A stretch of 64,000 nucleotides of DNA from Actinomycetes bacterium (GTDB taxonomy: Bacteria; Actinomycetota; Acidimicrobiia; Spongiisociales; UBA5794): NCBI GenBank assembly GCA_024638645.1, contig JAHEJX010000002.1, positions 1-64,000 of the forward strand. The letters are read 5' to 3'. Below are positions 1 through 64,000 of this stretch, one piece after another; position 1 is the first letter of the stretch, and each line of letters begins with the position of its first letter. The position numbers were made by a program, and so were the translations under genes. The notes under the pieces are model-generated. The model saw only the letters and a list, made by a program, of their open reading frames with translations, did no database searches and had not been told where the DNA came from.

Positions 1-2
1 TG

Positions 3-425
3 ATGACGAAGCTCGATTTCGCAGCGCTGGCCACGCGGCTCAAGGAAGATCATGAGGTGCGGCCCGCATGTGACGTCATTGTGGACCAATCCGCTGTTGC
101 CGGCCTCGGCAATGTCTACAAGTCCGAGCTGTTGTTCGAGTTCGGAATCCACCCGGACACTGCGATGGCGCGAATAGACCCGAAGCTCCTCACCCACCTC
201 TTGGAACGGGGCCATGCCATGCTCAACGCCAATCGGGGGAAGTTACGCACTACGACAGGAAGCAGAGCACCGGGACAGGCGACGTGGGTCTACGGACGTT
301 CCCGGAAGCCGTGCCGCCGCTGCGGCACAACGATTCAATTTGGGACTCGGGGACCGTTGGCTCGTGACACGTATTGGTGTCCCGACTGCCAACCTATGAA
401 GCAAGTAGAAGGCCCCCCGCCGTAG
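3..425 (+). CDS. Fpg/Nei-family DNA glycosylase, C-terminal part (5' truncated by window edge)
   Basis: H2TH-like segment (DQSAVAGLGNVYKSELLFEFGIHP) and C-terminal zinc finger CRRCG...YWCPDCQ typical of Fpg/Nei glycosylases. Confidence 0.9.
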   Translation: MTKLDFAALATRLKEDHEVRPACDVIVDQSAVAGLGNVYKSELLFEFGIHPDTAMARIDPKLLTHLLERGHAMLNANRGKLRTTTGSRAPGQATWVYGRSRKPCRRCGTTIQFGTRGPLARDTYWCPDCQPMKQVEGPPP

Positions 426-437
426 CGGGGGGCCTTC
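409..437 (+). terminator. Strong GC hairpin downstream of the Fpg/Nei gene, likely bidirectional between convergent genes
   Basis: aaggccccccgc-cgta-gcggggggcctt inverted repeat directly at the gene end. Confidence 0.75.
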
Positions 438-478
438 ATTGGGAGGATCTAACGTGAGGGGTCTTCAGATGAAGACGT

Positions 479-1213
479 CTAGATTCCTGCCGCTTCTTTG
501 CTTGATTCCGTGTTGAGCATGACGAGTTGTTCGTCACCCTTGCCTTGGGCAACCCACATCAGGCCGAGGCCGGAAATGAGGGCGAAGATGCCAACCCCGG
601 CGAATACGCCGGAGATTGCCAGGCCCATCTGCAGAGCGGAGTGAGTGACGGTGCCAACACCGAGCTCACCAATGATGCCCTGAGCCGTTCCGGACCATGC
701 CTGACTGCGGGCGGGACCCTCGAGCGGGTGCCTGCGGTCGAAGTCGGTCCAGTAGCCGCCGAGGCCTGCCGCAACCCTCTCCGGGCTGCCGATCTGGTTG
801 ACTTGAACTTCGTATTCGCCTGCCGCGAAGACTTCGTCGTTGTACTCGACGTCTTCAGGCAAGATCACGGTCTGAGTGCCATGGGTGACGTGGTAAGCCA
901 CGGTCGCCATCTGGAACATGTATTCAGTTGCCGTGTTGACCAACGGGTCGTTTGGATCAAGGTCCGAGTCAACAATGGCGAAACCCCAGTCGTCGGCGAG
1001 CATCGACCTGATGGCGTCTGCGCCCTCAGTCGTGCCCCGGTCTACGAGCTGGCCGTCTTCGTTGTAGCTGAGTGTGACGTTTTGAGCCTCGCTGAACTTC
1101 TGCAGCGAGTTGTAACCGTCCTGGACCCTGAAGAATGCAACGCCGCCGGCGATGACGAACACCAAACCGGTCAATGCCATGACCAATCCAAGTGTTCTGA
1201 GTCTGTTCTTCAA
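479..1213 (-). CDS. Conserved hypothetical membrane protein (N- and C-terminal TM segments, extracytoplasmic middle)
   Basis: 244 aa ORF; hydrophobic LGLVMALTGLVFVIAGGVAFF and GLAISGVFAGVGIFALISGLGLMWVA. Confidence 0.75.
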   Translation of the reverse strand: MKNRLRTLGLVMALTGLVFVIAGGVAFFRVQDGYNSLQKFSEAQNVTLSYNEDGQLVDRGTTEGADAIRSMLADDWGFAIVDSDLDPNDPLVNTATEYMFQMATVAYHVTHGTQTVILPEDVEYNDEVFAAGEYEVQVNQIGSPERVAAGLGGYWTDFDRRHPLEGPARSQAWSGTAQGIIGELGVGTVTHSALQMGLAISGVFAGVGIFALISGLGLMWVAQGKGDEQLVMLNTESSKEAAGI

Positions 1214-1253
1214 GAGCTCCTCCTTTTGGTAGCGCCTGTGCCTTTTGTTTGGC

Positions 1254-1271
1254 TTGTGAATTATTTCACAA
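1254..1271. promoter_or_regulatory. CRP/GlxR-type operator candidate TTGTGAATTATTTCACAA
   Basis: Perfect TGTGA-N6-TCACA dyad about 40 bp upstream of the 479..1213 (-) start. Confidence 0.6.
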
Positions 1272-1317
1272 TCTCAATATGCAAGAGTAGTCAAGAGGTG
1301 CGTAGATACAAAAGACC

Positions 1318-2475
1318 CTATTGGGAGGGACGTTTGACGACGGGCCTGCGGTACAAAGCGGCGACAGCCAATGCGCCGACAATGACTAGTCCTGGCCAGA
1401 CATATGAAAAACCACCGGCTGTGTGACCCGGTTGGGCAGCCCGCACTCTGAGGTCGCTCACGCTGATCGGATCCCCCAAGGCCACAACCAACAGGGAGGA
1501 GACATCCCTATCAGCCACCGCCAAGTTGTCGACCTGCGTGATGGCGACGGTCGTTGCGCCTGCTAGGGATTCTGTGCCGGCGGACAGATCCACTGGGAAC
1601 GGCGATCTCACCGATATCGGATTGGTTGGCGGCAGTGCGACCGGACCCAGAGTCGTTGTGGGCGCCGCCTCTGTAGTCGTCGGAGGCGCAGCCACCGAAG
1701 TCGGCGGTGCAGCTGGATCAGGTGGCCCAAGGGTCGGGGTCGGCGGTGGGGCCGTCGTCGTCGTTGACGGCGGAGGCTGAGTGGAAGTGGTAGTCGAGCC
1801 GGGGGGCTGGGTGGTCGACGTCGTAGTCGTCGTCGTGGCCGGAGGTTGGGATGTGGTCGTTGTCGTCGGAGGATCCGCCAGTTCGGCCGTGATCTGCACA
1901 TTGTCGAAGTAGAAGCGGCCGCCTTGGCCCGGCGTGGACTCGGCTCTGAAACGAATCACCGTCTCGGGCGAAATCCATGATGAGATGCCGAGAGACTCCA
2001 GGAGCTGCGCGTCGTCGGATGCGTCGAGAGCCAACACCGCGACCGTGCTCCACGAGCCACCACCGTCTCCAGAAACCGAAACTCGCACGAGCGCCGGATC
2101 GTTGCCAACCTTGGTGCGGCGATGGCTGAACGTCAGCGTGGCCGACGTCGCGGCAGACAGGTCTGCGGCCCGCAACATCCCAACCGTGGCGTTTCCGGAT
2201 GCGCTGAGGTAGCCACAGCTTCCAGACGCACACCGCGAGTCGCTGCGCACGCTCACCTTGCCTGCTGCCGGACCGTCACTCTCGCCGAGCTCCACCCAGT
2301 TTCCGTCCCATTCGGCCGATCCGTCGTTTCCGCCGTAAGACACAGACGCAAAACTGTCCCGAAACGTGGTGGACGCCGCTGCCGCTGCCGAGCCGGCGAG
2401 TATCCCGATCGATCCAAGCCATAGCGCGAGACCCGCAACCAGGGCCGGGGCACGACGTTGACCGACGCGGCTCAT
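1318..2475 (-). CDS. Exported surface protein: signal peptide, beta-sandwich-like ectodomain, long Thr/Pro stalk, C-terminal TM and basic tail
   Basis: Signal-like N-terminus; FRDSFASVSYGGNDGSAEWDGNW ... FYFDNVQI; TTTTTSQPPATTTTTT stalk; C-terminal VWPGLVIVGALAVAALYRRPVVKRPSQ. Confidence 0.75.
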   Translation of the reverse strand: MSRVGQRRAPALVAGLALWLGSIGILAGSAAAAASTTFRDSFASVSYGGNDGSAEWDGNWVELGESDGPAAGKVSVRSDSRCASGSCGYLSASGNATVGMLRAADLSAATSATLTFSHRRTKVGNDPALVRVSVSGDGGGSWSTVAVLALDASDDAQLLESLGISSWISPETVIRFRAESTPGQGGRFYFDNVQITAELADPPTTTTTSQPPATTTTTTSTTQPPGSTTTSTQPPPSTTTTAPPPTPTLGPPDPAAPPTSVAAPPTTTEAAPTTTLGPVALPPTNPISVRSPFPVDLSAGTESLAGATTVAITQVDNLAVADRDVSSLLVVALGDPISVSDLRVRAAQPGHTAGGFSYVWPGLVIVGALAVAALYRRPVVKRPSQ

Positions 2476-3761
2476 GCAGCGCCCTGGGCGGAGGAGGCGA
2501 CGTCCGCCGGGCCTTCATCTGTGAAAGCAAGGCAGAATCGAGTCTGCTCTGCCTCACGGCGATGGGTCAGTTTGGCTCCGATGCTGTCGGTGAGGCGGTA
2601 GGCAATCTCGAGCCCATTCCCAGATATTCCGAACCGGCCTGAGCCCGGCTCGACACCAGTTGGCAATCCGGGACCGTGATCGATGATCACGCACTCGACC
2701 CGACCATCTACCTCGCTCACCTCGACGAAAATCGGCTCGGCACCGTGGGACACCGCGTTAGAGATGAGGTTGCGGACTATCTGCTTCACCTTGGCGGGAT
2801 CGCTGAGAACCCAAACTTCGGGGCATTCGACCTTGATCTCGACTCCGGCGGCTTTCGCCGGCTTGGCGGCGGCGTCGACAATCTCCGGCAATGCAACGAT
2901 CTCAGCCGACGCATGCAACGTATCGGCGCGCAACTGGGCGAGAGCCAGGTAGTCGTCGGCGACCCGATGCATCTCGCTCGCCTCGGCGTGCACGAGCGTT
3001 GCGAGCTCGCGCTCGAGCCCAGTGACGCGCTTGGACTGGGAGAGCACCTCGGAGAGCCCATAGAGGCTCGTGAGCGGGGTGCGCATCCGATGCGAGGCAT
3101 CTGTCAGCAACTCGCCCGCCTTCGCAGCCTCACCATCCAAGTCATGCATCATCTCGAGAAGCTGGCTGCGCTCCGCGCGGAGCCGGCGCCTGCCCATCAG
3201 ATGGACGAGCAGGGCTGCTGCCACCGGAACAGCGATCACAGCTGCGATTCTGAGCCAGCCCGCCATGGCGGCACCCAGCGTGGCGGCTTCATCGATTGCA
3301 GAGACAGCTGCGCTCCTCTCCGATGACAGCACCTCGACAGCCACCCCATATGCCAACTGCAGTTCGCCGTCGAGAAAAGCACGGGCCTCGGCTACCGCAC
3401 CTTGCTGCAGCATCAATAGGAGTTCACCCGTCGCGTCGCCGAATGTGATGCCTGGAACGCCAGTCCGTTCCACCAGCTCTCGAAACGCAGCTTGGTTGGC
3501 GGATAGTTCGGCTAGAGCGCCGACCATCGCTTCGGCCGACGCAGTGCCTGAGGAGTGATTTGTCGCCATGATCACCGCTTGGCTGGCACCGGCTCGCGTC
3601 ACGGCCGCAGATCCCAGGGTCAAGTCAACCGTGTCCAACCGGCCGGCTTGCCAGCTGAGAGAATTGGTCGCCGTCGTCCATGCGAGTGCTGTGGAAAACG
3701 CGACGGCAAAGACGACCACAAGCCATGGCCAAACCCCCTTGCGCTCGACCCAAAGGGCCAT
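2472..3761 (-). CDS. Sensor histidine kinase (HisKA + HATPase_c, two TM, helical ectodomain)
   Basis: SHRMRTPLTSLYGLSEVL acceptor-His region; N-box KQIVRNLISNAVSHG; G1 box VIIDHGPGLP; 4-bp overlap with 1318..2475. Confidence 0.85.
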   Translation of the reverse strand: MALWVERKGVWPWLVVVFAVAFSTALAWTTATNSLSWQAGRLDTVDLTLGSAAVTRAGASQAVIMATNHSSGTASAEAMVGALAELSANQAAFRELVERTGVPGITFGDATGELLLMLQQGAVAEARAFLDGELQLAYGVAVEVLSSERSAAVSAIDEAATLGAAMAGWLRIAAVIAVPVAAALLVHLMGRRRLRAERSQLLEMMHDLDGEAAKAGELLTDASHRMRTPLTSLYGLSEVLSQSKRVTGLERELATLVHAEASEMHRVADDYLALAQLRADTLHASAEIVALPEIVDAAAKPAKAAGVEIKVECPEVWVLSDPAKVKQIVRNLISNAVSHGAEPIFVEVSEVDGRVECVIIDHGPGLPTGVEPGSGRFGISGNGLEIAYRLTDSIGAKLTHRREAEQTRFCLAFTDEGPADVASSAQGAA

Positions 3762-3799
3762 ACAAAACGCCTATCTCCTGCGCAGCATCTCCACCCCGG

Positions 3800-3827
3800 C
3801 TATCGGCAGGACCCGGTCGGTTGTTTA
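3800..3827 (-). promoter_or_regulatory. sigma28 (FliA/WhiG)-like promoter for the 2472..3761 kinase
   Basis: Minus strand TAAA-N16-GCCGATAG; -10 lies about 39 nt upstream of the start codon. Confidence 0.65.
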
Positions 3828-3839
3828 GGACGGACAGTG

Positions 3840-4232
3840 CTACCCGGCCACATCTGAACGAGCGGAATCCGACGGTCGGCGCGGGATGCGGGTGAGTGCG
3901 AGTAGCAGCAGCGCCAGAACAAGGGGAATCAGCGCCGGCACCGCAAATTCAGCCCATGCGAGCCAGTCGATGGCAAGCCCGGAGCCCGGAGCGGGGGCCG
4001 GCGGGTTGGCGGTGAGCGGGCTCACTTCTAGTCCGACGCCGACTTCCGTCACAACCAGGTCGGAAACGAGATCCGGAATGAGGAGCGGTTCGGGCAGAGG
4101 CGGGTCGAATGGGCGGATGGGAGCGCGGGTTGTTGTCGGTGGGCCTTCGCGGCTCTCCTGAGCCATTACCGCCAGAGGAGTCAATGCCATCAGCAAGACC
4201 GCAATGAGCCCGACTGCGGCGCTACGCCTCAT
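3840..4232 (-). CDS. Small exported protein with signal peptide and C-terminal TM
   Basis: MRRSAAVGLIAVLLMALTPLAVMAQ ... FAVPALIPLVLALLLLALTRIPRRP; 4-bp overlap with the upstream kinase-like gene. Confidence 0.7.
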   Translation of the reverse strand: MRRSAAVGLIAVLLMALTPLAVMAQESREGPPTTTRAPIRPFDPPLPEPLLIPDLVSDLVVTEVGVGLEVSPLTANPPAPAPGSGLAIDWLAWAEFAVPALIPLVLALLLLALTRIPRRPSDSARSDVAG

Positions 4233-5647
4233 TCGTGACCCTCTGCGGCGTGCAAAGCGGTAGCCGGCTCGCCGTTCTCGACCCCATGCGGTTCCGCAAG
4301 CGGCCGGGGCAGCCGGCGCAGAACGCGGCGCTCGTCCCCGGTCAGGGCTGCCGCGGACTCATCCTCTCCGATGAGCCGAAGCGTGAAGCACGTGCGATCT
4401 CCGTCGCGGTAGTGATCGAGCTTCGCCTCGATCAGGTCTGCAAGCTCGTAAGCGACTTTGAGGCCGAGGCCGGTGGCGGGGTCGTAATCGACCTGATCGC
4501 GCCGCACGCCGGTGGCCACCTCCGTGCCGTGGTCGATCACGTCGCACTCAACGGCTCCTGCAGACTCGGCAACCTCTACGAAGATGGGCTCTGCGCCATG
4601 GGTGGCCGCGTTGTTGACGAGGTTGCGGAGAATGTGCCGGACTTTGGTGGCGTCGGTTAGGACCCACGTCTCGGGACAATTCACTTTGACCTCGACGCCG
4701 GTCGAGCGAATCGGTTTTACCGCTTCCTCCACGACTTCGGAAAATGCAACGATGGTGGCGCTCGCCGTCATCTTCCCCGACGCCAACTGCGTTGCCGCCA
4801 GAGCATCGTCGGCAATTCGCGTCAACTCAGATGACTCGCTGTGAACCAGAGTGATCAGCTCGCGCTCGAGGTCCTGACGCTGGTGCTTCTGTACCAGGAG
4901 ATCTGACAGTCCGTAGATGCTCGTCAACGGCGTGCGGAAACGGACTGCCAGTGACTCGAGGGCGTTCTCGGACCGTCGCAGATCCGTTTCGAGCTGATCG
5001 ATCTCAACGGCCGCCTTCGCCCAGGAGCGCCTCACCCTGCGCCTGCCCGCGGCCCAGAAGACGATCGCTAGAATCCCAGGGATTACCAGAGTCGCAACGA
5101 TCCTGGCTGCGCCCTCCAACCAGGCCGGCACGCTGCTGGCCCCGTCGATTGTGGCGACGAGATCAGCCCTGGCTGCAGCCAGGGCTGCGCCGGCCGCATC
5201 GGCAGCCGGATGCAGGTCGGTGTCGAGAAGCGTTCGCGCCGCGTCGACGTCATTTGCCGCGATCGCATCGAGAACGGCTGCGGCGCTCACAGCCAGGGCA
5301 AACACCGCTGCGGTGTCGGGGGGATTTGCCTGGTCGGCAAGCAGAGAGTTGAGACGTTGCAGCGCTTCGATCTCTTTGGACGCACTTGCGACGGCCGAAT
5401 CGAGCGCTGCGCCGCTCGAGGTCATATTGGCTGCGTCAACAGCGAACACCACGGCCTGGCCGGTTGAGCTCCGCACCAGCGCGGCCGACCCGAGAGCCAA
5501 ATCGACCTCGTCGAGATCGGCTGCCGCGGAAGCGACACCTGGCACCGCGTAGCTCCACGTGACGGCAACGCCCACTGCAACGGCGCACGCGAAAAGCAGG
5601 ATTCCTCCGATTGATTTACGCGCTCGGCGCACCATCGTTGTAGACAA
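4229..5647 (-). CDS. Histidine-kinase-like protein, probable pseudokinase paralog of 2472..3761
   Basis: Same architecture; acceptor region reads LAVRFRTPLTSIYGLSDLL (no His); N-box RHILRNLVNNAATHG kept; G1 box replaced by DHGTEVATG. Confidence 0.8.
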   Translation of the reverse strand: MSTTMVRRARKSIGGILLFACAVAVGVAVTWSYAVPGVASAAADLDEVDLALGSAALVRSSTGQAVVFAVDAANMTSSGAALDSAVASASKEIEALQRLNSLLADQANPPDTAAVFALAVSAAAVLDAIAANDVDAARTLLDTDLHPAADAAGAALAAARADLVATIDGASSVPAWLEGAARIVATLVIPGILAIVFWAAGRRRVRRSWAKAAVEIDQLETDLRRSENALESLAVRFRTPLTSIYGLSDLLVQKHQRQDLERELITLVHSESSELTRIADDALAATQLASGKMTASATIVAFSEVVEEAVKPIRSTGVEVKVNCPETWVLTDATKVRHILRNLVNNAATHGAEPIFVEVAESAGAVECDVIDHGTEVATGVRRDQVDYDPATGLGLKVAYELADLIEAKLDHYRDGDRTCFTLRLIGEDESAAALTGDERRVLRRLPRPLAEPHGVENGEPATALHAAEGHE

Positions 5648-5684
5648 ATTCGACCCTGACTATGCAAACGCAGCTGCTCAAGGG

Positions 5685-5712
5685 TTTTCGGCAGAGCACG
5701 GCCGCTTGTTTA
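5685..5712 (-). promoter_or_regulatory. sigma28 (FliA/WhiG)-like promoter for the 4229..5647 kinase-like gene
   Basis: Minus strand TAAA-N16-GCCGAAAA, same spacing and extended CCTAAACAA as the 3800..3827 site. Confidence 0.6.
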
Positions 5713-5859
5713 GGGCTGGCGCAACACGAGTTTGCGGGCCATGTCACCGGCAATGTCACCTGGCCGGGGCGGCACGCCCGCGAAACTTAGACACACGCAG
5801 TCGTTGACCACGCGTTGTGGTGGTGCGAGACTCCTGAGTAGTCGAATTGGAGGAGATGC

Positions 5860-6435
5860 GTGCGCGTCGTCGGGTACGTGCGCGACTCGCCCGATCCGTC
5901 GGAGGCCGAACCGGCCTTTGCGCAAGCGGAAAGGGTGAGGCGTTGGATCAATGACAGTGGCCACCAACTGGTTGCCATCTGTCAGGACGTGCGCACTCCG
6001 GGCCGGCCTCTCGGCCGTGACGGCTACCGAGCAATGATCGGAATCATCGGGACGGGTGAGGCCCAAGCCGTGCTTTTGCCGTTTCTCGAAGCGCTCTCCC
6101 CGGACAAGGTGAGCCAGGAGATCATGTTGTGGGATCTGCGCTCTCGCGGCGTCGCCGTGCTATCGGCTGCCGAGCAAGATCTTCAGCTTCTCGCCGATCC
6201 GCCGGCCGATTCGCTGCGGATCCTGGTTCGCGACGTCCTGGCGAAGGTGGGCACCCATGTTGAGATGGTGGGAGCTACGGCGCTTCCGATCACGGCACCT
6301 GCCGCCCAGCGCGAGCTCCCTGCCATCGAACGAATTCAGCCAGATTCTGAAGAAGACGGTGACGTAGTTGTGGAACTGATCCCTCCAGTTGCCTCCGAGT
6401 CTTTCGAGGCAGGGCGAATCACCCCGGCGCTGTGA
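5860..6435 (+). CDS. Serine-recombinase (resolvase) N-terminal-like domain protein without an obvious DNA-binding domain
   Basis: GTG start after GGAGG; VVGYVRDSPDPSEAEPAFAQAERVRRWI resembles the Y-x-R-x-S resolvase start. Confidence 0.6.
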   Translation: MRVVGYVRDSPDPSEAEPAFAQAERVRRWINDSGHQLVAICQDVRTPGRPLGRDGYRAMIGIIGTGEAQAVLLPFLEALSPDKVSQEIMLWDLRSRGVAVLSAAEQDLQLLADPPADSLRILVRDVLAKVGTHVEMVGATALPITAPAAQRELPAIERIQPDSEEDGDVVVELIPPVASESFEAGRITPAL

Positions 6436-7096
6436 GCGCCCGCCAGGCTGCCTGCGCTGTGGCATACGCATCGCCGGCCACAACAACGGCTGAGCCCACC
6501 TGCTGGCCGTGACCAGCGACTTCCAGGAGCACAGTCACGATCTTGGCCTTGCCCGCATCGGTTCGCTCCGTCGCCAGGTGGTCGGCTTCCAAGTCGAGAA
6601 TCTGACAAAGCGCAGCGACAATCGCGCCATCCATGCCGTCTGGGCCGGATCCGACCTGGCGAGTCACTGCCTCGCCGCCCACGGTGATGCGGATTGCTAT
6701 GCCTTCGCGGCTTTCCTCGACGGCGATGCTTTCGAGCGACCGGCTCTGCGCCACCGGGGTTTCGCGCTCGGCTGAGATCATGGTGCTGGTACTAGTTTCG
6801 TTTACGGCGCGCATCGGGAGGATCGCCGCGTCGCCTCCTGCCCCGGGTGGCGGCGGCGGACCTGGAGCGCTGGTTGCGGCCCCGGCATCGGTTGCGGCTT
6901 CCTCATCGTCTCCGGCCCGATGCGACTTCATGCCGTGACTCGCCAGAACGCGCTCGACTGCGATGCCCACCGACTCGGCGTTGGCACCGGCCGCCAGTTG
7001 TACGCGAACACCGAGCGGGGCGTCTTCGGTCCCCTCCAGTTCGGCGGCGGCAATGCCTTCGATGGCGAGCAGCTCAGCCCGCAGCGAGCTAGCCAA
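6419..7096 (-). CDS. Hypothetical protein with C-terminal segment resembling the LeuA regulatory domain
   Basis: TTG start at 7096 preceded by AAGGGGG; the track ORF to 7420 overextends; C-term GSGPDGMDGAIVAAL...VVVAGDAYATAQAAWRAL. Confidence 0.55.
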   Translation of the reverse strand: MASSLRAELLAIEGIAAAELEGTEDAPLGVRVQLAAGANAESVGIAVERVLASHGMKSHRAGDDEEAATDAGAATSAPGPPPPPGAGGDAAILPMRAVNETSTSTMISAERETPVAQSRSLESIAVEESREGIAIRITVGGEAVTRQVGSGPDGMDGAIVAALCQILDLEADHLATERTDAGKAKIVTVLLEVAGHGQQVGSAVVVAGDAYATAQAAWRALTAPG

Positions 7097-7355
7097 GAGC
7101 AGCCCCCTTGCCGGTCGCCGCCCTGTAGCGCTGCCGCCATTCGAGGTATTCGACAATGTCTTTGGCGGTTGGTTCGGCCGAGTCTGAACCGTATGCCGTT
7201 GCCACCCGCCAGGCCAGATAGGTCGGATCAGGACGAGGAATGAAAGGTCTGGTCTTCCACCAGCCGCGCGGAGACAACGCCCCCACCGTCCTGACAGCTT
7301 CGCCCCAGAGCCGCGGGCGGCGCAATATCGCCCAGATCGCGCCCGATCCCCACAT
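7089..7355 (-). CDS. Small conserved-type hypothetical protein (88 aa)
   Basis: ATG at 7355; MWGSGAIWAILRRPRLWGEAVRTVGALSPRGWW...; overlaps the start of the 6419..7096 gene. Confidence 0.6.
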   Translation of the reverse strand: MWGSGAIWAILRRPRLWGEAVRTVGALSPRGWWKTRPFIPRPDPTYLAWRVATAYGSDSAEPTAKDIVEYLEWRQRYRAATGKGAALG

Positions 7356-7373
7356 GGGTCCATCGTAACCAGA

Positions 7374-7397
7374 TCGCGACGACTCCACTGGTCGCGA
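7374..7397. repeat. Inverted repeat TCGCGAC-N10-GTCGCGA in a divergent intergenic region
   Basis: Perfect 7-bp arms between the 7089..7355 (-) and 7450..8421 (+) genes. Confidence 0.6.
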
Positions 7398-7449
7398 AAC
7401 GTGTTTGTATTTAGGCTCATAACTTCGCTGCCGGAGGAAGGAGCACGCG

Positions 7450-8421
7450 TTGACGGTTACCGCAGCCGAACTTGAGGAGTTCGGAAAGCGATTCGGCGCC
7501 ATCGTCGACAACATCGAACGCGTCATCCAGGGCAAACGCGACACAATCGAGCTAATGGTCATCTGTCTACTGTCGGGGGGACACGCTCTCGTCGAGGACG
7601 TGCCGGGAGTAGGCAAGACCCTTCTTGCCAAGTCACTCGCGCGCTCAATCGATTGCAGTTTCCAGCGAGTCCAGTTCACGCCGGATTTGCTGCCTTCAGA
7701 CGTGACGGGTGTATCTGTGTGGGATCGGGACTCCTCGAGTTTCGCTTTCAGACCCGGTCCTGTGTTCGCCAATGTTGTTCTAGGTGACGAGATCAATAGG
7801 GCCAGCCCCAAAACGCAGGCCGCGTTACTGGAAGCAATGGAGGAGCGACAGGTGACTGTGGACGGCGTCACTCGTGTCCTCGATGTGCCATTCATGGTGG
7901 TTGCCACGCAGAACCCGATCGAACATGAAGGCACATACCCGCTGCCTGAGGCTCAGCTCGACCGCTTCATGATGAGGCTCGACATTGGGTACCCGTCACG
8001 CGACAAAGAACTAGAAATGCTCGATGCGCATGCCGACCACTCGACCTTCGAGGATCTCGAGCCGGTGCTGCACGCTCAGGATGTCATCGAGATGGCGGCG
8101 ACGGCGCGCGCGGTTCACGTAGCCCCGGTTATCAAGAGCTACCTTGTGGACCTTGCGGAGGCGTCGCGCAACGATCCTGAGCTTTTGCTCGGCGCGTCGC
8201 CGCGCGCAACCCTGTTCCTGCAACGGGCTGCCCGCACCCATGCGGCGGCAAAAGGACGAGACTACGCCGCCCCCGATGACATAAAGGCCGTGCTGCAACC
8301 CGTGCTCAATCACCGCCTCATACTGTTGCCGGAGGCGCAGATGCGCGGCGTGTCGATCGAACTCGTCATCAGCGGCATCGCCTCGGGCGTTCCCGTGCCG
8401 GGCACTCGAGCAAACGTCTGA
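7450..8421 (+). CDS. MoxR-family AAA+ ATPase
   Basis: EDVPGVGKTLLAKSLARS Walker A; VVLGDEINRASPKTQAALLEAMEERQVTVDG. Confidence 0.95.
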   Translation: MTVTAAELEEFGKRFGAIVDNIERVIQGKRDTIELMVICLLSGGHALVEDVPGVGKTLLAKSLARSIDCSFQRVQFTPDLLPSDVTGVSVWDRDSSSFAFRPGPVFANVVLGDEINRASPKTQAALLEAMEERQVTVDGVTRVLDVPFMVVATQNPIEHEGTYPLPEAQLDRFMMRLDIGYPSRDKELEMLDAHADHSTFEDLEPVLHAQDVIEMAATARAVHVAPVIKSYLVDLAEASRNDPELLLGASPRATLFLQRAARTHAAAKGRDYAAPDDIKAVLQPVLNHRLILLPEAQMRGVSIELVISGIASGVPVPGTRANV

Positions 8422-9605
8422 TGCCGACACTGCGTGGCTGGGCTGCACTCGGGGCAGCCTTGGCCCTCGCCCTGTTGTGGGTTGGCTTTGGAGAGCAGCT
8501 TCTGCTCGCGCTTGCCGCCTTCTTCCTGCTCGCGGTGCTGCTCGGATCCCTGTATGTGAGGCGAGCAGGGCTCAACGTTGCAATGGGCCGGGTTGTCGCG
8601 CCGATACAGGTTCACGACGGCGACCGGGCAATTGTCGAGGTGAGAATGACGTCATCACGTCGCCTGCACGAGGCGGTCGTCGAGGACATCGTCCACGGGT
8701 TGGGCGCCGCCTCGTTTGTCGCGAGTCAGGTGAGACCGGCCTCTCCGATGGTTGCCCGTTACGAAGTGTTGTGTCGGCCGCGGGGCATCTACAAACTGGG
8801 GCCGGCGACGGTGAAAGTGCATGATCCACTCGACCTGGCAGAGTTTGCGGTTATAGCGGGCAAGGCCGACCGGTTGGTTGTCTATCCGCAGATCGAGCCG
8901 TTGGACGGTGTGCCGACAGTTCGTGGCCAGGATCCGAATGTCAATACAGCCTCCGCCAACTTTTCGCTGACCGGCGGCGAAGACTTCTTCACGTTACGGG
9001 AGTATCAACAGGGAGACGATCTGCGCCGAGTGCATTGGCCGTCTTCCGCCCGCCGCGACCAGCTGATGATCAAACAACTGGAGATGCCTTGGCAATCCAG
9101 GGCGCTCGTGATCCTCGACCCCCGGGCACAGAATTATCAGACACCAGAAGCATTCGAGCATGCAGTTCGCGGCGCAGCCTCAGCGCTGGCCCATCTCTAC
9201 CGGCACGGCTACTCGCCATCGCTGTGGGTCGGCGAGCCGACAGTCACCCAGGTCACCTCGAGCCAGGCCTACGCAATTGCAATGGAGCAATTAGCCACCG
9301 TCGGCACCTCGCCCGGACTCGACCTCGCCGCGGCGGTAGCCCGCATGCGCCGCAGCGGCATGGCAGGCGGCGCAATGGTGCTTGTCACCGGAACACCTGA
9401 TGAGTCTCACCTGGGCGTTTACCGGACTCTGGGCCAGGACTATGTCAGAACCCTGGTGATGTCTGTCACAAACACCCCCAATGACGCCATACTGAAGTTC
9501 AGAGCGGCCGGTGCCGTGACCGTACTGTCGTCAAGCACCTCGAAGTGGGCGCCGGCCTGGCAAGAAGCAATGGAGCGAGCATGGTCTTCCGCTACAGCTG
9601 GCTAG
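8421..9605 (+). CDS. DUF58 domain protein
   Basis: LREYQQGDDLRRVHWPSSARRDQLMIKQLE motif; adjacent to moxR-type gene. Confidence 0.9.
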   Translation: MPTLRGWAALGAALALALLWVGFGEQLLLALAAFFLLAVLLGSLYVRRAGLNVAMGRVVAPIQVHDGDRAIVEVRMTSSRRLHEAVVEDIVHGLGAASFVASQVRPASPMVARYEVLCRPRGIYKLGPATVKVHDPLDLAEFAVIAGKADRLVVYPQIEPLDGVPTVRGQDPNVNTASANFSLTGGEDFFTLREYQQGDDLRRVHWPSSARRDQLMIKQLEMPWQSRALVILDPRAQNYQTPEAFEHAVRGAASALAHLYRHGYSPSLWVGEPTVTQVTSSQAYAIAMEQLATVGTSPGLDLAAAVARMRRSGMAGGAMVLVTGTPDESHLGVYRTLGQDYVRTLVMSVTNTPNDAILKFRAAGAVTVLSSSTSKWAPAWQEAMERAWSSATAG

Positions 9606-11974
9606 CCGGCGCGGCCGCGCTGGTCTTTGTCCTCTATCAGCTCAACGGTCTGCTGCGCCCAACGGTCGAAGGTCCTCCATGGCAACTGATTGTCGTTGCG
9701 GCGCTCGTGCTCGGCGTGATCATTACGTGGACTGCTCTGTCCTACCGAGTACCCACCTGGCTTGTCGTCGTCATCAACGCAACTGCGGCAGTGATTGCGG
9801 TCGCCAGGGTTTCCGCCCCGGAGACGACGTTCGCTCTTCTGCCGACCGGAGAAACGCTCACTCGGTTGGACGCGCAGATGACCCAAGCGTTCGAGACCGT
9901 CCGCAACGGCATTGAACCGGTGATCCCCCTTGCCGGCCTCGTAGTGTTGCTGTTGATCCTGTTCTGGGCGGTCGGCTTCTTGTTCGCATGGGGCCTCACG
10001 AAAGGCCACCCATATGTGGCGTTGTTGCCTCCCCTCGTCATCTCCCTCCAATTCGCCACGATGGACCGCCAGAGCACAGGAGCGATCAAAGCAGCAGTCT
10101 TCGTCGCGATCGTCGCCGGTGTGCTGCTGGCAATCTCACTCGACCAGCGCTCCCACGGCAGCGGACGAATGGTTGCTGTTGGAGAATGGGCTCGCACTCC
10201 CCGCAAGCTCTCCCGATCAAGTGGTGGTTTGCTGGCCGCAATCGTCGGCGTATCGGTCGTCACTGTCACGCTTTTCAGCAACTTCGTGCCGGCGGACGGA
10301 ATCATCGATTGGCGCAGCCCCACCGGCCTCACCGGCGATTTCTACGGCTCCGTTTCCTACAACCCGTTCATCGGCATCAAACAAAGCCTGGTAGCCAACT
10401 CGGACACTCCAGTGTTCGCAGTCAGGGTGGACGGCGACATTCCGGCCGATCAGTTGTACTTCACGCTGCTCACCATGGAGACATACGCCGGCGGGCAGTT
10501 CTCCGCATCCAAGCCCGAGGTTGTGCCGCTCGAGGAGACGCTGTGGGTCGATCCGGCACAAGACTTCGACGGCCCGGCGGACACGATCATTGCCGACATC
10601 GAAATCCAACGACTGCGGATGGAATGGCTGCCGAGTGCGCCGTTCCCGCAAGACTTTGCCTCAACCGCCAGCATCGAGAGTGCCGTCAGGGTTCGCACAG
10701 ATGACGGAGCCATCCGTTTCGAGGGTGGCCTGACGTTTGAGGATATGCGCTATCAGGTGCGTTCCGACGTGCCGAGGCCCGACGTCGCTGCACTGGCGGT
10801 CGGCGAAGATGGGCAGCTGTCCGCTGCGTTCCGCCTCGCGGCGGAGGCCGACGAGACTGTCCCCGACCCTGCCGACACGATTGTGCTGCGCCCAGAACCA
10901 CCGGATGTTGAGCGGTACCTGGAGCTACCGGACGATCTCGACGGCGGCATCGCTGTTCTCGCTCGCCAACAGACCCGCAACCTCGAGACCCATTTCGAAA
11001 GGGGCATCGCCCTCGAGAGCTGGTTCCGCTCCCCCGCCTTCCGCTACTCCACCGACATCCAGCCGGGGCACGGTGCCAGCGATTTGGCCGCATGGCTCCT
11101 CGACCCCAACCCCGCGAGCAGCCCCAACTATCGCACGGGATACTGCGAGAACTTCGCAACTGCCATGGCTGTCATGGCTCGCACGTTGGGGATTCCAAGC
11201 AGGGTCGTGCTCGGTTTCACCCCCGGCACTGCCCAAAGCGACGGCACGATAATCGTTCGCGACCGCAACGCTCACGCATGGGTCGAGCTGTGGATGCCCA
11301 CTCAAGGCTGGGTTCGCTTCGACCCCACCCCCCGTGGCGACCGCGTGAACCCGACCACGTATGAGGAGATCGAAACCTCGCTCGGATTCCCGCTCACGAA
11401 CTACCTCGACGTGCCAGATCCCGACGCAATAGACGCCCCCGCCCTCCCCCCGCGCATATTCGAGCCGGCGCCGGATGAACCCGCGCTAGCTCCGTTCGGC
11501 GGAGGCGGCGAGACGGACGGCGGTAGGTTCACGCTCCCGCCGTGGCTGAGAATCACCGGGCCATGGCTTGGCTCCGCTTTCCTGCTGTTCTTCGCCGTTC
11601 CGGCAGTGAAGTGGTGGCGCCGCCGCCGTCGGCTACGCCGACTCCGCAGCGGCGACATCAGTGCCGCATGGGACGAAATCGTGGCGCGTCTCGATGACCT
11701 CGGACGGTCACCAAGTCCAGCAGACACACCTAGCGAAGTGGCCGACAAGGTCGACCCCGCCATGTCCCCGCTGGCAACGGTGTACGCCCGGTCCCTTTAC
11801 GGAGCCACGAAGACGCTGCCGGAGGAACACATCGACTCGGCGCGCAAGTCGTTCGAACAGACAGCCGATCGGCTCAGCACTCGTCACTCACGCTGGGAGC
11901 GAATCAGAGCCAATTACCGGTTGAAGACGCTGTTGCCGAAATGGGTAAGACGTCGGCAAAGCCGTCGCCGCTAG
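9581..11974 (+). CDS. Transglutaminase-like (TgpA-type) membrane protein
   Basis: Multiple N-terminal TMs; GYCENFATAMAVMARTLGIPSRVVLGFTPG ... RDRNAHAWVELWMPTQGWVRFDPTP. Confidence 0.9.
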   Translation: MVFRYSWLAGAAALVFVLYQLNGLLRPTVEGPPWQLIVVAALVLGVIITWTALSYRVPTWLVVVINATAAVIAVARVSAPETTFALLPTGETLTRLDAQMTQAFETVRNGIEPVIPLAGLVVLLLILFWAVGFLFAWGLTKGHPYVALLPPLVISLQFATMDRQSTGAIKAAVFVAIVAGVLLAISLDQRSHGSGRMVAVGEWARTPRKLSRSSGGLLAAIVGVSVVTVTLFSNFVPADGIIDWRSPTGLTGDFYGSVSYNPFIGIKQSLVANSDTPVFAVRVDGDIPADQLYFTLLTMETYAGGQFSASKPEVVPLEETLWVDPAQDFDGPADTIIADIEIQRLRMEWLPSAPFPQDFASTASIESAVRVRTDDGAIRFEGGLTFEDMRYQVRSDVPRPDVAALAVGEDGQLSAAFRLAAEADETVPDPADTIVLRPEPPDVERYLELPDDLDGGIAVLARQQTRNLETHFERGIALESWFRSPAFRYSTDIQPGHGASDLAAWLLDPNPASSPNYRTGYCENFATAMAVMARTLGIPSRVVLGFTPGTAQSDGTIIVRDRNAHAWVELWMPTQGWVRFDPTPRGDRVNPTTYEEIETSLGFPLTNYLDVPDPDAIDAPALPPRIFEPAPDEPALAPFGGGGETDGGRFTLPPWLRITGPWLGSAFLLFFAVPAVKWWRRRRRLRRLRSGDISAAWDEIVARLDDLGRSPSPADTPSEVADKVDPAMSPLATVYARSLYGATKTLPEEHIDSARKSFEQTADRLSTRHSRWERIRANYRLKTLLPKWVRRRQSRRR

Positions 11975-12022
11975 TCAATAGTCTGTCTACCGAGTACCAG
12001 CGCAGCCAGAAGCTGCGGCAAG

Positions 12023-12553
12023 CTAGATCGCTTCACCCTCGACGTCTTCTTGGACGCGGCGCAGCATTTCCAAGAAGCGCTCCCGGTCGAGCTCGAATCG
12101 AGTGACGTCTTCCTCCACGCTCTGGGCGATTTCATTGATCGCCACGAAGAACGCCAACTGGCCCTCACGTAGCGCGTCGAGAAGCTGATTTTCGTCGTGA
12201 GCCACTCGGAAGATCGTTTGCCCGTCCGTGATCAGTTTCACCTCGGCGAGATGGTCGTCGAGCTCAGCAGTGCGGCGTAGGTAGTCCCACGCTCGCCGGA
12301 CCCTCTGCACGGACATGCCGTTGTCGAGGAGGCTCTTGACGACCCGCAACGCCACGAGGTCGCGAAACGAATACAGGCGGCGCCTACCCGGACGGCCGCC
12401 AGTCCTCTGCAATGACGGTTCCACCAACGAGACCTTGTCCCAATACCGCAGCTGATGCGGTGTACATCTCGTCAGCGCAGACGCCTGTTGCGATGTGAAC
12501 CCTTCCAACAATCCCTCTCCCGTAGATCGCCCGGGGGTTGCGGTGGATCTCAC
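12023..12553 (-). CDS. MerR-family transcriptional regulator
   Basis: FTSQQASALTRCTPHQLRYWDKVSLVEPS...GRRRLYSFRDLVALRVVKSLLDNGMSVQRVRRAWDYL. Confidence 0.85.
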   Translation of the reverse strand: MRSTATPGRSTGEGLLEGFTSQQASALTRCTPHQLRYWDKVSLVEPSLQRTGGRPGRRRLYSFRDLVALRVVKSLLDNGMSVQRVRRAWDYLRRTAELDDHLAEVKLITDGQTIFRVAHDENQLLDALREGQLAFFVAINEIAQSVEEDVTRFELDRERFLEMLRRVQEDVEGEAI

Positions 12554-12619
12554 GCTCTGCGCGCCGATGGCAAACCGACGGCGGCCTGAGACGCTTTTTA
12601 CCCGACCGGGTGCGCCACT

Positions 12620-12961
12620 CTAGCCGTCGCGTTGCCACCTCTGTCGGACACGCGAAATCCATCCTTCGACGGGTCCAGAGCCGCCGGCTCCGGTCGTCCG
12701 CCGCCGCAGATCCATGGCGATCCAGCCCGCCGACGCGACCATGAGAACGAAGCCGACGCCTGCGATCAGGACCTGGTTCGTGAAGAACGCCAGCATGATG
12801 ACGACGCCGACGACGAAGACACCAATGGCTATCGGAGTCCACCGTTGGCTGACGGACTCGAGGGTGGTCTTGGCGACTGTTTGCGCGAGCTTGGGATCAT
12901 CGGCATAGAACTGCCTCTCGATCTCTTCGAGGATCTTCTGCTCTCGGTCATTAAGCGGCAC
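12620..12961 (-). CDS. DUF3040-type membrane protein
   Basis: GTG start; PLNDREQKILEEIERQFYADDPKLA followed by two TM segments. Confidence 0.8.
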   Translation of the reverse strand: MPLNDREQKILEEIERQFYADDPKLAQTVAKTTLESVSQRWTPIAIGVFVVGVVIMLAFFTNQVLIAGVGFVLMVASAGWIAMDLRRRTTGAGGSGPVEGWISRVRQRWQRDG

Positions 12962-13011
12962 GATTCTCTCCGTGGGCTCTCCAGTGCAACCAGTATAACT
13001 GTGTGGCGATT

Positions 13012-14193
13012 TCACCCATTCGTGTCATCGGCAGGAGGGGTCGCCAACCGCGCGGGTAAAACCGCATCGTCGCCGAAGCGCTCACGCACCTCGGCTGCCG
13101 CCTCGGCCAACGCAACTCTGTCGCTGCCATCGAGCGCCAGCTGAGCCGGTTCACCTGCCGACAAACCCGTCACGCCGACACCGAGTAGGCGCACTCCCCT
13201 GCCATCGAGCTGCACCTTGCTGAGCAGATCGTTGGCGAAGGGCCAAATCTGCGAGGTATCGGCAACAACTCCATCGACGGTGATCGAACGCGAGACTGTC
13301 GTGAAGTCTCCGAACCGGAGCTTGAGGCTGATCGTGCGCCCGCCGAGGCCGGCGTGTAGCAGCCGGGCCGAAAGCCGGTGGCACAGGGAGAGCAGCGCCC
13401 GTTCGACCTCGTCGAGATCGTGGATATCGGTCGAATAGGTCGTCTCCACTGAGATCGACTTCGACTCGCGCCCGGTATCGACATTGCGCGGGTCGCGTCC
13501 GTTCGCCAACGCCGCCAGGTGAGCGGCGCTGGCTGCTCCAAGGTGGCGGCGCAGCAGCGACTCGTCAACCGCAGCCAGTTGACCAATGGTCTCGACGCCT
13601 AGGCCAACGAGCGACGCCAGCGTGGCCTGGCCCACTCCCCACAGCTCTGAGACGCTGAGCGGCGCCAGGAAGGCCGCTTCGGAGCCCGCTGCGACCACGC
13701 GAATACCGTCCGGTTTGGCCGCCTTGCTCGCCATCTTGGCGAGGAACTTGACCGCGGCGATACCCACGGAAGCCGGCAGCCCGAGATCCTCACGAATCCT
13801 CCTGCGCAGCTCTTCAGCCACGTGGCGTGGCGATTCGAAATGGAGGCGGAGGCCAGACACGTCGAGGAACGCCTCATCGATGCTGAGTGGCTCGACGAAT
13901 GGAGAAAACCCTTCGAGGATGGTGAACACCTTCTTCGACATCGCTCCGTACTTGTCCATGTCGGGCGGCAAGTAACGGGCCCGCGGTAGCCTGCGCCGTG
14001 CCTCAACGATCGGCATCGCCGAACCAACTCCCTGGAGGCGGGCCTCGTAGGAAGCCGCGGCGACCACGCCACGCGTTCCGAGCCCGCCGACCACTACCGG
14101 CACCCCGCGTAGCGATGGGTCTCCAAGCCGCTCCACCTCCACATAGAAGGCGTCCATGTCGACGTGCATGAAGCGCGTGGCAAAGGCGTCCAT
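13012..14193 (-). CDS. dinB: DNA polymerase IV (Y-family)
   Basis: FMHVDMDAFYVEVERLGDPSLRGVPVVVGG; SIDEAFLDVSG; start refined to MDAF. Confidence 0.92.
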   Translation of the reverse strand: MDAFATRFMHVDMDAFYVEVERLGDPSLRGVPVVVGGLGTRGVVAAASYEARLQGVGSAMPIVEARRRLPRARYLPPDMDKYGAMSKKVFTILEGFSPFVEPLSIDEAFLDVSGLRLHFESPRHVAEELRRRIREDLGLPASVGIAAVKFLAKMASKAAKPDGIRVVAAGSEAAFLAPLSVSELWGVGQATLASLVGLGVETIGQLAAVDESLLRRHLGAASAAHLAALANGRDPRNVDTGRESKSISVETTYSTDIHDLDEVERALLSLCHRLSARLLHAGLGGRTISLKLRFGDFTTVSRSITVDGVVADTSQIWPFANDLLSKVQLDGRGVRLLGVGVTGLSAGEPAQLALDGSDRVALAEAAAEVRERFGDDAVLPARLATPPADDTNG

Positions 14194-14226
14194 GCCTCTC
14201 ACGGTACCCCCTCTACAATCTCGTCT

Positions 14227-14856
14227 GTGAGCGCCTCGCTGGTACACCTCATCCGTCATGGCGAGGTTGAGAACCCCCATCACGTCGTCTACGCCGATCT
14301 CCCCGGATATGGATTGAGCGAGCGCGGGTTCGCACAGGCCGCAGCAGCTGCCCGACATCTCGCGGACAGCGATGTCAGGGCAGTGCTGACATCACCGCTC
14401 CAGCGCGCTGTCGAGACTGCCACGCCGATTGCAGAGAGGCACGGCCTCGATTTGACTCTTGACGATCGGCTCGTGGAGTGGGGTGGCGGCGTTCGCTGGG
14501 CCGGGGTCCGTTGGGAGCAGCTCGACGAGGCCTTCCCCGGCGAGCTTGCGGCCTATCTCGAGACGCCGCTGGACCTGCCCTTTCCGGTTGAATCGATACT
14601 CGACTGTGGTGCGCGTGTTGCTGCGGCCGTGCGCGAGGCGTCACAGGCACTCGACGGCGGCGATCTCGTCGTGGTGTCGCACCAGGACCCAATCCACGCC
14701 GGTTACCTCGTGCTGGCCCAGTTGCGGCCTGCCAAGTACCACGCGGCCAAGCCAAATCACGCGGGCATAGTCAGCGTCCGGCCACTCGAAGGACCATGGG
14801 AGCGAGTCACCTACTGGGAGCCTGATCAGGGCCCCGAATTCCCCCCGATCGACTAA
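14227..14856 (+). CDS. Histidine phosphatase (phosphoglycerate mutase-like) family
   Basis: HLIRHGEVENP; LTSPLQRAVETATPIAE; VVSHQDPI. Confidence 0.88.
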   Translation: MSASLVHLIRHGEVENPHHVVYADLPGYGLSERGFAQAAAAARHLADSDVRAVLTSPLQRAVETATPIAERHGLDLTLDDRLVEWGGGVRWAGVRWEQLDEAFPGELAAYLETPLDLPFPVESILDCGARVAAAVREASQALDGGDLVVVSHQDPIHAGYLVLAQLRPAKYHAAKPNHAGIVSVRPLEGPWERVTYWEPDQGPEFPPID

Positions 14857-14912
14857 TGAGCGCGGAGAGGTTGAATCACTTAGACTGCCGCCACGGTTGG
14901 ATAGGAGGCTCC

Positions 14913-15317
14913 TTGCGGATTCGTTGGTTGTTGGTCGCCGCCGTATTCGCGCTGGTTGCAACCGCCTGCGCCAGCGGTCCATCGAGCGAAAATCTCAGGC
15001 CTCCAACGACTACTACGACCACAGAGCCGCCGCCGGAAGGTGTGGTCATCGTGTCGATCAACAACGGCGCGTTCCGACCATCCAACCTGGACGTGGACAT
15101 CGACGAGACACCGATCGTTCGTTGGGTTCACGAAGATACGGCAGACCGCGAGTATGTCGTCGAAGCTCGCAATGGTGAGTTCCAGAGCCCACCGCTGAAC
15201 ACGGGCGACACGTTCGAGTTCGACTTCTCGACACTCGAACCGGCGATCTATCGCTATTTCTCCTTCCTGGGCCTCACACGGGTCCCCGGAACCGTCGATA
15301 CCCGGCCAGAGCAGTAA
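14913..15317 (+). CDS. Lipoprotein with cupredoxin-like domain
   Basis: TTG start after TAGGAGG; lipobox ATACAS; INNGAFRPSNLDVDIDETPIVRWVHED... Confidence 0.65.
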   Translation: MRIRWLLVAAVFALVATACASGPSSENLRPPTTTTTTEPPPEGVVIVSINNGAFRPSNLDVDIDETPIVRWVHEDTADREYVVEARNGEFQSPPLNTGDTFEFDFSTLEPAIYRYFSFLGLTRVPGTVDTRPEQ

Positions 15318-15357
15318 CAACTGCCGGTTGCTGTCGGCACAACGCAATAATGCCCTC

Positions 15358-16071
15358 ATGACTGTGGCCCCTCGCCTGATTGCCGTATCGCTCGTCGCCG
15401 GCGCTTCACTCTGGTCGCTCGCCATTGTCACGCGAGTGGACGAGCCATTCGGCACCGATTCCGGCGTGCTGGTGAGCATTGGCCTGCTCACCTTCTCGCT
15501 CATCGCCGCTGTCGGCCTGCTGATGCCTCGGGGACGGTGGGCCCGAAATCTGGCGCGGGCGTTGCTCGGCGGCGAGGCTCTCCTGGCCACCGCCGTGCCG
15601 CTCATGGGTTGGGCAATTCCGGCCCTGCTGGCCACAGGCGTCTCGGTCATCGGGATTCAAGGCAAGTGGCTCGACGGCTGGCTGAGGCGACTGCCCGCGG
15701 CTGACGGGCCCGGCCTCAAAGCCATGCTCTACGCACTCGGCGCCATAGCGCTTGTCCCTGCGATCGGCTTGGCCGCCCCCGGCGGCGTCGAGATCCGTCA
15801 CGGCCTCCTCGGAGCCCTCGGCGTCCTCATCGCATGGGGCTACGGCAAGGCCCAACTGTGGGCGCTGTGGGCCGGGCGCCTCCTGCTTCCAATCTTCACG
15901 CTGGTTGCGGCGATCGCATCCGGACCACTCGGCTCCATTGCGCTCTTGATCATCGGACTCTCGCTGACCTACCTGGCGTGGAGTGCTGCAACCCGGCTCG
16001 CCATCCGCCCGCTGATGGACAACCTGCCCGGTCCGCGGCGGATGCAACCCAAACCGGAGCCCAATTCGTGA
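15358..16071 (+). CDS. Hypothetical polytopic membrane protein
   Basis: Multiple hydrophobic segments; 3' end overlaps the GTG start of the next gene. Confidence 0.7.
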   Translation: MTVAPRLIAVSLVAGASLWSLAIVTRVDEPFGTDSGVLVSIGLLTFSLIAAVGLLMPRGRWARNLARALLGGEALLATAVPLMGWAIPALLATGVSVIGIQGKWLDGWLRRLPAADGPGLKAMLYALGAIALVPAIGLAAPGGVEIRHGLLGALGVLIAWGYGKAQLWALWAGRLLLPIFTLVAAIASGPLGSIALLIIGLSLTYLAWSAATRLAIRPLMDNLPGPRRMQPKPEPNS

Positions 16072-16442
16072 GACCGGCATCCGACGTCGTGATGATCGCG
16101 CTGATGGCAGCAATCGGCCTGCTGTTTGGACTGCTCTTCTCTCCCAGTTCAGCTTGGGCTGTACTGGGACTGGCCGTCGGTGTAGCGCTGGGCCTGGCAA
16201 TGGCTCGCTATCGCGTCCGTCCAAGCATCGGACCTGCCGTCGCCGCAGGAGGATTGGTCGGCGCATGGATCGGGCGAGAAATCGTCAGAGCACTGTGCCT
16301 GCCCGGCAGTTGCACCACCGTCGAAGTGGCAGGCGCGATCTTCACGGCCGTCGGTTCGATGGTCGGAATCGGACTGGTAGTGGCCCTCGTGGTGAGGTCT
16401 TTCGACGAGTACCGCGAAGGCGGCGACACGCGGCGGGTCTAG
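16068..16442 (+). CDS. Hypothetical membrane protein
   Basis: GTG start overlapping previous stop; four hydrophobic segments. Confidence 0.65.
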   Translation: MRPASDVVMIALMAAIGLLFGLLFSPSSAWAVLGLAVGVALGLAMARYRVRPSIGPAVAAGGLVGAWIGREIVRALCLPGSCTTVEVAGAIFTAVGSMVGIGLVVALVVRSFDEYREGGDTRRV

Positions 16443-17683
16443 ACCCCGCCGAACACCAACGCCACGTTGTGGCCGCCGAATCCGAAGCTGTTCGACATGA
16501 CAAACGAGATATCGGAGTCCCTCGCTTCGTTGGGCACGTAGTCCAGGTCGCACTCAGGGTCAGGCGTTTCGTAGTTGATCGTCGGTGGCAGCACGCCGTC
16601 TCGGATCGCCAGGATGCAGAGCAACGCTTCCAGCGCACCAGCGCCACCGAGGAGGTGGCCCGTCATCGATTTGGTTGAGGACACCGGAATGTTCTTGGCA
16701 TCTTCACCAAACGCCGCCTTGATCGCCGCAGTCTCGGTTGAATCGTTGGCGGGCGTCGATGTGCCGTGGGCATTGATGTAGTCGATTGCCGCGGGCTCGA
16801 GCCCGGCATCACGCAGGGCATGCTGCATGGCGCGGGCCGCTCCCGCCCCGCCCGGACGCGGCATTGTGATGTGATAGCCGTCTGCCGACATGCCGTAACC
16901 AAGCACCTCTCCGTAAATCGTGGCGCCGCGGGCGATCGCGCGCTCTCGCTCTTCGAGGATCAGAACTGCGGCCCCTTCACCCATTACAAACCCGTCGCGG
17001 TCCGCGTCGAAGGGACGGCTGGCTGCGGCAGGTTCGTCGTTGCGGGTACTGAGCGCTCTCGCCGAGGCGAAGCTGGCAAGTGACAGTTCAACAATGCCTG
17101 CCTCAGTGCCTCCGGCGAGCATCACGTCGGCGTCGTCGCGGCGAATGATCTCAGCCGCGTCGCCTATGGCGTTGGCCGACGCCGCGCATGCCGTGACTGT
17201 GCATATATTTGGCCCGAACAGATTGAATTGGATGGAGGCAACTCCCCCAGCCATGTTGGAGATGATCTTGGTGATTGCCAGCGGCGAAACCCGACTCGGC
17301 CCGCGGTCGAGCAGCACCCCGACTTCGTCTTGAAAAGTGATGATGCCGCCGATGCCAGATCCGCACGCGACACCGGCGCGTAAGGCTTCCGGATCGTCTT
17401 CGTCGTAGCTCAATCCCGAATCCGTCATTGCCTGGTCGGCAGCCGCCCAGAACAATTGGGCATTACGGTCGAGGCGTCGCGACTCTTTGGTTGGCATGTA
17501 CTGCTCGGGATCGAACTCAGTGACTTCGGCTGCAATCTGAGCTTTGAAGTCCGACGGGTCGAATCGCGAAATCCGCTTGACGCCAGAAGTGCCCGCCTGG
17601 GCGTTCTTCCAGGTGTCGGCAACGTTCAGCCCAAGCGGATTGACGGTGCCAAGCCCCGTCACCACTACACGCCTGCGCGACAT
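16439..17683 (-). CDS. fabF: Beta-ketoacyl-ACP synthase II
   Basis: VVVTGLGTVNPLG; TVTACAASANAIGDA; NAHGTSTPANDSTE. Confidence 0.96.
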   Translation of the reverse strand: MSRRRVVVTGLGTVNPLGLNVADTWKNAQAGTSGVKRISRFDPSDFKAQIAAEVTEFDPEQYMPTKESRRLDRNAQLFWAAADQAMTDSGLSYDEDDPEALRAGVACGSGIGGIITFQDEVGVLLDRGPSRVSPLAITKIISNMAGGVASIQFNLFGPNICTVTACAASANAIGDAAEIIRRDDADVMLAGGTEAGIVELSLASFASARALSTRNDEPAAASRPFDADRDGFVMGEGAAVLILEERERAIARGATIYGEVLGYGMSADGYHITMPRPGGAGAARAMQHALRDAGLEPAAIDYINAHGTSTPANDSTETAAIKAAFGEDAKNIPVSSTKSMTGHLLGGAGALEALLCILAIRDGVLPPTINYETPDPECDLDYVPNEARDSDISFVMSNSFGFGGHNVALVFGGV

Positions 17684-17728
17684 GTGACCTCCTAATGCAC
17701 CGCCGCCACCGGCGGCGCGGTAACCGAG

Positions 17729-17974
17729 TTAGGCGTTGACCTTCGCTTCGACGATGTCCACAGCTTCAGACACCGTTGTGATTGCTTCCGCTTCCTCGTC
17801 GGGGATATTGACGTCGAAGTTGTCCTCGAGCGCCATGAGCAGCTCTACAACACCAAGCGAGTCCACCTCGAGATCCTCTTCGAACTTCGCAGCCATCGTG
17901 ATCTTGTCTCGCTCGATACCGAGCTCCTCGACAAGCAAATCAACCATTTTCGATTCGATCGCAGAACGTTCCAT
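17729..17974 (-). CDS. acpP: Acyl carrier protein
   Basis: DLEVDSLGVVELLMALEDNFDVNIPDEEAE phosphopantetheine site. Confidence 0.96.
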   Translation of the reverse strand: MERSAIESKMVDLLVEELGIERDKITMAAKFEEDLEVDSLGVVELLMALEDNFDVNIPDEEAEAITTVSEAVDIVEAKVNA

Positions 17975-18004
17975 GTCTTGTCTCCCCTTCCTCAAGGATG
18001 TTGT

Positions 18005-18742
18005 TCAGAGGGCCAGGCCACCGTCGACGACGAGGGTCTGACCCGTTATATACGAAGCATTCTCGGACGCAAGATAGCCCACGGCCGATGCGATCTCGTC
18101 TGGCTGACCGAGGCGCCCAACAGCGATGTTGCCGGCTGCCGAAGAAGTCACATCTTCACCGAGTGCGGCAGTCATGTCAGTCTCGATGAAACCGGGCGCG
18201 ACCACATTCACTGTGATGCCGCGAGATCCAACCTCCTTGGCAAGAGACTTTGAGAAGCCGATGATGCCCGCCTTGGCCGCTGCGTAGTTGGCCTGACCAG
18301 GATTGCCTGCGATGCCGGAGACAGATCCGACTGAGATGATGCGGCCCCATTTAGCGCGCAGCATTCCACGCAGAGCAGCCTTGGAGCACAGGTACACGGA
18401 CCGCAGGTTCGTGGCAATCACCTCGTCCCACTGTTCGACCTTCATGCGCAACATGAGATCGTCACGAGTAATGCCGGCGTTGTTCACAAGGATCTCGACC
18501 GGCCCCATCTTCTCCGCAATCTCGGAAAACATGGCATCAACCGCTGCGGCGTCGCCGACGTCGGCGCCTATGGTCATTGCCTCGCCGCCGCCGGCGCGCA
18601 CGGCGGCCGCAGACTCTTCAGCGGCCGCGGCGTTCGAGGCGTAGTTGATGACCACCCTGTGGCCGAGGCTGCCAAAGTGGGAGGCGATGGCGCGGCCAAT
18701 CCCGCGGGAGCCGCCGGTGACTAGTACGACCTTGGGTTCCAC
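18005..18742 (-). CDS. fabG: 3-oxoacyl-ACP reductase
   Basis: [28 protein letters not shown]. Confidence 0.95.
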
Positions 18743-18748
18743 TTCTGC

Positions 18749-19813
18749 TCAGACTCTCGGACGCGCTGCAAGCAGCTCGAGTCCGGTCTTGTCGGTTGGT
18801 GGCAGCGCGGCGTCACTGGTGCGAATCGGCTCGGTACGGTCGCCCCAACGCAATGCCAGGCCGCCCCAGGTGAGACCGCCGCCGAAAGCCACGAACACGA
18901 TGACGTCGCCCGGCTTGATGCGGCCCTCCTCGAGCGCTTCTGTCAGCGCGATCGGGATGGTGGCCGCGGAAGTATTGCCGTATGAGGCGATATTGACGTA
19001 GACCTGGGCAGGGTTCAGGTTCATTCGCTTGGCAGTCGCATCGATGATTCGCACATTTGCCTGGTGCGGGATCAGCAGGTCGACATCGGCGAGAGTGAGG
19101 CCCGCCTTTTCGAGAGCATTCGTAGCGGACTCCCCCATCTTGACGACGGCATTGCGGAAGATCTCACGGCCCTCCATGTAGACAGTGCGTTCCGCATATA
19201 GCGGATCTCCCTTTGGATACTCGGTCCCGGTATGGGTGACCGACAGGAGCTCAGTCATGCGACCGTCCGAGCCGAGCTCCGTGCTGAGAATGCCCTCGTT
19301 CGCATTCTCAGTCGCCTCGAGAACAACGGCGCCCGCGCCATCGCCAAACAGCACGCCGGTGGCACGTTCGCCGATGTTGAGGAATGCAGTCAGCTTTTCA
19401 GCACCGATGACCAGCGCCCGCGTGATCGCCCCAGACGCGATCAAGCCCGCTGCCGCAGTCAACCCGTACAGGAATCCGGTGCAGGCCGCATTCAAGTCCA
19501 TAGTGCCGGCGTTGTGAGCGCCGATCTTGGCCTGCACCATGGCGGCTGCCGACGGGATGAGTCGATCTGGCGAGCAGGTGCAAACCAGCAGCATGTCGAT
19601 GTCCTCCGGCTCGAGGCCCGCGGCGGCGATCGCATGTTGGCCGGCAACTGCGGCCATGTCGGAAACCTCGACGTGGGCGATGCGGCGCTCCTTGATGCCC
19701 GAGCGGGTGTGAATCCATTCGTCGTTGGTGTCCATTACCTGTTCCAGGTCGTGGTTGGACAGCACCGCGGGCGGCACACACTTTCCCCATCCGGTGATGG
19801 CTGCTCGCGTCAT
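18749..19813 (-). CDS. fabH: Beta-ketoacyl-ACP synthase III
   Basis: DLNAACTGFLYGLTAA; HQANVRIID; SYGNTSAATIPIAL. Confidence 0.96.
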   Translation of the reverse strand: MTRAAITGWGKCVPPAVLSNHDLEQVMDTNDEWIHTRSGIKERRIAHVEVSDMAAVAGQHAIAAAGLEPEDIDMLLVCTCSPDRLIPSAAAMVQAKIGAHNAGTMDLNAACTGFLYGLTAAAGLIASGAITRALVIGAEKLTAFLNIGERATGVLFGDGAGAVVLEATENANEGILSTELGSDGRMTELLSVTHTGTEYPKGDPLYAERTVYMEGREIFRNAVVKMGESATNALEKAGLTLADVDLLIPHQANVRIIDATAKRMNLNPAQVYVNIASYGNTSAATIPIALTEALEEGRIKPGDVIVFVAFGGGLTWGGLALRWGDRTEPIRTSDAALPPTDKTGLELLAARPRV

Positions 19814-19838
19814 AGATCCCTCCGGTAGCGCTGTGGCC

Positions 19839-20765
19839 TCATTGTACGGAAAGCTCCTGTGCCACCAACGATGCTTCCTCGAGTGAGGAAATCACACGTG
19901 TTGTGGCTTCCTTTGCAGTCCGTTTCGCCAGTCCCGCCGTGACGTCACCGGGCCCGATGTGGACGAACGTGTCGATGCCGGCCGCAACCATGTTGAGCAG
20001 GGTCTCCTCGAAGCGCACCGGGCTCGTCAATTGAGCGGCCAGGCTGGCTGCGACGTCTTCGGTGGGGGCGGCAGTGGCATTGGAATAGACCGGAAAGGCG
20101 GCATCTCGGTAGTGAACCGCTCCGAGGGCGCTCTGTAGTGCCGCGGCGGCCGAAGCCATTAGCGGTGAGTGAAACCCACCGGCCACGTTGAGTTGAACTG
20201 CTCGGCGGATACCGAGATCGCGAGCGTTCTCCACCAACCAATCGATGTCGGCAATCCCTCCGGCGATGACGACCTGTCCGGGTGAGTTGAGATTGGCAAC
20301 CCAGAGGGCGCCGCCTTCGTCGCGACGCAACCTGGCCACGTTCTCCGCAGTCTCCGCGTCCGCCCCGAGCACCGCAGCCATCGACGACGGATTCGAGGCC
20401 GCAGACTGGGCCATTGCTTTGCCTCGAGCGGCGACGAGATTGAGCCCATCCCAGTAGTCGATGACTCCCGCTGCCACCAGCGCCGTGTACTCGCCAACTG
20501 AGTGCCCCGCTGCCGCGCTTGGTGGGGTGGCGACGGCATCTCGAAACGCCTCCCACATTGCATATGCGGTCGCGTAGAGACTCGGTTGGGCCCGATCCGT
20601 TTGGGTGAGCAGCTCAGCTGGGCCGTTTCGAATCGTCTCGGCGAGATCCCAGCCGAGGGCTGCATTGGCGGCGTCTCCGAGGAGATCGGTACGGCCGGCG
20701 AGGACGTCCTCTGCCATGCCGACGGCCTGGCTGCCCTGGCCAGGAAACAAAACGGCGTAGTGCAT
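19839..20765 (-). CDS. fabD: Malonyl-CoA:ACP acyltransferase
   Basis: LFPGQGSQAVGM; AAGHSVGEYTALVAAG. Confidence 0.95.
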   Translation of the reverse strand: MHYAVLFPGQGSQAVGMAEDVLAGRTDLLGDAANAALGWDLAETIRNGPAELLTQTDRAQPSLYATAYAMWEAFRDAVATPPSAAAGHSVGEYTALVAAGVIDYWDGLNLVAARGKAMAQSAASNPSSMAAVLGADAETAENVARLRRDEGGALWVANLNSPGQVVIAGGIADIDWLVENARDLGIRRAVQLNVAGGFHSPLMASAAAALQSALGAVHYRDAAFPVYSNATAAPTEDVAASLAAQLTSPVRFEETLLNMVAAGIDTFVHIGPGDVTAGLAKRTAKEATTRVISSLEEASLVAQELSVQ

Positions 20766-20803
20766 TACGGGTCAGACCTCGATCGGGCGGGAAGGGTTAC
20801 GGG

Positions 20804-21979
20804 CTACTCCAGCTTGGCCAACGCGGTCTTGACGCCGCGGATTCCCTGGTTGATTCGGTGTTCGTTCTCGACCAAAGCAAACCTAACGAATCCCTCGCCG
20901 GATGGGCCGAAGCCGACGCCCGGGCTCACCGCAATGTTGCCCTCCCGAAGAAGGTGAAGAGTGAATTTCATCGATCCCATGTGTTGAGCAACCTCAGGAA
21001 TCCTCGCCCACACGAACATCGTGCCTTTCGGCGGCTCCACGTCCCAGCCGACGCGCGCCAAGCCGTCAACGAGCGTGTCGCGACGGCGCCGGTAGATATC
21101 GTTGACGTGGTCGATGTATGCGTCGCATTCGTTGAGGGCGATGATCGATGCGATTTGGATTGGCTGGAACGTGCCGTAATCGAGGTAAGACTTGAGCTGT
21201 CCGAGAGCGCCCACTATCTCGGCGTTGCCGACGACAAACCCCACACGCCAGCCCGGCATGGAGTGGCTCTTGGAGAGGGTATACAGCTCGACGCCGACGT
21301 CCTTGGCGCCGGGCACTTGTAACAAACTCGGCGGTTGGTAGTCATCGAGGATGATGTCTGCGTATGCGAAGTCGTGGACCAGGAGCACATTGTTCTCCTT
21401 GGCGAACGCCACGAGCTTCTCGAAGAACTCGATCTCGACGCAGGCCGTCGTCGGGTTGTGCGGGAATGACGTCAGGATTACACGCGGCCGCGGCCACGAC
21501 GACATGAATGATTGCTGGAGCCGGGCGAAGAAGTCCGCCGACGTATCGAGGGGAACCTGGATAACTTCTGCGCCAGCCAGGATTGGCGCGTAGATGTGGA
21601 TCGGGTACGACGGCTCGGGGACTAGAGCAACGTCACCCGGCTGGACGAGTGTCCACATCAGATGGGCAAGGCCCTCCTTGGCACCGATCGTGTTGATGAT
21701 CTCGGTATCGGGATCGAGTTCGACATCGAAGGTGCGTCTATAGCGAGCGGCGACAGCCTTGCGGAGGTTGGGCAGTCCTCGCGATGCCGAATAGCGATGA
21801 TTGTGCTCTTTCTGGGCGGCCTCGACCAGCTTCTCCACGACGGCTGGCGGCGAAGGAATGTCCGGGTTGCCGAAGCCGAGGTCGACGACGTCCTCGCCGG
21901 CCCGGCGAGCCTCGAGTTTGAGTGCGTTGACCTCAGCGAACACGTAGGGCGGCAGGTTGTCGATGCGACGGAAGTCCAT
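20804..21979 (-). CDS. PLP-dependent class I/II aminotransferase
   Basis: [44 protein letters not shown]. Confidence 0.9.
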
Positions 21980-22008
21980 GTGCGCGGGAGGGTAACTGAA
22001 GAAGGCCT

Positions 22009-22068
22009 GTATCAGGTGTTACGTATCAGGTTGGTGTGGAGGGCATTTCAATACCTGATACCTGATAC
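22009..22068. repeat. Cluster of four GTATCAGGT/ACCTGATAC units (two per orientation)
   Basis: Units at 22009, 22023 (+ orientation) and 22053, 22060 (inverted), in intergenic DNA. Confidence 0.8.
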
Positions 22069-22090
22069 CACTTGCGGGGCGCAGCAGCCC

Positions 22091-22519
22091 TCACATCGAC
22101 AGGAGGTTCCGCACCGGTCTCGGCATTAGATCCGATCCCCATTGCACGATGCCGGCGACGATGTCGAGTGCGTCTTCCGAGCCCTCCCAATAGTCATTCA
22201 CCTTCTCCTCGGGCACGGACTTGATGAGGTGATGGATTGCAGCTGCCAACAACACGATGTCGTCGACACGACCGATGAAAGGGATCGCATCGGGAAGCAG
22301 GTCCCACGGTGATACCACGTAGGCCATGGCGACGCCGGCGAGAACCTTGCGCTTCTTTGGTACGTCCGGATCGGCCAGGAGTCGCCCCAGCAGCACCACC
22401 AGGTGCGGCACGGCAAGTGCGGCTTCCTTCAGTAGCTCGCCCTTGTTCCGAGGGCGCTCGGGCACAACTTCGAATGAACCGTCCGAGAAGTGGCGTATGA
22501 CGGGTCCGTCTTCGGTCAT
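22091..22519 (-). CDS. DUF1232 (YkvA-like) protein
   Basis: AGVAMAYVVSPWDLLPDAIPFIGRVDDIVLLAAAI. Confidence 0.85.
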   Translation of the reverse strand: MTEDGPVIRHFSDGSFEVVPERPRNKGELLKEAALAVPHLVVLLGRLLADPDVPKKRKVLAGVAMAYVVSPWDLLPDAIPFIGRVDDIVLLAAAIHHLIKSVPEEKVNDYWEGSEDALDIVAGIVQWGSDLMPRPVRNLLSM

Positions 22520-23445
22520 TGTGTCTCCTCCAGTGCCAACAGCGCCGCTCCGACTGCGCCGGCCTGTTCCCCGAGCTGAGCGCCAACGATGTCGGGCAAC
22601 TCCTTGTGCTCGGCGGCGTAGCGGGCCTCGTTGGCGCTTGCCCGAATCGGGTCGAGCAGGATCTCTCCGATCGATCCGAGTCCGCCGCCGATTACGACAC
22701 GATCCGGATCGAATATCGAGATGACTGAAGCGAGACCCTGGCCGAAGTTGCGTCCGACCTGCGAGATCAGAGCAATGGCCTGCGGGTCTCCTGCCGAAGC
22801 GGCTGCAGAGATGGCCGGACCGCTCGGCGCGACATCGTCAACAACAGTTGCCAAGGAACCACGCGGATCGTCCGAGATCAACTGCCGAGCCAGGCGTTCC
22901 AGCGCAGGCCCGGCCGCTTCGGTCTCCCAACAACCCCGTTGGCCACAATCGCAAACGTGCTCGCCACGGGCGAATCGGGCGTGCCCGAACTCGCCGGCGA
23001 AGCCTCGCCCCCTGTACAGAGAGCCACCGAAGACCATCGCACCGCCGATGCCGGTGCCAAGCGTCAACATGACCATGGCCTCACTCCCCTGCCCCGCTCC
23101 GAGCCGATACTCAGCGAAGGCGGTGGTGTTGGCGTCGTTGTCGACCGCAACGGGCAGCCCGAGCTCGGTGGACAGCTCGTCGCGCACGCGGATGTTTACG
23201 CCGTCGACGTGTGGCCCCCAGGCGAAAGTGCCCGTCTCGAAGTCGACCAGCCCAGCAACGCCGACGCCGATCGCAGCAATCTCATGACCCTGCGCCAGCT
23301 TGTTGAACGCGGCAACGATCCCTTCAATCATCACGGCGCCATCGTCGGGCTTCGACGTCTTGAACTCGTCGGCGAGGTTGCCGTCTTCGAGACGAACCGC
23401 CAGCAGCTTGGTGCCACCGATATCGACGCCGATTGCCGAGTTCAT
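22516..23445 (-). CDS. ROK-family glucokinase-like sugar kinase
   Basis: GVDIGGTKLLAVRLE; GEFGHARFARGEHVCDCGQRGCWETEAAG zinc motif. Confidence 0.9.
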   Translation of the reverse strand: MNSAIGVDIGGTKLLAVRLEDGNLADEFKTSKPDDGAVMIEGIVAAFNKLAQGHEIAAIGVGVAGLVDFETGTFAWGPHVDGVNIRVRDELSTELGLPVAVDNDANTTAFAEYRLGAGQGSEAMVMLTLGTGIGGAMVFGGSLYRGRGFAGEFGHARFARGEHVCDCGQRGCWETEAAGPALERLARQLISDDPRGSLATVVDDVAPSGPAISAAASAGDPQAIALISQVGRNFGQGLASVISIFDPDRVVIGGGLGSIGEILLDPIRASANEARYAAEHKELPDIVGAQLGEQAGAVGAALLALEETQ

Positions 23446-23455
23446 CTTGGCGCCA

Positions 23456-23662
23456 TCACTCGACCTCGATCCGCTGCGACCGCGGACCGTCTTCCTCGGC
23501 CTCCGAAGAGCTGCCCCCTACGGCCTCGAGGAATGCACTGACGCCCGCCAACAGCTCTGAGCCGGCGCGCATTACGTGGTATCCCGCGCGACGCAACCCA
23601 ATTCGCACTGCCTCGGTCAGCTCCGGATTTTCATCGACGAAGTCGCCGTTTTCGTCAGTCAT
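23456..23662 (-). CDS. Small hypothetical protein, predicted amphipathic helix
   Basis: Overlaps the 3' end of the downstream-transcribed ArsA-like gene; AVRIGLRRAGYHVMRAGSELLAGVSAFLEAV. Confidence 0.55.
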   Translation of the reverse strand: MTDENGDFVDENPELTEAVRIGLRRAGYHVMRAGSELLAGVSAFLEAVGGSSSEAEEDGPRSQRIEVE

Positions 23663-24824
23663 CGAGGCCGAACGTTACCCGTAGCTCCGCTTCAACCAGC
23701 TGCGCGCGACGCACGTGGCGGCGCTTCAACGAATCCGGCAGCACGAAGGAACGGCGATAGGGCCCGACCGTGATGAAGAGCTCGTCGCCGTGGCGCAGCA
23801 CGTCGACGTCTGCTTTGTCCACGAAAGGGACGGCAAGTACCAGGACTACGTTGTCTCCCTCGTCCTCCACGCGGAACGGGCGGCCCTCTGAGAAGTGGTC
23901 CGTCGGATCACGTCCCGCATACAGCTCCTCGCCCACGAGCTGGAGACGGTCAATGCCCACCATCTCCTCGTCGAATAGGCGAAGCTCCCGGATGTCGACA
24001 TCGGCGAACCCCTCGTACACAGATTCGAGGTGATCCTTCTGGATCTCGTGCCACCGATGGAAATATGGATCGGTGACGGTGTCCGGCAGGACTCGGTTGA
24101 CAACGGCGGTGTCGACGGCATATCCGAACAATCCGAGGTATGTGTATGTTCGCCTCGCCTCGGAAATGACCATTTTTTCCGGGTTCATGACAAGCCGAGC
24201 GCTGGTGATTTCTGGGTCGGCGAGGATGTCACGAATGCCGTCGAGCCGTTCATAGAACGAAGCCACTGCGGCGAATACCTTGTCGTCGGCAACCGGGAGG
24301 CTGGTGACTTTGTTGAGCACAGGACGAACAAAACTCGCCACCCTCCTCCCAATCGGGAAGATCTTCTCCATGTACCAGGAAAGCACCTCGGGCAGGCTCA
24401 GCAGGCGCAGCGTTTCTGCGGTCGGAGCGCAGTCGACAACGATGAAGTCGTAGTCCCCGGAGCTGGCATGGTCACGGACGCTGGCGAGCGAGAAGATCTC
24501 GTCCATGCCTGGGAATACAGTCAGCTCTTCGGCTTCGATGCCCTTCAGCCCCGACCAGTCGAATAGCTCCGTGAGATGATCCCGGACATCTCCCCATGAT
24601 TCCTCGAGTCGTTCTTGTGAATCGATCTGTTGGGCATGAAGTCGGTCGACCACCAGCGTTGGATTGTCGCCGAGCTTCACCTGGAAGGCGTCGGCAAGGC
24701 TATGGGCTGGATCGGTTGACGTTACGAGCGTGCGATAGCCCATCTCGGCGGCTCGCACCGCGGTCGCAGCAGCGACAGTGGTTTTGCCCACGCCACCTTT
24801 GCCGGTGATGAGCAGAATCCGCAT
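23655..24824 (-). CDS. ArsA/Get3-family ATPase with C-terminal HSP20-like domain
   Basis: GKGGVGKTTVAAATAV; DPAHSLADAF; C-term VEDEGDNVVLVLAVPFVDKADVDVLRHGDELFITVGPYRRSFVLP. Confidence 0.9.
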   Translation of the reverse strand: MRILLITGKGGVGKTTVAAATAVRAAEMGYRTLVTSTDPAHSLADAFQVKLGDNPTLVVDRLHAQQIDSQERLEESWGDVRDHLTELFDWSGLKGIEAEELTVFPGMDEIFSLASVRDHASSGDYDFIVVDCAPTAETLRLLSLPEVLSWYMEKIFPIGRRVASFVRPVLNKVTSLPVADDKVFAAVASFYERLDGIRDILADPEITSARLVMNPEKMVISEARRTYTYLGLFGYAVDTAVVNRVLPDTVTDPYFHRWHEIQKDHLESVYEGFADVDIRELRLFDEEMVGIDRLQLVGEELYAGRDPTDHFSEGRPFRVEDEGDNVVLVLAVPFVDKADVDVLRHGDELFITVGPYRRSFVLPDSLKRRHVRRAQLVEAELRVTFGLDD

Positions 24825-25264
24825 TAGCTGCCTTCGGCGCGCTTCTTCAGGCCACGCAGAGCGCTGGACACGATCTGCTTCTCGGCCTGGCGGCGGAGGA
24901 AGCCGGGCACTGTGAACGCAGGGTCGACGCGCAACGCGTAGAGCACTTCTGTGGAGCCATCCTCGAGTTCGTTGAACTCGTAGCTACCGTCCATCGCCGT
25001 TATGTCATCTCCCGGCTCGGCCGTCCAGGAGAATCCATTATCCATCTCGTACGAGTAGACCAACGTGTAGTTGATCTCCTTGATCATGGCATCGGCACGA
25101 AACTCCACTCGCAGCGGCCGGCCGTGTTCGTCCTCTTCGAGAATCTCGACTTCCTTGACCGCGTTGGTCCACTCTGGGTAGGCCTCTAGATCGAGTGCGA
25201 CTTCGTAGATGTGCTGCGGCTCCGCAGACACCTCGATCCGCTGCACTGTTCCTTCCATTGCCAT
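24824..25264 (-). CDS. SRPBCC-family (polyketide cyclase/dehydrase-like) protein
   Basis: YEVALDLEAYPEWTNAVKEVEILEEDEHGRPLRVEFR. Confidence 0.85.
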   Translation of the reverse strand: MAMEGTVQRIEVSAEPQHIYEVALDLEAYPEWTNAVKEVEILEEDEHGRPLRVEFRADAMIKEINYTLVYSYEMDNGFSWTAEPGDDITAMDGSYEFNELEDGSTEVLYALRVDPAFTVPGFLRRQAEKQIVSSALRGLKKRAEGS

Positions 25265-25329
25265 GTGGCGGCCTTTCGGTCATCTAACGCCCCGGCATGG
25301 CGGCGTTCCTCATCTACCGGAAAGGGTAG

Positions 25330-26082
25330 TCACGGGTGGTTGGTAGCCCGTCCTGTGGCCCGGAAATACCCGACGTTGCGACAAACCGTTGCTCCGACGC
25401 GCCAAGTGAAGGCCTGCGGTTGATGAACATCGCCGTAGTAGTGGAATGGAGGCTGGTACTCCTTGATGTAATCCAGCACGGCGGCAGAGCCCTTGGCGCG
25501 CCCCGCTATTACGTCTTTTTGGAGCGCGTCCACAGCGGGTGGGACGTGGGTACAGAGCATGTCGACGGGTCCGAGTTTGGCGAGTTTGGCCGCCATGTCC
25601 GGCTCTGAGACCTCGCCGGGAGTGTTGATAGAGACGATGCCGCCGCCGGCGAAGCCGACTCTGATGCCCTCTATCTCGATCACTTCGCCGTCGACGAAGC
25701 GGGCGCTCTGCGGCAGTTTGGACTTGAGCAGCTCGGGCGAGTCGACGTTGCCGTAAGTGGCGTAGACCTCAGCACCCTCTAGGACGGGAAGGATGTCGTC
25801 GTAGGCCGCTTCTATGGCCGAGGTGTATGCACGGCGCAGCTCCTCTTCCCTTCCTTGGCGATAGTCGTTCCAGAGCGCTCCGGCGGCAACGGCTTCCCCG
25901 GCGGTTCGCAACGCCACCATTTTGTCGGTGAAGTCCCTGCCGGAAACGTCTGTCACAATGCCATCGTTGGTCCTGTAGTCGATGAAGTTGATGAAGTCAC
26001 CGAGGATCAGCAGTGGTCCGGGCTGCTGAGCTACGAGCCGCAACGCTTCGGTGGCACCGTGGACGTCGGCGATGAGTCTCAC
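25330..26082 (-). CDS. Metallophosphoesterase
   Basis: Metal-binding motifs ADVHG, LGDFINF, YGNVDSPEL, CTHVPP. Confidence 0.8.
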   Translation of the reverse strand: MRLIADVHGATEALRLVAQQPGPLLILGDFINFIDYRTNDGIVTDVSGRDFTDKMVALRTAGEAVAAGALWNDYRQGREEELRRAYTSAIEAAYDDILPVLEGAEVYATYGNVDSPELLKSKLPQSARFVDGEVIEIEGIRVGFAGGGIVSINTPGEVSEPDMAAKLAKLGPVDMLCTHVPPAVDALQKDVIAGRAKGSAAVLDYIKEYQPPFHYYGDVHQPQAFTWRVGATVCRNVGYFRATGRATNHP

Positions 26083-26360
26083 TCGTCGTCCGCCGAGTCG
26101 CCGAAGTCACCGACAGGGGCATAACGAATTCCGAGGTAACCAAGCGCCGCTGCGCCGGCCAGCGCGGCGACCGCCGCGAGGCCGGCCGACCATCCGGCAA
26201 AGGACGCTGAGATGCCGGCAATGCCAAACCCGAAGACGGCCAAGACGCCGACGCGGATTCGGCGCGGCAATGGGGGCCGTTCCGGATTCATCGACAGGCC
26301 GACGGCGAGCAGCATTCCAAGGGCGCCGACAAAGACTGTGATTCCGTAGATCGCATTCAT
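26079..26360 (-). CDS. Small hypothetical membrane protein
   Basis: Overlaps next gene by 4 bp; three hydrophobic segments. Confidence 0.6.
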   Translation of the reverse strand: MNAIYGITVFVGALGMLLAVGLSMNPERPPLPRRIRVGVLAVFGFGIAGISASFAGWSAGLAAVAALAGAAALGYLGIRYAPVGDFGDSADDE

Positions 26361-26372
26361 GACGGCAGAACG

Positions 26373-27467
26373 CTAGGCGGATGCGGCGAGCGCGGCTTCG
26401 ATTTCGGCGCGGACGTCGTCGTCTTTCTCCGCGACGACCGCTGCTTCCAGCCCGGCTCGTTCCAGGCCGAGCTCGCCAAGCGCCCATGCCGCATGGACGC
26501 GCAGCATCGGGTCGTCGCTTCCCAGATAGTCGACCAGCGGACCGGCGGCGGCTTCGTTACCTGAGTTGCCCAACGCAACGAGGAGGTTGCGGCGAAGATA
26601 CGAAGCGCGACGCCGGGGCACGTAGAAGTGGTCGAAGCGGGCGAGCAAATCGTCGTCGGAGAGCGCCAACAGCTCCAAGAGGTCGTAACGCGGCGTCGCA
26701 GCAGCAATGTGCAGGAGCTTGTTTCCCGGCGGGCAGGCATCGAGGCAGTCGTCGCACCCGTAGATGCGGTCGCCGCTCGCTTTTCGCAGCTTCCGAGGTA
26801 TCCAGCCTGGCGCCTGCAAGAGATGGGCAAGGCACAATCGCGCATCGAGGACGCCGGGCTCGACGAGAGCTCCAGTAGGACAGGCAGGAAGACAAGCACT
26901 ACATGTACCGCAGTCGCGCACCATCGGTTTGGTCGGCTCGAGAACAGCGTCCGTGACAACGGAGCCAAGCAGCATCCATGGCCCGGAAGCTGGTGAAAGC
27001 ACCATCGTGTTCTTGCCCCACCAGCCGAGGCCGGCTCGTACCGCGGCCGCCCTGTCGACCAGCCGGTTGTCGTCAACGACCATCTCTGCCTCGCAGCCCG
27101 CCTCCCGCAGCGCCTGGACGGCAAACGTCAGCGCCGCCCGCAGCGGCCGGTAGTGATCCTCGGTTGCGAACCGCGCAATGCGACCATGGTTGGGATTGTC
27201 CTCCCCCGGCGATCCGGACGCCGGCAAGTACGCGTACCCCGCAACAAGCAGCGACGCCGCCCACGGAAACGACCGCCGGATGTCCGCAGAGCGTGCCGGA
27301 TCTCCAAACGTGAAGTGCATGTCGCCGTGCATGCCGCCGGCCTTGCGCTCTTCGAGGTTGGAACGCACAGATTCAAACGGCGCAGCTGAGGCGGCCCCGA
27401 CCGCGGCACACCCTGCGTCGAGCAAGATCGACCGCAGAGTTTCTAGTGACGGTGGAGTGTTTTCCAT
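26373..27467 (-). CDS. queG: Epoxyqueuosine reductase
   Basis: Ferredoxin-like CGTCSACLPACPTGAL and CDDCLDACPPGN clusters; C-terminal HEAT-like repeats. Confidence 0.92.
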   Translation of the reverse strand: MENTPPSLETLRSILLDAGCAAVGAASAAPFESVRSNLEERKAGGMHGDMHFTFGDPARSADIRRSFPWAASLLVAGYAYLPASGSPGEDNPNHGRIARFATEDHYRPLRAALTFAVQALREAGCEAEMVVDDNRLVDRAAAVRAGLGWWGKNTMVLSPASGPWMLLGSVVTDAVLEPTKPMVRDCGTCSACLPACPTGALVEPGVLDARLCLAHLLQAPGWIPRKLRKASGDRIYGCDDCLDACPPGNKLLHIAAATPRYDLLELLALSDDDLLARFDHFYVPRRRASYLRRNLLVALGNSGNEAAAGPLVDYLGSDDPMLRVHAAWALGELGLERAGLEAAVVAEKDDDVRAEIEAALAASA

Positions 27468-27550
27468 ACACGAAGGCTAAGCCGCCAGCTCTCCGGGCTC
27501 GACAGCTCGAGCCATTTTGCGCATGATGACTCATCGCATTGAGGTCTTGT

Positions 27551-28213
27551 ATGAATGGGGAAAAGCGCGCGGAGCTCGCCAGGCGGGCACTCGCCGGGTA
27601 CGTGAGTGGGCCCGGTGCCCCGGCAAAGGCAACGGAGCTCGCTTTGAGAAAGGTAGAGACGGCGCGGGCCGTAATCGTGGTTGAGGGGATCAGCGATCAG
27701 ATTGCCGTCGAGACGCTGGCGATCCGACGGGGAAGAGATCTCGATGCAGAAGGTGTCGCCGTGCTACCGGTCGGAGGTGCTCAGGCAGTGACTCGGTACC
27801 TAGAGAGATTCGGGCCGGCCGGCGAGGACCTCAGACTGGCCGGCTTGTGCGACTCGGACGGAGTGGAGACCTTTCGTCGCGCGCTCACCCGAGCCGGCGT
27901 CGGCAAACCAATCTCCATCGGCGACATGGCGGGCCTGGGGTTCCACGTCTGCGTAAGGGATCTCGAGGACGAACTCATCCGCGCCGTCGGCTCGGAGGGT
28001 ATTGAATCCGTTATCGACTCCCAGGGCGATCTCGGGTCCTTCAGAGCACTCCAGAACCAGCCCGAGTGGCGGGGACGACCTGTTGCCGACCAGCTTCATC
28101 GGTTCTTTCGTAGCCACTCGCGCCGGAACCTGCGCTACGCCCGCTTGCTGATCCAAACGCTAGAGCCGGCAAAGGTCCCTTCTCCGCTGGATGCGGTTCT
28201 CGCTGCGGCCTAG
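27551..28213 (+). CDS. Stand-alone OLD-type TOPRIM domain protein
   Basis: VIVVEGISDQIAVETLA; LAGLCDSDG; DLEDELIRAVG; no ATPase domain in the ORF. Confidence 0.75.
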   Translation: MNGEKRAELARRALAGYVSGPGAPAKATELALRKVETARAVIVVEGISDQIAVETLAIRRGRDLDAEGVAVLPVGGAQAVTRYLERFGPAGEDLRLAGLCDSDGVETFRRALTRAGVGKPISIGDMAGLGFHVCVRDLEDELIRAVGSEGIESVIDSQGDLGSFRALQNQPEWRGRPVADQLHRFFRSHSRRNLRYARLLIQTLEPAKVPSPLDAVLAAA

Positions 28214-28343
28214 CACTCGACCCAAGAGGGAACCTGGCGAAACCGAGGCCGGGACCGAATGCAGGACCGCCAATTCCCACCTGCACTCGACCCCGGCGCC
28301 GCGTGACCTGCGGTCACGTTCTGACGCTGCGGCCGCTGATCTG

Positions 28344-28568
28344 TTAGCTCGCCGCAGCCTCTCCCCCAGCGGGCAGCTGTTCCCCTTTGTTGAGGGGAAC
28401 GAGTCGCAGCGGCGCCACCATCCCGGCATCCGCCAGGTTCTCCAACGCCTCATGCTCCTCGCCCGACAGAACGACCGGCTCGCCCATTTTGTGAAGTAAG
28501 ACGTTGACGACACAGTCGGAACACGCAGACGTGTGCTGCATCTCGCACTCGTTGCAATCGATGATCAT
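28344..28568 (-). CDS. Small four-cysteine (putative zinc-binding) protein
   Basis: MIIDCNECEMQHTSACSDCVVNVLLHKMGEPVVL; track ORF N-terminal extension is antisense to the LLM oxidoreductase. Confidence 0.65.
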   Translation of the reverse strand: MIIDCNECEMQHTSACSDCVVNVLLHKMGEPVVLSGEEHEALENLADAGMVAPLRLVPLNKGEQLPAGGEAAAS

Positions 28569-28673
28569 GAGCCGCACCGTGCCATTGTCTCGCCCTTTCC
28601 CTAGCCGTCCGTCCTTGGCCTGAGGTGAAAGTAGAACTCGGGTGTGACAGAAAATGCTGTGGCTCGCATCTGC

Positions 28674-28705
28674 TATCTCGTATCTGGTGGTCGAGATACG
28701 AGATA
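28674..28705. repeat. Perfect inverted repeat TATCTCGTATCT-N8-AGATACGAGATA
   Basis: 12-bp arms, 8-nt loop, intergenic upstream of the LLM oxidoreductase. Confidence 0.85.
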
Positions 28706-28742
28706 CCGGATAACGGCTACCGTCATCCGGTAGGAGGACACA

Positions 28743-29765
28743 TTGAAACTCGGACTGAATCTCGGCTATTGGGGCGCTCGCCCGACGACGGACATGGAGA
28801 TGGTGCAAGCCGCCGAGGATGCCGGCTACACCCACGTGTGGGCTGCGGAGTCGTGGGGCTCGGACGCGGCAACTGTGCTGGCTTGGATCGGCGGCCAGAC
28901 CAGCACGATCCGCCTCGGGGCCGGGATATTCCAGATGCCGGCGCGCACTCCGGCGATGACCGCCATGACCGCGGTCACGCTCAGCGAGCTGAGCGGAGGT
29001 CGTTTCGACCTCGGCCTCGGCCTGTCGGGGCCTCAAGTCGTCGAGGGATGGCACGGCCGTCCATACGGCAAGCCGATAGGCAAGACTCGCGAGTATGTCG
29101 AGATCGTTCGCAAGATCATCGCCCGTGAAGAAGCGTTGACTCATGAGGGCGAGCACTATCAGATTCCGTACACCGGTGAGGGCGCCACCGGGCTGGGCAA
29201 GCCCCTGAAGCTGATTACACACCCCCACCACGAAATCCCGATCTACCTCGCCTCGATCGGGCCCAAGAACGTGGCACTGACGGCCGAGATTGCAGATGGC
29301 TGGCTGCCGATCTTCTATTCGCCGGAGCACCCGGAGTTCCAGGAGTCACTCGAAAAGGGATTCGCCGCGTCTGGCGACCCCGACCGCCGATCCAAGTTCA
29401 CCGTCGCACCCGGTGTGCAGGCCGTCGTCGACGAAGACTTCTCAGCTGCTCGCAACGCAATGCGTCCCATGTTGGCCTTGTACATCGGAGGGATGGGAGC
29501 GAGAGGCCGCAACTTCTATCACACGCTGGCAAGCCGCTACGGGTTCGAGAAAGAGGCGGACGAGATTCAGGACGCCTTCCTCGGCGGCAAACGTATGGCA
29601 GCCGCTGTGGCGGTCCCCGACGGTCTCATCGACCTGGTCTGCATCGCCGGCCCCCGTGGGCACGTCAAGGAGCGTCTGGCAGCGTGGCGAGAATCCGGCG
29701 TCGATCTCCTCAACATCAGCACGAATGACATCGACACCGTGCGAGCCATATCGGAGCTGATCTGA
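28743..29765 (+). CDS. LLM-class (probably F420-dependent) oxidoreductase
   Basis: [60 protein letters not shown]. Confidence 0.88.
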
Positions 29766-29810
29766 CGACGACTCTGCTACGCATGGGACGTCCACGAGAA
29801 GGAGGAACTC

Positions 29811-30179
29811 GTGTCAGATGACGCAACGCCGCTGATGATTGCGGCAACGATCGACGTGTCCGACCTCGAGCTGGCCGCCCAGTTCTATTCCAATCTCCTC
29901 GACCTGGAGGTGCGGGGCATCATCGATCCCTTCGCGTTCTTGAGTGCGGCCGAGGATCGCAAGGTTGCCATCTGGCTGCAGAAGGTGCCCGAGGAGAAAG
30001 CAGGAAAGAACCGCTGCCACCTCGACTTCGTCTCAAATGACCTCGAAACGACAGAGCGACGGGTTACCGAGCTCGGCGGATCATTGGGTGATCGGCAGAC
30101 TTGGCAGGATCACAAATGGCGGACCTGCCGCGATCCCGACGGCAATGAGTTCGACGTGATGCAGGCACAGAACGTCTAG
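29811..30179 (+). CDS. VOC/glyoxalase-family protein
   Basis: ATIDVSDLELAAQFYSNLLDLEV ... CRDPDGNEFDVMQ. Confidence 0.85.
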   Translation: MSDDATPLMIAATIDVSDLELAAQFYSNLLDLEVRGIIDPFAFLSAAEDRKVAIWLQKVPEEKAGKNRCHLDFVSNDLETTERRVTELGGSLGDRQTWQDHKWRTCRDPDGNEFDVMQAQNV

Positions 30180-30685
30180 CCGGCCGCTTCTCCACCGATC
30201 TTCTCGATGAGTGGGCCAATACGGCGCGGCACATGCTGCACGAGGGAAATCGACGTCGATGTCCGTTGCACTGCCGGTGACTTCAGCGCCTGCTCGATCG
30301 TATAGAAGAGGTCATCGGTCGACTTGGCGGCCAAATAGACGAGCACGTCGCCGTCGCCCGTGACGGTGTGGGCCTCCAGCACCTCAGGGATGTCCGAAAG
30401 GCTGCTGGCGACCTCCGCGATGCTCCCCTGGCTGATTGCCAACGTGGCGAAACCCGCGATCGGATAGCCGACGGCTGCCATGTCCAACGACACGTCGAGC
30501 TTCACGATGCCGTTGTCGAGCAGCTTGTTGAGCCGAGCCTGCGCCGTGCCACGGGCCACGCCCAATCGACGGGCGAGTTCCATCACGCCAATACGTGGGT
30601 CGTCGATCAACTCGGCAATGAGCCGAGCATCGAGCTCGTCGATCTGCTGGTCAGTACTCACAGTCTGCTCCGACCTAGACAGCAT
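30176..30685 (-). CDS. Lrp/AsnC-family transcriptional regulator
   Basis: LDARLIAELIDDPRIGVMELARRLGVARGTAQARLNKLLDNGIV. Confidence 0.9.
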   Translation of the reverse strand: MLSRSEQTVSTDQQIDELDARLIAELIDDPRIGVMELARRLGVARGTAQARLNKLLDNGIVKLDVSLDMAAVGYPIAGFATLAISQGSIAEVASSLSDIPEVLEAHTVTGDGDVLVYLAAKSTDDLFYTIEQALKSPAVQRTSTSISLVQHVPRRIGPLIEKIGGEAAG

Positions 30686-30771
30686 GAACTATGCAAATTG
30701 TACAACCGAACAGGAATCAATTGACGAAGTCACCAGTCGAACCCACAATCTCTATTCATACGGAGGTTTAG

Positions 30772-31869
30772 ATGACTGACTTGATGCCACTTCTGGGCTA
30801 CGACTACATCGAGTTTTACGTCGGCAACGCCCGCCAGGCGGCCCACTACTACCGGACGGCATATGGCTTCGACGTCGTGGCCTACGCAGGTCCCGAGCAC
30901 GGCGTGCGAGACCGGTGCTCGTATGTCCTCCAGCAGGGCAACATCCGGTTTGTCATGACGGCCGGCCTGCTCCCCGACTCAGAGATCGTTCGGCACGCCG
31001 CCCTGCACGGCGATGGCGTCAAGGACGTCGCGTTTGCAGTACCTGATGCCGAAGAAGCGTTCCGCGTCGCTGTGGAGCGCGGCGCCGAGCCATACCTCGA
31101 GCCGTGGGTCGAAGAGGACGAGCACGGCAAGATCGTGAAGTCAGCCATCAAGGCTTACGGCGAGACCATCCACACCTTCGTCGACCGCACCAACTACTCG
31201 GGCGTGTTCATGCCGGGGTACAAGCCAACCCAACATCAGGTGCCTGCGCAACCTGCCGGCCTCACCCTCGTCGACCACGTTGTGTGCAATGTGGACCTCG
31301 GCGATATGGACAAATGGGCCAATTATTACGCTGACATCATGGGTTTCACCCAGCTGCACCACTTCAACGATGAGCAAATCTCCACGGAGTTCACGGCGCT
31401 CATGTCGAAGGTCCTCTGGGACGGCACTGGTCGCATCAAGATGCCGATCAACGAGCCGGCCGAAGGCAAGAAGAAGAGCCAGATCGAGGAGTACCTCGAC
31501 TACTACCAGACCGCCGGCGTACAGCACATGGCTCTGGCAACCGACGACATCGTCGAAACGGTTCGCCACATGCGCCAAGCGGGAGTCCGCTTCCTGACGA
31601 CTCCGCGTACCTACTACGACGAGCTGAGGGATCGCCTCGACTGGTCGACCATCGATGCCAACCTCGACCAGCTCGCCGAGCTGGGAATCCTGGTTGACCA
31701 GGACGACGAGGGTTACCTACTGCAGATCTTCACCAAATCTGTGCAGGACCGGCCGACCGTCTTCTACGAGATCATCGAACGTCACGGCTCGAGGGGTTTC
31801 GGCATCGGCAACTTCCAGGCTCTGTTTGAAGCCATCGAGCGGGACCAAGAGGCGCGCGGCAACCTCTAG
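30772..31869 (+). CDS. hppD: 4-hydroxyphenylpyruvate dioxygenase
   Basis: Two VOC domains; VQHMALATDDIVETV; YLLQIFTKSVQDRPTVFYEIIERHGSRGFGIGNFQALFEAIERDQ. Confidence 0.95.
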   Translation: MTDLMPLLGYDYIEFYVGNARQAAHYYRTAYGFDVVAYAGPEHGVRDRCSYVLQQGNIRFVMTAGLLPDSEIVRHAALHGDGVKDVAFAVPDAEEAFRVAVERGAEPYLEPWVEEDEHGKIVKSAIKAYGETIHTFVDRTNYSGVFMPGYKPTQHQVPAQPAGLTLVDHVVCNVDLGDMDKWANYYADIMGFTQLHHFNDEQISTEFTALMSKVLWDGTGRIKMPINEPAEGKKKSQIEEYLDYYQTAGVQHMALATDDIVETVRHMRQAGVRFLTTPRTYYDELRDRLDWSTIDANLDQLAELGILVDQDDEGYLLQIFTKSVQDRPTVFYEIIERHGSRGFGIGNFQALFEAIERDQEARGNL

Positions 31870-31909
31870 CTGCGCGGTGACCGTTGCTTGCGGCCGATGA
31901 AGCCGCTGG

Positions 31910-32272
31910 TTAGGAGTCGGAATCTGGGTCCACGACTGAAAACGGCCAGTTCAGCTCGTAGCTGTCACCCTGGCTGACGACAGTCAGCGGCAGCTCGTAA
32001 GCGCCCCGGGGTACATCCTCGGCAACGGCAAGGTGAACTGTGACGTCGTTGGTGACGAGGTTCCTCTCGACAGTCGCATCGACACCACTCGGGGCGGCGC
32101 CGACGGTCAACTCCATCTCGGCGGTCATTGGTACCGTCAGCGAGAAAGAATTGCCCGCCTGGATCTGAGCGCTGACATCCAGACCGAGACTCTGGAGGCT
32201 GGGTGGCTCAGAGCCGTTGCTGCATGCCCCGACCAGCAGTGCGGCGGCTAAGAGCGCGAGCAACTTGTTCAA
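31910..32272 (-). CDS. Putative lipoprotein
   Basis: TTG start; LNKLLALLAAALLVGACSNGSEPP lipobox. Confidence 0.6.
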   Translation of the reverse strand: MNKLLALLAAALLVGACSNGSEPPSLQSLGLDVSAQIQAGNSFSLTVPMTAEMELTVGAAPSGVDATVERNLVTNDVTVHLAVAEDVPRGAYELPLTVVSQGDSYELNWPFSVVDPDSDS

Positions 32273-32438
32273 TGAGTTCGACTTTCCTATGTGCGTGCAT
32301 GACGCGATCTGAGATCTGCCCGTTGTGCGGACGGGCTGATGGGCGGGTAGAACATACATCCCGACAAAGCTTTAGGTCAAGATACTTCTTGGGGTTCGGC
32401 ATCAACAACAGACAGCGCTCGGAGAAGGCGCTGCGGTC

Positions 32439-33554
32439 TCAGCGCTTGGGCGTGTCCTCGTCCACCTTGAGTACACGATCGACGGATGCTCGCAGTGGCA
32501 TGGTCGAGATCTCGTAGGCGGCGCCCACGATTTGGGCGGGCGCCCGCGCAGCCTCGATCAGGCCACGCCCCAGCACTGCCCCGGCGCGCCGCCCTGATGG
32601 CCGGCGCATCCATCCGAGCGAAACGAAGATGCCGAGCGATACGACCGCGATGACTGCCATCACGACGGTCACGACAATCCAGCCGCTGCTCGATTCAACC
32701 CCCGGCAGATTCGTGAAGTTCATTCCGAAAAAGCCTGCTATCAACGAGAGCGGCAACATGATGGCCGCATAGATGGTCAGCACTTTGGTGACGTCTGTCG
32801 CCTCTCTGGCCTCGGCTCCTCTATAGGCATCGAGGATTTCGGCAAGGCTGGCGCGAGCTGAGTCAAGACCTTCGGCGGCTCTCGCCGCCACGTCGAAGAC
32901 GTCAGAGAATCGACGCCGCCCCGCGTCGCTCAGGAGCGGAGAACTCGAACTGCGCAATACGTCGAGCGCCTCTCGCTGCGGATTGACGATCTTGCGCACT
33001 GCTACGACATCAGAGCGCACAGCGACTAGATCGGTAACGAGCGTCGGATCCGCAGATAGCGCTCCCGCGATCAGGTCGTTGCTGCGGTCATCGAAGGCGT
33101 CGAGAACTGCAAGCAATCGCCGCGTGAGGGTGTCGGCAAGCCGTGCCAACAGTTCGTCGACTCCACCGATTGCGAGATCGGGAACCTCGAGCGCCCGCAG
33201 CCACATTGCATCTATCGAAGGCGACTGATCCGAATGGACCGTCACGAGGATGTCACTGGTCATGAACGCGTCTACCTCGTACGTTGCGACTCGCTCGCTA
33301 CTCAAGCCGTGAAGGATCACGACGAGGTGGTGACTGAAGTCGTCGACCTTGGGAAGATCGATCTCTTCCACAGCGTCTCGGACGGCCATTGGGTCGAAGC
33401 TCAGCTGCGTGGTGAGCTCGAGCAAGGCGTCGGTGTCGCCCTCTCCAATTCGGATGTCGATCCAGACCCACTCCCCTGAACTCCATTCGTCGGGGAATTC
33501 ATCGACCACTAGGACGTCGCCGTTGGCGCGCCTGTGCATCATCCGAATCTCCAT
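32439..33554 (-). CDS. corA: CorA-family divalent cation transporter
   Basis: C-terminal GMN motif IAGFFGMNFTNLPG and two TM helices; start refined to MEIRMM. Confidence 0.88.
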   Translation of the reverse strand: MEIRMMHRRANGDVLVVDEFPDEWSSGEWVWIDIRIGEGDTDALLELTTQLSFDPMAVRDAVEEIDLPKVDDFSHHLVVILHGLSSERVATYEVDAFMTSDILVTVHSDQSPSIDAMWLRALEVPDLAIGGVDELLARLADTLTRRLLAVLDAFDDRSNDLIAGALSADPTLVTDLVAVRSDVVAVRKIVNPQREALDVLRSSSSPLLSDAGRRRFSDVFDVAARAAEGLDSARASLAEILDAYRGAEAREATDVTKVLTIYAAIMLPLSLIAGFFGMNFTNLPGVESSSGWIVVTVVMAVIAVVSLGIFVSLGWMRRPSGRRAGAVLGRGLIEAARAPAQIVGAAYEISTMPLRASVDRVLKVDEDTPKR

Positions 33555-33659
33555 GTGGATCATGATGCCGCACCAGGCCGCTGCAACAAACGACCCCGGC
33601 TGCAAACGTGTGCCAACCAACCGCGACTCGGCACGGGTGCAGCCATCGAATGTCATACC

Positions 33660-33688
33660 TTGACAGCACGTCGGAACCATTCGATACT
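33660..33688 (+). promoter_or_regulatory. Promoter for the ilvB leader: TTGACA-N17-GATACT
   Basis: Perfect -35, good -10, predicted start within a few nt of the leader ATG. Confidence 0.7.
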
Positions 33689-33697
33689 CGTTGCCCA

Positions 33698-33730
33698 ATG
33701 ACCACTGACACCCTGGTACTTATCGATTAG
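33698..33730 (+). CDS. ilvB attenuator leader peptide MTTDTLVLID*
   Basis: Short ORF with Leu-Val-Leu-Ile codons just upstream of a terminator and ilvB. Confidence 0.75.
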   Translation: MTTDTLVLID

Positions 33731-33762
33731 GCGCCCCGGAGAGATCCGGTTCGTGCGCCATG

Positions 33763-33786
33763 CCCTCCGCCGACGGAGGGTTTTTT
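33763..33786 (+). terminator. Intrinsic terminator/attenuator upstream of ilvB
   Basis: ccctccg-ccga-cggaggg followed by tttttt. Confidence 0.85.
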
Positions 33787-33847
33787 CGTATCAAGGGCAA
33801 GTACCGCCAGATCCGCGTCACCAACTTCCATTAAACAGGAGCCGTCC

Positions 33848-35599
33848 ATGAGCCAAACGATGACAGGAGCCCAAGCTCTCATCTATGCCCTCGAGCGTCA
33901 GGGCGTAGACATCATGTTCGGCGTTCCCGGCGGCGCAATCCTCCCTGCGTATGACCCGATTCTCGACTCGAAGATCCGTCACGTTCTGGCCCGCCACGAA
34001 CAGGGCGCCGGTCACATGGCGTCGGGATACGCACATGCCACCGGACGAGTAGGTGTGATGGTCGCCACGTCTGGTCCTGGAGCGACCAACCTGATCACTC
34101 CTCTCCAGGATTGCTACATGGACTCGATTCCGGTTGTGGCGATCACCGGTCAGGTAGCGACTCACGCCATCGGCAACGACGCGTTCCAAGAGGCTCACAC
34201 CTGGGGCATCTCGATGCCTGCGACCAAGCACAACTATCTGGTGACGGATGCCAACGACATACCCGAGGTCATCAACGAAGCTTTCCACCTCGCCGCGACC
34301 GGGCGCCCCGGTCCCATCTTGGTCGACCTCCCCAAGGACGTCCTGGCGGCGACGATGACTTGGCACGAACCAGAGGAGATAAAGCTCCCCGGCTACAAGC
34401 CGTCCGTCAGGGGCCATCCCAAACAAGTCAAGGCGGCAATCGAACTGATTCAGGAGTCAGCGCGGCCCGTCCTCTATACCGGCGGCGGCGTTATTCGCGC
34501 CGAGGCCTCTGCCGAACTGACGAGGTTCGCCGAGATGGCGAACCTCCCGGTAGTAACGACGCTCATGGCCAGGGGTGCCATTGCGGATTCGCATCCGCTC
34601 ACTCTCGGTATGAGCGGAATGCACGGCTGCTACACCGCAACGACCGCCATTCAGCAGTCAGACCTGCTCATCGCCATGGCCGCGAGGTTCGACGATCGCG
34701 TGACAGGGGACGTTGCGGCCTTTGCCCCGCACGCCAGAGTCATTCATGTCGACGTCGATCCTGCCGAGATCGGCAAAGTGCGCAATCCGGACGTGCCGAT
34801 CGTTGGCGATGCCAAGGTCGTTCTCGAGCAGTTGCTCGAAGAGCTTGAGAAGAAACTGGCCGGAGGAGCCGCACCTGAGCGCGCCGAGTGGTTCGATCAG
34901 CTTGCCCGCTGGCAGCGTGACTACCCCTTGGCCTTTGACCAGGACCCACATGGTCCCATCCAGCAGCAGTACGTCATCTCCGAGATCAACCGTATCTCGG
35001 GCAAAGACACAATCGTTGTCGCCGGCGTAGGCCAGCACCAGATGTGGGCGGCCCAATTCTGGGGATTCGAGAAGCCGAACACCTGGATCAACTCGGGCGG
35101 CCTCGGCACGATGGGCTATGCAGTGCCTGCGGCGGTAGGAGCTCAGGCCGGGATGCCGGAAGAGACTGTATGGGCGATCGACGGCGACGGCTGCTTCCAG
35201 ATGACCATGCAAGAGCTGATCACGGCCAGTGTCGAGGGTATCCCGGTCAAGATTGCCGTGATGAACAACGGAGCGCTTGGGATGGTCAAGCAGTGGCAGA
35301 AGCTCTTCTACCACGAGCGTTTCTCGGCCGTCGACCTCACCGACCACACCCCCAACTACGTGAAGCTGGCGGAGGCGATGGGTTGCGTTGGCATTCGTGC
35401 GGAAAAGCCTGAAGAAGTCGCGCCCGCCATCGAGAAGGCCATGGCGACAAAGGACCAACCCGTCGTGGTCGAGTTCGTGTGCGATCCGGAGGCGATGGTT
35501 TTCCCGATGGTCGTCGCCGGAGGCAGCAACGACAACGTGATCATGCGCCCCGAAGATCTTCCCGATCCGAGAGGACCGCAACCGGAGGACGAGATTTGA
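33848..35599 (+). CDS. ilvB: Acetolactate synthase large subunit
   Basis: [32 protein letters not shown]; ThDP motif [15 protein letters not shown]. Confidence 0.96.
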
Positions 35600-36105
35600 A
35601 CCACGTCATAAGCGTTCAGGTTGAAAACAAGCCCGGCGTGCTGGCGCGGGTTGCATCCATGTTTGCCGGTCGCGGATTCAACATCCATTCGTTGGCCGTT
35701 GGACCGACTGCAGATCCGACATTGTCACGCATGACCGTCGTCGTCGACGGGCCGGAGATGGAGCAGATCATCAAGCAGCTCTACAAGCTCGTCCACACCG
35801 TGAAGGTCACGGAGCTGCCCGCAGGCCAAGGTCTCGAGCGCGAGATCATGATGCTGCGAGTGAACGCCGAAGCATCGCGCCGTGGCGAGATCATGGAGTC
35901 GGCGGCGATTTTCAAAGCCAAGACCGTTGATGTTGGCGTTTCCACTTTGACCTTCGAGTTGTCGGGCGACCCGGACGCTCTTGCCGACTTCCTGGAGCTG
36001 ATGCGGCCCTATGGCATCGTCGATCTCGTCAAGTCTGGGCGTATTGCAATGGCCCGCGACACCAAGAGCAAAGACGGAAACAAAGCACGGCTGCGATCGG
36101 CTTGA
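35596..36105 (+). CDS. ilvN: Acetolactate synthase small subunit
   Basis: TTG start overlapping ilvB stop; [39 protein letters not shown] domain. Confidence 0.93.
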
Positions 36106-36151
36106 ATGTCGTCTTTGCAGAGTCAATGAACCGAGAGAAGGCACCCACCCG

Positions 36152-37165
36152 ATGACAACCGTCTACTACGAAAAGGACGCCAACCCGGCGCTGATCGCAC
36201 GCCGCAAGGTGGCTGTAATCGGCTTCGGCAGCCAGGGCCACGCCCACTCGATGAACCTCAAAGACTCCGGCATCGACGTCGTGGTCGGACTTCGTGAAGG
36301 CAGCCGTCGCGAACCCACCGCATCAGCGGCGGGAATCAAGGTCGTGACACCGGAGGATGCGGCCGACTGGGCTGACGTGATAATGGTTCTGGTACCCGAT
36401 CAACATCAGCGCGACCTGTACTCGGACGTGATCGCGCCCCGCCTCAATAGCGGCGATGCGCTGTTCTTCGCCCACGGCTTCTCTGTTCACTTCGGATTCG
36501 TCAACGCGCCGCCGGACGTCGACGTCGCCATGGTCGCCCCCAAGGGGCCCGGCCACCTCGTAAGGCGCCAGTACGTCGAAGGCAGTGGCGTGCCGGCTCT
36601 CGTCGCCATCCACCAAGACGCCACCGGCGAAGCCAAGCCGCTCGCACTGTCATATGCGCATGGAATCGGTGGCACAAGGGCAGGTGTGATCGAGACGACG
36701 TTCAAGGACGAGGCGGAGACGGATCTCTTTGGCGAGCAGGTCATCCTCTGTGGTGGGCTCGATTCGATGATCCTTGCGGCATTCGAGACGCTTACCGAAG
36801 CCGGGTATCCAGAAGAGATGGCCTACTTCGAGGTCCTCCACGAGCTCAAACTGATTGTCGATCTCCTGTTCGAGGGTGGAATCTCCTGGATGCGCCACTC
36901 CGTGTCGGACACTGCCGAGTACGGCGACATAAGTCGTGGCCCGCGCATCGTGCCACCAGAGACAAAGGCGACGATGAAGGAGATACTCGACGAGATCCAA
37001 TCCGGCGCGTTCGCCCGCGAGTGGATGGCCGAGAACGAAGCGGGTGCGCCGAAACTGCTGGCCGCACGCGAAGCCGTGGCCAATCATCCAATCGAATTGG
37101 TAGGACGCCAACTACGAGCGATGATGCCCTTCCTCAACGAGAAGTCTCCGGAGGATGACATTTGA
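36152..37165 (+). CDS. ilvC: Ketol-acid reductoisomerase
   Basis: [35 protein letters not shown]. Confidence 0.96.
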
Positions 37166-37215
37166 GCTCCTCCAACAGTCCCGGCGTAGCAAGCGGACAC
37201 CTGCTCCTTACGTAG
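37162..37215 (+). CDS. Putative Leu-rich leader peptide upstream of leuA (TTG start; [17 protein letters not shown])
   Basis: GGAGG 7 nt before a TTG overlapping the ilvC stop; CTG CTC CTT codons two codons before the stop. Confidence 0.55.
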
Positions 37216-37242
37216 CCGGACCGGCCTGCGCGGCCCGTCCGG
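37216..37242 (+). promoter_or_regulatory. Hairpin in ilvC-leuA intergenic region, no T-run
   Basis: ccggaccggcc-tgcgc-ggcccgtccgg, 11-bp stem with one mismatch, starting right after the leader stop. Confidence 0.7.
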
Positions 37243-37284
37243 CAATCCGAACGACCCTCACCGCATTTCCCGTTAGGAGCACCC

Positions 37285-38808
37285 ATGTCCGACCGCCTAC
37301 TGATCTTCGACACAACCCTGCGCGATGGCGAGCAAGCGCCGGGTATCGCGCTCTCCCCAGATGACAAGGTCGCCATCGCCCACCAGCTTGCCCGTCTGCG
37401 CGTAGACATCATCGAGGCGGGATTCGCCGCCTCTTCGCCCGGCGACTTCGAAGCAGTTTCTCGGATTGCGCGTGAGGTAAAGGGCCCGAAGATCGCGACG
37501 CTGGCTCGCACCCACCCCGATGACATCGACCGGGCGGCGGAGGCGATCCAGGACGCTGCGCAGAAGCGGATCCACGTGTTCATCTCAACATCCGCCATCC
37601 ACATGCAGTCCATGCTGCGAATGACCGAAGACGAGGTCATGAAGGCGATTGTCGAATCCGTCAAGCGCGCCAAGGGCTACGTCGATGACGTCGAATTCTC
37701 TCCACAGGATGCAACGAGAACCAACCCCGACTTCGTAATTGCAACGTGCCAAGCCGCAGTCAAGGCCGGGGCGACCACCATCAACATCCCCGACACGGTC
37801 GGATATGCGATGCCGGCCGACTTCGTCGACCTCATGGCGCGGGTATACAAGGAGGTCAGAGGCGGTAACGAAGACGTCGTGATCTCGACCCACTGTCATA
37901 ACGATCTGGGGATGGCAGTCGCCAACTCGCTGTCGGCAATCCACGCTGGTGCCCGCCAGATCGAGGGCGCCATCAATGGAATCGGCGAGCGCGCCGGCAA
38001 CACTTCGACGGAAGAGATCATCATGGCGGTCAAGACACGCGAGGACTACTTCGGTGTCGAGATCGGCGCAGACACGACGGAAATTGTCGAGACGTCGCGC
38101 TTGGTGTCACGCCTCACCGGATACCCCATCCAATACAACAAGGCCGTCGTCGGGCGCAATGCATTTGCCCACGAGTCAGGCATCCATCAGCACGGCGTGC
38201 TGCGCGATCGCCTGACCTACGAGATCATGGATCCGGAGTCTGTCGGCCATGCCTCGAAGATCGTGCTCGGCAAGCACTCCGGCCGAGCCGCCTTCGCAGA
38301 CGCGCTCGACAAGATGAACATCAAGCTGGAAGACGAAGACTTCAAGCGGGCATTCGAGCGCTTCAAGGAGCTGGCCGACCGTAAAGGCGAGATCGGTGAG
38401 GAGGGGCTGCGCGCCATCGTCGATTCGGAGTCTGGGCTCGTAACTGGAGAGATTCAGCTTCTCGGCATCCATCTGTCTGGCGGAGACCACGAAACTCCCC
38501 TCGCCCAAGTGCGGGTGATGCACCGCGGCGAGGAGAAGGAGTTCGAGGCAAGCGGCGACGGCATGGTCAACGCAGCCTTCGTGGCCATCCAGGACGCATT
38601 CGCCATAGCTGCGACGCTACTGGACTATCGCGTCTCACCGATCACCTCCGGGGCAGACGCGATGGCGGAAGTGAACGTGATCATCCAGATCGACTCTGAG
38701 ACATACAACGGTCGCGGTGTTTCGACCGACGTCGTCGAGGGTTCGGCGCGCGCATTCGTGGCAGCTCTCAACAAGGCGGCGGGAAACGCGCCGGTGGTGG
38801 GCAAGTAG
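37285..38808 (+). CDS. leuA: 2-isopropylmalate synthase
   Basis: [60 protein letters not shown]. Confidence 0.96.
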
Positions 38809-39872
38809 TGCAGGCGCGCTTCGTACTCTTGCCGGGCGACGGGATCGGTCCGGAGGTAACGGCCGAGGCTCGCAAGGTCCTCACTGCGGTCGCAACTCTG
38901 CACCGTCACGAATTCTCATTCGAAGAGAAGCCGATGGGCGGCATCGCGATCGACGAATTCGGCGATCCCCTGCCGGCGTCGACGGTGGTGGCCTGCCGTG
39001 CCGCAGACGCTGTGATCTTGGGTGCCGTAGGCGGACCGAAGTGGGACGATCCGACTGCCAAGACGAGGCCGGAGGCAGGGCTGCTCGCAATCCGTCAGGA
39101 GCTCGGCCTGTTCGCCAATCTCCGCCCGGTCAAACCCAATCGGCACCTCATCGAGGCTTCGCCGCTGCGACCCGAACTCGTCGAGGGAACGGACATTCTG
39201 TTCGTTCGCGAGCTCACCGGGGGCATCTACTTCGGGCCGAGCGGCGTCAGCGATGACGGTCGCTCCGCGTTTTCGACGATGGTTTACTCAGTCGGGGAGG
39301 TTGAGCGCATCGTCCGAATCGCCGCCGAGGCAGCGCGAAGCCGCAAGGGTCACCTGACCTCGGTCGACAAAGCCAACGTTCTCGAGGTATCGCGGCTTTG
39401 GCGGCGGGTTGCCGCCAAAGTCATGGAAGAGGAATACCCGGACGTGCACTACGAGGTGGTCCTCGTCGACGCCATGGCGATGCACTTGATAGCGCGTCCC
39501 CGCGACTTCGACGTCGTGGTCACCGGCAATATGTTCGGCGACATACTCACCGACGAAGCATCGATGCTGCCGGGCTCACTAGGGCTTCTTCCTTCAGCAT
39601 CGCTCGGTGATCCGGGGCCGGGCCTATACGAGCCGATCCACGGCTCGGCACCGGACATTGCCGGTCGTGGCATCGCCAATCCCCTGGCCACGATCCTTGC
39701 CTCAGCCATGGCTCTGCGGCATTCCCTAGGACTCGAAGCCGAGGCGCTGAGCGTGGAAGCGGCCGTCGATTCTGCTCTCAATGACGGGCTACGGACCGTC
39801 GACATCGCGGCCGGGGCCAAAGGCGTCAGTACGGTTGCCATGGGCGACGCCGTGGTGGCCCGGATCAACTGA
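38808..39872 (+). CDS. leuB: 3-isopropylmalate dehydrogenase
   Basis: [40 protein letters not shown]. Confidence 0.95.
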
Positions 39873-40010
39873 CAGGGCACTTCGCCCACTCGATGAGCGG
39901 CCCGCAGCGGGCTTGGACCCCGGCCGTTTTGGTCGAGATCGAAAAGGTGCAGTCGTTGCAGGATTCGGCTTCTTTCATCCACAAGGCGCGGCGGACCTAG
40001 TCTTCTCGCC

Positions 40011-41540
40011 GTGACATGGTCACCCCGCACCTTGCCCCTTGCCGCCGTGCTCATCCTGAGCCTGCTGGCGGCAAGCTGTTCTGGCACAAATGGGGCCCCC
40101 ACCACAGCTTCCACCGAGACCCCGACAACAACGAGCCAGACGTCAACGACAACGACAACGACAACAACGGCTCCAACCACAACCGCAGACGCCTTCTCCG
40201 GCCTCATCGCGCCGGAGGCGCAAGCGCTCGGAATTGGCGATGAATACTTCCCGACTCTGGGCAACCCTGGATATGACGTCGATCACTACACGATCGACAT
40301 GGTGTTTCAGCCAGATACGACGACACTCGACGCCGTCACCACGATCGAGGCGACGGCCACCGTCGAGCTGACATCCATCAATCTGGACTTCACGAAGCTG
40401 GAGGCGACCAGTGTCCACGTCGACGGTGTCGAGGCAGCGTTCCTTGCGGTCGAAGAGGATCTCGTCTTGACACCATCGTCCGCGATTGCGCCGGGGGAGG
40501 GCTTTGTGATGGATATCACCTATGGAGGGACTCCTGGCCGGGCGCGGTCGGCCGCGGTGCCATTCGGTATCGGCTGGCAGACGGTCGATGGACAGAACTA
40601 CGTCGTAGCTGAACCCGATGCCGCTCACAGCTGGTTTCCGAACAACGACCACCCGCTCGACAAGGCGACGTATACCTTCCGAATCAACGTTCCTGACGGC
40701 ACCACGGCCGCAGCAAACGGCAACCTCGTGGAACGCATCACCGACCTCGGACGCGAGATATTCGTGTGGGAGGTGACCTCGCCTATGGCTGCCTATCTCG
40801 CCACCGTCGTCATCGGTGACTTCGATATCTTCGAGGACCCCGCCGCCTCGGCCGAGTCCGGAGTGCCGATCCGTCACGTGCTGCCGGCCGGCACGACCGT
40901 CGCCGATTATCCAGGCCTGGAACGCACCGGCGAGATGATTGCCTTTCTGGAAGACCGCTTCGGTCCTTACCCGTTCGACACGTACGGCATTGCGATCGTC
41001 GATGGATTTGGAGCAGCGCTCGAGAACCAGACCTTGTCTCTCTTCGACTCGAACATCGCCATGTCATTCTTCTTCGAAGATGTACTCATCCACGAACTGG
41101 CGCATCAGTGGTATGGCAACAGCGTCAGCCCGGGGGCCTGGCAGGACATCTGGCTCAACGAGGGATTCGCTTCGTATGCGGAATGGCTGTGGATCGAACG
41201 AGAGTCATCCCGTGAAATCTTGGAGCAGGAGATTGCGCTCGAACGAGAAGACTTCGCGGGCGCCGGATTCCCAGCGCCGGGCCGGCCGCCGGTTTTCGAG
41301 CTTTTTGGCCCTGCGGTCTATCGCGTCGGAGCTATGGCGCTGCATGCTCTGCGCCTTACGGTCGGCGATGAGGCCTTCTTCGACATCATGCGAGAGCACG
41401 CGTCCCGATTCGCCGACAGCACGGCCCGGACGGCCGACTTCATAGCGGTCGCCGAGGAGGTATCCGGCCAAGACCTGAGCGACCTCTTCAACGAGTGGCT
41501 CTTCGAGCGCCGCGTCCCGGAATTCCCGGCAGCAAGCTGA
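40011..41540 (+). CDS. M1-family metallopeptidase, lipoprotein
   Basis: Lipobox LLAASCSG; HELAHQWYGN-x18-E zinc site; AALENQTLSLF. Confidence 0.9.
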   Translation: MTWSPRTLPLAAVLILSLLAASCSGTNGAPTTASTETPTTTSQTSTTTTTTTTAPTTTADAFSGLIAPEAQALGIGDEYFPTLGNPGYDVDHYTIDMVFQPDTTTLDAVTTIEATATVELTSINLDFTKLEATSVHVDGVEAAFLAVEEDLVLTPSSAIAPGEGFVMDITYGGTPGRARSAAVPFGIGWQTVDGQNYVVAEPDAAHSWFPNNDHPLDKATYTFRINVPDGTTAAANGNLVERITDLGREIFVWEVTSPMAAYLATVVIGDFDIFEDPAASAESGVPIRHVLPAGTTVADYPGLERTGEMIAFLEDRFGPYPFDTYGIAIVDGFGAALENQTLSLFDSNIAMSFFFEDVLIHELAHQWYGNSVSPGAWQDIWLNEGFASYAEWLWIERESSREILEQEIALEREDFAGAGFPAPGRPPVFELFGPAVYRVGAMALHALRLTVGDEAFFDIMREHASRFADSTARTADFIAVAEEVSGQDLSDLFNEWLFERRVPEFPAAS

Positions 41541-41588
41541 CTGGTCGCAAGTGCCGGGCAATTCCGTAGGGCTCGGAAAAGGACCTAG

Positions 41589-43277
41589 CTAACGACAGGA
41601 CATGACGACGATGCCGACTCGGTTGTGAGCACTGGCATCGATTTCACGCCACCAGCCGCGAATCCTCACTTCTTGACCAGGTGAGTTGTATCCGCTCGGC
41701 AAGGTGTAGACCCCCGCCGTCTGCACCTCAGGATCGACGTCCACCGTGCCGCCGCCTGAGGGCCACATGACAAGCTCATCGGCATTGTTCGACTTCGTGA
41801 TGGTTACGTTCATCGGATTCGTGGTCGGCGCCGTGTTCTTCATCCACCAGCGCACAATCGGAGTGCCCCCGCTGCAGTCTTGACCTGCCACGAAAGCGGG
41901 CCCGCGCGCCGGTTGCGGCAATCCGGCCTGGCAGATCGACGCTCTCATCAGCAGGGTGGGAGCTTCCGAACCGGACACGCCAACCCAGCTCGCGATGACA
42001 GGCTTGGGATCGTTGCTGCCGCCGGTCCCTGTGAACGTACCCCACTTGCTCTGTCCACCGCTGACAGAGACCGAGTCCACTCTTGTGGATCCGTTGAATG
42101 TGATCTTCAACGTCTGAGTCGTGTTGTTGTTGTTGGTAACCCGATATCGAATGAATGCGCCATTGCCACTGCAGTCGGCGCCTGCCAGAAACACCGGAGC
42201 TATGGCATCGGACGGCGCTGCCGTAGTTGTCGTTGTCGTCGGCGGCCTCGTGGTGGTTGGTGAACCAGGAGGCTGTGACGTCGTGCTTCCTGGAGATTGC
42301 GTCGTTGTTGTTGTCGAAGGCGACGCCGTCGTCGAGTTTCCAGGCACGGTGGTCGTCGTCTGGCCGGGCACCGTCGTCGTCGTCTCTCCCGGCTCGGTGG
42401 TTGTCGTGGTGCCATCAACCGCGCCTGCTGTCGTCGCGACCGGCGGCGGTGTGGCAAGAACCTGGTTGAGCGGATCTCCCGTGGTTGCCGAGCCACCCTG
42501 GCCGACAAGCGTCGTCGCGGCGTTGCCGCCTGCGAGAATCTGCGTGTCCGGCGCACAAATGGGAATCACCATCTGCGTCCACGTCTCGGCAATGCCGCCG
42601 CTACCTTCTGCCCAACCGGACACCCGAATGTTGCCACCCAGGTCGTAGTCCGCAGGGATGTCGTTGACACCACTGGTTTGGGATCCGGCAAACATGAGCT
42701 CGGCGGCGCCGTCAGCCGGCCAGATCGTTTCGCCGAGCGTGCCTTCTTCGTCACTGATCGAGACGTAGATGTTGCGGTGCTCCTCTGCGGAGTTGGACAA
42801 CCACCAGCGGACGACCGCCACATCGTCTCTGCAATCTGTCCCTGCCATGAATGATGGGCCCGTAAAATCGCTGGCCGACACCGTCACGCAAGGATTCGGG
42901 GCCACGGTGATCGAGCTGGCCGGTGCGTCGGTGTTTGTGGCCCACTTGGCTTCGAGAACGACAGATTTCGCCGCACTGCCGCTCCACTCGATCCGTCCAC
43001 GCTTGGTCTCTTCGGCCCCGAGGCGGGCGGATCCAATGACGGCCTGCTCGTCGATCGAGATGGCAAGGGTTTCTTCGCCTGGCGTCTCGTTGGTTACCCG
43101 ATACTGGACGAATGGTCCGTCTTCGTCGCAGTCGGAACCGGCCAGCAATAGCGGTCCAGGCACTTGCTCAGCGCTCGCCGGAGAAGATGAGACCACGGCG
43201 ACCGCTGCCCAGGTGAGGGCGAGCGCGACAATCGCCACCAGCCCATAACGGATGCGCGAGTCACGCCGCCTACGCAA
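41589..43277 (-). CDS. Exported repeat protein with Thr/Pro linker and four related ectodomain repeats
   Basis: Four (L/M/V)AG-x-DC-x(7,8)-[V/I]-(R/Q)-(Y/W) repeats flanking a TTTT-rich linker. Confidence 0.7.
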   Translation of the reverse strand: MRRRRDSRIRYGLVAIVALALTWAAVAVVSSSPASAEQVPGPLLLAGSDCDEDGPFVQYRVTNETPGEETLAISIDEQAVIGSARLGAEETKRGRIEWSGSAAKSVVLEAKWATNTDAPASSITVAPNPCVTVSASDFTGPSFMAGTDCRDDVAVVRWWLSNSAEEHRNIYVSISDEEGTLGETIWPADGAAELMFAGSQTSGVNDIPADYDLGGNIRVSGWAEGSGGIAETWTQMVIPICAPDTQILAGGNAATTLVGQGGSATTGDPLNQVLATPPPVATTAGAVDGTTTTTEPGETTTTVPGQTTTTVPGNSTTASPSTTTTTQSPGSTTSQPPGSPTTTRPPTTTTTTAAPSDAIAPVFLAGADCSGNGAFIRYRVTNNNNTTQTLKITFNGSTRVDSVSVSGGQSKWGTFTGTGGSNDPKPVIASWVGVSGSEAPTLLMRASICQAGLPQPARGPAFVAGQDCSGGTPIVRWWMKNTAPTTNPMNVTITKSNNADELVMWPSGGGTVDVDPEVQTAGVYTLPSGYNSPGQEVRIRGWWREIDASAHNRVGIVVMSCR

Positions 43278-43427
43278 GATGCCTTCCCCTTGACGATGCC
43301 CTACTCGATGGAGGCCCTCTACTGCTTCACCATCGGTCCCAACCCACCTGTGGCGGGATCATAAATCAGCCGGCCGCCTAGCAAAAGAGGGAGGTGGCGA
43401 AGTTCGCGATGACTAGCGCATATCGAC

Positions 43428-44123
43428 TCAGCCATCGCTGCGAACGTCGACAACACCCGCAATGAATTCGCCGTTCGGGATGTCAACGGATCTGCCTTCA
43501 GAGACTTCAATGCGTGTAGTCGACAAGCCAATCTCGGCGATCGTGCCGTCGATGTCGCCCACACGAATCCGGTCGCCCGGGCGATAGCGATTGTGGACGT
43601 GGCGGCCGGCGGCAACATGGCGAGCGATCGGGACAGAGCCGAGACCGATGCTGAGCGCCATCGTCAGCGTAAACCCGAACGCCAGAGCGGCCACCAGGAT
43701 CAAGATGATGTTGGTGGAGATCCCGACCTGTTGGAGGGCGATCACCACTCCGATGCCGAGGATCATCGACGACACGATCAACCTGCCGCGGCTCGCCAGC
43801 GCCGGGGAAACCCTGCGCAGCGCCGTCTCGACCAGCAGGCCCGCGATCTTGCCGAGAGCCTGAGCAATGACGACGAGCAAGACTCCGATTGTGATGGACA
43901 CGACTGCACTAGGCACTGAGTCGGTGAGTGCAGATGCCTGGCCTGGGTCGATGACGGTCAATGCCCCGAACACGAGCACGGCGAAGACCAGGACCGGCAT
44001 CAACTGGCTGACCAGCTCCTTCCACTTGTCGCCCACCCTGGCCTTGATGATCTTGGCGATCAGCCAAATCAGGATCGCAACACCGATGGCGACGGCTGCG
44101 GCCGTAATCCGTTCTTGAGTCAT
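43428..44123 (-). CDS. MscS-like mechanosensitive channel
   Basis: ALAFGFTLTMALSIGLGSVPIARHVAAG; GDRIRVGDIDGTIAEIGLSTTRIE; start refined to MTQERI. Confidence 0.88.
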   Translation of the reverse strand: MTQERITAAAVAIGVAILIWLIAKIIKARVGDKWKELVSQLMPVLVFAVLVFGALTVIDPGQASALTDSVPSAVVSITIGVLLVVIAQALGKIAGLLVETALRRVSPALASRGRLIVSSMILGIGVVIALQQVGISTNIILILVAALAFGFTLTMALSIGLGSVPIARHVAAGRHVHNRYRPGDRIRVGDIDGTIAEIGLSTTRIEVSEGRSVDIPNGEFIAGVVDVRSDG

Positions 44124-44127
44124 GGCT

Positions 44128-44451
44128 CTACTCCGTGTCGGCCGATTCGTCGGAATCGGGTTGGTTGGAATCCAAGACTTCGGCTGCGCCGGGACTGTAT
44201 TCGACGACCGCCCTTCCCATGGCCGCGGCGACATCTGCTCCGAAGCGGGCGACGTGCGCCACGAACTCCGCAAGCCTGATTCGCTCCATCACAGGCTCGG
44301 TCAGGTCCGCCGTCAACTCGCCCTGCCACAGCTCGGCTAAGAAAGCCTGGCATTCGTCACAGTCGACCACATGTTCGTCGAGGCTCTCGTCGAGCCCATC
44401 GACGAACGCAAAGAGGAGGTCGTCGGTGGTCTGGCAGGACCTCATTGCCAC
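44128..44451 (-). CDS. Zinc-binding anti-sigma factor-like protein
   Basis: EHVVDCDECQAFLAEL (HxxxCxxC); overlaps the sigma gene. Confidence 0.75.
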   Translation of the reverse strand: MAMRSCQTTDDLLFAFVDGLDESLDEHVVDCDECQAFLAELWQGELTADLTEPVMERIRLAEFVAHVARFGADVAAAMGRAVVEYSPGAAEVLDSNQPDSDESADTE

Positions 44452-44981
44452 TCCTCCATAGCTGTGCGCAAGGAGCGCCTCGCTCGCAAGATTCTCGTGC
44501 GGACCGTATTGAGCGGCATGTCGAGGTCGTCTGCAATCTCTTGATAGGGCATACCGCCGTACTCCCGCATAACCAACGGAATCCGCAGGTCATCGGGTAG
44601 AGCTTCGATGGCTGCCCTGAGGTCTGCTGCCATCTGCCCCCGCATGGCGTCGCGCTCCGGTCCCGACGCGGCGGGAGTCTCGGGAAGGGCTTCCGCGGGA
44701 TACTCCCTACGGCGCTGCACGGCATTCAGCGCAAGGTTGGTCGCAATGCGATACAACCAGCTGCGGACTGCGGCTTGGCCGCGAAAGTCCGCAAGAGCCT
44801 TGTATGCCCTCACGAATGCGTCTTGTGCCACGTCTTGTGCGAGCACTGGGTTCCTCACCACTCTCAATGCGGCTCCATAGACAAAGTCTTGGTGCCGTCT
44901 GATCAATTCGCCGAAAGCCTCCAAATCCGACTCGACCGCAGCAACGAGTTCAAGGTCCGTCATATCTCGGTAGTCAGCCAT
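44442..44981 (-). CDS. ECF-type RNA polymerase sigma factor
   Basis: DLEAFGELIRRHQDFVYGAALRVVRNPVLAQDVAQDAFVRAY; MREYGGMPYQEIADDLDMPLNTVRTRILRARRSLR. Confidence 0.92.
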   Translation of the reverse strand: MADYRDMTDLELVAAVESDLEAFGELIRRHQDFVYGAALRVVRNPVLAQDVAQDAFVRAYKALADFRGQAAVRSWLYRIATNLALNAVQRRREYPAEALPETPAASGPERDAMRGQMAADLRAAIEALPDDLRIPLVMREYGGMPYQEIADDLDMPLNTVRTRILRARRSLRTAMEEWQ

Positions 44982-45053
44982 GGCCGGCCTTCCCCGAGAC
45001 GGGGACCCCCTTAGGTTTGTACTCATCGCTTGTGCGCGATCACTTTCGTTTTT

Positions 45054-45078
45054 GACACCGGTGAACGGCGAGAGTTCC
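45054..45078 (-). promoter_or_regulatory. ECF-type autoregulatory promoter candidate GGAAC-N17-GTC
   Basis: Minus strand GGGAACTCTCGCCGTTCACCGGTGTCAAA upstream of the sigma gene. Confidence 0.55.
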
Positions 45079-45343
45079 CGGAGATTGCCGCGTTGCGGGC
45101 TCCAGCCGGGATTATGGCCCATCGATACCCAGAAACCGTTGCAACAGGCCGTTTCAGGCTGCCGCGGATAAAGACTCCAAGGATTTCCGATCTCGGAGAA
45201 CTTTCGTCGTACTGCCGTGTCATATCTTCGAAACTCAATTCCTCGCCAGGGGTCGCACCGCCCCCGGCAGGATGGCGTCCGACGGGTGATCGTCTGTACC
45301 AACCCCCTCACGGATCTGCTCGTAGGGGCGCCGCTAGCGGTTA

Positions 45344-45364
45344 GGGGCCTGCATTGCAGGCCCC
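45344..45364. repeat. Perfect palindrome GGGGCCTGCA-t-TGCAGGCCCC
   Basis: 10-bp arms around one base, between divergent sigma and pntA genes, no T-run. Confidence 0.8.
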
Positions 45365-45405
45365 TGACTGCGTCTGCGAGCTGATTTCGGGTAGCGTCTC
45401 ACGCT

Positions 45406-46530
45406 ATGCCCACAGTCGGAGTGCCAGCGGAGGTTGCCGAAGGCGAAAGACGAGTCGCACTCGTTCCCGCCACGGTGGCCAAACTCACCTCTTCGGGCTG
45501 GAATGTCAATGTCGAGAGCGGCGCCGGGACGGCTGCCGGGTTCCCAGACGCGCAATACTCCACGGCCGGGGCGACAGTTACGGATCGGGCCGCGGCCCTT
45601 GCGTCAGAGGTGGTTGTCGGTGTCTCCCCTCCACCAGCCGACTTGGTCAGGTCATTACAACCCGGGTCCACGGTTGCCGGATTCCTGGAGCCGTACGTCA
45701 ACGAAGAGCTGATGCGGGCCACCTGTGAAAGCGGCCTCACGGCAATTGCCGTCGAGGCGATACCGCGAACAACGCTGGCGCAGTCGATGGATGCGCTCTC
45801 CAGCCAGACCAACCTCGCCGGATACGCCGCAGTGCTGCTCGCGGCACACGACGCCCCGAAGGTGTTCCCGATGATGGTCACCGCAGCCGGCACGATCGCC
45901 CCCGCCCGCGTCCTCATCTTGGGTGTTGGAGTGGCGGGCCTGCAGGCAATAGCCACTGCACGCCGGCTCGGGGCAGTAGTGCACGCCTACGACATTCGTC
46001 CAGAGACGGCCGAACAGGTGGAGTCCCTCGGGGCCAAGTTCGTTGCCGCTCCCACTGCCGACGCCGATGCGGGCGGATATGCCGTAGAGGTCGAAGAAGA
46101 CATCCAGGCAAGACAACACGCGGCGCTCGCCCCATACGTCGCCCAGGCGGACATCATCGTCACCACCGCCCAGATCCCTGGTCGCCCGGCTCCCCTTCTC
46201 GTCACCACGGAGATGGTGAGCACCATGCACGCCGGTTCGGTGATAGTCGACATGGCAGCCGGCACGGGCGGCAACGTCGAGCCGTCGCGGCCGGACGAGG
46301 TGATCGATGTCGGAGGGGCCCGGATCCACGGTCCGACCAACCTGGCTGCGCACGTGCCCGGCGACGCTTCACGGATGTACAGCCGCAACCTCGAAACGAT
46401 GCTCGAGCGGTTGGCGAGTCTCGAGGACGCGCTCACTGAAGATGCGATCTTCTCAGAGGCAGCCGTGATCGTCGAAGGCAAGGCGCAGCACCCGCGAACC
46501 AGAGCATTGCTCGGATTGGACGAAACGTGA
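45406..46530 (+). CDS. pntAA: NAD(P) transhydrogenase subunit alpha, part 1
   Basis: VGVPAEVAEGERRVALVPATVAKL; ILGVGVAGLQAIATARRLGAVVHAYDIRPE. Confidence 0.94.
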   Translation: MPTVGVPAEVAEGERRVALVPATVAKLTSSGWNVNVESGAGTAAGFPDAQYSTAGATVTDRAAALASEVVVGVSPPPADLVRSLQPGSTVAGFLEPYVNEELMRATCESGLTAIAVEAIPRTTLAQSMDALSSQTNLAGYAAVLLAAHDAPKVFPMMVTAAGTIAPARVLILGVGVAGLQAIATARRLGAVVHAYDIRPETAEQVESLGAKFVAAPTADADAGGYAVEVEEDIQARQHAALAPYVAQADIIVTTAQIPGRPAPLLVTTEMVSTMHAGSVIVDMAAGTGGNVEPSRPDEVIDVGGARIHGPTNLAAHVPGDASRMYSRNLETMLERLASLEDALTEDAIFSEAAVIVEGKAQHPRTRALLGLDET

Positions 46531-46826
46531 GCGCCGTATTCATCTCGGGCATCGTGGTTTTCGTTCTCGCCGCCTTCGTCGGGCTCGAGGTCATCTCCAA
46601 AGTGCCACCCACGCTGCACACGCCACTCATGTCGGGAGCGAACGCCATCTCGGGAATCACAATCGTGGGCGCCGTCGCCGCCGCGGGCATCGGGGAGGGC
46701 ACCGTTGCCGCCGTGCTCGGGTTCCTGGCCGTGACAACTGCGACGATCAACGTCGTAGGTGGGTTCATGGTGACGGACCGCATGCTCGAGATGTTCAAGA
46801 AGAAGCCGAGCAAGCCCAATGGTTGA
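46527..46826 (+). CDS. pntAB: NAD(P) transhydrogenase subunit alpha, part 2
   Basis: LEVISKVPPTLHTPLMSGANAISGITIVGA. Confidence 0.94.
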   Translation: MSAVFISGIVVFVLAAFVGLEVISKVPPTLHTPLMSGANAISGITIVGAVAAAGIGEGTVAAVLGFLAVTTATINVVGGFMVTDRMLEMFKKKPSKPNG

Positions 46827-48174
46827 GCTTCTCTACCTGGGCGCGGCAGTCCTGTTCATTGTCGGGTTGAAGATGCTCGGCTCGCCGCGCAGTGCCAGGC
46901 GCGGGAACATCCTGGCGGCGCTGGGGATGCTCCTCGCCATCGTGGTAACGATGGTCGATTCCGAGATCCTGAGCTGGCGTACGGTCGTGGCCGGCCTTGT
47001 CGTCGGCAGCGTCGTTGGTGCAGCTCTCGCCATTCGAGTCCAGATGACCGCAATGCCACAGCTGGTCGCGGCGTTCAACGGATTCGGCGGAGCAGCCTCC
47101 GCCCTCGTCGCGGCGGCCGAGCTAGAACGTACCGGCGGCAATTTCTCCGCCGAGATCGGGTCGGTCGTGGCCGCATCGATTGCGATCGGCACCGTCACTT
47201 TTTCCGGATCATTCGTAGCATTCGGCAAGTTACAGGGCCTCATCCCGGGCCGGCCCATAGGCCTCAAGGTCCAGCAAGCGATCAATGCCCTACTGGCGGC
47301 CAACGTCATAGCGTTCAGCGCCTGGGGAATAGCGAGTGGGTCGCTTCCGCCCTATTGGCTCGTGGTAGCCGCTGCGTTCTTGCTCGGCATATTCGGTGTG
47401 CTCCCCATAGGCGGCGCCGACATGCCCGTCGTCATCTCACTGCTCAACTCCCTCTCCGGAGTTGCCGCAGCCACCGCCGGCTTCGTAATTGGCAATTCTG
47501 CTCTGATAATCGGCGGCGCGCTTGTGGGCGCGGCAGGTCTGATCCTCACCATGCAGATGGGCGAGGCGATGAATCGCAGCCTGGCCAACGTGCTCTTCTC
47601 CGGATTTGGCGGCACGAGCACTGCCGGCGAGATGTCGGACAAACCGGTCAACCGAGCAACGCCGGACGACGTTGCCATCGCGCTCGGCTATGCCGATAGC
47701 GTCGTGGTGGTTCCTGGATACGGGCTGGCAGTTGCTCAGGCTCAGCATGCAACCCGCGACCTCGGCGAGGCTCTCGAAGAGCGAGGGGTGAAGGTGACCT
47801 ACGCAATCCATCCCGTAGCAGGGCGAATGCCCGGACACATGAACGTCCTTCTCGCAGAAGCAGACGTGCCATACGAGCAACTTCTCGACCTCGACCAATC
47901 CAATCCACAGTTCCCACAGACCGACGTCGTGCTCATCGTGGGCGCCAACGATGTGGTCAACCCGACGGCGCGCGACGACGCAACGAGCCCGATCTACGGA
48001 ATGCCGATTCTCGAGGTCGATGAAGCCCGCACGGTCGTCGTGATCAAACGTTCGTTGTCGCCCGGATTCGCCGGCATTGACAACCCACTCTTCTATTTCG
48101 ACAAGACAATGATGTTGTTCGCCGACGGCAAAGCCGCCATGGAGGCCATACTGAAAGCTCTCAAGGATGTCTGA
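46819..48174 (+). CDS. pntB: NAD(P) transhydrogenase subunit beta
   Basis: QLVAAFNGFGGAASALVAAAE; VVPGYGLAVAQAQHATRDL; GRMPGHMNVLLAEADVPYEQL. Confidence 0.95.
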   Translation: MVELLYLGAAVLFIVGLKMLGSPRSARRGNILAALGMLLAIVVTMVDSEILSWRTVVAGLVVGSVVGAALAIRVQMTAMPQLVAAFNGFGGAASALVAAAELERTGGNFSAEIGSVVAASIAIGTVTFSGSFVAFGKLQGLIPGRPIGLKVQQAINALLAANVIAFSAWGIASGSLPPYWLVVAAAFLLGIFGVLPIGGADMPVVISLLNSLSGVAAATAGFVIGNSALIIGGALVGAAGLILTMQMGEAMNRSLANVLFSGFGGTSTAGEMSDKPVNRATPDDVAIALGYADSVVVVPGYGLAVAQAQHATRDLGEALEERGVKVTYAIHPVAGRMPGHMNVLLAEADVPYEQLLDLDQSNPQFPQTDVVLIVGANDVVNPTARDDATSPIYGMPILEVDEARTVVVIKRSLSPGFAGIDNPLFYFDKTMMLFADGKAAMEAILKALKDV

Positions 48175-48244
48175 CCCATCGGTCCCCGTCTGCGAGGGAT
48201 GAGTCAGCGGTAGGCAGTCAAATCTGCAATCTGAGGTTGGTCCT

Positions 48245-48844
48245 GTGGAGTTCTATGAGGCTGTTCGACAGCGCAGGATGATCAGAAGCTACCGCGCCGA
48301 TCCGGTGGATTCTGCCGCGATCGACCGCATCCTCGATTCGGCGCGACGAGGACCTTCGGCGGGATACTCACAGGGCATCGAGTTCGTGGTGGTCACTTCC
48401 ATCGCAGGTCGCCGGGCGATCGCGAGTGCCGCCGGCGAGGACTCATACTCCGAGCGTGGATTCACGCCTTGGCTGTCCGGCGCACCGGTCCACGTTGTCA
48501 TCGCCGTAGACATCGAACGGTATCGCGAGCGCTACGCCGAGGCGGACAAGAGCGGCATCGACCACTGGAGCGTCCCCTACTGGTGGGTGGATGCTGGGGC
48601 GGCGCTGATGCTCATGTTGCTTGCGGCCGTCGACGAGGGCCTCGCGGCCGGGTTCCTCGGCAGCCACGCCATCAATGAGTTGGCGGAGACTGTCGGCTTG
48701 CCCGATCGATTCGAAACACTGGGAGTTGTCACGATCGGGCATTCCGAGGCGGCGGAGGTGGTCGGGAGTGCAGAGCGGGGTCGCCGGGACCGATCGGACG
48801 TGGTTCATACCGAGCTGTGGGACGAGGCAGCCGGGATCGACTAG
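48245..48844 (+). CDS. Nitroreductase-family protein
   Basis: FYEAVRQRRMIRSYRADPVDSAAIDRILDSARRGPSAGYSQG. Confidence 0.85.
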   Translation: MEFYEAVRQRRMIRSYRADPVDSAAIDRILDSARRGPSAGYSQGIEFVVVTSIAGRRAIASAAGEDSYSERGFTPWLSGAPVHVVIAVDIERYRERYAEADKSGIDHWSVPYWWVDAGAALMLMLLAAVDEGLAAGFLGSHAINELAETVGLPDRFETLGVVTIGHSEAAEVVGSAERGRRDRSDVVHTELWDEAAGID

Positions 48845-48878
48845 CCCGGGAGGCGATACCGGTAGGCTCACCCGGCTC

Positions 48879-49772
48879 ATGCTTCAAGTCAGAGAACTCA
48901 CCAAGGCCTACGGCGAGATCATCGCGCTCCGGGGCGTAAGCATGAATGTCCACAAAGGTCAGCTGCTCGGCTTTCTCGGACCCAATGGAGCAGGCAAGAC
49001 AACGACTATGAGGTCGGTCTTCGGTCTCGTCGAACCGGACTCAGGTGAGGTCCTCTGGAACGGCGATCCAATCGCAGCAAAGGATCGCCTCGGCTTCGGA
49101 TACATGCCAGAAGAACGCGGCCTCTATCCCCGAATGCGCAACCTGGAACAGGTTGCGTACTTCGGCATGCTGCACGGCATGAGCCGCCAGGCCGCCTACC
49201 TCGAGGCCGGTCGCTGGCTCGCCGAATTCGGTCTCGCCGACCGTGCCGAAGGAAGGCTCGAGGAACTCTCCCACGGCAACCAGCAGCGGCTTCAGCTCGC
49301 AGCCGCGCTCGTTCACTCCCCCGAGCTTCTGGTCCTTGACGAGCCGTTTGCCGGGCTCGATCCCGTCGGAGTCGGCGCAATGGGCGAGATCCTGGCCGCT
49401 CAGGCTGCGGCCGGCACAGCGGTCGTCTTCTCGAGCCATCAGCTGGACCTCGTCGAAGACCTATGCGACGACGTCGTCATCATCAACGAGGGAGCCGTTG
49501 CGTTGGCCGGCGCGGTTCGCGAGCTGAGGACAGGCGCGGCGCACCGGCATGTGACTGTGGAAGTGCGCGACGGTGATCCCGGATGGGTTCAGGCTGTGCC
49601 CCAGGCCGCGGTGCTGCGTCGTGACGGGGATCGAGTCTTGCTCGACGTGAGCAACGGGATACAGCTCGACGCCCTCCTGGCTGCGGCCCAAGCTGCCGGC
49701 GAGGTCGTCGAATTCTCCTATGAGCCGCCGAGCCTCAACGAGGTCTTCCTGGACGCAGTTGGCGGATCGTGA
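48879..49772 (+). CDS. ABC transporter ATP-binding protein
   Basis: LGFLGPNGAGKTTTMRS; LSHGNQQRLQLAAALVHSPELLVLDEPFAGLDPVG. Confidence 0.93.
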   Translation: MLQVRELTKAYGEIIALRGVSMNVHKGQLLGFLGPNGAGKTTTMRSVFGLVEPDSGEVLWNGDPIAAKDRLGFGYMPEERGLYPRMRNLEQVAYFGMLHGMSRQAAYLEAGRWLAEFGLADRAEGRLEELSHGNQQRLQLAAALVHSPELLVLDEPFAGLDPVGVGAMGEILAAQAAAGTAVVFSSHQLDLVEDLCDDVVIINEGAVALAGAVRELRTGAAHRHVTVEVRDGDPGWVQAVPQAAVLRRDGDRVLLDVSNGIQLDALLAAAQAAGEVVEFSYEPPSLNEVFLDAVGGS

Positions 49773-50956
49773 ACGACTGGCGGACCCTCTTGTTGGTCGG
49801 CAGGCGCGACTTTGTCGAGCGACTCAAGTCGCGGGCGTTTCAGATTTCGACCGCCCTGACGATCGTGCTTGTTCTCGCCGCAGTGGTTCTCCCGCAGCTT
49901 TTCGACAATGGCCCGAACGAGTGGGAAGTCGGGGTGGTTGGCATCGATCCGAGCCAGTTGGAGATCACCATGCAGGCGCTTCAGGCTTCAAACGACGCCG
50001 TCGCGGTGAATGTGCGCACCGCAGTCTCCCGAGACGATGTCATCGTCCTCTTGGAAGACGGTGAGATCGACGTCGCTGTCGTGCGAGGTGAGGGAGTGAT
50101 CGCGGGTGACGGCACGTCGCGGGCGCTTTCCACACTCGCGGCGGCCGCCGTGACGGCAGTTGAGCTCACCAGCCGGGCCGAGCAGCTTGGGCTCTCGCCT
50201 GAACAGGTTGCCGGCCTCCTCGGCATCGAGCAGCCGCCAATTCGCTCGATCGGCGGAGACGAGGAACCCGACGACCGCGGCGCTGAGACCCTTGCTCTTT
50301 TTGCGACCATTCTCCTATTCGTCTCCATCGTGACCTATGGCCAATGGATTCTCATTGGTGTCATCGAAGAGAAATCGAACCGCGTCGTAGAAGTTGTCGT
50401 CGGCACCGTCTCTCCCCGGACCCTGCTCACAGGCAAGGTATTCGGTATTGGGCTGCTCGGTCTCATCCAGCTGGTTGTCATTGCGATCGTGGCGTTTGCC
50501 GCCCTGCGGGTCACAGGAGCAGGCGACCTACCTGACACGACCGGCGCCGTGGTCTTGGCGAGCGCTTTTTGGTTCCTCGGCGGTTTCGCTTTCTACGCAA
50601 CGGCGTACGCAGCCGCCGGCGCTCTGGTGTCACGCCAAGAGGAAGCCCAGAACGCAGCTTTTCCGCTGACCCTCGTGCTGATGGCCGCTTACTTCGTCGC
50701 CACGTTTTCGATAAGCGGCGATAACCCCGTGATCCGGGTGGCTTCGCTGCTTCCACCATTCGCCCCAATGACCATGCCGCTACAGATTGCCCTTGGCAGG
50801 GCATCTACCACCGAGATCCTCATCTCGTCCGCCCTCATGGTGCTCGGGGTCTACTTCTTGCTGCGGGTCGCGGCTCGGATCTATCGCGGCGGCATCCTCC
50901 GTTCAGGAGGCAAGATCCGGATAAATGAGGCGTGGCGATCGGCAGAGGGGCGATGA
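49769..50956 (+). CDS. ABC-2 type transporter permease
   Basis: Overlaps the ATPase gene; [42 protein letters not shown]. Confidence 0.9.
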
Positions 50957-50996
50957 TCAGATTCTTGGTCGTATTCACTCTCTAGACTGCCGCTTC

Positions 50997-52193
<1,197 letters not shown>

Positions 52194-52212
52194 AGAGCGC
52201 AGTTCGAAGCGG

Positions 52213-53118
52213 CTAGTGGCCGCGAATGTCGAAAACCGCAGTCTTCGCTCCGTACTTTGGTGCGGAGGCGCCCGAACGCTTGAGCATCGTTACAACTCGT
52301 CGTCTATGAGGGCGAAATGGCTCGAGCAACTCGAGCATCCTGGTGTCGTCTGCTCGAGCCTCACCGGCGAGCGTCCACGCGATCGTGTTCGGCAAATGGA
52401 AATCTCCGATCGGCACGGCGTCCCTATCGCCCCATGCGACTCCCATTACGTGCCCCGAAGTCCACGGCCCAATGCCTCTGATCGCATGGAGCCGAGCGTA
52501 GGCGGCGTCCTTGTCCATGGTCAGTATCTCTTCGAGGCGTTTGGCGCGGCGAGCTGCTTCGCGCAGTACATCGGCTCGGCTGCGTTCGATGCCGTGGCGA
52601 TGGAAGTCTTCGTAACTGAGGCTCGCGATCGCCTCTGGGGTGGGCGGCAGCTTGAGACCCGCCGGGCCTGGTGCCGGCTCCCCGTACGTATGGACGAGGC
52701 GCTGATAACCCTGCTTGGCCTCGCCGCTCGTTATGCGCTGCGCCAGAATCGTGGGTGCAGCCACTTCCCAGACCCGCTGCGTCGAACCGAGCCGAAGGCC
52801 CCGCAGCCTGCGCGCCACCGCGCGGACGGCTCCTGGGGGCGGCTTGAATTCCGCCGGATCATCGTCGAGGCCCAACAATCGGGGCAACGCTTCGAGCTCA
52901 CTGCCGGCGCCCAGTCCCCAAGCCCTAGCTACGATTCCCTTGTTTTCGCGACGAACGACAAGCTGAACGGGACCATCTGCGTTGCGGCAGGCCACGTGGA
53001 AGTCGCCGCCCGAACGGCGCGTCGTATGCCCTCCCGGCCCGAGAAGCGCGAACATCACGGCCGCCAAGTCGAACGGACCGGCAACGTCTATTTGTCGGGT
53101 TGCCACCATGACCTCCAA
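52213..53118 (-). CDS. AlkA-like DNA-3-methyladenine glycosylase
   Basis: HhH-GPD region LHAIRGIGPWTSGHVMGVAWGDRDAVPIGDFHLP. Confidence 0.88.
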   Translation of the reverse strand: MEVMVATRQIDVAGPFDLAAVMFALLGPGGHTTRRSGGDFHVACRNADGPVQLVVRRENKGIVARAWGLGAGSELEALPRLLGLDDDPAEFKPPPGAVRAVARRLRGLRLGSTQRVWEVAAPTILAQRITSGEAKQGYQRLVHTYGEPAPGPAGLKLPPTPEAIASLSYEDFHRHGIERSRADVLREAARRAKRLEEILTMDKDAAYARLHAIRGIGPWTSGHVMGVAWGDRDAVPIGDFHLPNTIAWTLAGEARADDTRMLELLEPFRPHRRRVVTMLKRSGASAPKYGAKTAVFDIRGH

Positions 53119-53214
53119 CGCTAATGGCCGACCTACCTGTGCTAAACCTCTGCGGAGTGTGCGCCGAAACCATTAGTCGCGTACGAGAACGCTCAGAATC
53201 GAGGGGGCCCACCC

Positions 53215-53946
53215 ATGACCGATCGCAACGATGGCACCGACGCCGCTAGCAGCGAGGACCTGATCAGGCAGGCTCGCGAGGCCTACGTCGCGCCAAGCGA
53301 CGCTCCTCCGGCGCCCGCTGCCGACGCCGAGACGTGGGCTGCAGCTGAGACTCCCTCGCCGGCCGCGACGGAGACCGTTCCTCGGCCTTCCGACTACGTA
53401 CGTGCCGAGTACCAGGATTCCGTCGCTGCCCCCGATAGCGCTCCCCCTGCCGGAGCCGTGACCTATGAGGCGCAACGCCCGTCGTTCCTTCAGCGGTTCG
53501 GCGGTCTCTTGGTGGGTCTTGCCGTGGTTGGCGGCTTCATCGCATTCGCCGCCTTCGATCGGACTACGAGCGTTGATGATCTGGCCGTCGGTGACTGCCT
53601 GCGGATGCCAAACGCCGAGGAGATCAGCTCGGTCGAGTCTGCATCATGCGCAGAGGATCATGAGCTGGAGGTCTTCGCCCTCGTGACTCTCGCCGAGAGC
53701 ACAGTCGCTCGCTATCCGGGCGAGGATGCTGTCGCCAACGCCATCTTCGACCTGTGCCTGCCCCGCTTCGAGCCATACATCGGCGCCTCTTACGACACGT
53801 CGGCGTGGTACATCAACGCCATCTTCCCAACCCAGGAAAGTTGGGAAGAGGCAGACGACCGTCAGGGAACTTGTGTTGTCTACCAGCCCGGAGCGAACGA
53901 TGAGGCAGTCACCCTCACCGGAACCGCCCGCGGCTCCAACACCTGA
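53215..53946 (+). CDS. Septum-formation-domain-like membrane protein
   Basis: Single TM then DLAVGDCLRMPNAEEISSVESASCAEDHELEVFALV. Confidence 0.65.
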   Translation: MTDRNDGTDAASSEDLIRQAREAYVAPSDAPPAPAADAETWAAAETPSPAATETVPRPSDYVRAEYQDSVAAPDSAPPAGAVTYEAQRPSFLQRFGGLLVGLAVVGGFIAFAAFDRTTSVDDLAVGDCLRMPNAEEISSVESASCAEDHELEVFALVTLAESTVARYPGEDAVANAIFDLCLPRFEPYIGASYDTSAWYINAIFPTQESWEEADDRQGTCVVYQPGANDEAVTLTGTARGSNT

Positions 53947-54166
53947 TAGCTCCACCCCCGGTGGGTCGGCGCGCGATATGGGGGATGTTCGCGGTGCCAA
54001 TGACCGGGTCCCGCAGCGGCCGCAGAGCATTGCCGGGGGACATGTAGTACCGCAGGCGGCCGGTCGTTCGGTATTCGGTCGAGGCATTGTTGGCCCCGAG
54101 ACCGGGCAGAAACGGTCGGCAATTGCGGCGGCGCTCTCGCCGGCAGCGCCCGCTAGCGTTGCGGCT

Positions 54167-56455
54167 ATGCGCCGAACCATCACTTTTCTAGCCGCCGCCC
54201 TGACGATGCTGATGGGCCCGGCAGCCTTAGCCCAGCAGACCAACTTCGATTGCGGTGAATACCGCGGCGTCGTTTGCGCAGGGTTCTTCACCGACTCAGC
54301 CGACATAGTGGACGACGATCAGCGGATCGAGGACGCAGTCGACCGGGTGGTGACCAGGTATGGCAATCAGATCGCCGTGGTGACGGTGGCCGACAGTTCC
54401 CCGGAGAGCCCAGCCGACTTCGCGGACAACCTCGGCAACGACTGGGGAGTCGGCGGGCCCGATCAGGACGGCATCGTGGTGCTCGTCGACATTGCCAATC
54501 GACGCACCGAGGTTCGGACAGGTCAAGGGCTATCGATCAACGCCAGCCGGATCGCCGGCGCCGGCGACTCGTTCTTCGGGGTTGGCGATTTCGAAGGTGG
54601 CTTGGTCGCCATCATCGGGAGCATTCAGACGGCATTGGAGGACGAAGAAGCAGGCATCACGGGGTCCGCAGGCAATGCCGACACCGACGACTCGGGTGAC
54701 CGGAGCTATCTGGGGCTGATCCTCGCTGCCGGTGCCATTGCTGGTGGCGGGTTCCTAATCAACCGCAACCGCCAGAAGCGCAAGGACGAAAGGCTCGCCG
54801 TGCGCATCCAGCTCGTCGACGATCAGCTGCGACGGCTCGACGTGCCCGGCCACGAGTTGCCGCAACTGGCGGAGTACACGATTGCCCCACAACAAGGCAG
54901 GGGCGACATCTCGACGGCAGATGCCGTCGCTGCGCTGCGCGATTTGGAGGTAGGCAAGGCACCGTCGGATGATTCGATTCCTCCCCTCCAGATTGCCGGT
55001 TTGGTTGCCGTGATCGATCGACAAAGGCTCCTTGCCGAGACGGCAATCCCGCTGGAGCTCGCCGCATCCGACGAACGCGACATCCTGGAAAATGCTGTAC
55101 AGAACGCAGCCCGACGCGCACAGGATCGCGAGATCTCAGATGAAGCCTTCGAGGTCAATCTGCAAGAGGTGAAGCGCCTTGTGGAGTCGCTGCGGCCACA
55201 TCGAGTCGCCGCCGATCGTCGTCGCTTCGGGATTGCAATGGCGGACCGGTCGGTAGCGACAGGTCACGGAGCAGCGACACTGACTGAATCTGCCGACCGG
55301 TTTCTGGAGGCGGCGCCGGCGTTCGACGGCAGCCTCCCCCTCGCCACCAGTCTCGAAGAGTTCGCCGACATCTACAGCGTGGCGGCAATGAAGACCGACC
55401 GGATGGCAGAGCTGATGGACCGTTTGCCCGACACGACCGCCCGTGTTGCCGTGGCCGCAGCACTCGCCGACGTGAGTGACGACCTCGATGCATCCGTCGA
55501 GGAGTACGAGGCCCTCCGCCACAAGCTGGAACGTGAGGGAACGGCACTCGCCGCCGACGGGCTGGACGTCCCAGCCATCGCTGCGCTCCTCCTGATGAAC
55601 CACGACGAGACCAACGCAGGCGAGTTCATCGAGGCGTACAACGCAAACCGCCAACGCGGCCTCGACCCCGGCGAAGCAGTCGAATTGGCGCTAGCTGGGC
55701 TGCGCCATCCCAGCGACATCAAGCTGGTGCGAGCCGAGGCCACCCGTCTTGGACTACCCGTTTCGATCACAACCGCGCTGCTGCGACGGCGTGATGACGG
55801 TCCGGACGTGTACCAGGGACTCCTGCGCGAGCTCGCTAGTGAAGGCGTCGAGGGCGACACCCGGCGGACCGTTGCTGGAATCCTCGCCGTTTCCCTCGAA
55901 CCGTCACAGGCCGTCGTTCGTTGGCTCGAGGCCCGCAAAGCGCTCGCCGACCTGGGCCTCCAGGGGGCTTACGCAGATGTGGCTGCCGCCTTTGGAGCCT
56001 CGGACCACCGCGGCCCCCGCAAGTTTGCTCTGGCATACGCGGCCCAACGGCAAGCGCTGGCTCGCAGCGATATCGAGGGCGGCGACCGGTTCGCGCCCGA
56101 ACTTGCGCACGACGGCACATCGCGCCAGACGGACAGCTGGACCCGAAGTCGTATCCCTCCGGGCCTCTATGACTTCGATCCGTTCACGCTGCTTTATTAC
56201 CACTGGGTCATAACCCGCGGCCATCACGGCTCGTTTGGCTGGGAACCGATCTACAGAGACCAGAGCTGGGCCGGAGACCGTAACTCGTGGTGGGGCGGCG
56301 GATTCAGCGGCTGGGGTGGTGGCGGCGGCTTCGGCGGATCAGCCGGTGGATCCGGCGGCGGATCCAATTGGGGCGGGAGTTGGGGCGGCGGAGGATTTGG
56401 GGGCTGGAGCGGCGGCGGCGGATTCAGTGGGGGCGGCGGCGGTTCTGGCTGGTGA
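54167..56455 (+). CDS. TPM-domain exported protein with long C-terminal region and Gly/Trp-rich tail
   Basis: Signal peptide; QIAVVTVADSSPESPADFADNLGNDWGVGGPDQDGIVVLVDIANRRTEVRTGQGL; tail WWGGGFSGWGGGGGFGG... Confidence 0.8.
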   Translation: MRRTITFLAAALTMLMGPAALAQQTNFDCGEYRGVVCAGFFTDSADIVDDDQRIEDAVDRVVTRYGNQIAVVTVADSSPESPADFADNLGNDWGVGGPDQDGIVVLVDIANRRTEVRTGQGLSINASRIAGAGDSFFGVGDFEGGLVAIIGSIQTALEDEEAGITGSAGNADTDDSGDRSYLGLILAAGAIAGGGFLINRNRQKRKDERLAVRIQLVDDQLRRLDVPGHELPQLAEYTIAPQQGRGDISTADAVAALRDLEVGKAPSDDSIPPLQIAGLVAVIDRQRLLAETAIPLELAASDERDILENAVQNAARRAQDREISDEAFEVNLQEVKRLVESLRPHRVAADRRRFGIAMADRSVATGHGAATLTESADRFLEAAPAFDGSLPLATSLEEFADIYSVAAMKTDRMAELMDRLPDTTARVAVAAALADVSDDLDASVEEYEALRHKLEREGTALAADGLDVPAIAALLLMNHDETNAGEFIEAYNANRQRGLDPGEAVELALAGLRHPSDIKLVRAEATRLGLPVSITTALLRRRDDGPDVYQGLLRELASEGVEGDTRRTVAGILAVSLEPSQAVVRWLEARKALADLGLQGAYADVAAAFGASDHRGPRKFALAYAAQRQALARSDIEGGDRFAPELAHDGTSRQTDSWTRSRIPPGLYDFDPFTLLYYHWVITRGHHGSFGWEPIYRDQSWAGDRNSWWGGGFSGWGGGGGFGGSAGGSGGGSNWGGSWGGGGFGGWSGGGGFSGGGGGSGW

Positions 56456-57267
56456 GCGACGCCGTGCGTCGTATCGACTCATCATCCAACTCGAAGGTCA
56501 AAGCCTGGCGAGCGCTCCACCAACGCAGAGGACGCGACGAATCGCAAATGTGCATAGTCGAGGGCGCGAGGGAGCTAGGAAGGGCTCTAGGTGCCGGACA
56601 GCATGTGGAAAGTGTCCTCGTCGGCGACTCCCCGGCTCCTTCCATCAGCGAGCTGGCTTCGGTTGCACAGCTAGGCGGCGCCGGCGTATTCGAATTGAGC
56701 GAGGCAGCATTCGCCAAAGTCTCGCTGCGGCGACATCCCGCCGACATCATCGGCATCGTCGAAGTGCCGGGCAGTTCGGTGCAAGCCATGACCGCACAGT
56801 CGCCGGCTCTGGTCCTAGTCGCCGACGCAATCGAGAAGCCGGGCAACCTCGGCGCCATGATCCGCTCCGCCGACGGTGCAGGCGCCGACGCCGTGATCGC
56901 GTCCGACTTGGCGACCGACCTCGGCAATCCGAACATCATTCGCGCCTCGCAAGGCGCCGTCTTCGGGTTCCCTTGCGGTACCGGATCGGCGCCAGAGGTC
57001 ACGGACTGGCTCGACGCGAACGGAATCACTCCCCTGGTTGCCACAGACGAGGCCGGCGAGGCGTTCTGGGATGCCGACCTCACCGGACCGACGGCAATCG
57101 TCATTGGCAGCGAGGACGGCGGCGTCTCCCGGCACTGGCGCACCCACGGGTCTGTGTCGATCCCGATGCACGGTATGAGCGACAGCCTCAACGCCAGTGT
57201 CGCGGCGGCGCTCATTCTCTATGAAGCAAGGCGTCAGCGCCGGTCCGGCGCTGACGGTATCCGGTAG
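56452..57267 (+). CDS. TrmH/SpoU-family RNA methyltransferase
   Basis: GTG start overlapping previous stop; ADAIEKPGNLGAMIRSADGAGADAVI; IVIGSEDGGVS; IPMHGMSDSLNASVAAALILYEA. Confidence 0.92.
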   Translation: MSDAVRRIDSSSNSKVKAWRALHQRRGRDESQMCIVEGARELGRALGAGQHVESVLVGDSPAPSISELASVAQLGGAGVFELSEAAFAKVSLRRHPADIIGIVEVPGSSVQAMTAQSPALVLVADAIEKPGNLGAMIRSADGAGADAVIASDLATDLGNPNIIRASQGAVFGFPCGTGSAPEVTDWLDANGITPLVATDEAGEAFWDADLTGPTAIVIGSEDGGVSRHWRTHGSVSIPMHGMSDSLNASVAAALILYEARRQRRSGADGIR

Positions 57268-57294
57268 TCAATAGGCAGCGGTATCGCGGTATCG
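57256..57294. repeat. Three GGTATC units at the end of the methyltransferase gene and in the following intergenic DNA
   Basis: GGTATC at 57256, 57280 and 57289. Confidence 0.6.
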
Positions 57295-57349
57295 GTAACC
57301 GAGTAGGGAACATTCGCTACCGGCTGCAGTAGCTACCTCCTATCCTTGA

Positions 57350-57365
57350 TCGAACATATGTTCGA
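57350..57365. promoter_or_regulatory. SOS/LexA-box candidate TCGAACATATGTTCGA
   Basis: Perfect 16-bp palindrome matching the actinobacterial/Firmicute CGAAC-N4-GTTCG pattern. Confidence 0.75.
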
Positions 57366-57409
57366 TGCTACGTTACTTGGCTTACAACGACGAAGGGCCA
57401 ACTTCCCAA

Positions 57410-59037
57410 TGCTCGGCCAGCGGAGCTTCGACGAACTCGGCACACCTCTCTTCGACGTGACGTTCGTTGTGCTCGATCTGGAGACAACCGGGGCGACTCC
57501 CAAATCTTGCGAGATCACTGAGATTGGTGCGGTGAAGTATCGGGCTGGAGAGCTACTCGGCACGTTCCAGACACTTGTGAATCCAGGAGCACCAATCCCG
57601 CCAACCATAACTGTGTTGACGGGCATCACTCAGGCCATGGTCGTCGACGCGCCCAAAGTCGAGGAAGCTCTCCCCTCGCTCCTCGAGTTCATTGGCGGCG
57701 CAGTCATCGTCGGGCACAACATCCGCTTCGACATGTCATTCCTGAACGCCGCAGCGCAGCGGCTCGGATATGGGCGCCTACCCAACCGAACGTCCGACAC
57801 GGTGGCGTTGGCACGACGTCTTGTCCGCACCGAGGTTCGCAACCTGCGCTTGTCGAGCCTGGCGCGACATTTCCGTTCCCCGACCAAGCCGAACCACCGC
57901 GCCCTCGAGGACGCCAGGGCGACCGCGCACGTCTTCTTTCAACTCCTCGAGCGCGCCGGCGGTGTCGGGGCAACCTACCTCGAAGACTTGTTGCGTTTGC
58001 CGACGGCCAAAGGACAGCCGCACTACGACAAGATCAACCTGACCGACCGCCTGCCCCGGCGGCCGGGCGTGTACCTCTTCCACGACCTCGACGACAACGT
58101 CATCTATGTGGGGAAGGCCAAGAACCTGCGAGAGCGAGTCCGTTCTTACTTCTACGGCGACAAACGCCGCAATGTCACCACCATGCTCCGCAATCTGGCG
58201 AGAGTCGATCATCGCGTCTGCCCAACCGAGCTCGAAGCAGAGATCACCGAACTGCGCCTCATCCACGCCATGGCACCTCGCTACAACCGCAAGTCGCGAC
58301 CCCCAAAGACCACCCATTGGCTAAAGCTGACCAAAGACCGTTACCCCCGCCTTTCGATTGTGCGCGCCTACAAAGAAGACGGGGCTGCGTACCTGGGGCC
58401 ATTCCGGTCAAAGCGCCATGCCGAAACAGTCATGACCGCGATCTGGGATGCAGTGCCCATTCGGCGTTGCACCAACTCCAGGAAGGGCCGGAGCGTCGCC
58501 TGTAACTACTCCCAGCTCGGACTTGCCATGTGTCCATGCGACGGCGACATCGACGAATCTGCGTACACCGAGGTAGTACGGACGGTGCGCAACGGCATTG
58601 CGACCGATCCGGAGCTGCTCCTTGCTCCACTGGTGGAGCGCATGAGGGAGCGGGCGACCCAGGAGCGGTTCGAGGAGGCGGCTGCGGCCCGCGACCGTTA
58701 TCAGGCCCTTGCCGGGGCACTCGAGCGAAGACGCAACTGGCAGACGCTCCAGGCGGCGGGCCGACTGTGGGCCGAGGCCCCGAATGGTGACGGTGCGTTT
58801 GTCGACCAGGGTCGTCTCGTCTCGACATGGCTCGGCGGCGACCGCCCTCCGCTCTTCAACGTGAGCGGTCGCAACGAGTTGGATCCGACGCAGGTACCAA
58901 CCTCAGTCGCCCTCCAGGAGGAGGCCCATCTCATCTGGCGATGGCTGACCCGAACCGGCGTGCGCGTCATGGACTCGCGTGCCCCCCTGGTGTCGCCGTC
59001 CAATCCGGTGCCCAAGCTGGAGGCATTGGCGGGCTGA
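57410..59037 (+). CDS. DEDD (DnaQ-like) exonuclease fused to GIY-YIG/UvrC-N-like nuclease
   Basis: VVLDLETTGATPKSCEITEIGAVK; GHNIRFDMSFL; NHRALEDARAT; GVYLFHDLDDNVIYVGKAKNLRERVRSYF; start refined because an SOS box lies inside the track start. Confidence 0.9.
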
Positions 59038-59071
59038 TCGCAGGTTGGTGGCCCCAGCTAGCCTCACCGGC

Positions 59072-61072
59072 ATGAAGTTCATCGTGCGTCACGGATCCGA
59101 TCCGCAGGCCAGGGCCGACAAGGCCCTCCTCGCCGCCATGGGACTGCCGGGCGGCGGGATCATCAGAATCGGCCGCACCCACGCCATCGTCGTGCCCGGC
59201 GACGTCGCCACTACGAACACGATCGCAGTAGGAGATCGTGTTCGTAACAACGCCGGACTCGGAATCGGCGACTCAGTCGACGTTAAGCGAGCCATCCTGC
59301 CCGAGGCGAAGAGGGTGGTCGTCGGCGGCAGTGACGTCGAGCTCGACGCCAGACACCTCGCACGCTCCCTGCAGGGAAACCCTGTCACAGAAGGCGACAT
59401 GATCCGCGTTCGCACCTCATACGGCGCAGACAAGGATCCCCAGGAAGTCGAGCTGCGGGTGCTCGAAGTCGAACCGGACGGAGCCGGCGTGTTCGGCGGC
59501 GCCACGGTGGCTCACGAGGAGGGCGAAGAGCCGCCTGAGGTCATCACCCACCCGGCCGGGCAACCCGGTGGCGAAACACCTTCGACCGCCGCAGCTTTGT
59601 TGGCGGGCCTCGACACGGAGCTCGAAACCCTGACCGGCTGGCTATCGCTGCTGACAAGCCCGGATGACCTGGCGGGAGCATGGAACCTGCCCAAAGTCGC
59701 AGGAGTCCTCCTGGCGGGGCCGACGGGCAGCGGCAAGTCGGAACTGGTGGCGGCTGCGGCTGACAAGGCGCGGGCCGACGTCATCGAGATCTCGCTGGAG
59801 CTCGTGTTCAAGCCGGACAAACTGCTGGAGCGCCTCGAAAAGGCAGTCACGTCCACAGTGGGACCGGCCGTGATCTTCGTCGATCGCCTCGATGCAGTTG
59901 CCGGTGACGACGCCATGTTTCGCAACCAGGTCACTGCGATTCTGCGCTGGTTTCTCGACGCGGTCGCAGACAAGCCGAGGGTGGCAACAGTGCTCGCCAT
60001 CACTTCGGTGGGCAAGCTATCGCCCACAGTCAGCGGGTCCGCCCTGTTGCCGAGGACGTTGACGATCCCTCCGCCAGATCTCGAGCGTCGAACCAAGCTG
60101 TTCGCGGCGGCCCTGGCATCGGTACCGAGCAAACAAATCGACTTCGCGCGTCTCGCTTCGAGAACTGCCGGGTTCTCCGGCGCCGACATCATTGCGGCCG
60201 TCGTTCACGCCTCAGCCCTGATTGCCGGCTCGGGGGAAGAGGTCACTGACGAGCTCCTAGATCGCGCCATACAAGACACGACTCCCTCTCTGGGAACGGC
60301 GTCGCTCGGCGAGCTACCGACATATGGCTTCGAGCGGGTTGCCAACCTGGAAGAAGTGAAGCAGCGTCTGACAGAAGCTGTCATCTGGCAGATGGAGGAG
60401 CCTGAACGCTTCACCCGGCTCGGTATCGAACCTCCCAGGGGCCTTCTGCTCTATGGGCCGCCCGGAACCGGAAAGACCTTCGTCACCCGAGCACTCGCTC
60501 ATGAGTCTGGTGCCGCATTCTTCACCATCAAAGGAGCCGAGCTGCTCGACAAGTACGTTGGCGAGTCGGAGCGAGCGGTTCGGGAAGTCTTCGCCAGGGC
60601 CCGTGCCGTGGCGCCTGCGATCCTCTTTTTCGACGAAGTCGATGCTCTGGCGCCGACGCGCGGAAACTCGTCCAACTCAGTGACTGACTCGGTCGTTGCG
60701 GCCTTGCTCACGGAGATGGACGGCGTCTCCGATCGCGGCGACGTCTTTGTCATCGGAGCTACCAACCGGCGTGACCTCGTGGACGCCGCCCTGCTACGCC
60801 CGGGCCGCCTCGAAACGCATCTTTACCTGGGCCTTCCCGAGCTGGAGTCGCGCCGAGCCTTCTTCGGAATCCAGGACATACCGTTCTCTGATGATGTCGA
60901 CGTCGAGCACTACATCGCGTCCACCGACGGCCTGTCGTTCGCAGAGATGAGCGGGATGTTGCGCGAGGCCGCCCTCCAGGCACTACGGCGCGACCAGACG
61001 GCGATCGAGGTGACGAGAGGCGACATGGACTTTGCACTCGGCCGCTACCAGAACGAGCCAGAAGTCAACTAG
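59072..61072 (+). CDS. CDC48/p97-like double-AAA ATPase with degenerate first AAA domain
   Basis: D1 GPTGSGKS ... VIFVDRLDAV; D2 YGPPGTGKTFVTRALAHES ... ILFFDEVDALAPTRG ... ATNRRDLVDAALLRPGR. Confidence 0.92.
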   Translation: MKFIVRHGSDPQARADKALLAAMGLPGGGIIRIGRTHAIVVPGDVATTNTIAVGDRVRNNAGLGIGDSVDVKRAILPEAKRVVVGGSDVELDARHLARSLQGNPVTEGDMIRVRTSYGADKDPQEVELRVLEVEPDGAGVFGGATVAHEEGEEPPEVITHPAGQPGGETPSTAAALLAGLDTELETLTGWLSLLTSPDDLAGAWNLPKVAGVLLAGPTGSGKSELVAAAADKARADVIEISLELVFKPDKLLERLEKAVTSTVGPAVIFVDRLDAVAGDDAMFRNQVTAILRWFLDAVADKPRVATVLAITSVGKLSPTVSGSALLPRTLTIPPPDLERRTKLFAAALASVPSKQIDFARLASRTAGFSGADIIAAVVHASALIAGSGEEVTDELLDRAIQDTTPSLGTASLGELPTYGFERVANLEEVKQRLTEAVIWQMEEPERFTRLGIEPPRGLLLYGPPGTGKTFVTRALAHESGAAFFTIKGAELLDKYVGESERAVREVFARARAVAPAILFFDEVDALAPTRGNSSNSVTDSVVAALLTEMDGVSDRGDVFVIGATNRRDLVDAALLRPGRLETHLYLGLPELESRRAFFGIQDIPFSDDVDVEHYIASTDGLSFAEMSGMLREAALQALRRDQTAIEVTRGDMDFALGRYQNEPEVN

Positions 61073-61776
61073 CCCGTAGCCGCAATAGCTTCGGCCACGC
61101 TGAAGCGGCCCTCATAGATAGCACGCCCGACGATCGCCCCCGCCAGTCCCAGATCGCGGACCGCGATTAGGTCATCGAGTGAGCTGATGCCGCCGGAGGC
61201 GATCACTGCCAAGCCTGCGTCACTCACCGAAGCAAGCAAGGCGAGGTCAGGGCCGGTCAACATGCCGTCTCGAGCAATTGCGGTCACAAGCGCCTGCCCG
61301 ATGCCGCTGGCGACCAGGCCGGCGACGACTTCCTCCAACGGTTGGCCTTCGTCGAGCCAACCGGCACCGCGAGCACGACCGTCTGCGACGTCGACCGCAG
61401 CGACGAGCCTGGCAGCCCCGACCAGATCGACCATGGCCGCCAATTCGGCCGCATCCCAGACTGCTGCGGTGCCCACGACGGCTCGAGCCGCCCCGTCTCC
61501 GATGGCTTCGGCCACCGCGATTGCCGTCCGTAGCCCTCCCCCGGTCTGAAATGGAACCCCCGAGGACCCGAGGCGCCGCCGCAACTCTCTATTCGGCTCG
61601 CCTCGGCGCGCCCCGTCGAGGTCGACGATATGGAGAAGCGTTGCACCCGCTGCCACAAACTCTTCTGCGACGGCGATCGGGTCATCGCCGTAGACCGTTA
61701 CGGCGTCGTACTCGCCTCGCTCCAGGCGCACCACCTTGCCGTCAAGCACGTCGATTGCGGGTAGTAGCTGGAACAT
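61069..61776 (-). CDS. hisA: Phosphoribosylformimino-5-aminoimidazole carboxamide ribotide isomerase
   Basis: LLPAIDVLDGKVVRLERGEYD; HIVDLDGARRGEPN; ASGGISSLDDL. Confidence 0.94.
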   Translation of the reverse strand: MFQLLPAIDVLDGKVVRLERGEYDAVTVYGDDPIAVAEEFVAAGATLLHIVDLDGARRGEPNRELRRRLGSSGVPFQTGGGLRTAIAVAEAIGDGAARAVVGTAAVWDAAELAAMVDLVGAARLVAAVDVADGRARGAGWLDEGQPLEEVVAGLVASGIGQALVTAIARDGMLTGPDLALLASVSDAGLAVIASGGISSLDDLIAVRDLGLAGAIVGRAIYEGRFSVAEAIAATG

Positions 61777-61817
61777 TTGAGGTTGCGCTTCTTCCTGGTG
61801 TGGGATATGTTGCTGTT

Positions 61818-61845
61818 TCTGTGTTTTAGCATGTTAAAACACAGA
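61818..61845. promoter_or_regulatory. 28-bp palindromic operator candidate TCTGTGTTTTAGCATGTTAAAACACAGA
   Basis: Perfect 11-bp arms, 26 of 28 positions symmetric, between divergent hisA and yerC-hisG-hisD. Confidence 0.75.
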
Positions 61846-61871
61846 TACGCACAAACAACCGGGAAACCACG

Positions 61872-62204
61872 ATGACAACAGCCGCCAACCCAGACAATTG
61901 GCGCAGCGAGGAAACGGCGCAACTCTTCGAAGCCATCCTCTCGCTGCCGACCCAGGACGAAGCAGCGGCGTTCTTTCGCGATCTCTGCACCAGGCGCGAG
62001 CTCGAAGAAATGAGCCGTCGCTGGCAAGTAGTGCTAATGCTGGCAGAGGGAACTCCATACCGACGGATCGCCTCCACAACCGGAGCATCGACGGCAACGG
62101 TCACCCGCATCAACCAATGGCTGCGTCATGGACGTGGCGGCTATGTGGCGGCGCTCGAGCGGCTGGGGCTTGGTACCAACGAGCTGAGCGAGGAATCAAG
62201 ATGA
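61872..62204 (+). CDS. YerC/YecD-family TrpR-related transcriptional regulator
   Basis: LFEAILSLPTQDEAAAFFRDLCTRRELEEMSRRWQVVLMLAEGTPYRRIASTTGASTATVTRINQWL. Confidence 0.9.
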   Translation: MTTAANPDNWRSEETAQLFEAILSLPTQDEAAAFFRDLCTRRELEEMSRRWQVVLMLAEGTPYRRIASTTGASTATVTRINQWLRHGRGGYVAALERLGLGTNELSEESR

Positions 62205-63052
62205 ATCCGATGAGGTTTGCCGTGCCCAAGAAGGGCCGGCTCGAAGAACCGTCGACACGTCTGCTCCAGCAGGCAGGATTCCAGTACGAACGCGGAGAAC
62301 GGACGCTCGCCGTGCCTGTCCGCGGACGCAACGTGGAACTTCTCCTCGTGAGAGCCGACGACATCTGCGAATTGGTGACGGACGGCGTGGCCGACCTGGG
62401 CATAACCGGCTTCGATCTGGTTGCAGAGAGTGGCGCCAACATCGAGGTGCTCGCTGAGCTCGGGTTCGGTCAGTGCCGGTTGACGGCGGCCGTCCCCAAC
62501 GCCAGCGATATCGCTGCTATCGAGGACCTCGCCGGCATGAGGGTTGCCACCTCCCACCCGAGGGTTACCGGCGAGTTCTTCGCTGAGAAGGACATCTCCA
62601 TACAAACTGTGCCGCTGCGAGGTTCCATCGAAGTTGCTCCCAAGCTCGACGTCGCAGACGCCATCGTCGACCTGGTGTCGAGCGGATCCACGATGATGCT
62701 CAACGGACTTCGCCCGGTTGCCGACGTCCTGTCGAGCCAGGCCGTCTTGGTGCGAGATCGCGCTGCCGAGCAGATGGACGAGGTCGATGCGGCGGTCACT
62801 CTGATTGCTTCGGTCGTCGCCGCCAGGCGCCGCAAATATATTCTGATGAACGCACCGCAATCGGCGGTTGGCGAGATCAGAGACCTGATTCCAGGTTTCG
62901 ACGCACCATCAGTCGTTCCGCTCGCTGATCCCACCATGGTGGCCATCCACAGCGTCGTCGACGTCGACGCCGTCTGGGACGTCATCCCCCAACTGCAGGC
63001 GGCGGGAGCCTCCGGGATCCTCGTCCTTCCCATCGAACAGCTCTTGCTCTAG
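62201..63052 (+). CDS. hisG: ATP phosphoribosyltransferase, long form
   Basis: MRFAVPKKGRLEEPSTRLLQQAGF; GITGFDLVAE; DLVSSGSTM; C-terminal ACT-like regulatory domain. Confidence 0.95.
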   Translation: MNPMRFAVPKKGRLEEPSTRLLQQAGFQYERGERTLAVPVRGRNVELLLVRADDICELVTDGVADLGITGFDLVAESGANIEVLAELGFGQCRLTAAVPNASDIAAIEDLAGMRVATSHPRVTGEFFAEKDISIQTVPLRGSIEVAPKLDVADAIVDLVSSGSTMMLNGLRPVADVLSSQAVLVRDRAAEQMDEVDAAVTLIASVVAARRRKYILMNAPQSAVGEIRDLIPGFDAPSVVPLADPTMVAIHSVVDVDAVWDVIPQLQAAGASGILVLPIEQLLL

Positions 63053-63062
63053 GAAACGCCTC

Positions 63063-64000
63063 GTGATCCGCACTATCGAGCTGTCCGAGCTGTCTTCCGT
63101 CACCAGACGAGAGTTGACCCGCCGTTCCCCCGTTGCCGACCCGGCGGTGCGCGACGGAGCGAGAGCCATAGTGGCTGCGGTCCGAGCGGGTGGCGACGCC
63201 GCTCTGGCTGATGCTTCTGCTCAGTACGGCGGTGCCCTTCGTGACGGATCGTTCTCCATCGACCCGGCCCAGTTCGCCGCGGCCGCCTCCCGACTCGATC
63301 CGGCGCTTCTCGCCGGCCTCGAAGCGGCCCATGCCGCTATTACAGCTGTGCACGGCTCACAACTCCCAGCCCCGACCCGGGTATCTCCCCTACCCGGCGT
63401 CGCCGTCGAAAGACGATGGTCGCCGATGCGGCGAGTCGGCATCTATGCCCCGGGCGGGCTCGCCGCCTACCCGTCCTCTGTGCTGATGGGAGCCGTCCCT
63501 GCCGCAATTGCCGGAGTGGACGAGATCGTCGTCGCCAGCCCGGCGGGACCCGACGGTTCCGTTTCTGATGTGGTGCTGGCAGCATGCGCCGTGGCAGGAA
63601 TCACAGAGTTCTACGCGATGGGGGGCGCCCAGGCTGTGGCCGCTCTCGCCTATGGCACCGAGTCCATCGCTCCAGTCGACAAGATCGTTGGCCCCGGCAA
63701 CGCCTGGGTCACGGCCGCCAAGCTGGAGGTATTCGGCGTATGCGGCATCGACCTGCCGGCGGGACCAAGCGAGGCCCTCGAGATCGTCGACTCTTCTGCG
63801 CAGCCCAGAGCGGTTGCCGCCGACCTGATCAGCCAGGCAGAACACGGTCCGGACTCGGTCGCAGTCATGGTCGCCGTAGGAGCGCCCGTCGCTGCTGCCG
63901 TCACGGCCGAGATCGAGCCGCTACTTGGTCGGCTCGACCGCTCTGAGATCATTCGATCCGCGTTGAAGAAGAATGCCCTCATAGCCATTGCCGAGGACCT
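63063..64000 (+). CDS. hisD: Histidinol dehydrogenase (3' truncated by window edge)
   Basis: GTG start, open to window end; RVGIYAPGGLAAYPSSVLMGAVPA; GGAQAVAALAYGTESI; GPGNAWVTAAK; PSEALEIVD. Confidence 0.94.
   Translation, partial: MIRTIELSELSSVTRRELTRRSPVADPAVRDGARAIVAAVRAGGDAALADASAQYGGALRDGSFSIDPAQFAAAASRLDPALLAGLEAAHAAITAVHGSQLPAPTRVSPLPGVAVERRWSPMRRVGIYAPGGLAAYPSSVLMGAVPAAIAGVDEIVVASPAGPDGSVSDVVLAACAVAGITEFYAMGGAQAVAALAYGTESIAPVDKIVGPGNAWVTAAKLEVFGVCGIDLPAGPSEALEIVDSSAQPRAVAADLISQAEHGPDSVAVMVAVGAPVAAAVTAEIEPLLGRLDRSEIIRSALKKNALIAIAED

Follow-up and report, generated by a model that had tools for sequence, protein, structure and literature searches.

A membrane histidine-kinase-like protein and an exported, membrane-anchored protein encoded immediately behind it constitute a conserved unit that recurs across the order to which this organism belongs and that is undescribed as far as could be found. 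The window, i.e. the entire stretch of 64,000 nucleotides analysed here, carries two such kinase/exported-protein couples on its minus strand, hkB/spB and hkA/spA, and these two kinases are sister duplicates. The kinases of the window genus have undergone catalytic degeneration and evolve under purifying selection.

Two tandem couples in the window

The four open reading frames of the original prediction, arranged in two overlapping couples, are present on the minus strand, with the start of hkB moved from a TTG at 5647 to the likelier in-frame ATG at 5635. The features are:

5686..5712, minus strand: FliA/WhiG-type promoter-like element upstream of hkB, TAAA-N16-GCCGAAA, 10/11 positions
4229..5635, minus strand: hkB, membrane histidine-kinase-like protein of 468 aa, in the order TM, helical ectodomain, TM, DHp, HATPase
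3840..4232, minus strand: spB, exported protein of 130 aa with signal peptide, Pro-rich stretch and C-terminal TM, without a globular ectodomain
3801..3827, minus strand: FliA/WhiG-type promoter-like element upstream of hkA, TAAA-N16-GCCGATA, 11/11 positions
2472..3761, minus strand: hkA, membrane histidine-kinase-like protein of 429 aa
1318..2475, minus strand: spA, exported protein of 385 aa with signal peptide, beta-sandwich domain, Thr/Pro stalk and C-terminal TM
1882..2400, minus strand: spA tip domain, MAM/CBM4-like beta-sandwich family of the partners, with two conserved Cys

Both couples consist of a kinase gene followed at once by a gene for an exported, membrane-anchored protein. The two genes overlap by 4 bases in each case (4229-4232 in hkB/spB and 2472-2475 in hkA/spA), and spA and spB each have a signal-peptide-like segment at the N-terminus and a hydrophobic segment at the C-terminus. 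The ectodomain of hkA is predicted to form a four-helix bundle. As originally noted, no response regulator is encoded nearby, the closest receiver domain on the contig lying approximately 80 kb away at 85587. A search of the window against Rfam gave no match. A 244-aa membrane protein (479-1213) was set aside as a member of the unit; it has its own promoter region and a Rex-like palindrome, and no blastp homologue of it was found at kinase loci outside the genus.

Conservation of the couple across the order

Kinases of the hkB type are encoded in 40 of the 99 genomes of the order. At loci chosen solely by similarity to hkB, related kinases do keep exported neighbours, as the original prediction led us to look for: an exported surface protein follows the kinase at approximately 46 of the 51 testable loci (43 by an automatic rule and three in which the gene lies 76-207 bases downstream), and 29 of the 43 automatic-rule loci have the exact -4 overlap. 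A closed gene with a signal peptide and a C-terminal TM comes next at 25 of 39 family loci versus 1 of 77 generic kinases (Fisher p=2e-14), the control set being the generic kinases that made up most of the matches in a scan of genome contigs with the kinase alignment. In the reverse search, 9 of 10 strong new partner-domain matches adjoin a kinase of the hkB family. Just 3 of 128 neighbouring proteins at family loci match Response_reg. Outside the genus, kinase distances correlate with partner-domain distances (r=0.485, 0 of 5000 permutations), a correlation to which species descent may contribute. With the couple conserved across the order, no regulator linked and no published description of the pairing found in a literature search, the original suspicion of an undescribed module has gained ground. 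The catalytic core of the kinases matches ordinary kinases in sequence and fold comparisons, as would be the case if hkA and hkB were ordinary orphan sensor kinases sharing an operon with unrelated surface proteins, but the order-wide co-occurrence and the generic-kinase control make this explanation very improbable.

Modules of the partner proteins and candidate promoters

The partners have in common a predicted beta-sandwich domain, usually carried on a Thr/Pro or Ig/cadherin stalk, which is also present in long, adhesin-like proteins that are not accompanied by a kinase. spA matches the partner-domain profile A5 with E=3.7e-62 at 1882-2454, spA itself being one row of this profile, and has independent blastp matches to the partner family down to 1e-27. 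Taken alone, the spA domain is modelled by AlphaFold with a pLDDT of 36, and PDB profile matches for the partner-domain fold are weak. The domain is absent from spB, for which blastp and an HMM test detected no homology to spA or other partners; thus, the proposed duplication of a two-gene unit is established for the kinases only.

Many partners carry a juxtamembrane/TM module (A4), which was found solely downstream of hkB-family kinases; all five testable loci among its new matches adjoin such a kinase. This module is common to partners with differing ectodomains, which suggests contact within the membrane. It is present in the partner of a canonical paralogous couple on contig C92 of the same genome and is undetectable in spA, spB and the partner in G099, with spA and spB scoring no higher than shuffled sequences. 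An alignment by eye in which spB appeared as a stripped-down copy of the module was ruled out by the HMM test against shuffles, and a general C-terminal sorting signal was ruled out because every strong match adjoins a kinase. Four partners contain a cytosolic cold-shock domain.

A candidate match to the FliA/WhiG consensus TAAA-N15/16-GCCGATAA is found at 5/5 genus copies, with 9-11 of 11 positions; among 2000 random control segments none matched 11, three matched 10 and 33 matched at least 9 positions. The genome encodes a FliA_WhiG sigma factor that scores above the cut-off. This putative promoter is not a family trait because the canonical paralogues have no FliA-like element by pattern within 160 bases. 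Genome-wide enrichment of the pattern is weak at best (7 versus 5 and 16 versus 10 in reversed controls), and therefore the argument for a promoter rests on position and on conservation among congeners.

These data bear on the possibility that the surface protein is the output, i.e. that the kinase is co-expressed with an adhesin-like protein and controls its production or deployment, without a sensor role for the partner. Partners do resemble adhesins, with Ig/cadherin repeats and stalks of up to about 2000 aa, and the other intergenic sites of the FliA/WhiG type here precede genes for TadE, a SpoIID-like protein, Septum_form and one exported protein. However, no regulator is linked, and it is the short TM module rather than the ectodomain that partners with differing ectodomains share, and this module was found solely behind kinases of this family. 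We consider this possibility unlikely.

Degeneration of the kinases in the window genus

That hkA and hkB are alike, as originally proposed, is evident from a full-length alignment (39-41% identity) and from the kinase tree, in which they are sisters (support 95/91). Both match HATPase_c (Pfam; 1.8e-11 and 5.1e-9) and HisKA (1.2e-9 for hkA; 1.4e-5 for hkB, at 25.5 bits and under the cut-off of 26.9). The label of sensor kinase nonetheless has to be qualified in view of the catalytic features. hkB has Val at the position of the phospho-acceptor His (SLAVRFRTP), and hkA has the His followed by Arg instead of Glu (ASHRMRTP), so that neither H box (AVRFRTP in hkB and SHRMRTP in hkA) has the His-then-Glu/Asp arrangement of the canonical relatives (SHELRTP). 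The F-box ATP lid has 24 residues in hkA and 25 in hkB versus a near-invariant 35. The replacement of Glu by Arg and the altered lid are found in 5/5 kinases of the genus clade, and the phospho-acceptor His is also gone in two congeners of hkB. Judged from these residues, the genus-clade kinases are catalytically degenerate. hkA, which retains the His, the N-box and DxGxG, could still be an active kinase.

Given a His in hkA and none in hkB, a division of labour between sister duplicates within one operon is conceivable, in which the two associate as a catalytic heterodimer and hkB phosphorylates His224 of hkA in trans; both kinases keep the N-box and hkB also keeps the G2 box. Against this idea, which we regard as quite improbable, the G1 box of hkB is damaged (DHGTE), both lids are short, and G093 and G100 have a lone His-less kinase at the locus, with no His-bearing twin.

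The long stem of the genus clade in the kinase tree (1.36) and the repeated loss of catalytic residues might instead mean that these are decaying genes, retained by chance and with no present function. Several observations speak against this: (i) reading frames are intact in at least 3 of 4 genus species, the match in G099 having one in-frame TGA at its edge, outside the called ORF, (ii) dN/dS is 0.26 between two His-less orthologues and ranges from about 0.26 to 0.54, and (iii) the ectodomain motif of the genus-clade kinases, the partner and the promoter-like element are all conserved. We therefore give mere decay very little credence.

Discussion

In the MtrAB-LpqB three-component system of Actinobacteria, an exported protein is encoded directly after the sensor kinase (PMC12338722). 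The window couples have the same gene order, and our control set contained an LpqB-domain gene that follows its kinase gene and overlaps it by 4 bases. LpqB is a lipoprotein with a beta-propeller and its system has a linked MtrA, whereas the window-type partner is a type I membrane protein with a stalk and the couple lacks a linked regulator; spA and spB gave no Pfam or NCBIfam match to LpqB, and the MtrB model scores 62.5 and 48 bits on the window kinases against a cut-off of 450. Similarly, YycH and YycI are membrane accessory proteins that are encoded downstream of WalK and act on the kinase through the membrane (PMC8534201), and their genes were recovered in the generic-kinase control set. 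They differ in being unrelated in sequence, in the linkage to WalR and in having no stalk or tip domain, and no YycH/YycI domain was matched in spA or spB at E<=1.

DivL, as well as ChrS in its pseudokinase form, are histidine-kinase folds repurposed after catalytic losses (PMC4211667, PMC9491836). They resemble the genus clade in having a kinase fold without full catalytic features, and DivL is among the PDB matches by sequence and fold, but they are not orthologous to the window kinases. To our knowledge, neither has an exported, translationally coupled partner of the spA/spB type. RsgI anti-sigma factors are membrane proteins whose outside domain senses polysaccharide (PMC12203970, PMC4711584); here the likeness, a membrane protein with an outside sensing-type domain, is one of analogy only, since RsgI acts via proteolysis on a sigma factor and the signalling half of the window couples is a separate kinase-like protein. 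The best reading is that the couple, as a presumed complex, is of the same kind as MtrB-LpqB or WalK-YycH and is drifting toward a pseudokinase form in the window genus.

By combining these data, we suggest that the locus encodes a two-polypeptide surface receptor, present twice, a model whose physical complex, signalling direction, ligand and output are conjectural and for which we see the case as evenly balanced. In the canonical form, (i) the partner would be a type I membrane protein with a stalk and, mostly at the tip, a beta-sandwich of carbohydrate/MAM-like type, (ii) partner and kinase would be co-translated and probably lie side by side, the ectodomain of the kinase being a four-helix bundle, (iii) an event at the tip, either ligand binding or surface contact, would be passed via the juxtamembrane/TM segment of the partner to the kinase, and (iv) the kinase would phosphorylate a response regulator whose gene lies at another locus. 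In the window genus, the receptor may have come under FliA/WhiG-like promoters while its kinase decayed toward a pseudokinase. With the His kept in hkA and gone in the duplicate hkB, the pair would signal mainly by protein contact rather than normal autophosphorylation, for example as a heterodimer or by modulating the intact C92 couple. That the juxtamembrane module, the best argument for docking, is undetectable in spA, spB and the G099 partner counts against the receptor model.

A broader and doubtful proposal is that of a modular receptor class in which the stalked surface protein is exchangeable, docks via its TM on a dedicated kinase and can carry a cytosolic nucleic-acid-binding cold-shock domain, one genus having evolved a receptor of tandem pseudokinases able to signal with no phosphotransfer of its own. 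The cold-shock domain of some partners hints at what may be a short route between the cell surface and nucleic acids. Sensor-kinase accessory proteins have been described individually, and whether they sense signals themselves is mostly unclear (PMC8534201). The family described here comprises tens of natural kinase/partner pairs that vary in ectodomain and have a membrane segment in common, which makes the point of signal entry testable, and the genus clade, in which the phospho-acceptor was lost twice independently under purifying selection, provides a natural experiment on a kinase-like receptor without phosphotransfer.

Two tandem couples of a kinase and an exported protein

Two membrane histidine-kinase-like proteins, hkA and hkB, are each encoded directly upstream of an exported partner (spA and spB, respectively), and the start of each partner gene overlaps the stop of its kinase gene by 4 bases. 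In transcription order the locus reads:

5712-5686, minus strand: FliA-like element
5635-4229, minus strand: hkB, kinase-like
4232-3840, minus strand: spB, signal peptide, short Pro-rich stretch and transmembrane (TM) segment, nothing else
3827-3801, minus strand: second FliA-like element, between spB and hkA
3761-2472, minus strand: hkA, kinase-like
2475-1318, minus strand: spA, signal peptide, beta-sandwich domain, Thr/Pro stalk and C-terminal TM segment
1213-479, minus strand: separate 244-aa membrane protein

The 244-aa protein has two TM segments and no family in Pfam or NCBIfam, and its 65-73% identity across the genus is far above the conservation of the adjoining kinases. Upstream of it lies the palindrome TTGTGAA-N4-TTCACAA (1254-1271), kept in the congeners G093 (two copies) and G099, which resembles a Rex operator; the same genome, a 4.1-Mb draft, codes for a protein domain of the Rex N-terminal type. 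Divergent from the couple operon, 5860-6435 encodes a 191-aa protein with a Resolvase N-terminal domain (E=4e-7), besides which the Pfam search found no further domain.

Conservation of the kinase-partner unit

Searching 99 genomes of the order with the hkB protein identified full-length relatives in 40 genomes, from which 52 kinase loci were taken blind to the identity of the neighbour. An automatic rule, which required the ORF to begin between -25 and +70 of the kinase stop, gave 25 of the 52 loci a closed gene with a signal-peptide-like start and a C-terminal TM segment, 11 a signal-peptide gene truncated by the end of the stretch, 7 a gene with an N-terminal hydrophobic segment and other TM patterns, one a cut gene without an N-terminal hydrophobic segment, and 8 no candidate. 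Among these eight, one lies at a contig end and three (L090, L092, L128) have a gene of the sought kind farther off, at a distance of 76 to 207 bases. The start offset is exactly -4 in 29/43 rule-found partners. An exported surface protein follows the kinase at about 46/51 testable loci, a count that includes two less certain partners (L085, L232); a few family kinases (e.g. L087, L088, L091, L229) lack a partner of this sort.

In a control set of 77 generic kinases drawn from many phyla, a signal-peptide gene with a C-terminal TM segment follows one kinase and a gene with any N-terminal hydrophobic segment follows 14; for closed genes of the former type the comparison is 25/39 vs 1/77 (Fisher p=2e-14). 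Four YycH/YycI couples and one LpqB couple, all of them known, emerged from this control, so the neighbour test detects known kinase-partner pairs. As computed from this linkage, the kinase-partner unit is real and conserved, which partly bears out the original prediction that the two couples represent a module of sensor kinase and exported protein. We found no description of the unit in the literature searched.

The linkage is also seen from the partner side. A profile of the beta-sandwich domain (A5; 148 genomes of the class, E below 1e-35) gave 19 matches, 10 of them absent from the profile rows; nine of these ten sit in the gene that immediately follows a family kinase, the exception being in genome G031. 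Most weaker matches fall mid-protein in very long, adhesin-like proteins that no kinase accompanies, and the domain is therefore not exclusive to couples. The C-terminal juxtamembrane/TM module (A4; consensus GLxVxFxSAVETLRSxLVPALLLGLLIAxxxLxGLxRRR; 98 genomes, E below 1e-6) gave 24 matches, comprising 17 seeds and 7 new ones, of which five lie immediately behind a kinase and two at contig ends; a scan of 247 sampled genomes from the phylum found no match beyond the order. This absence and the placement behind kinases argue against A4 as a general sorting signal and for a putative kinase-specific membrane interface. This docking argument is weaker for the couples of the window, because A4 is undetectable in spA and spB, as it is in the G099 partner.

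Partner architecture

The beta-sandwich has two conserved Cys residues and usually directly follows the signal peptide, which would place it at the outer tip of the stalk; in some partners (L315, L322) it is internal. Against structures, the domain profile had only weak matches, at E=0.026 to chain 1gui of the carbohydrate-binding laminarinase 16A and at E=0.22 to immune inhibitor A. Stalks are Thr/Pro-rich or consist of Ig/cadherin-like repeats. Four exported partners with Ig/cadherin repeats (L081, L089, L230, L231) carry a cold-shock domain after the last TM segment, which would be cytosolic; three score above the Pfam gathering threshold of 27 (35.8, 30.0, 32.9) and one below (20.5). In the G093 partner gene (L054, 6410-7579) the frame changes inside the repetitive Thr/Pro stalk and the TM segment lies in the other frame, which may reflect assembly error or slippage. 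The partner at L133 (6286-6870), truncated at a contig end, has a stalk of a long PDPVDPVDPV repeat.

Degeneracy and duplication of the kinases

Outside the genus clade, which comprises hkA, hkB and one kinase each from G093, G099 and G100, nearly all relatives have the H-box SHELRTPLTSIYGFSE or a near variant and a G1-to-G2 spacing of 35 residues.

H-box and G1-to-G2 spacing in the genus-clade kinases
hkA: ASHRMRTP, 24
hkB: LAVRFRTP, 25
G093 kinase: VVGRFQAP, 32
G100 kinase: VSQRFRAP, 32
G099 kinase: ISHRLRTP, 17

Arg replaces the acidic residue after the His in 5/5 of these kinases, a canonical F-box is absent in all five, and the His has been lost twice independently on the tree, once in hkB and once on the branch of G093 and G100. 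The window kinases are, by these computed features, degenerate. AlphaFold (3 sequences) predicted the hkA ectodomain as a helical bundle (confidence mostly 80-95) and a catalytic part that matches histidine kinases, RetS and DivL among them.

In the tree, hkA and hkB are sisters (95/91) nested in the genus clade, the stem of which is long (1.36). Because a single couple occupies the locus in G093, in G099 and, within the reach of its contig, in G100, the second couple is an addition of the window genome. For the G093 vs G100 kinases dN/dS is 0.26, and for their intact paralogue 0.12; other pairs lie close to synonymous saturation. Without the genus clade, distances among kinases are correlated with those among partners (r=0.485, 0/5000 permutations), and much less so once it is included (r=0.20, 19/5000): the genus-clade kinases have outrun their partners in change.

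Possible regulation and function

FliA-like elements (TAAA-N16-GCCGATA) lie at -44 to -77 upstream of the five genus-clade kinases, matching 11 (hkA, G099), 10 (hkB) or 9 (G093, G100) of 11 positions; in 2000 random 170-base segments, 11 matched 0 times, 10 matched 3 times and at least 9 matched 33 times. A gene for a FliA_WhiG sigma factor, scoring above the cut-off, is present in the genome. Further intergenic sites lead genes for TadE, a SpoIID-like protein, an exported protein and a Septum_form protein (243 aa, site at 53143-53169), which hints at a surface-structure regulon. As genome-wide enrichment of the motif is weak, these promoter-like sequences are only suggestive of FliA-type control of the kinases.

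That kinase and partner form a complex is inferred, as are the proposed signalling direction, ligand and output. The unit is of a known general kind, that of accessory proteins of sensor kinases, and its version in the window is degenerate and duplicated.
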